Virus record (IMG/VR): IMGVR_UViG_3300005608_000028
Span: 1-21,051 of that record
Source of the DNA: a virus
Direction: 5' to 3' (one strand)
Length of the DNA stretch: 21,051 nucleotides
The notes under the pieces are model-generated. The model ran no database searches. It saw only the letters and a list, made by a program, of their open reading frames with translations, and was not told the DNA's origin. The translations under genes were made by a program, and so were the position numbers. Below are positions 1 through 21,051 of this stretch, one piece after another. Each line of letters starts with the position of its first letter. The first letter of the stretch is position 1.

Positions 1-1
1 T

Positions 2-730
2 TTTCTTATCTGTATATGGTTTTCTTACCGCCCAAGTAGAATCATTTTTTAATAGTGTACTCCAATCCACCCATTTTACGTCAAGGTGGTTCATTAATAA
101 TGCACGAAATCCAGTGCAATCTATGAAGAGATCACCATCAACGTACCTATCCCCACTGCCAAGGTAAACTCTGCTAACCCCATCCACGCAGGATTGAATG
201 TCAGTGACCGTACCTTTAATGTGTTTAACACCTTTTGGAATTGCATAATGATCTCTTAAAAAATCTCCGAATAATAGTGCGTCAACGTGATAACCCACGA
301 ATCTTTCTAAAAATGGAGGATAAAGACGGTTGACTTCAATAGGGTCTATAACATCTGAGAATACCCTACAAAAGGTCATACTGTCAATATTTCTACCTCT
401 CCTCCAATTATAATACTCGGTCAGAGGTATATTCGTGCCTCTTGGACCAAATGGATAATGAAATGAACCGTTTTGATTGAAGTTAGTAAACTTGACACTG
501 TGTTTATATGTTGCATTACATTTAGGCATCCAATCTTCATCTTTGAGACCGAGATACCGTATAAAGGTATTAAAAAACTGTGTCGTGCTTTCACCGATTC
601 CGATTCTTGGAATGTTTGCTTCGACAACAGTTATTTCTTTACCAGTTCCTTCAAAATGTCTTGACAACATACTTGCTGTCATCCACCCTGCACTACCACC
701 TCCGATAATGCAGATTCTATCTAACTTCAT
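2..730 (-). CDS. prnA: flavin-dependent tryptophan halogenase (PrnA/RebH-like), C-terminus beyond window
   Basis: The reading frame from the ATG at 730 stays open to the left edge, giving 243 N-terminal residues; family members are about 500-540 long, so roughly half is visible. Seen: a Rossmann FAD-binding motif IIGGGSAGWMTA (residues 8-19), PRIGIGEST (41-49), the block WMPKCNATYK (67-76) whose K76 aligns by context with the catalytic lysine (K79) of PrnA/RebH, and DLFIDCTGFRALLMN (200-214), closely matching the second flavin motif of PrnA. In this family, reduced FAD and O2 oxidise chloride or bromide to HOX, which reaches the substrate through the lysine. The diagnostic WxWxIP motif would lie beyond the edge, so catalytic competence and substrate cannot be judged. 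Halogenase-like genes are known from some T4-like cyanophages; their role is unknown. It is the last gene seen of the leftward block and has its own candidate promoter. There is no clear Shine-Dalgarno sequence. Confidence 0.9.
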   Translation of the reverse strand, partial: MKLDRICIIGGGSAGWMTASMLSRHFEGTGKEITVVEANIPRIGIGESTTQFFNTFIRYLGLKDEDWMPKCNATYKHSVKFTNFNQNGSFHYPFGPRGTNIPLTEYYNWRRGRNIDSMTFCRVFSDVIDPIEVNRLYPPFLERFVGYHVDALLFGDFLRDHYAIPKGVKHIKGTVTDIQSCVDGVSRVYLGSGDRYVDGDLFIDCTGFRALLMNHLDVKWVDWSTLLKNDSTWAVRKPYTDKK

Positions 731-735
731 ATGTC

Positions 736-751
736 AGTAGTTTGTACTACT
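736..751 (-). other. short inverted repeat just upstream of the halogenase start
   Basis: AGTAGT and ACTACT flank a 4-base loop, and the repeat ends five bases before the halogenase ATG. It falls between the candidate promoter and the start codon, where a Shine-Dalgarno sequence would be expected. It could fold in the leader RNA, but a six-pair AT-rich stem is weak and it lacks a U-tract, so it is not called a terminator. Confidence 0.3.
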
Positions 752-752
752 A

Positions 753-761
753 ATTATAACA
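753..761 (-). promoter_or_regulatory. extended -10 host-type promoter for the halogenase
   Basis: On the minus strand the gap between the 175-residue gene and the halogenase contains TGTTATAAT, a perfect TATAAT hexamer with the TGn extension. A start site about seven bases downstream would leave a leader of about 15 bases. No good -35 hexamer is seen at 17 bases, as is usual for extended -10 promoters. This suggests the halogenase can be transcribed separately from the late fibre genes. Motif evidence only. Confidence 0.45.
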
Positions 762-767
762 CTTTCG

Positions 768-1295
768 TCAACCTGCTCCCAGTTCATCATATGCACCACC
801 CCAGTTAGAATATCTCTCCCAACAAGGTTGCTCTTGTGATGATATTTTGCAAGGTCTATTTACACTTGGTTCTTGTCCGTCACTCATAAATTCTGCTACT
901 TCCTCTTCAGTCATAGTGGGATCCATTGGTTCCGCTACACTTGAGGGTGCAGTAGTCGCTGCCTTTACTCCTTTAATATGGTTAAACCATATTGAATCAG
1001 CAGCACCTAAATCTCTTCCCGCTGCAATGTCTTTGTAGAGCATATCTAATTGTTCCCCGATTTCACCATACGCTACAATGCGAGCAGTAGCAGGGTCTGT
1101 ATATGATTCTGTTCTTTCTACCCAGATCATATCAGCAGCAGCAGGACTCCATTCTAGTGTCCACGCTTTTGTTACGTTATCAGGTGCGTTTACCCACATC
1201 TGTGAACAACCTCTACCAAAGAATAGTGTATATTCTTCCCCAGGTTCTACAACGTCAGCAACGTAACCAGTAAAATCCATTAATGCTTTTTTCAT
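768..1295 (-). CDS. phage structural or fibre-associated protein of unknown function (175 aa)
   Basis: ORF of 175 residues with an ATG at 1295 preceded by AGAGGT, a good Shine-Dalgarno sequence about four bases away. The N-terminal half is a compact beta-rich segment with many aromatics. It is followed around residues 75-112 by a segment of the type YGEIGEQLDMLYKDI...WFNHIKGVKA, which resembles short conserved tail-associated phage segments ('EQLDMIYWD...W..HI..VKA'). The remaining C-terminus is acidic, then Cys- and Trp-containing (NRPCKISSQEQPCWERY), and probably extended. It lies nine bases after the glycine-rich fibre-tip gene and is likely co-transcribed with it. That position suggests a fibre assembly or virion role, but no specific function is recognised. 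Confidence 0.7.
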   Translation of the reverse strand: MKKALMDFTGYVADVVEPGEEYTLFFGRGCSQMWVNAPDNVTKAWTLEWSPAAADMIWVERTESYTDPATARIVAYGEIGEQLDMLYKDIAAGRDLGAADSIWFNHIKGVKAATTAPSSVAEPMDPTMTEEEVAEFMSDGQEPSVNRPCKISSQEQPCWERYSNWGGAYDELGAG

Positions 1296-1304
1296 AGTAA
1301 CCTC

Positions 1305-2105
1305 TTATTTGTAGTTGATAACAGTAACAACACCATACTTACCGTTTGAACCACGGAAACTATGGAAGTGTCCACCTGACCCACCTGCACCATACGCTGC
1401 GTGATCTTCGTGGTTATGTGAGAAGTTACCACCGTTTGGCCAACCTCCTGATACAGCACCACCAAAGTGAGAAGAACCTCCGACTCCTCCACCACCACCG
1501 TGGTGTGACTGTCCTCCTCCACCCCAAACATTGAGGTCTCCACCAGAACCATTACGCCCTAGTCCACCTGAGTGTTGGTTGTTTCTATTAGCACCGTGTC
1601 CACCACCTGCTGATAGATATGGTCCAAATGATGATGAACCACCATCACCACCGTGTCCGAAGTACCAAGTACCTCCTCCGCCACCACCAACTGTGATACC
1701 AACTGAAGATATATTTACTACATTCAACACACGTTCTGAATATCCACCCGCAGCACCTGATTCTCCGTGACCTGACGCTCCACCGCCACCACCTTGAACT
1801 CTGATATGTATATACTTAACTCCACTTGGTCTATTCCAAGTTCCGTTACCTGTCCATACCTGTAAGGATGAAATGTTCTCTGAACTAACATCAGTCCAAC
1901 TCATAGTTGAACCGTTTGTGGTTAAAAATTTCCCATTTTGACCACTAACAGACGGTACAATCTGACTGGATGAACCAGACATCGTTCCGTTTATAGTGAT
2001 ATTGCTAACTGTTAAGTTTCCGTTAGCAGTGATGTTACCTGAAGCAAGGGAAAAACCACCAATGCCAGACAGGTCTCTTATAGATGCAACTTTTAGGGTA
2101 CTCAT
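1305..2105 (-). CDS. glycine- and histidine-rich tail fibre tip / adhesin-like protein (266 aa)
   Basis: Residues 1-75 form a fibre-like N-terminus of short beta repeats (SGNITANGNLTVSNITINGT). Residues 84-104 (WTGNGTWNRPSGVKYIHIRV) are the typical entry strand of phage glycine-rich fibre domains ('W..P.GV..v.v...GGGGGG'). Residues 105-255 are then dominated by runs of four to six glycines separated by short His, Ser, Asn and aromatic segments. The end, GVVTVINYK, is a normal closing strand. This composition matches receptor-binding tips of T4-like phages, such as gp38-type adhesins with polyglycine-II layers. About a dozen histidines lie in the Gly-rich part, including HH, HNH and HFH. Its promoter is a perfect TATAAATA upstream. 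Exact partner and receptor are unknown. Confidence 0.8.
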   Translation of the reverse strand: MSTLKVASIRDLSGIGGFSLASGNITANGNLTVSNITINGTMSGSSSQIVPSVSGQNGKFLTTNGSTMSWTDVSSENISSLQVWTGNGTWNRPSGVKYIHIRVQGGGGGASGHGESGAAGGYSERVLNVVNISSVGITVGGGGGGTWYFGHGGDGGSSSFGPYLSAGGGHGANRNNQHSGGLGRNGSGGDLNVWGGGGQSHHGGGGGVGGSSHFGGAVSGGWPNGGNFSHNHEDHAAYGAGGSGGHFHSFRGSNGKYGVVTVINYK

Positions 2106-2130
2106 TTTGCCTGTTTAATTTTCCTAATGT

Positions 2131-2138
2131 TATTTATA
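2131..2138 (-). promoter_or_regulatory. T4-type late promoter TATAAATA for the fibre-tip gene
   Basis: A perfect TATAAATA sits on the minus strand in the 44-base gap between the 284- and 266-residue genes, 25 bases before the ATG. It matches the T4 late promoter consensus recognised by the gp55 sigma with gp33/gp45. Position and exact match make it one of the two best promoters here. Confidence 0.7.
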
Positions 2139-2149
2139 CCTTGAAGCGG

Positions 2150-3004
2150 TTAACTATAGTTATGCACGTGTATAAGCACGAGATAAGGATTACCAGTTCC
2201 AGGGATTTCGTGGTTGTGAATTGAAATATCTGCTCTTTGCATTACTCCACTTGCTCCACTACCGTTACTATAAAACACGTTACAACCGTAACCGTTTACA
2301 GTCCACCCAGTAGGTGTACCTGTACCACCCTCAAAACGGGTATATACCTGCATTAAGGTTGCTTTTAATGTGTTATCAACTGGTGCATTTGATAGATTGA
2401 TAGTGTAGTTTCCACCACCTGTTTTTCTAACAAAAATATTACCACTATCGTTCCAGTTATGGTTTACCGTACCAGATGTCTGATAGTAGTAAATATGTTC
2501 CTGTAAACCTGCGTGTGATAATGTTCCAGTAAATGTACCGTGACCAGATTGTATATCTTGGAATTGTGCGAAAGACAAATCATCGTCACCGATCATAGTC
2601 CAAGTTGCACCGTTCTCAATAGTTACGGTATATCCATTATTAATCTGTATCGGACCTGCTGAAAAACCATTGGTAAACTCTACACCACCATTGAATGAAG
2701 GTCCAACAGTGATATTTTCTTCTATATTTGTTCCGTTGGTTCTAATAATTGAGTTTTCACCAACAGAAGGACCACCACCACCTACATCATCCCAACCTGG
2801 GTTTCCTGCATTGGCATCCTGTAGATAAATCTGTGCTTGGTCTTCAGTCGTGTTATAGACCAAAGTACCATAAGCAGGTGTACCAAGTGCATCAATCTGC
2901 GATTGGTTCAACGGTGGAAGATTTAACTGTTCTGATATAGACCAAGCAGTTACAAGACCTCTTGTCGCTGCCTGTATCTGATTACCATTAATCTTTGTGG
3001 TCAT
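2150..3004 (-). CDS. virion structural / tail fibre protein (284 aa)
   Basis: ORF of 284 residues starting MTTKINGNQIQAATRG. The N-terminal region contains PAYGTLVYNTTEDQAQIYL followed by a short Gly linker, which resembles short fibre proteins in which a virion-attachment segment ('G.LVYNTTD...IYL') precedes beta-rich domains. Residues from about 90 on are Gly/Asn/Thr-rich strands with phage-fibre phrases such as ENGATWTMIGDDD. The C-terminus ends HNHEIPGTGNPYLVLIHVHNYS, with several histidines. It has no signal peptide or membrane segment. A CTAAATAG word precedes the ATG and AGGAC lies about 11 bases upstream. It lies between the 1191-residue structural gene and the fibre tip. Receptor-binding or fibre-shaft roles are inferred from context. 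Confidence 0.75.
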   Translation of the reverse strand: MTTKINGNQIQAATRGLVTAWSISEQLNLPPLNQSQIDALGTPAYGTLVYNTTEDQAQIYLQDANAGNPGWDDVGGGGPSVGENSIIRTNGTNIEENITVGPSFNGGVEFTNGFSAGPIQINNGYTVTIENGATWTMIGDDDLSFAQFQDIQSGHGTFTGTLSHAGLQEHIYYYQTSGTVNHNWNDSGNIFVRKTGGGNYTINLSNAPVDNTLKATLMQVYTRFEGGTGTPTGWTVNGYGCNVFYSNGSGASGVMQRADISIHNHEIPGTGNPYLVLIHVHNYS

Positions 3005-3024
3005 AGTGTTCTACAGTCCTATTA

Positions 3025-3032
3025 CTATTTAG
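3025..3032 (-). promoter_or_regulatory. late promoter-like CTAAATAG before the 284-aa gene
   Basis: CTAAATAG on the minus strand, 20 bases before the ATG at 3004 and overlapping the TAA stop of the 1191-residue gene. The same eight-base word precedes the 1191-residue gene itself. It differs from the T4 late consensus TATAAATA at two or three places, so it is proposed as a phage variant. Confidence 0.5.
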
Positions 3033-6000
3033 ATAACAAGTTCCCTGATCTGGATAGTATCATTTTGTTGCGGTGCAGTGCTGATACTAAAGTCAACTGC
3101 ATTACCAGTAACTGTGTAATCTACACCTGGGATTTGACATACACCATTCAAGAATACAAGAAGAGAATATGCTGTGTGACCTGCTGATATTGCAAATGAA
3201 GTTGTTGATCCATTACCTGAGTAAGTAACACCGTTATTACTGTTAGCAATACCAGTTGCCAATCTATATTTATCAGCAGCACCATATAATCCAGTAACAT
3301 CTAAATTACCATCAATATATGTGTTACCTTGTATCTTCATTCTATTATTTGCGTCAGGCATCACACCTATACCATAATGAGTCACACCACTAAATCTTCT
3401 TGCAGTAATTGGCGTGGTATCTGTCATACCAAACTTATACCAAGTTCCTGCCTGATACATCCAACCCATTGAGTCACCTGCTACCCAATCAATATTGTAT
3501 ATAATATCTCCGTCATTAAACGCTAGTGACCCATCAATGTCTGGTTGACCTGATCCATCATCCTCTGCTAAGAATGTCTGTCTAAGAACTGTACCATCAT
3601 CATTTGAGTATGTAAGTCTTAGAGTTTGTATATTTTCCTGTGCAGTAATTCTCTTTTGGAATGTAACTGGACCTGAGAATACAGATTCTAACTGGTTAGA
3701 TGCACCACCAATTACAGTCAGTTTATCAGTCAGAACAACCTCAGAGAATGTCTGAATGGTTGTGTTTTCTTCACCAACAACATTCAACTGTGCAATATCT
3801 TCGTTAGTGATCTGACCTGTAACTGGGTTGATAACTTGGTTTCCAACAAATAGTTCACCATCACTGTTAACACCAGAGTAGTATGCAACACCCGCTGCTT
3901 CTTTCAACGACTGTGACAGTCTGACTTGTGCAGGGGATAAAACTTCTACCTGAGTTGACGGGAACGCTGTTGAGTAATTTCCAGGTCCGAAACCTAGATA
4001 CTCAAACGTATGACCTGACGCTCTAAGAATAGAATAACGTCTAAGTTCACATAATATAGGTGCAACTGAGTTATCAGCATTTAATTTCAGTGCAATCTTT
4101 CTTTCTTCTTCATCACCTAAACGTGCAGTAACAACAATACTGTTCAATGTATTTGCTGTAGTGTTATATCCTAAATTATTTTCCTGTTCTAGTAAGAAGA
4201 ACTGTGCAGTCTCTTTTGTGATTGAAAGTTGCTTATCCTCATTTGGATTAGGTGATGCACCATCAGTTGTTGTTACAAGTCCTAGTACCTCGTTGTCTGC
4301 AACTGAGATAGCAGGTCCTGGGTCTGCAAGTGGATTATCTCTGTCAAATGTAGGATATACGTCAACAGTCTGCTGTGAAAATGCGAAGTCATCAAAGTTT
4401 GATGTTGCAGGTGACACACTACCATTAAGTATGGTTAGATAATAGATACCATCAGCGACACCACGTTCAAACTCTTGGAATGTCTCAACTTCAAAGATAT
4501 AATATGTCTTATCATATGCAGGAGAGTTAGTCTCGGATGATCTAGGTTGTATAACAAAACCAGTAATAGGAGTTCTAGGAACTGGGAAGGCATCCTTGTC
4601 TAGTACATATCTAAATCTATAGATTCTATCCTTAAGGTCTCTTGCATCTGGAACTCTACGGATGAATGTGGTAGGTGTAAATCCTAAGTTGTTATATTGA
4701 CTGTTTGCAATTAGTGTAGTGTAGATGTCATTATTTGCTGAGTCAACCTGTATGTACCAGTTAGATTGGTTGGTATCATATTTGATTGGGTTTGCATCAT
4801 CACCTGGGGATGTACCTGTAACTTCTGGTCCAGAAGGGTCAATCTTTGCAGTATGTGTTGTAGGAGCAGAAGCACCCGCTGCAACTAATAATACATTTAA
4901 AGTATCAGGTAATGTAGGTGAATCTTTTCTTGCACCTATTGTATAACCCTGTATCTTTGAGGGTGGTTTACCATTCTGATTGGTGTAACCATAAAGATAT
5001 AATTTTGTTGGGTCTGCTGCTGCTTTTATCTTCTGAATATCTAATGTAACCCAGTTGACTGATATTTCTGGAACGTCAGATAGATCTTTAGGAGGTATAA
5101 CGTGTGTTATTTGCCCTGCTTTATCTTTTGTAAATGCTGCTGACTTAAATCCTTTTGATCTTAAAGATGTATTACCAAAGTTTGAGTTAGAGTTAGTAAT
5201 TGATAAGTCACCACCACTATCTGAGAAGAAGTGATCACCAAAACCAACAGCGAAAACAGAAACCACCTGTATGAACGAGTCGTTTGATGCTTTGATATGA
5301 ACGTGTCGCCAACCTTTTCTATACTTTGCTAGACCATCAATATGTGCACCAGAACCCGCTGCTTGTGCTTCGTAGTTACCTGTTGAAGCGTTGTATTTAA
5401 CAAAAGCACGGTCGTCTTTTTGTAGTGAGATACCCGTAAACTGGGCAACAACCATAGATTTGAAACCAGTTGCTTGTGAACCATCTGCGTGCATACCGTT
5501 GATTCCCCAAACTGATCTTAATGAACAGTTGAATACGTATGGTGATGCAGAGTCAACTGTATCAATCTCAACTTTAACCAATACGTTAGAACCGATAGCA
5601 TTACCAGTTGGTTCAGAACTCATCTGATATGTAAACTGGTTGCCCTGTGCTGACGTTACAAGGAAGGATCCGTTATATAAATTTGCATCTGCCTCAGTAG
5701 GGCCCGTGACCCCTGAGATATTGACCGCGACCCCGACAGAGAAACCGTGATTAACAGGATTATCTTGTATGTCAACAGTAAACGCTGTCGCTGTCTGTCC
5801 GTTTCTGATGATCTGTGAGACTCTGAATTCATCTGAGATAGGTCCAACAATTCTATTTTCTTCTACTCTTGCCTGTAACTGGTCTTGTGCGATAGTACCA
5901 GAAGTATCAGGGATGGTTGCATATGCCTTAGAAATCTTTTGATAATAAAGATCTAGGTCTGTAGTATTCGCATACTCAAAACAAGTTATCTTATGATGTG

Positions 6001-6604
6001 AGAAGTTAGGTGCAATAGTATCAGTAAGTTCTGGTCTGTAATATACACCGTTGTTGTCCCCATCAAAGAATGACATCTGCCAGAAATAGCATCCACCAGT
6101 CAGTCTGAATATAGCAGAAGTTCCTGGTTCGTTAGCAGAGGATATACCTAATGATGCTTGTGTTGTAGGATATGGAACATACTTAGGTACAATTTTTGTA
6201 CGTCTTAAGTCTGATCCAACAACAGAAACACCCCTTGGGCATATAACTCCACCATTAACAGAGTTAAATTTATATAAGATGTTATTTGAGGAAGTTAAGT
6301 CAAAGTTTGAGTTTTCATCAAATGGAGTGATCTCTCCAAACGTAGCAACCCCAGGTCTGTTATCTATAACATACTCTGAGGGATATAGGTAAATACTAAA
6401 TGCGTCAAATTCGTCATTACTTAAACCAACTCTATATGAAAATCTTGCTACTTCTAAAAAGGCACGTTGCAACGTCTTAAAAGGTCGCAATGCCGAGTTA
6501 CCTCGGTTGTCATACGCATCCGACGCATCGAAGTCGTCGGGGTTGACGTATATAATACGACCAGTCCTCGACGTGATGATATTTTTAAGACGAGTTAATG
6601 CCAT
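3029..6604 (-). CDS. large virion structural / tail fibre protein (1191 aa)
   Basis: The longest gene in the window. The N-terminus (MALTRLKNIITSRTGRIIYV, then PDD...LRPFKTLQRAFLEVARFSY) has the 'YV(N/D)P...G....PFKTLQ.A...A' signature that begins many right-handed beta-helix tailspike-like proteins. Long beta-rich segments follow, with repeated fold-like units, and near residue 1000 a conserved-looking section (DGDIIYNIDWVAGDSMGWMY). The last 65 residues or so (NGSTTSFAISAGHTAYSLLV, then FLNGVCQIPGVDYTV) are a compact beta module found at the C-terminus of many phage fibre proteins. Such very long proteins are typical of T4-like cyanophages, where they are virion structural proteins. AAGGAAA lies about ten bases before the ATG, and a CTAAATAG word is 20 bases upstream. 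No enzymatic motif is recognised. A tailspike or fibre role is inferred. Confidence 0.8.
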   Translation of the reverse strand: MALTRLKNIITSRTGRIIYVNPDDFDASDAYDNRGNSALRPFKTLQRAFLEVARFSYRVGLSNDEFDAFSIYLYPSEYVIDNRPGVATFGEITPFDENSNFDLTSSNNILYKFNSVNGGVICPRGVSVVGSDLRRTKIVPKYVPYPTTQASLGISSANEPGTSAIFRLTGGCYFWQMSFFDGDNNGVYYRPELTDTIAPNFSHHKITCFEYANTTDLDLYYQKISKAYATIPDTSGTIAQDQLQARVEENRIVGPISDEFRVSQIIRNGQTATAFTVDIQDNPVNHGFSVGVAVNISGVTGPTEADANLYNGSFLVTSAQGNQFTYQMSSEPTGNAIGSNVLVKVEIDTVDSASPYVFNCSLRSVWGINGMHADGSQATGFKSMVVAQFTGISLQKDDRAFVKYNASTGNYEAQAAGSGAHIDGLAKYRKGWRHVHIKASNDSFIQVVSVFAVGFGDHFFSDSGGDLSITNSNSNFGNTSLRSKGFKSAAFTKDKAGQITHVIPPKDLSDVPEISVNWVTLDIQKIKAAADPTKLYLYGYTNQNGKPPSKIQGYTIGARKDSPTLPDTLNVLLVAAGASAPTTHTAKIDPSGPEVTGTSPGDDANPIKYDTNQSNWYIQVDSANNDIYTTLIANSQYNNLGFTPTTFIRRVPDARDLKDRIYRFRYVLDKDAFPVPRTPITGFVIQPRSSETNSPAYDKTYYIFEVETFQEFERGVADGIYYLTILNGSVSPATSNFDDFAFSQQTVDVYPTFDRDNPLADPGPAISVADNEVLGLVTTTDGASPNPNEDKQLSITKETAQFFLLEQENNLGYNTTANTLNSIVVTARLGDEEERKIALKLNADNSVAPILCELRRYSILRASGHTFEYLGFGPGNYSTAFPSTQVEVLSPAQVRLSQSLKEAAGVAYYSGVNSDGELFVGNQVINPVTGQITNEDIAQLNVVGEENTTIQTFSEVVLTDKLTVIGGASNQLESVFSGPVTFQKRITAQENIQTLRLTYSNDDGTVLRQTFLAEDDGSGQPDIDGSLAFNDGDIIYNIDWVAGDSMGWMYQAGTWYKFGMTDTTPITARRFSGVTHYGIGVMPDANNRMKIQGNTYIDGNLDVTGLYGAADKYRLATGIANSNNGVTYSGNGSTTSFAISAGHTAYSLLVFLNGVCQIPGVDYTVTGNAVDFSISTAPQQNDTIQIRELVI

Positions 6605-6623
6605 CTAGGATTTCCTTCTGTTT

Positions 6624-6631
6624 CTATTTAG
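6624..6631 (-). promoter_or_regulatory. late promoter-like CTAAATAG before the 1191-aa gene
   Basis: CTAAATAG follows immediately after the TAA stop of the 635-residue gene, 19 bases before the ATG at 6604. It is identical to the word before the 284-residue gene, at nearly the same distance to the start codon, which supports a real regulatory motif. Confidence 0.5.
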
Positions 6632-8539
6632 TTAGGGTGCAGCACCACCGCCACCGCCACCGCCAATTCCACCTGCGGGAGGAACATAATCAACAATGCT
6701 GTAGTCACTTACTGTATTAACAAATCCATTCACCTGTGCACTCATATCTGCACTTGAAGCATATACAATTAAATGTGATCCAGGTCCAATAATTAAACCT
6801 TTGTGTTCTGCTGTTGCGTTAGCACCAATAGCAGCATCATAGTAAAGATAGTCTCCAGTTTCTACATCAGTTGCAGCGGTTACACTACTTACTGTTGCTA
6901 TTGCTCTTGCAGTTCCTTGTACAGGAGGTGTATCTGGGAATGTATCAGTACCTGCAAATGCAGCAGGTGAATCATTATCAACAAATACCTTTAACTTACT
7001 TGTAGCAGTATCCCAAGAGGTTACATATCCAAAAGCACCTGCTGTTACAGTACCAACAGTCTGTGATGCAGTACCAACTGTAAATGTATTACCAGTTATA
7101 GGAGTTCCAACTACGTCGTAAACAAATACTTCTGAAAAAGTAGGATCTGGGTTTACATCAATAGATCCAGAGTATCCTGACTGTCCTTCAGCATAATAAA
7201 ATATAGGATCAGGAGTAGTAGCAGAAATTGCAATTTCAATGTATGCAGTACCACCAGAACCTGCTGTACCAACCTTTGTAACACCAGTTGTAAATTCAGT
7301 TCCTGGGGTTGGAGTAGCATTTGTACCTTCATTAACGTCAGAAAATCTGAAAGGTAAACCTGTGTTAGATGAGTCAGAAATATCAAATCTATATGTTTGA
7401 TCAATGTTTAGTGAGAATGTAGTCTCAGGAACAACCTCTTGTCCTGATGTTGTTGCCCAGATAAATCTCGCTGTAAATCCTTTATCAACTGTGATACTAT
7501 CTTGAACAACAGAAGTTGCGTTTGATGTACCACCTGTCAATGTTTCATCATTAACAAAGAAATAAAAACCTGCTGAACCCGCTGCTGTTAATGGAGTTAC
7601 GTTTGAACCATCGTTATGGTTAGCAGCAGCAGTTCCCATTTGTGCACGAACGACTGTAACGTCATTACCAGAAACGTTAGTTGCTTGCATAATTTCATTA
7701 CCAATAACAATGTATGAACCAGAAAGTATGGCAGCACCATTGGTTACAGTCAAAGTTGTGTCTCCTGACGCGAATGTACCACCCTCGTTAATAGTTGTGG
7801 TAGTTCCTGACGGAGTGTATGCTGTTACGTATTGACCTGGGGTATGTGTTGCAGGAGTTGTACCAAAGGTTCCACGTGTTATTGTCAAAACTCCAGGTCC
7901 TGTAGTTCCAGAGTTAAATGCAGCGTTAGTGACAGTAACTACCTCGGCAGATGCAGTTCCGTCAGATAAGAATAGATAATCGTTAGCACTGATATTTGTG
8001 GCAGAACTAACAGGTACTGAGGTAACACCAGTTCCCATATTTGCCATCTCAATATTTAAACCAGTAGTAGATGTTCCTCTGAATGTCGCAGTCAGTCCAG
8101 AGACACTACCAGTTATTGTTTCACCACCTTGGAATGTACCCGCATTTTGTGCTGAGTCAACTCCGACACTACTTGTGGTTGCAACTTTTACTGAGTAAGT
8201 TGTAGTGGTTGTAGTTTTTACAACGTCAGCAAGTTTTGCTGTAAAGTTGCTTTGAGCACCTACAATTTCTAAACCTGGGGTTGCGTCTCCAACAGTCAAT
8301 CCTGGGGTTAGTTCTAACTTGTACTTTGTTAATACATTACCTTTTTGAAACTTGTATGTATTAGCATCAAGAGTAAGTTCTTGAGTGTAATCTTTATGTG
8401 CCAGTCTATACGTTCCTGCTGAACCTCCACGGTTACATATATGCACCACACCTGATGTAGTGTCATTAATATCTGAACTGTATAAGACTGTATTTGTAGT
8501 TGCAGACGGTGCTACCGCTGCTAGTCTTCCTGCTGTCAT
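6632..8539 (-). CDS. virion structural protein with tandem beta modules and a cupredoxin-like domain (635 aa)
   Basis: The protein is rich in Thr, Ser, Gly and Ala. Residues about 1-110 resemble a fibre or neck attachment domain (VVHICNRGGSAGTYRLA). Two related modules follow, at about 171-242 and 253-317. Each has the pattern DYLFLSDG/SYIVIGNE...VTV...R...GT.AA.H..G..VT. Residues about 380-465 (YRFDISDSSNTGLPFRFS ... FYYAEGQSGYSG) match by eye a cupredoxin-like module common in marine phage virion proteins, but every residue at the usual His/Cys/His/Met ligand places is replaced (L395, A450, Q453, Y456). The protein ends in a Gly run (PPAGGIGGGGGGGAAP). It starts only seven bases after the 444-residue fibre gene, so the two are likely co-transcribed. 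A virion surface or fibre role is inferred. Confidence 0.75.
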   Translation of the reverse strand: MTAGRLAAVAPSATTNTVLYSSDINDTTSGVVHICNRGGSAGTYRLAHKDYTQELTLDANTYKFQKGNVLTKYKLELTPGLTVGDATPGLEIVGAQSNFTAKLADVVKTTTTTTYSVKVATTSSVGVDSAQNAGTFQGGETITGSVSGLTATFRGTSTTGLNIEMANMGTGVTSVPVSSATNISANDYLFLSDGTASAEVVTVTNAAFNSGTTGPGVLTITRGTFGTTPATHTPGQYVTAYTPSGTTTTINEGGTFASGDTTLTVTNGAAILSGSYIVIGNEIMQATNVSGNDVTVVRAQMGTAAANHNDGSNVTPLTAAGSAGFYFFVNDETLTGGTSNATSVVQDSITVDKGFTARFIWATTSGQEVVPETTFSLNIDQTYRFDISDSSNTGLPFRFSDVNEGTNATPTPGTEFTTGVTKVGTAGSGGTAYIEIAISATTPDPIFYYAEGQSGYSGSIDVNPDPTFSEVFVYDVVGTPITGNTFTVGTASQTVGTVTAGAFGYVTSWDTATSKLKVFVDNDSPAAFAGTDTFPDTPPVQGTARAIATVSSVTAATDVETGDYLYYDAAIGANATAEHKGLIIGPGSHLIVYASSADMSAQVNGFVNTVSDYSIVDYVPPAGGIGGGGGGGAAP

Positions 8540-8546
8540 TGTTTAG

Positions 8547-9881
8547 TTACCATCCTGCTGCGAAATGTTGTTGTAATCTAAGTCTGCCACCTAGATCAGG
8601 TGCCGAAATTGGACCACCGAACGAAACACCCAATGTGCCTACGTTTGCTGTTGATAGAAGTGTAGCATCTGCATCTGGAAACTGAATTGTTTTAGTTCCT
8701 GTGATGTTACTTAGATCAAGGTTAATGATCCTTTGATCATCTACTTCATCAATTAATTTTAATGCAACAATAGATTTGTTGTATAAAACCTGTGATGCTT
8801 GCGTAGCAACTAAAGTGTTGTTTGCAAGTATATTTGTATTTAGGTTAGTTGCGGGGAACTCATATTTAAGAGTAGTAGCACCCGTAACATTAGTTAAATC
8901 AAAGAAAACACGAGCAGTAGTATCAGCACCATTAACAAAGTATGGGTCTGCGTAGTTTTTATTCGTAAGGTTTTGAGTTGCTTCAACACCTGCTACTGTA
9001 AACGACTGATCAGGAAATGTTACTGTTCTGTCTGTAGTAACATCATTTGATGAAAAAGTAACTTTAGGTGTTGGATTATTTGGATCTCCCGATGCAATAT
9101 CAGATATTGAAGGGTTGATCAAATTCTTGTTACTGACATCTTGTTCAGTAATAGTATCTATCAGAGTTGACTGTGATGCAGAGGTTCCGTAGTCAGGTAG
9201 TCTGTAGATATGTTCTACTGGTGCTTCCCAAGAGTCAGTTTCAAACTTTGCTACCTTTCCTGCATTAGATGAACCGACTATCTGTAAGTTACCATCCTGT
9301 ATGATGATAGTCTTATTTGATATTGTCTGTGCTGTGTCGTTACCTAAAAGAGTTGTAGATGTAAAACTTCCTGTGTTAGGTAATGCAAAAGTACGAATAC
9401 CTGCACCTGTTGCCACATTAGAAATTTCAAACTTTGCTCTTTTATCTGGGTTCTGATCGTCTGCTAAGAAAAAGTTAACATCTGTAAGTTCTGTAGGTCC
9501 ATTCACTAAAAATTTCCCAGAACCTTGCGGTCTGAGATCAATGTTGACGTTGGATGAAGTTGTGTCACCTGCAATCAAACGAATAGTTGCTGATCCGTCA
9601 GCATTGTTCTGCTTCCTATAGTACATAGATGATGTACCGAAAGCAAGTCCTATTTCGTCGTATGCGTTCTGATATAATCCAGTGTCTCTATCCAAATCAA
9701 AACTAAGACCTGGTGCGGACTGTGACCCTGCACTAATTCCTTTGAAAAGTTGGTTTATCCTTGCTTTTCTATTTGGTATTAGAGGGTCAGATATGACAAC
9801 AGGTAAAATCGCTTCACCAGTTAACACTTCATCCGCTAGAGTCTCTAATTGTGAAATTCTTTTTGTTCCCACAGCACTCAA
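8547..9881 (-). CDS. repeat-built tail fibre protein (444 aa), non-ATG start
   Basis: The N-terminus (GTKRISQLETLADEVLTGEA) matches the start of many cyanophage fibre proteins. Residues 56-90 (LSFDLDRDTGLYQN) contain the 'D.DTG.Y' fibre motif. From about residue 150 the protein is made of degenerate units of about 56-62 residues, each with a strand pair and an 'NK' turn: ISNKTI (187), VSNKNL (249), LTNKNY (305), LYNKSI (366). A last unit at 386-410 lacks that turn. It ends RLQQHFAAGW. No ATG is available near the start: the ORF can begin at TTG (9881) or at GTG (9872, just before GTKRIS). Neither has a clear Shine-Dalgarno sequence, so the start is uncertain by three residues. TATAAATA lies 20 bases upstream, making it the first gene of the fibre block. 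Confidence 0.78.
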   Translation of the reverse strand: MSAVGTKRISQLETLADEVLTGEAILPVVISDPLIPNRKARINQLFKGISAGSQSAPGLSFDLDRDTGLYQNAYDEIGLAFGTSSMYYRKQNNADGSATIRLIAGDTTSSNVNIDLRPQGSGKFLVNGPTELTDVNFFLADDQNPDKRAKFEISNVATGAGIRTFALPNTGSFTSTTLLGNDTAQTISNKTIIIQDGNLQIVGSSNAGKVAKFETDSWEAPVEHIYRLPDYGTSASQSTLIDTITEQDVSNKNLINPSISDIASGDPNNPTPKVTFSSNDVTTDRTVTFPDQSFTVAGVEATQNLTNKNYADPYFVNGADTTARVFFDLTNVTGATTLKYEFPATNLNTNILANNTLVATQASQVLYNKSIVALKLIDEVDDQRIINLDLSNITGTKTIQFPDADATLLSTANVGTLGVSFGGPISAPDLGGRLRLQQHFAAGW

Positions 9882-9900
9882 GCGTTATTTGATACAATCT

Positions 9901-9908
9901 TATTTATA
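9901..9908 (-). promoter_or_regulatory. T4-type late promoter TATAAATA for the fibre block
   Basis: A perfect TATAAATA on the minus strand, 19 bases before the TTG start at 9881 and after the stop of the 52-residue gene. Its position at the head of the fibre genes suggests late transcription of 9881 to about 768. It matches the T4 gp55-dependent late consensus exactly. Confidence 0.7.
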
Positions 9909-9919
9909 CAAGTTCTAGA

Positions 9920-10078
9920 TCAGTCTTCTCGTATGCAATATTCAGCAGCGTGCGGATTGTCAAACCCCTTCAAATCTTGTCTTGCTTGTTTAATAGCGGT
10001 GTATGCGTCTTCTGCATACTCACAGATTTCGTGGTGAATATATTGAGTATCGTGATACCCGACTGTGTAGTGATTCAT
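9920..10078 (-). CDS. small conserved-type cyanophage protein (52 aa)
   Basis: An ORF of 52 codons (MNHYTVGYHDTQYIHHEICE... ending EYCIRED) whose ATG overlaps the TAA stop of the PTOX gene by one base in a TAATG junction, indicating translational coupling. The middle (EYAEDAYTAIKQARQDL, residues 20-36) is an amphipathic helix of the kind in which alternating Ala and charged residues predominate. Proteins of this size and pattern ('YTVGYYD...AEDAY.AIKQAR') are familiar from cyanophage genomes but have no assigned function. It follows PTOX directly, so a link to redox metabolism is possible but only from context. Confidence 0.72.
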   Translation of the reverse strand: MNHYTVGYHDTQYIHHEICEYAEDAYTAIKQARQDLKGFDNPHAAEYCIRED

Positions 10079-10578
10079 TAGATTAATGACATTGCGTGTT
10101 GTAACTCTTTTGCGTGTTTGAGTTCGTCTTCTGCGATCTCTGCAATCCTTGTATCTTCTGGATGATATGCAAGATACTTAGTATAAGTTTCAAATGCGTG
10201 CTTCTCAATTTTCATATTAATATCATACGCATTTAAAGGATCTATGAAATAATATGCAACCATAGTCCAATAGTAAAATAGAACTAGATGTTTGGCAAAG
10301 AATCTGTCAATCCATTTTTCATCTCCACCTCGTTTCTCCATCTCTTCAAGATGTTCTGTTTCATTTAATGATTGCCAGAAATGTTCCTTCATAAGATAAA
10401 TGTGTTCATCACCTCTGAGTCCTAACGACTCTTTGAAATGTAAAACACTTATGAAAGAAAAATATGGTGCACGAGCAATAACTTCAAGCACCCAGAATCT
10501 TTGTATATCTCTACCCCTGTACAAATAGTCAAGGATAGATATTGTGAAGTCTAAAACAAATGTGTTTAGTTTTTTCAT
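10078..10578 (-). CDS. ptoX: compact plastoquinol terminal oxidase (PTOX, alternative oxidase family)
   Basis: PTOX oxidises plastoquinol with O2 to water at thylakoid membranes. In cyanophages it is thought to keep electron flow going when photosystem I or carbon fixation is limiting. Seen: WVLEVIARAPYFSFISVLHF (29-48), NETEHLEEME (72-81), WIDRFFAKHLVLFYYW (89-104), EKHAFETY (125-132), and DELKH (151-155). These supply all six di-iron ligands of the family: E32, E73, H76, E125, E152, H155. The spacing of E73 to E125 equals that of plant PTOX. The span from E125 to E152 is only 27 residues, against about 69 in the plant enzyme, so the connecting 'LP.P...EYY' segment is absent. At 166 residues this is a minimal form. 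TAATG junctions couple it to the genes on both sides. Confidence 0.9.
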   Translation of the reverse strand: MKKLNTFVLDFTISILDYLYRGRDIQRFWVLEVIARAPYFSFISVLHFKESLGLRGDEHIYLMKEHFWQSLNETEHLEEMEKRGGDEKWIDRFFAKHLVLFYYWTMVAYYFIDPLNAYDINMKIEKHAFETYTKYLAYHPEDTRIAEIAEDELKHAKELQHAMSLI

Positions 10579-10823
10579 TAGAATATTGCGTTAAAAATAA
10601 ATTCTTTTGTTAGTATAGGATCATTGAATAGGTCTAATTGTAAACCATCTGCATCTACAAGTACATCATCTTCAGCATCCTTGCGACAGTGCTGCCAATA
10701 ATATGTATTGTCTTCCTTTTTCCAAAAATAACTTGTGTTATGTGAGTCTAAAGTGAATACAGCAATCAACTTTTGTTTGTGTTGCCAACAAGGATTAAGT
10801 GATCTTTTTTCATATTCAGTCAC
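10578..10823 (-). CDS. small protein of unknown function upstream of PTOX (81-86 aa)
   Basis: The product (TEYEKRSLNPCWQHKQKLIA ... LFNDPILTKEFIFNAIF) has Trp, Cys and Tyr-rich central strands (SYFWKKEDNTYYWQHC) and an acidic segment (DAEDDVLVDADG). It ends at a TAATG junction with PTOX. Two starts are possible. An ATG at 10838 gives 86 residues but overlaps the upstream gene by 23 bases and has no Shine-Dalgarno sequence. A GTG at 10823 gives 81 residues, is preceded by TGGAGA four bases away, and overlaps by only eight bases. The GTG is preferred. No family is recognised. Its coupling to PTOX makes a shared role possible, which is inference only. Confidence 0.65.
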   Translation of the reverse strand: MTEYEKRSLNPCWQHKQKLIAVFTLDSHNTSYFWKKEDNTYYWQHCRKDAEDDVLVDADGLQLDLFNDPILTKEFIFNAIF

Positions 10824-11115
10824 GTTGTCTCCAGTCATCGGATCTGTCTGGTCTAAACCAATCTACAATTTCGTCTGGACTATCGAAACCCCTTTTATGT
10901 GTTCTTGAATCGGGGTCTCCAATATTCAAGTTATTCAGAAAAGAATCGTTCGGATTCGTTGCTTGTCTTCTTGCTTGTTTTATCATACCTCTAGCACTGG
11001 TATTTGCTTTCGCTAATTTTTGTGCCCAAATCATATCGTCAATGCTGACTTCTGTTCCTGCTGCAATAGATTTGCAGATACCTTCTAACCGAAGGCGGTA
11101 TGCTGTAGATAACAT
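10816..11115 (-). CDS. conserved-type cyanophage hypothetical protein (99 aa)
   Basis: The sequence begins MLSTAYRLRLEGICKSIAAG and continues with an amphipathic, Arg/Lys/Ala-rich helical stretch (DDMIWAQKLAKANTSARGMI, then KQARRQ). It then has an extended polar linker and ends SPDEIVDWFRPDRSDDWRQRD. From memory, this arrangement is common in T4-like cyanophage genomes, next to small membrane proteins. The Arg-rich helix and Asp/Trp-rich tail suggest a protein-binding adaptor, possibly a virion component, but there is no firm evidence. The next gene starts within its last codons. No Shine-Dalgarno sequence is visible before the ATG at 11115. Confidence 0.7.
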   Translation of the reverse strand: MLSTAYRLRLEGICKSIAAGTEVSIDDMIWAQKLAKANTSARGMIKQARRQATNPNDSFLNNLNIGDPDSRTHKRGFDSPDEIVDWFRPDRSDDWRQRD

Positions 11116-11137
11116 TTAGTTATAGGTAATATTAATA

Positions 11138-11332
11138 TTATCTATATCCCGTGTCTCTTGGAAATTGTAATTTAATAAGTGTGTCAATGGATCGCGACAT
11201 TTCTCTGTACCCAGAACCTACGTAAATTTGACCCACAAAAACAGAAATCGTAGCAGCACCCCAGAATAAGTAATACCACCTAGACTTAACTTGTGCTCTT
11301 ACTTTCTGTACTTTGTCACGTTTCATAAACAT
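11138..11332 (-). CDS. small single-span membrane protein (64 aa)
   Basis: A basic N-terminus (MKRDKVQKVRAQVKSR) is followed by one hydrophobic span at residues about 19-38 (WYYLFWGAATISVFVGQIYV) and a soluble tail (GSGYREMSRSIDTLIKLQFP). By the positive-inside rule the N-terminus is cytoplasmic. It may begin at the ATG at 11332 or the ATG at 11326 (MKRDKV). Proteins of this kind recur in cyanophage genomes without known function. An inner-membrane role near the PTOX gene, or in lysis, is conceivable but not shown. An extended -10 promoter lies about 55 bases upstream, so this appears to be the first gene of the PTOX set. Confidence 0.75.
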   Translation of the reverse strand: MFMKRDKVQKVRAQVKSRWYYLFWGAATISVFVGQIYVGSGYREMSRSIDTLIKLQFPRDTGYR

Positions 11333-11338
11333 AAATAG
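11330..11338 (+). promoter_or_regulatory. possible late promoter CATAAATAG for the plus-strand gene
   Basis: CATAAATAG on the plus strand resembles the CATAAATA word before gp5 and would give a leader of roughly 65-70 bases before the ATG at 11416. It overlaps the start codon of the divergent membrane-protein gene, so the match may be fortuitous. Confidence 0.3.
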
Positions 11339-11382
11339 AAATAGAATTAGGAAAAGACCTATGCTTTAAATCTTTGTTCTAT

Positions 11383-11391
11383 ATTATATCA
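11383..11391 (-). promoter_or_regulatory. extended -10 host-type promoter for the PTOX gene set
   Basis: The minus strand reads TGATATAAT, a perfect -10 with TGn extension. A weak TTGCTC is found 17 bases upstream of the hexamer. Transcription would start near 11376, giving a leader of about 45 bases before the membrane-protein gene. This is a promoter type usable by unmodified host RNA polymerase, consistent with early or middle expression of the auxiliary genes. Confidence 0.5.
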
Positions 11392-11415
11392 TACAAACTG
11401 AATTGGAGCAAAATT

Positions 11416-11568
11416 ATGTCGCATAATATAATATCATACAATCAACTCAATTCTTGGGATAACCCTTCGGAAGATCTCAGAATATCAGAGTATTACGATT
11501 GCCTAGTAGAATGTAACGATGATCAAGGAACGTGTAAACGTTATTGTCGCTCCGTTCTAGAAAGATAA
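11416..11568 (+). CDS. 50-aa twin-CX3C protein, the only plus-strand gene
   Basis: The ATG at 11416 is preceded by TTGGAG seven bases away, a strong Shine-Dalgarno sequence. A longer reading from a TTG at 11374 lacks such support. The product is acidic at first (NSWDNPSEDLRISEYYD), then has cysteines 29, 33, 40 and 44 in the pattern CX3C-X6-CX3C, and ends RSVLER. This spacing favours a small disulphide-linked helical hairpin or a Cys4 metal site. It is encoded against all its neighbours and ends just before a strong terminator, so it is an independent unit. From memory, small proteins with such Cys patterns occur in cyanophages; no function is recognised. Confidence 0.75.
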   Translation: MSHNIISYNQLNSWDNPSEDLRISEYYDCLVECNDDQGTCKRYCRSVLER

Positions 11569-11571
11569 ACT

Positions 11572-11600
11572 AAAAGAGGTCGCTAAGGACCTCTTTTTTT
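11572..11600. terminator. bidirectional rho-independent terminator between convergent genes
   Basis: AAAAGAGGTC and GACCTCTTTT form a ten-pair stem with a six-base loop (GCTAAG), followed by a run of seven T on the plus strand. Read on the minus strand, the A/T tail of the stem also supplies a T-run. It lies directly between the stops of the plus-strand gene (11568) and the minus-strand gene (11599), so it can end both transcripts. Confidence 0.88.
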
Positions 11601-11769
11601 ATTCTGGAAATTTTAGAAAACTTGTATGTTCTACAGTTTTTGCTACGTCTAACATAGCGTCTCTGATGTGAGGTTGTTGACCTGTTGCTTGGTAAGCAAG
11701 ATTTCGTTGGTCGGTCATAGACCATCTCCACTGGTGCATTTCATTACAATACCACAGTTGTATTTGCAT
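11599..11769 (-). CDS. small protein of unknown function (56 aa)
   Basis: The preferred start is the ATG at 11769 (MQIQLWYCNEMHQWRWSMTD), 16 bases after the previous stop. A longer form from a GTG at 11808 adds 13 Lys-rich residues but overlaps the upstream gene by 23 bases and has no Shine-Dalgarno sequence. The product is Trp/Tyr-rich at the start and ends with a helix (IRDAMLDVAKTVEHTSFLK). The pattern 'MQIQ.W.C.E..QWRW....' resembles small conserved cyanophage proteins, recalled rather than searched. Its stop abuts the bidirectional terminator, so it is the last gene of the transcript carrying gp5 and cpeT. Confidence 0.65.
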   Translation of the reverse strand: MQIQLWYCNEMHQWRWSMTDQRNLAYQATGQQPHIRDAMLDVAKTVEHTSFLKFPE

Positions 11770-11785
11770 ATGTTTCTTGTGTAAA

Positions 11786-12046
11786 TTAATAGGGTATTTC
11801 TTCTTCACAATGAATCAAATGTGCATCTAATTCAAATATTATTGGATGACATAATTCTTGTATGAGATAAGAAGAAGATCTATAAATCTCCTCCATTGTA
11901 CACCAAGAATTTTTATTTGCCAAATCTATTGTTTGGGAATCAGGATTTTGTATTTCGTCGAAAGTGAATGCTAAACCGTTAAGATAATAAATTCTACACA
12001 ATCCTATTTTTACGACATAACGGAAGTCGGAATAGATGCGGTACAT
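11786..12046 (-). CDS. hypothetical protein downstream of cpeT (86 aa)
   Basis: The product begins MYRIYSDFRYVVKIGLCRIY and ends ELDAHLIHCEEEIPY. It mixes aromatic strands with an acidic, Glu-rich end and has cysteines at about 17, 49, 66 and 80. There is no signal peptide or clear membrane span. Its ATG at 12046 lies 37 bases inside the cpeT reading frame and lacks a Shine-Dalgarno sequence, so the true start could lie further in. No family is recognised. It may be expressed by coupling to cpeT. Being open over 86 codons, in the sense of all its neighbours and filling the gap, it is probably real. Confidence 0.6.
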   Translation of the reverse strand: MYRIYSDFRYVVKIGLCRIYYLNGLAFTFDEIQNPDSQTIDLANKNSWCTMEEIYRSSSYLIQELCHPIIFELDAHLIHCEEEIPY

Positions 12047-12477
12047 TTGCTGAATAAGAAAGGACCTTTTTTAGAACCCCAGAGCAATTCCCCTTCCTCA
12101 TTATATCCCTTATCATCAGACTCAAAAGAATCCTTAGTTAAGGTTATTGTAGAAACAACTACACCTCTGCCATTGTGAGCATTAGGTTCGTTCTTACCTA
12201 TCCAACCTCTTTCACTTTCTGTGAAGATTAGACTAGGCATTTTTTTATCAGCGTTAAATGTTTCTAATAATATGTGATCTTTTTTAGAAACGACGTTATG
12301 TGTTCGTTCACGATACACTTCTCCGTTCCAGTCATACCACTGTTTTGATGCTAGTCGTCCGTTACTATCAAAATACCAATGATAATGTATATAAGCAAAG
12401 GACGAAGGCCACATCTGTGCTTGTCGCAAATTGTGCCAGTGGTGAACCAAAAGATCCAGAAAGGGTTGTTGATCCAT
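12010..12477 (-). CDS. cpeT: phycobilin lyase, CpeT/CpcT family
   Basis: T-type lyases hold an open-chain bilin in a small beta-barrel and attach it to a cysteine of phycobiliprotein beta-subunits in the light-harvesting antenna. Seen: FLDLLVHHWHNLRQAQ (6-21), FAYIHYHWYF (27-36), YRERTHNVV (55-63), matching the family's 'PYR.R...', and DKGYNEEGELLWGSKKGPF (122-140), matching the C-terminal 'D.G.D..G...WGS..GPF.F'. At 155 residues it is shorter than cyanobacterial CpeT (about 200) but in line with cyanophage versions. Cyanophage CpeT (from P-HM1) has been shown to bind phycoerythrobilin. It lies 15 bases after the Phd-like gene, with an AT-rich leader and no evident Shine-Dalgarno sequence. 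It marks the host as a phycobiliprotein-containing picocyanobacterium. Confidence 0.85.
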   Translation of the reverse strand: MDQQPFLDLLVHHWHNLRQAQMWPSSFAYIHYHWYFDSNGRLASKQWYDWNGEVYRERTHNVVSKKDHILLETFNADKKMPSLIFTESERGWIGKNEPNAHNGRGVVVSTITLTKDSFESDDKGYNEEGELLWGSKKGPFLFSKCTASIPTSVMS

Positions 12478-12492
12478 CGTATATTTTATATA

Positions 12493-12765
12493 TTATAGTT
12501 GCTCTTTAAGTTCATCTAATGTTTCAGTCACGTAACTTTTGACTTCTGCATCACTTGGCAAGGTAACACCAGGTATAGGAGGTGGTGGACCTGTCATAGG
12601 TATGGGTGGAGTTTCTAACGCTTCAACCTCTAGTTGTCCGTTAGGAATTCCATTCATTAATATGTTTCCTTTATCTGACTCAATAAGAACTGTCTCTCCA
12701 CGTTCTACAAGTGTAAAAAGAAATTTGAGGTTAGTAATCGCCTCGTCTTTAGTTACTCTAATCAT
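12493..12765 (-). CDS. small protein with Phd/YefM-like N-terminus and Pro-rich linker (90 aa)
   Basis: Residues 1-42 (MIRVTKDEAITNLKFLFTLV then ERGETVLIE) follow the layout of Phd/YefM antitoxin N-termini: a strand 'i.VT..EA', a helix 'NL..L...VE.GE', then a strand 'V.I'. Residues 43-72 are a proline-rich linker (PPIPMTGPPPPIPG) and the rest is an acidic helix (DAEVKSYVTETLDELKEQL). No toxin gene adjoins it, and cyanophage homologues may simply be conserved unknowns. The start ATG overlaps the previous stop in an ATGA junction, so translation is coupled. The antitoxin-like reading is tentative; a structural accessory role is equally possible, since the gene sits right after gp5. Confidence 0.7.
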   Translation of the reverse strand: MIRVTKDEAITNLKFLFTLVERGETVLIESDKGNILMNGIPNGQLEVEALETPPIPMTGPPPPIPGVTLPSDAEVKSYVTETLDELKEQL

Positions 12766-12971
12766 AATACGTAATGTCTGTTAGTAGGGTCAATAGTTTC
12801 TTGAATCATATTTACAGATTCCATAAACCCTTCAGCACCCCAGTATGAAAAAGGAAATTTAAGATCCTCTTCTTTACCTGTGCTATCTATAAGTTTGATT
12901 GATCGTTGTGGAAAATTGATAGTAACATTATCAATATATGTGTCCATAGAATCCCAATATTCTTCTGTCAT
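12762..12971 (-). CDS. small conserved-type cyanophage protein next to gp5 (69 aa)
   Basis: The product (MTEEYWDSMDTYIDNVTINF, then PQRSIKLIDSTGKEE) starts with a short helix. A beta-hairpin 'YIDNVTINFP.R.IKLI' follows, then a helix (EGFMESVNMIQETI). From memory, cyanophages carry similar proteins near their hub genes ('MDTYIDN.TI.FP.R..KLI'). It begins six bases after the gp5 stop and overlaps the next gene by ATGA, so all are on one transcript. Its function is unknown; an assembly-chaperone role for the hub would fit its place but is only inference. Confidence 0.7.
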   Translation of the reverse strand: MTEEYWDSMDTYIDNVTINFPQRSIKLIDSTGKEEDLKFPFSYWGAEGFMESVNMIQETIDPTNRHYVL

Positions 12972-12977
12972 TATATC

Positions 12978-15404
12978 TTAATTTAACATCAATGGCAACC
13001 CATAGACGTTAGTTGGTCCAACTCTACAACCGAATGATGCTTTACCTGCCAGTACGTTATATCTTATAACTCCTGCACCCATAACGTTGTTTGTTATAGC
13101 ACCTACACCTTTAATTCTTTCTGTAATAATTGAAGGGATGCCTTTACCTAAACCAATGGTTGCTCTAACAGAACCAACCGTACCACTCATAGTCTCAACA
13201 ATACCACAAGGTTTTGTCAATCCTACAACAGAACGTATGTATGCAGCAGGGAATAATGATCCTGTTAGTCCCTCACTTTGTAATACAACATCAGGACCTT
13301 TAATCATAGTTAATCTACCTGTGACAGCGATTGGTATTGGGTTTAACATACCAATCATTGTATAGATTTGGTTGTTTACAAAATTAGTTTCCCAAGCACA
13401 CTCATTGATAATCTCACCAGAGATAGAGTTCATCAATGCCTGTGATTTATTAGTAATACTATTTGCATTAACCTCATAGTTACCAATAGCAGTCTGTGTA
13501 ATATGTGCTGCCTGTATTCCCCAAGCACCTTGATAGTTTACTTCGTGGTCAGCAGCGATAACTTTTGTAGATTTTGCTTGCTGATCACCAGGTGTTACTC
13601 CATCTTCTTCTACACCAACACCATTAGATTGATGTTGATCGTGTGATCCACCAACCTCTACCTTGAAATCTCCCATAACTTTCAAAGTATAATCACCTTC
13701 AATAGTTACACATTGATTGCCTTTAACGTTTGTACATATGTCTCCACCAACAATCTTAGTTTCGTTTCCAGGTTGGTTAAAGTGTGTGTTACCAAAACGG
13801 TCTGATATTTTAGTCTGTCCACCTGTATCTGTGACAATAGTTTTCTCTTTACCTTTATTGTTATCTTGGATAATAGCAGAACCATTCATAAAGGTTTGCA
13901 CTTCCATATCATAAGACTTCAGATCCTGATACATTTCGGTGATAATATCACCTTGAGTTTTTGGTTTTCCAGTTACAATATCAGTCTCAACTGTACGTAA
14001 CATAAACTCTGGAGGAGTTGCACAGGTACTAGAACCCCACAGTGGCAACCAGAAATTACTCCTTGCTTTTCGTATTTTTCTTCCACAATCTTTCTTTGAG
14101 ACTAAGGAAAGTATTAGACCAATAATTATCTTTACAATGTTCTGGAAATTCAACTTACTGAAATCCATTTGGAAAATACTTTGAATCTTACCTACTAACG
14201 ATCTAAACTTACCAATAGCGTCTCTTGCTGTAGCGATTGCAGAAACAATAACATTGATAGTTTTAGATATTTTCTGTAGACCTGACTTTATCTTACCCAT
14301 AATAGAACCGATTGCACCACTGATAGCAGTTGAGATGCCATCATATACTTTCTGCACAATCATATTAGATAAACTTGCAGCAAACTGAGCAGTATTAGTA
14401 AATGCAGAAGATATTAAACCTAATATATGAGATGCCTCAAACATACAGAATACATTGAAGAGAGTTCCTGCAATGTCCATCAATGTTGTAATGATACCTG
14501 TAGGTATTATGTTACTTAACAATGATTTAAGTTTACTTACAACTGCTTCTATAACTTTTGCCATCACTTCTTTCATCCAAGACATAATACCTGATATGCC
14601 ATTAGCAATGAAATTGTTTATACCGTGCATTGCTTTATCTAATATCTTACTATCTACTTTCTTACCTGTAATAACAGACACTAAGTTACCTAGAGGATCT
14701 CTCGCTAGTGTAGATGCAAGAGTTCCTGCTTCTTTTAACATTCTTTCTAAATCTGTTTCAAAACCTGCTCCCGCAGGTCCTGCTGCTCCATCTGCAATAG
14801 AGAATATACTTGTAGGTACAACCAAAGGATTTGCTGCATAATGTCCTTCAAATCCTCTTACTGCTTCACCAAATATTCCTCTATCTGTAGACTCTCCACC
14901 ATCTGTATTTGCTGCTTCTGTTCCTAATACATTGAAAGGGTTTCCACCCGCTACTTCTCCACCTGACAAATCTTTTGACTGTACAGGTAGTTCTCCTGCT
15001 TTCTCAGGGTCTGCTATTGTAGTCTTGGAAACTTCAGAATCTTGCCCACTTTCATCTGTTCTAAATCCTCTAAAAGAACCAATTACAACTGGTAGTTGTG
15101 CTTCTTCTCCATCTAGGAAAAATCCTAAAACTTGTGCACCAACTTCTAATGCTGTAGATGTTCCTGTATTTTTTATTCCTGCTTGGTCTGTAGGCAACAG
15201 AACTGATGCCCACGGTAATACTTTAGTAGGTATTGTTGTTAAATACGCTTCTTTTGGATTGCCACCAGTGTACCAACCAACAATACGAACACGAACTCTA
15301 CCAATCTCTTGTGGATCTTCTTTATCCTCGACTTCTCCGACCCACCAAGTGAATCCGTCGCGACCCATCACATCAGTTTTACCTTGTAAAGCAGTTGCTG
15401 CCAT
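12978..15404 (-). CDS. 5: baseplate hub / central spike protein, T4 gp5-like
   Basis: Residues 1-115 form the N-terminal OB-fold of gp5/VgrG proteins: WWVGEVEDKEDPQEIGRVRV (20-39) is the 'G.V.....P...GRV.V.' signature, followed by VLPWASVLLP and LEVGAQVLGFFLDGE. Residues about 500-690 are a spike-like beta region (TKISDRFGNTHFNQPGNETK, VKGNQCVTIEGDYTLKVMG) typical of the triple-stranded beta-helix needle. Between them, residues about 215-435 are a hydrophobic helical section in the place where T4 gp5 has its lysozyme domain. No lysozyme motif is seen. In the virion, a gp5 trimer forms the tip that pierces the outer membrane. A GGAGGA Shine-Dalgarno sequence lies ten bases before the ATG. An upstream CATAAATA overlaps the stop of the oxygenase gene. 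At 808 residues it is longer than T4 gp5 (575). Confidence 0.88.
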   Translation of the reverse strand: MAATALQGKTDVMGRDGFTWWVGEVEDKEDPQEIGRVRVRIVGWYTGGNPKEAYLTTIPTKVLPWASVLLPTDQAGIKNTGTSTALEVGAQVLGFFLDGEEAQLPVVIGSFRGFRTDESGQDSEVSKTTIADPEKAGELPVQSKDLSGGEVAGGNPFNVLGTEAANTDGGESTDRGIFGEAVRGFEGHYAANPLVVPTSIFSIADGAAGPAGAGFETDLERMLKEAGTLASTLARDPLGNLVSVITGKKVDSKILDKAMHGINNFIANGISGIMSWMKEVMAKVIEAVVSKLKSLLSNIIPTGIITTLMDIAGTLFNVFCMFEASHILGLISSAFTNTAQFAASLSNMIVQKVYDGISTAISGAIGSIMGKIKSGLQKISKTINVIVSAIATARDAIGKFRSLVGKIQSIFQMDFSKLNFQNIVKIIIGLILSLVSKKDCGRKIRKARSNFWLPLWGSSTCATPPEFMLRTVETDIVTGKPKTQGDIITEMYQDLKSYDMEVQTFMNGSAIIQDNNKGKEKTIVTDTGGQTKISDRFGNTHFNQPGNETKIVGGDICTNVKGNQCVTIEGDYTLKVMGDFKVEVGGSHDQHQSNGVGVEEDGVTPGDQQAKSTKVIAADHEVNYQGAWGIQAAHITQTAIGNYEVNANSITNKSQALMNSISGEIINECAWETNFVNNQIYTMIGMLNPIPIAVTGRLTMIKGPDVVLQSEGLTGSLFPAAYIRSVVGLTKPCGIVETMSGTVGSVRATIGLGKGIPSIITERIKGVGAITNNVMGAGVIRYNVLAGKASFGCRVGPTNVYGLPLMLN

Positions 15405-15425
15405 TGTTAAGTTATCCTCCGTTTT

Positions 15426-15433
15426 TATTTATG
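15426..15433 (-). promoter_or_regulatory. late promoter-like CATAAATA for gp5
   Basis: CATAAATA on the minus strand, one base off the T4 late consensus TATAAATA, lies 21 bases before the gp5 ATG and overlaps the TAA stop of the oxygenase gene. Distance to the start codon is nearly the same as for the other late motifs in this window. Confidence 0.55.
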
Positions 15434-15986
15434 CGTAGGAAATCCATCCTGTAGCGATCATTTTTTCTTCGGGTGATGTAAGACCGTGATGAACGTGAGT
15501 CCAATCTGCTGGCCAAAACACTGTTAAACCTTTCTCAGGTTTTATTTTTTTATCTTGATGTACCCAGTATGTTTCACCACCTTCATTAACTGTATTTAAG
15601 TAAGTCATCCAAGCAAGATGCCTATAGGATGCAGTCTTACCAGACCCAATTCTTTCACAATGAGGGCGGTGATAACCACCTGTATTTGCGGTGTACCATT
15701 GTATATTAAACGGTTCATTTAATTCAACTGGTGCCATACAAGCGTACGGGAACTTTTCAAGGTATTTATCAAGAACTGTTTGTAGTTCTCCTAAGAAAAT
15801 ACGAACTGCTTTCTCATTGAGAAAGGGTGGTATTGCCATATCAACAGACTTCTTGATGGTAGGGTCTACACCATCAGAGAACTCTCCATTAACCTTTTTA
15901 AGATAAGTACAATTATCCCAAAATTCCAGTAAATTGTCAATAGTGAGATCACTTATATGATCTCCATAGATAAAATCAGTCGTCAT
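15429..15986 (-). CDS. 2-oxoglutarate/Fe(II)-dependent oxygenase (prolyl 4-hydroxylase-like)
   Basis: This superfamily uses 2-oxoglutarate and O2 to hydroxylate proteins, nucleic acids or small molecules. The double-stranded beta-helix core shows the iron triad: H109 and E111 in GGYHRPHCERIG, and a distal His in WTHVHHG (H166 or H167). K175 (SPEEKMIATGW) takes the place of the 2-oxoglutarate-binding Lys, as in prolyl 4-hydroxylases. Between them are the core strands LAWMTYLNTVNEGGETYW and GLTVFWPADW. The proximal pair is HxE rather than the commoner HxD, which is tolerated in the superfamily. It starts 11 bases inside the preceding gene. T4-like cyanophages commonly carry several such genes, with unknown substrates. 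Here it sits between two hub genes, so a virion-protein substrate is possible but unproven. Confidence 0.88.
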   Translation of the reverse strand: MTTDFIYGDHISDLTIDNLLEFWDNCTYLKKVNGEFSDGVDPTIKKSVDMAIPPFLNEKAVRIFLGELQTVLDKYLEKFPYACMAPVELNEPFNIQWYTANTGGYHRPHCERIGSGKTASYRHLAWMTYLNTVNEGGETYWVHQDKKIKPEKGLTVFWPADWTHVHHGLTSPEEKMIATGWISYA

Positions 15987-16203
15987 ACACTAGACATTCT
16001 GGTTCATCTGGATGCTGATCACAGAATAGTTCTAAAGCGTTAGGGTCGTGGTGATCTCCTGCTTCAATCTCTTCTTTGTGATGCTCCGCATACTCCTCTA
16101 AATCGTGAAGTTCTACTTTTGCGTGTCTACGTGCAGCAGGATTTGCTAATGGATCATCAATGATGTCCTTGTCTTTTTTAATGTGGTCTTCTATGCTTTT
16201 CAT
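15976..16203 (-). CDS. small acidic His-rich conserved-type cyanophage protein (75 aa)
   Basis: The start is the ATG at 16203, which overlaps the hub protein's TGA stop in an ATGA junction; AAAGGACAG lies upstream. A longer in-frame form from 16260 would overlap the hub gene by 61 bases and is not preferred. The product (MKSIEDHIKKDKDIIDDPLA ... ending CDQHPDEPECLVYDD) is a charged helical protein with a His/Asp-rich turn (EAGDHHDPNALELFC) and two cysteines in its C-terminal part. From memory, cyanophages have a closely similar small protein at this place in the hub cluster. Its function is unknown; an assembly or chaperone role is possible. Confidence 0.75.
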   Translation of the reverse strand: MKSIEDHIKKDKDIIDDPLANPAARRHAKVELHDLEEYAEHHKEEIEAGDHHDPNALELFCDQHPDEPECLVYDD

Positions 16204-17588
16204 TGGTCGATACTGTCCTTTGATAGATTTAATCTTGAGGTGATACCTGCGGGTTGCCAAGTATGTGTTATACCTAGAATCATATATTTGCCAGAATAAA
16301 CTGGATCAAGTTCTAGTCGTTCGGATTGTCCTTCTGGATTAGACAAAGGTATCCTAACCTCTATGATGTCACCTGCATCTAAAGAAATGTTTCCAGGGAC
16401 TGTTATATCTAGGCGAATTGCGTTAAGTAATTGCCAACGTGATGCAGCGTATGCCGAACACAAAACAGTGTCGAAATTCATATTTGCAGATGTTCCCTCT
16501 GGATTTTCAGCACTCTCAGCATTTTTCATTCCTGGAAGTGCTCTTAGTTTTATACGAGTTGGTTTCTCTTCTGAGAAATACTCGTCATTCGCTCTGAAAA
16601 AGGGGAATCCAGAGTTAAGAGTATTTGCTATATCAAATACTTTTTTAGCACCCATATTTACTGGAGGATTTATAGATCCCGCAGGTGATGAGTCCTCTTC
16701 CCCAGTTGTTTCAGTTCCACCATTAGAAGGTAAATGTCCTTCAGTTAAGGCGGGCAATAATATTCCAATAACAACGTTGCTATACAGACCAGTACGCATC
16801 CTTTCTAGGTGATTTGCACGATCTGGATAGTTCAATGTCTCTATATTATAAGCATTATTTGAATCATCTGTCAAGTTTGCTTGTACATATGTGAATATTT
16901 TAGGATTTGTAAAAGATGGGTTTTTTTCAGAACACAAGTAATCCATAGTAGCAAAACTCATACCTTGACGTGTTTGCCAATACAAATATCCTGGTCTTTT
17001 AGATACTGAACCAACTACTTTATCTTGAATGTATGAAATAGCATCATAAGGTCTCCAAGATGTAGATATAAAGTTAAAATTACCAGAAGCAGGTTCCCAG
17101 AATTTGTGCTTTGTTTCTTTTAAATATTTTTTCTCTATATCCTCAATACTAACAGATCCAGGTTTATCAACAAATGCTTCAAAAACACGATTAGTCTCAT
17201 TCAATGCTGTAGAAGGTGATGTGGTATATAAAATATAAGTTTGTGCACGTTCAGACTTTGTAACTTCACCAATTTTAAATACTTTTTGTATAATTTCAAG
17301 TTCTTCATCTCCTGATGAATCAGTCTTTATGGTAAGTTTAACATATTCATTACCATTCAATAATCTTGCCATATCAGCAGTATCATATATTAAAATCTCC
17401 ATTCTCATTGTAGGAGAATCTACAGACTGTATAATTTTAAATTCTGAGCATAATCCACGAAGATCAAAAGCATTATCACCACTAAATTGTAATCCAGACA
17501 AATCCTCTCTAGGAGATGTGTCAGCAGGTAAAACTAAAAGACCAAACTCTTGTATTTCATATCCTTTTGGTTGGGTAATATCTGCCAT
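16200..17588 (-). CDS. baseplate hub protein, gp27 / late-control D-like (462 aa)
   Basis: The N-terminal half (FKIIQSVDSPTMRMEILIYD at about 51-70, then LNGNEYVKLTI) resembles the first barrel domain of hub proteins such as T4 gp27, Mu gp44 or P2 gpD, which set up the pseudo-sixfold ring on the tail tube. The middle has WRPYDAISYIQDKVV, typical of the domain that follows. The C-terminus (ISLDAGDIIEVRIP ... YSGKYMILGITHTW) closely matches the last strands of late-control D proteins ('G.....GD.v.v......G.Y.I.......'). In T4 the gp27 trimer caps the gp5 spike, and here the gene is in the same cluster as gp5. Start and stop are joined to neighbours by TAATG and ATGA, so translation is coupled. 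The gp27 equivalence is inference from fold-like motifs and context. Confidence 0.72.
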   Translation of the reverse strand: MADITQPKGYEIQEFGLLVLPADTSPREDLSGLQFSGDNAFDLRGLCSEFKIIQSVDSPTMRMEILIYDTADMARLLNGNEYVKLTIKTDSSGDEELEIIQKVFKIGEVTKSERAQTYILYTTSPSTALNETNRVFEAFVDKPGSVSIEDIEKKYLKETKHKFWEPASGNFNFISTSWRPYDAISYIQDKVVGSVSKRPGYLYWQTRQGMSFATMDYLCSEKNPSFTNPKIFTYVQANLTDDSNNAYNIETLNYPDRANHLERMRTGLYSNVVIGILLPALTEGHLPSNGGTETTGEEDSSPAGSINPPVNMGAKKVFDIANTLNSGFPFFRANDEYFSEEKPTRIKLRALPGMKNAESAENPEGTSANMNFDTVLCSAYAASRWQLLNAIRLDITVPGNISLDAGDIIEVRIPLSNPEGQSERLELDPVYSGKYMILGITHTWQPAGITSRLNLSKDSIDQ

Positions 17589-19780
17589 TATAAGAAGTTA
17601 CTTGGTGATGTGTTTGATTCTGCTAGATAACCAAATCTACTTTGTATATATGGTGTAACAGGATTTTCTTCCCCTGGGAGGGTAACTAACTGTCCTTCTC
17701 CACCATCTTTTTCTATTACAGGTTTTTCTATTGCATCTAATACGATAGTCTGAACCTGTTGTTTTTGCATCATTTTATCTAATTCCTGTTCACCTGCGGT
17801 TGTAACGTCTAGTAGATTCTTTAATATACCAGAAGCATTAGTTGTTTTTGATATAATTCCAACTGCTTGTAATAATCTTTGTGTTGTAAGATTAGGATCT
17901 TTACGGGTATCAGGTGTGTCTATAGGTACTACAAACTCTGTTCCGTGACCTACAAATCCACCGTTAGATCTATTAATAAATGATGTTTGATTGAACCCTA
18001 CGGGATAACCTGATTGCGGTCCACTTATGATACCACCTTTACTTCTACCACCTTTCAAACTTTCAAGCATTGCAAGTGTGTCTTTCCAACTTCTAGTTTG
18101 GTTATTTACAGACCCTTCTGAACTAGGTATCTCATCAAAGAATTTTGATAAATTTAAAGCAAATTGACTTGCATCTATTTTCTCACCCAAGAAATCTTGG
18201 TATCCCGCCATATTCTTCAGTTCTTTGAAGATAGTATCTTGACCTGCGGGACTGAATTTGTAAGTTTTAGGGTCTTTACCCATACTCTTCAGTGCTGCCA
18301 AAGCATCAGAGAGTTTTATGCTATAACGACCTAACTCTGCACCTTCACCATATGTTTGAATTAACTCTTCAACAGTCTGATAAATTAAGGAAGTATCAGT
18401 ACCATTTCCTGTATCATCATATTTGCTGCCTGACGCAACAAAATCACCTAAGAAATTAGAACCTTTTAATGGATATGTAGAACCACCTTCTCCTTTAAAG
18501 GGGTCTCCATTAATATTTGCAGGAGTTCCGTTGAATGTAGAAGTGTTAGAGGTTTCCTCTTTTTCATCTTGATTTCCACTTCCTGCTACCCACGATAAAA
18601 CTTTCGTAAGAGTGTTTAGTAGCAAAATTGCAGGACCAAATGCGTATTTACCTATTATCTCTGCTGCTTTTAATATCTTTGGCATATGTGGTTCTATCAT
18701 ATCAAGAACCCTACTCATAAGATCACCATACGCTATAAAAAAGTCTTTGACTGCATCACCAACTGGTTTCAGTAATTTTTTAGTAAAATCTGCAACCATA
18801 CCAAACCATTTTTTTATCGGATCTATGATTTTCTTTACCATAGGACCAATAAATTTACCTACATTTTTTCCTAAAAATCCACCAAGAGCATTACCAATTA
18901 AACCACCAATAGGACCTGCTATTTGATTACCTATCATTCCAAGACCTATTGCACCTGTTGTTGCTCCTACCGATCCACCTATTGCTGCTGACTGTCTATA
19001 TTCTTCATCTATACCCTCATCTTCCATTATATCATTATATGCCATAAACCCTTGTGCTATACCTAACCCTGCTTGACCCAAGAAATTACCACCTAGGAAT
19101 TTACCTAGGTTCATAATACCTTTACCAACCAGACTTAGCATACTGGTAAATCCTTTCACCATCAATGCAGGATTCTTCAATATTTTTAATCCTAATGCAG
19201 CAACAACTCCCGCTGTTATCAACTTCATAGCACCTTCAATTCTGTCCAAGAAAGACTTATCTTCACCAAATAATTGATTCCACGACTTTCCTATCCAACT
19301 TACAATTCCAGACATCAATCCCCATACTGCCTTGAAAAATCCTCCTATTCGTTTCATTGCAAGAGTTAATTTTTCTTGATTCTCCTTATTACCTAACCAT
19401 TTAAGAGCAGCAAAGGTCATAAGACCTGTAAACAACTTACCTAACCATCCGAAGAATGTAGGTGCTGCTTTTGCCATTAATGCACCAACTGCTAAACCAA
19501 TACCCATTTTATTACCTTTCTTCATCTTACGAGCATTTGCTCTATCAATTTCAAGTTGATTTCTTCTCGATATTTCTTGCATTTGAGCAGTCTGTTGTGA
19601 TCTTGCTGCTTGTACTGCTACACCTATACTATTAACTGTTATCCCTAGGGAATTAATTGCTTTAATGGTTGTGGAAAAACTTGACCCCGATACTTGTTTA
19701 CCGCCAATCGAAATTTTTGCACCCTCATCTTTTGGTGGTGCAATAAATTTATAAAATCGTATAGTCTTTTTTTCTGCCAT
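17588..19780 (-). CDS. tape-measure-like tail protein (730 aa)
   Basis: After a short N-terminal head, the region 35-85 is a predicted coiled coil (AARSQQTAQMQEISRRNQLE). Residues about 90-400 are strongly hydrophobic helices with a glycine zipper at 264-313 (AIGGSVGATTGAIGLG ... IGGLIGNALGGFLG). Residues 400-450 are a polar linker. Near the C-terminus, SNGGFVGHGTEFVVPIDTPD matches the 'GG...G...FVVP' motif seen at the end of many phage tape-measure proteins. This suggests a tail-lumen protein that sets tail length and may enter the inner membrane on injection; T4's corresponding role is split between gp29 and other hub proteins. It is coupled by TAATG junctions to the partial gene upstream and to the hub protein downstream. 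The exact homology is not certain. Confidence 0.7.
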   Translation of the reverse strand: MAEKKTIRFYKFIAPPKDEGAKISIGGKQVSGSSFSTTIKAINSLGITVNSIGVAVQAARSQQTAQMQEISRRNQLEIDRANARKMKKGNKMGIGLAVGALMAKAAPTFFGWLGKLFTGLMTFAALKWLGNKENQEKLTLAMKRIGGFFKAVWGLMSGIVSWIGKSWNQLFGEDKSFLDRIEGAMKLITAGVVAALGLKILKNPALMVKGFTSMLSLVGKGIMNLGKFLGGNFLGQAGLGIAQGFMAYNDIMEDEGIDEEYRQSAAIGGSVGATTGAIGLGMIGNQIAGPIGGLIGNALGGFLGKNVGKFIGPMVKKIIDPIKKWFGMVADFTKKLLKPVGDAVKDFFIAYGDLMSRVLDMIEPHMPKILKAAEIIGKYAFGPAILLLNTLTKVLSWVAGSGNQDEKEETSNTSTFNGTPANINGDPFKGEGGSTYPLKGSNFLGDFVASGSKYDDTGNGTDTSLIYQTVEELIQTYGEGAELGRYSIKLSDALAALKSMGKDPKTYKFSPAGQDTIFKELKNMAGYQDFLGEKIDASQFALNLSKFFDEIPSSEGSVNNQTRSWKDTLAMLESLKGGRSKGGIISGPQSGYPVGFNQTSFINRSNGGFVGHGTEFVVPIDTPDTRKDPNLTTQRLLQAVGIISKTTNASGILKNLLDVTTAGEQELDKMMQKQQVQTIVLDAIEKPVIEKDGGEGQLVTLPGEENPVTPYIQSRFGYLAESNTSPSNFL

Positions 19781-21051
19781 TAGTAAACTGTCGCGTCATT
19801 TTGTGCGTGTGTCACAATCGTTTCATTACCTGTGATAACGACAGGTTGATTTACTGGTTGAACAATAGTTATTTCACCTGAGTTATCATCAACTACATAC
19901 TCTTTTTCATTAACCAGATCATTTGCGTTGATGGTATCACTGTTATTTATTTCTTTGGGGTCAACTGTGTTACTTACAATGTCGTTTTCCTCTTGTGAAG
20001 AGAATATCTCAGGATATAGACTATCCAATGGAAGTATGTTCTTATTATATTTTCCTCTAGGTTTTATTTTATGGTTTCTATATGCCTGTGCTACAAGAAA
20101 TGTCATTGACGAATCCATCATACCTAAAAGGGGATTAGCATAGTTAATATGTTTTCTAGCATCTATTAACTCACCTATTTTATCACCAGGTTTTACCCTT
20201 GTTTTATGAGGAACAGTAGGGTTCACATTTCTGTAGTTAATATCTGGATTTTCACCATCACCCTCAATAATCATCCCTGCTGTCATATATCCTTTTGGTT
20301 TATAATTATACTGACGTATCTTACCTGCTTTTATAGCAAAAACATCTATAGGAAAACTTTCTGGATTTCTAGGTCTTATGACCATACCTTCTTTTAACCC
20401 TCCCGCTGTATATGTTCCTGCACTTCTATCTAAGAATCCATCTTTTAGTGGGAATACAGCAGGAAGTGCTCCTGTTATCTCTTCATTTTTTTGTGCTGTT
20501 TGCTCTGCTATTAGTTCACCTTCTTTTGATTGTAATTTTGCTAGATATTCCTTTTCTTTCTCGATACGTTCTGAGACAGAAAATCTCCATTTGTTAAACC
20601 AAGGTCCTTTATAGTCTTCACCTTTCTCTTCTTGAATTTTTTCTAGCATTTTTATTTTTGCTAGACTGTCTGCTATATCTAACTGTTTATTTTCTACTTT
20701 TCTAGTTATTTTCTCTTCATCTGTACCTATGTTTAACACATTTAAGGTAGTATTCATTAATCTTTTACCAGAATTGACTAATCTAACTAAATTATACATT
20801 GCTTCTTGTGCCCAAGGACTATTAAACGTATCAGTAATCCTTTGTATTCCTGCATCTATGAGGGGTTTAAATATTTCTTGCATTCTGGCGAAAAGTGGTG
20901 CTATCCCATCATTCCATAGGTCAGCAAACGCTTCTGCTATTCCACTATAATATGCCTTGAAGATCTTAAAGTACATACCAAATGCTCTTTTTATAGGTTT
21001 GAAAAGAGGTGTCATAGCATCACCTACGAAGGCACCTATCTTGTCTCCAAG
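19780..21051 (-). CDS. tail/baseplate structural protein with M23-like domain, N-terminus beyond window
   Basis: The frame is open to the right edge: 12 further codons (LGDKIGAFVGDA) precede the first ATG at 21015, and that ATG lacks a Shine-Dalgarno sequence, so the gene most likely begins outside the window. 423 residues are visible. The first part is hydrophobic and helical (LFKPIKRAFGMYFKIFKAYY), like the neighbouring tape-measure-like protein. A charged coiled coil follows (KVENKQLDIADSLAKIKMLE ...). A beta-rich part (about 20403-20116) then resembles a LytM/M23 peptidase fold (VFAIKAGKIRQ ... TRVKPGDKIGEL) but lacks the usual HxH and HxxxD zinc ligands. An Asn-rich tail closes the gene. 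A TAATG junction couples it to the tape-measure-like gene. It probably forms part of the tail tube content or hub. Confidence 0.7.
   Translation of the reverse strand, partial: LGDKIGAFVGDAMTPLFKPIKRAFGMYFKIFKAYYSGIAEAFADLWNDGIAPLFARMQEIFKPLIDAGIQRITDTFNSPWAQEAMYNLVRLVNSGKRLMNTTLNVLNIGTDEEKITRKVENKQLDIADSLAKIKMLEKIQEEKGEDYKGPWFNKWRFSVSERIEKEKEYLAKLQSKEGELIAEQTAQKNEEITGALPAVFPLKDGFLDRSAGTYTAGGLKEGMVIRPRNPESFPIDVFAIKAGKIRQYNYKPKGYMTAGMIIEGDGENPDINYRNVNPTVPHKTRVKPGDKIGELIDARKHINYANPLLGMMDSSMTFLVAQAYRNHKIKPRGKYNKNILPLDSLYPEIFSSQEENDIVSNTVDPKEINNSDTINANDLVNEKEYVVDDNSGEITIVQPVNQPVVITGNETIVTHAQNDATVY

Follow-up and report, generated by a model that had tools for sequence, protein, structure and literature searches.

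The DNA analysed here spans 21 kb of a virus record (IMGVR_UViG_3300005608_000028, positions 1 to 21,051; hereafter the window, meaning this whole stretch). In this fragment, T4-like cyanophage tail genes surround ptoX, a gene for a compact plastoquinol terminal oxidase (PTOX) at 10078..10578 on the minus strand. A first-pass annotation, made from the sequence alone, had read this gene as a PTOX of 166 residues, and both points were borne out: the ORF at 10078-10578 (-) translates to 166 aa, its residues 1-166 align without a gap to positions 1-166 of the 167-position phrog_4235 profile ('plastoquinol terminal oxidase', E 9e-90), and the Pfam AOX family PF01786 is matched at E 5.5e-12, with 46.2 bits against a curated cut-off of 22.7. 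In length (about 166 aa), in its ungapped match over the profile and in a distance of 26-28 residues between iron ligands 4 and 5 (the linker), the protein fits the compact PTOX of cyanophages and Prochlorococcus.

Two small minus-strand ORFs lie upstream of ptoX, namely an 86-aa ORF (phrog_14292, 10578..10838) that overlaps the ptoX start and adjoins ptoX in several other phages, and a 99-aa ORF (phrog_507, 10816..11115) that, by the gene order table, often travels with ptoX, either before or after it. The order of the two around ptoX varies (10578-11115 (-) here; loci L082, L084, L007 and L066): they are downstream in S-SSM7 and on both sides in L007, and MED4-213 carries phrog_507 alone, downstream of ptoX. 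The two ORFs and ptoX may form a small mobile module. Also on the minus strand are a CpeT-like gene (12010-12477), a relative of Phd-like antitoxins recognised by a weak match (12493-12765) and a 2OG-Fe(II) oxygenase (15429-15986).

The di-iron ligand order E, ExxH, E, ExxH is present in the window PTOX as E32, E73xxH76, E125 and E152xxH155. All six residues, which the first-pass annotation had proposed to be kept, are invariant in a set of 114 sequences (non-redundant at 97%, with divergence of up to 47%). For comparison, the iron ligands of the Trypanosoma brucei AOX (TAO) are E123, E162, H165, E213, E266 and H269, and its Y220 is redox-active (PMC9246349, PMC4682143). Ligand 1, E32 (10483..10485 (-), helix 24-51), matches TAO E123; ligands 2 and 3, E73 (10360..10362 (-), helix 59-82) and H76 (10351..10353 (-)), align with TAO E162 and H165; ligand 4, E125 (10204..10206 (-), helix 114-138), corresponds to TAO E213; and ligands 5 and 6, E152 (10123..10125 (-), helix 143-165) and H155 (10114..10116 (-)), align with the canonical DDE..H. 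TAO has its quinol cavity between helices 1 and 4, R118 and T219 are contacted by inhibitors, and the dimer is built from helices 2, 3 and 4 (PMC9246349, PMC4682143). The quinol-site residues of the window PTOX, R27 (E32-5), T131 (E125+6) and Y132 (E125+7), stand at offsets identical to those of TAO R118, T219 and Y220. Y132 (10183..10185 (-)), which is invariant in the 114 sequences, matches the redox-active Y220 (role from PMC4682143), with both found seven residues after ligand 4.

The shortened stretch runs from ligand 4 to ligand 5 (10123..10206 (-), exactly codons 152-125), where spacing counts and profile alignment give 27 residues versus 69, in agreement with the initial reading. We took this distance in every PTOX/AOX frame retrieved and found that the lengths fall in discrete classes, with counts that contain some near-duplicates: 172 viral and 97 host sequences have a linker of 27, the latter all with a Prochlorococcus-type gene; three viral sequences (S-N03 and two uncultured contigs, the sole such viruses among those measured) and five small-genome host sequences have 60; and 18 other, canonical cyanobacterial sequences have 69, or 68 in one case. 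The corresponding distance is 51 in 16/16 Pseudomonadota AOX measured and 53 in TAO (E213-E266). A broader viral scan added 78 more at 26-28 (57 at 27, 20 at 28 and one at 26), with two frames cut short. Among all PTOX/AOX frames measured, no length between 28 and 51 was seen, and a search of the viral contigs for canonical 69-linker PTOX found none; a search for prasinovirus PTOX, sought for its linker length, recovered no sequence. One viral entry, H8ZJQ8 (201 aa, 38% identity over 184 alignment columns), may carry about 19 extra residues.

Elsewhere, the ligand 2-ligand 4 distance is 52 in both short and canonical PTOX, so that the E73-E125 spacing is normal, as had been noted, and it is 53 in the 60-linker class and 51 in AOX. 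The E32-E73 distance is 41 (versus 39), and the tail beyond the last His comprises 11 residues versus 28-57 in canonical forms. Profile-profile alignment with canonical PTOX (E = 2.4e-46) opened one gap only, of 42 residues, between positions 142 and 143, and set D151-E152..H155 on DDE..H, which accords with the annotated loss of about 40 residues and of the region carrying 'LP.P...EYY'. The GDLYxF..QT...RxP segment of the canonical 69-residue linker is likewise absent. When solved structures were searched with the profile, the same residues were paired to TAO E266/H269 across a 26-residue gap, at a weak E-value of 0.35-0.55. Plain MAFFT alignment of mixed linker types misplaces the last helix; its position is right in the profile alignment and in the match to TAO. 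Relative to AOX (51-53), the short linker loses just 24-26 residues, the other 16-18 being an insertion peculiar to canonical PTOX.

We modelled the window PTOX with AlphaFold2 from a 58-sequence alignment (mean pLDDT 92.6, pTM 0.85). Six long helices are predicted (2-19, 24-51, 59-82, 89-112, 114-138 and 143-165), of which 24-51, 59-82, 114-138 and 143-165 make up the ligand-bearing bundle; closure of this bundle around the iron site, whose failure the first-pass annotation would have taken as the mark of a relic, is predicted. Between helices 114-138 and 143-165, a four-residue turn (residues 139-142, 10153..10164 (-)) ending in the invariant D142 takes the place of the missing connector. 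The top matches among solved structures are all TAO chains, with query-normalised TM scores of 0.74-0.87, mostly at 2.1-3.1 Å (about 2.3-2.6 Å for the best) and with Foldseek E-values of about 0.002-0.05; ferritins rank next, at TM scores of about 0.47-0.52. Sequence and fold searches alike found trypanosome AOX alone as a solved structure of the AOX/PTOX family. Compared with TAO (PDB 3vv9, 9m2a and 9kun), the predicted fold superposes at a TM score of 0.86 and about 2.5 Å, with the ligands and the R118/T219/Y220 equivalents in common, but the two proteins share only 15-19% identity, and the N-terminal arm and C-terminal extension of TAO are missing in the phage protein. The model is also predicted to keep counterparts of the helices used in the dimer and in monotopic membrane attachment. 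A control model of the 60-linker protein of contig L298 keeps all six helices and adds two short ones in the connector, at low confidence (block pLDDT of 60-64). The 42 missing residues therefore look, in these models, like a surface connector of the relatives that belongs neither to the bundle nor to the quinol channel or the dimer helices.

In plant PTOX, exon 8 corresponds to a segment of 16 residues that AOX is not known to contain. Since 69 minus 53 equals 16, the residues lost from the window PTOX probably include the counterpart of exon 8. Work on Chlamydomonas PTOX1 cites exon 8 as something that PTOX needs to be stable in structure and function (PMC3404998), so that loss of the segment could impair the activity of the window PTOX.

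The first-pass annotation had presented the minimal PTOX as unusual unless other cyanophages shared the deletion. They do: nearly every viral PTOX found has a linker of 26-28 residues, as does that of Prochlorococcus, and a deletion unique to the window phage is rejected. Of 101 phage records, 99 have matches that cover 80% or more of the window PTOX. The cyanophage PTOX of phrog_4235 (for example MED4-213 CPMG_00130, P-HM1, P-SSM4 and Syn9) align at full length without gaps, at 60-83% identity, with the same length, ligands and 27-residue linker, and differ by ordinary divergence and by neighbourhood, the window ptoX sitting among tail genes and near the cpeT-like gene. Prochlorococcus PTOX similarly has a linker of 27 and 65-68% identity over all 166 residues, but is chromosomal and has a few more C-terminal residues (mostly 169 aa). 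The window protein is therefore an ordinary, routine member of a well-sampled compact family, and the claim of novelty for the phage itself was wrong. Cyanophage PTOX is a widespread gene, discovered in P-SSM4 and Syn9 (PMC2984593), and a 2010 table already lists the PTOX genes of nine phages as 501-507 bp long (PMC3037559). We found no description of the missing connector in the literature searched, and we do not claim that it has gone unnoticed.

More distant relatives share the ligands and differ in the linker. Canonical cyanobacterial PTOX has the same helix order and 38% identity in the profile alignment, but a linker of 69 with a conserved 'APxxAxxYYxDGDLYxFxxxQT...RxP' and a longer C-terminal tail. 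The Synechococcus-type PTOX of small-genome marine picocyanobacteria and that of S-N03 belong to the same family and have a similarly short C-terminus, yet they are of a different lineage, with a linker of 60 and about 28-31% identity. S-N03 (L085:2944-3567) and contigs L298 and L299 carry this different, picocyanobacterium-related form (linker 60, 28-31% identity to the window PTOX), so cyanophages acquired PTOX at least twice.

Several further observations were made in this survey. A deep-branching compact group with an LET motif (RFWVLETIARAPYF) is found in L305, L313 and similar viral contigs. Other viral compact PTOX combine a 28-residue linker with about 30 extra residues, conserved among them, at the C-terminus (DP..LTVREKDR..FPPD.SDL); they are found in viral contigs L327, L329, L331, L334-L337, L347 and L352, and also in L353, L359, L361, L363, L370 and L372. 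The annotated ptoX CDS of S-RSM4 (L088:2154-2504, 351 bp) starts 153 bases late, since the full frame begins at 2001 of the locus; as a result, the protein in the database is only 116 residues long. In the cyanobacterial genome G162 (L192 / L214, contig C157), a canonical PTOX frame is split around ligand 4, with matches ending and starting near 3504-3509. An apparent short-type PTOX in cyanobacterium G388 (5.5 Mb) was rejected as a truncated canonical gene, and one in a Pelagibacteraceae MAG (L118) is most likely Prochlorococcus contamination, because it is 67% identical to the window PTOX, like the Prochlorococcus copies.

With regard to the origin of the compact form, Prochlorococcus PTOX forms one clade (99/98) nested within the phage sequences in our tree. 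Prochlorococcus and phage PTOX are known to group together, away from Synechococcus PTOX, and transfer from phage to Prochlorococcus has been suggested (PMC12584671, PMC5082946). Tentatively, the compact enzymes may be a structural class of alternative oxidase in their own right, trimmed to its catalytic core in a single step within a viral lineage, remaining active without the exon 8 region, and then passed to Prochlorococcus, whose own PTOX it would now be. That the compact form instead had its origin in Prochlorococcus or some other cell, from which phages captured it, appears rather unlikely: phage metabolic genes are usually host-derived, long branches lie between short and long types, and the true source could be missing from the hosts sampled, but Prochlorococcus is a single clade inside the phages, the same topology is reported in PMC12584671, and forcing all phages into one clade lowers lnL by 12.7 and is rejected (p-AU 0.005, for a group chosen after seeing the tree and with long branches).

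Whichever its origin, the protein could be an AOX-fold di-iron protein whose chemistry or substrate has drifted (to another quinol, or to iron or peroxide handling) and which is no longer a plastoquinol oxidase. Identity to canonical forms is 36-39%, the protein is distant from biochemically studied PTOX, and its next structural neighbours are ferritin-like folds. We nevertheless consider this improbable: R27, T131 and Y132 are kept and invariant, the TAO match is far better than the ferritin match, and other phages carry ptoX next to petE or ferredoxin, together with gnd/zwf, or close to psbA/psbD. A working quinol oxidase is the simplest reading, because the key TAO residues have counterparts at the same offsets and none of them falls in the missing segment.

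A relic that lost its function along with the connector is less probable still. The missing segment does contain residues highly conserved in canonical PTOX (GDLY, QT and R..P), and the exon 8 region of plant PTOX has been reported to be essential. Against this, 64 of 163 positions are invariant across the 114 sequences, including the six ligands, R27, T131, the catalytic Tyr and D142, and the last of these, just before the final helix, is also kept in 78/78 further viral sequences. The median dN/dS is 0.08 over 4873 pairs (0.09 in phages, 0.07 in hosts), and it is 0.08 for the shortened stretch alone. Moreover, a single discrete linker length is held across hundreds of sequences, a closed fold is confidently predicted, and Prochlorococcus retains the same form in its streamlined genome, where the PTOX transcript rises during infection (PMC5082946). 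Given the invariant ligands, the low dN/dS and the predicted closed fold, we reject the relic as very unlikely. An annotation, frame or assembly artefact of the window contig, in favour of which we found nothing, is already refuted as the source of the short linker, since the same ungapped frame of 166-170 residues occurs in the isolates MED4-213, P-HM1, P-SSM4 and Syn9 and in host genomes.

Taken together, these results point to an ordinary compact-family PTOX of T4-like cyanophages and Prochlorococcus, very probably a di-iron quinol oxidase on the thylakoid membrane that drains over-reduced plastoquinone. From its residues and model, the window PTOX is most likely a working plastoquinol oxidase, whose catalysis, membrane binding and physiological role we infer from the family. 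The enzyme would be attached to one face of the thylakoid membrane, with helices 24-51, 59-82, 114-138 and 143-165 holding two irons through E32, E73, H76, E125, E152 and H155, and with helices 2-19 and 89-112 putatively taking the part of the membrane-facing helices along the quinol channel. Plastoquinol would enter at these two helices, be held near R27 and T131 and be oxidised with the participation of Y132, while O2 is reduced to water; the turn ending in D142 would stand in for the 42-residue connector. In the published model of infection, FNR transcripts drop and electrons exit via PTOX or cytochrome oxidase (PMC5082946). Because such models route electrons through PTOX, we suggest that during infection the phage enzyme would take electrons from the over-reduced plastoquinone pool when electron flow past photosystem I is curtailed.

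The suggestion in the first-pass annotation that this protein could reveal dispensable parts of the enzyme gains support at the level of the family, in which the ligand 4-ligand 5 connector is absent throughout and the ligands are intact. This lack in Prochlorococcus and phage PTOX as a whole is more useful than the window protein taken alone: comparison with plant or freshwater cyanobacterial PTOX offers a natural test of whether catalysis, stability, partner binding or regulation depends on the connector, and its small size makes compact PTOX a candidate for structure determination. If exon 8 does lie in the missing stretch, an essential part of plant PTOX would have been dispensed with in a marine lineage.
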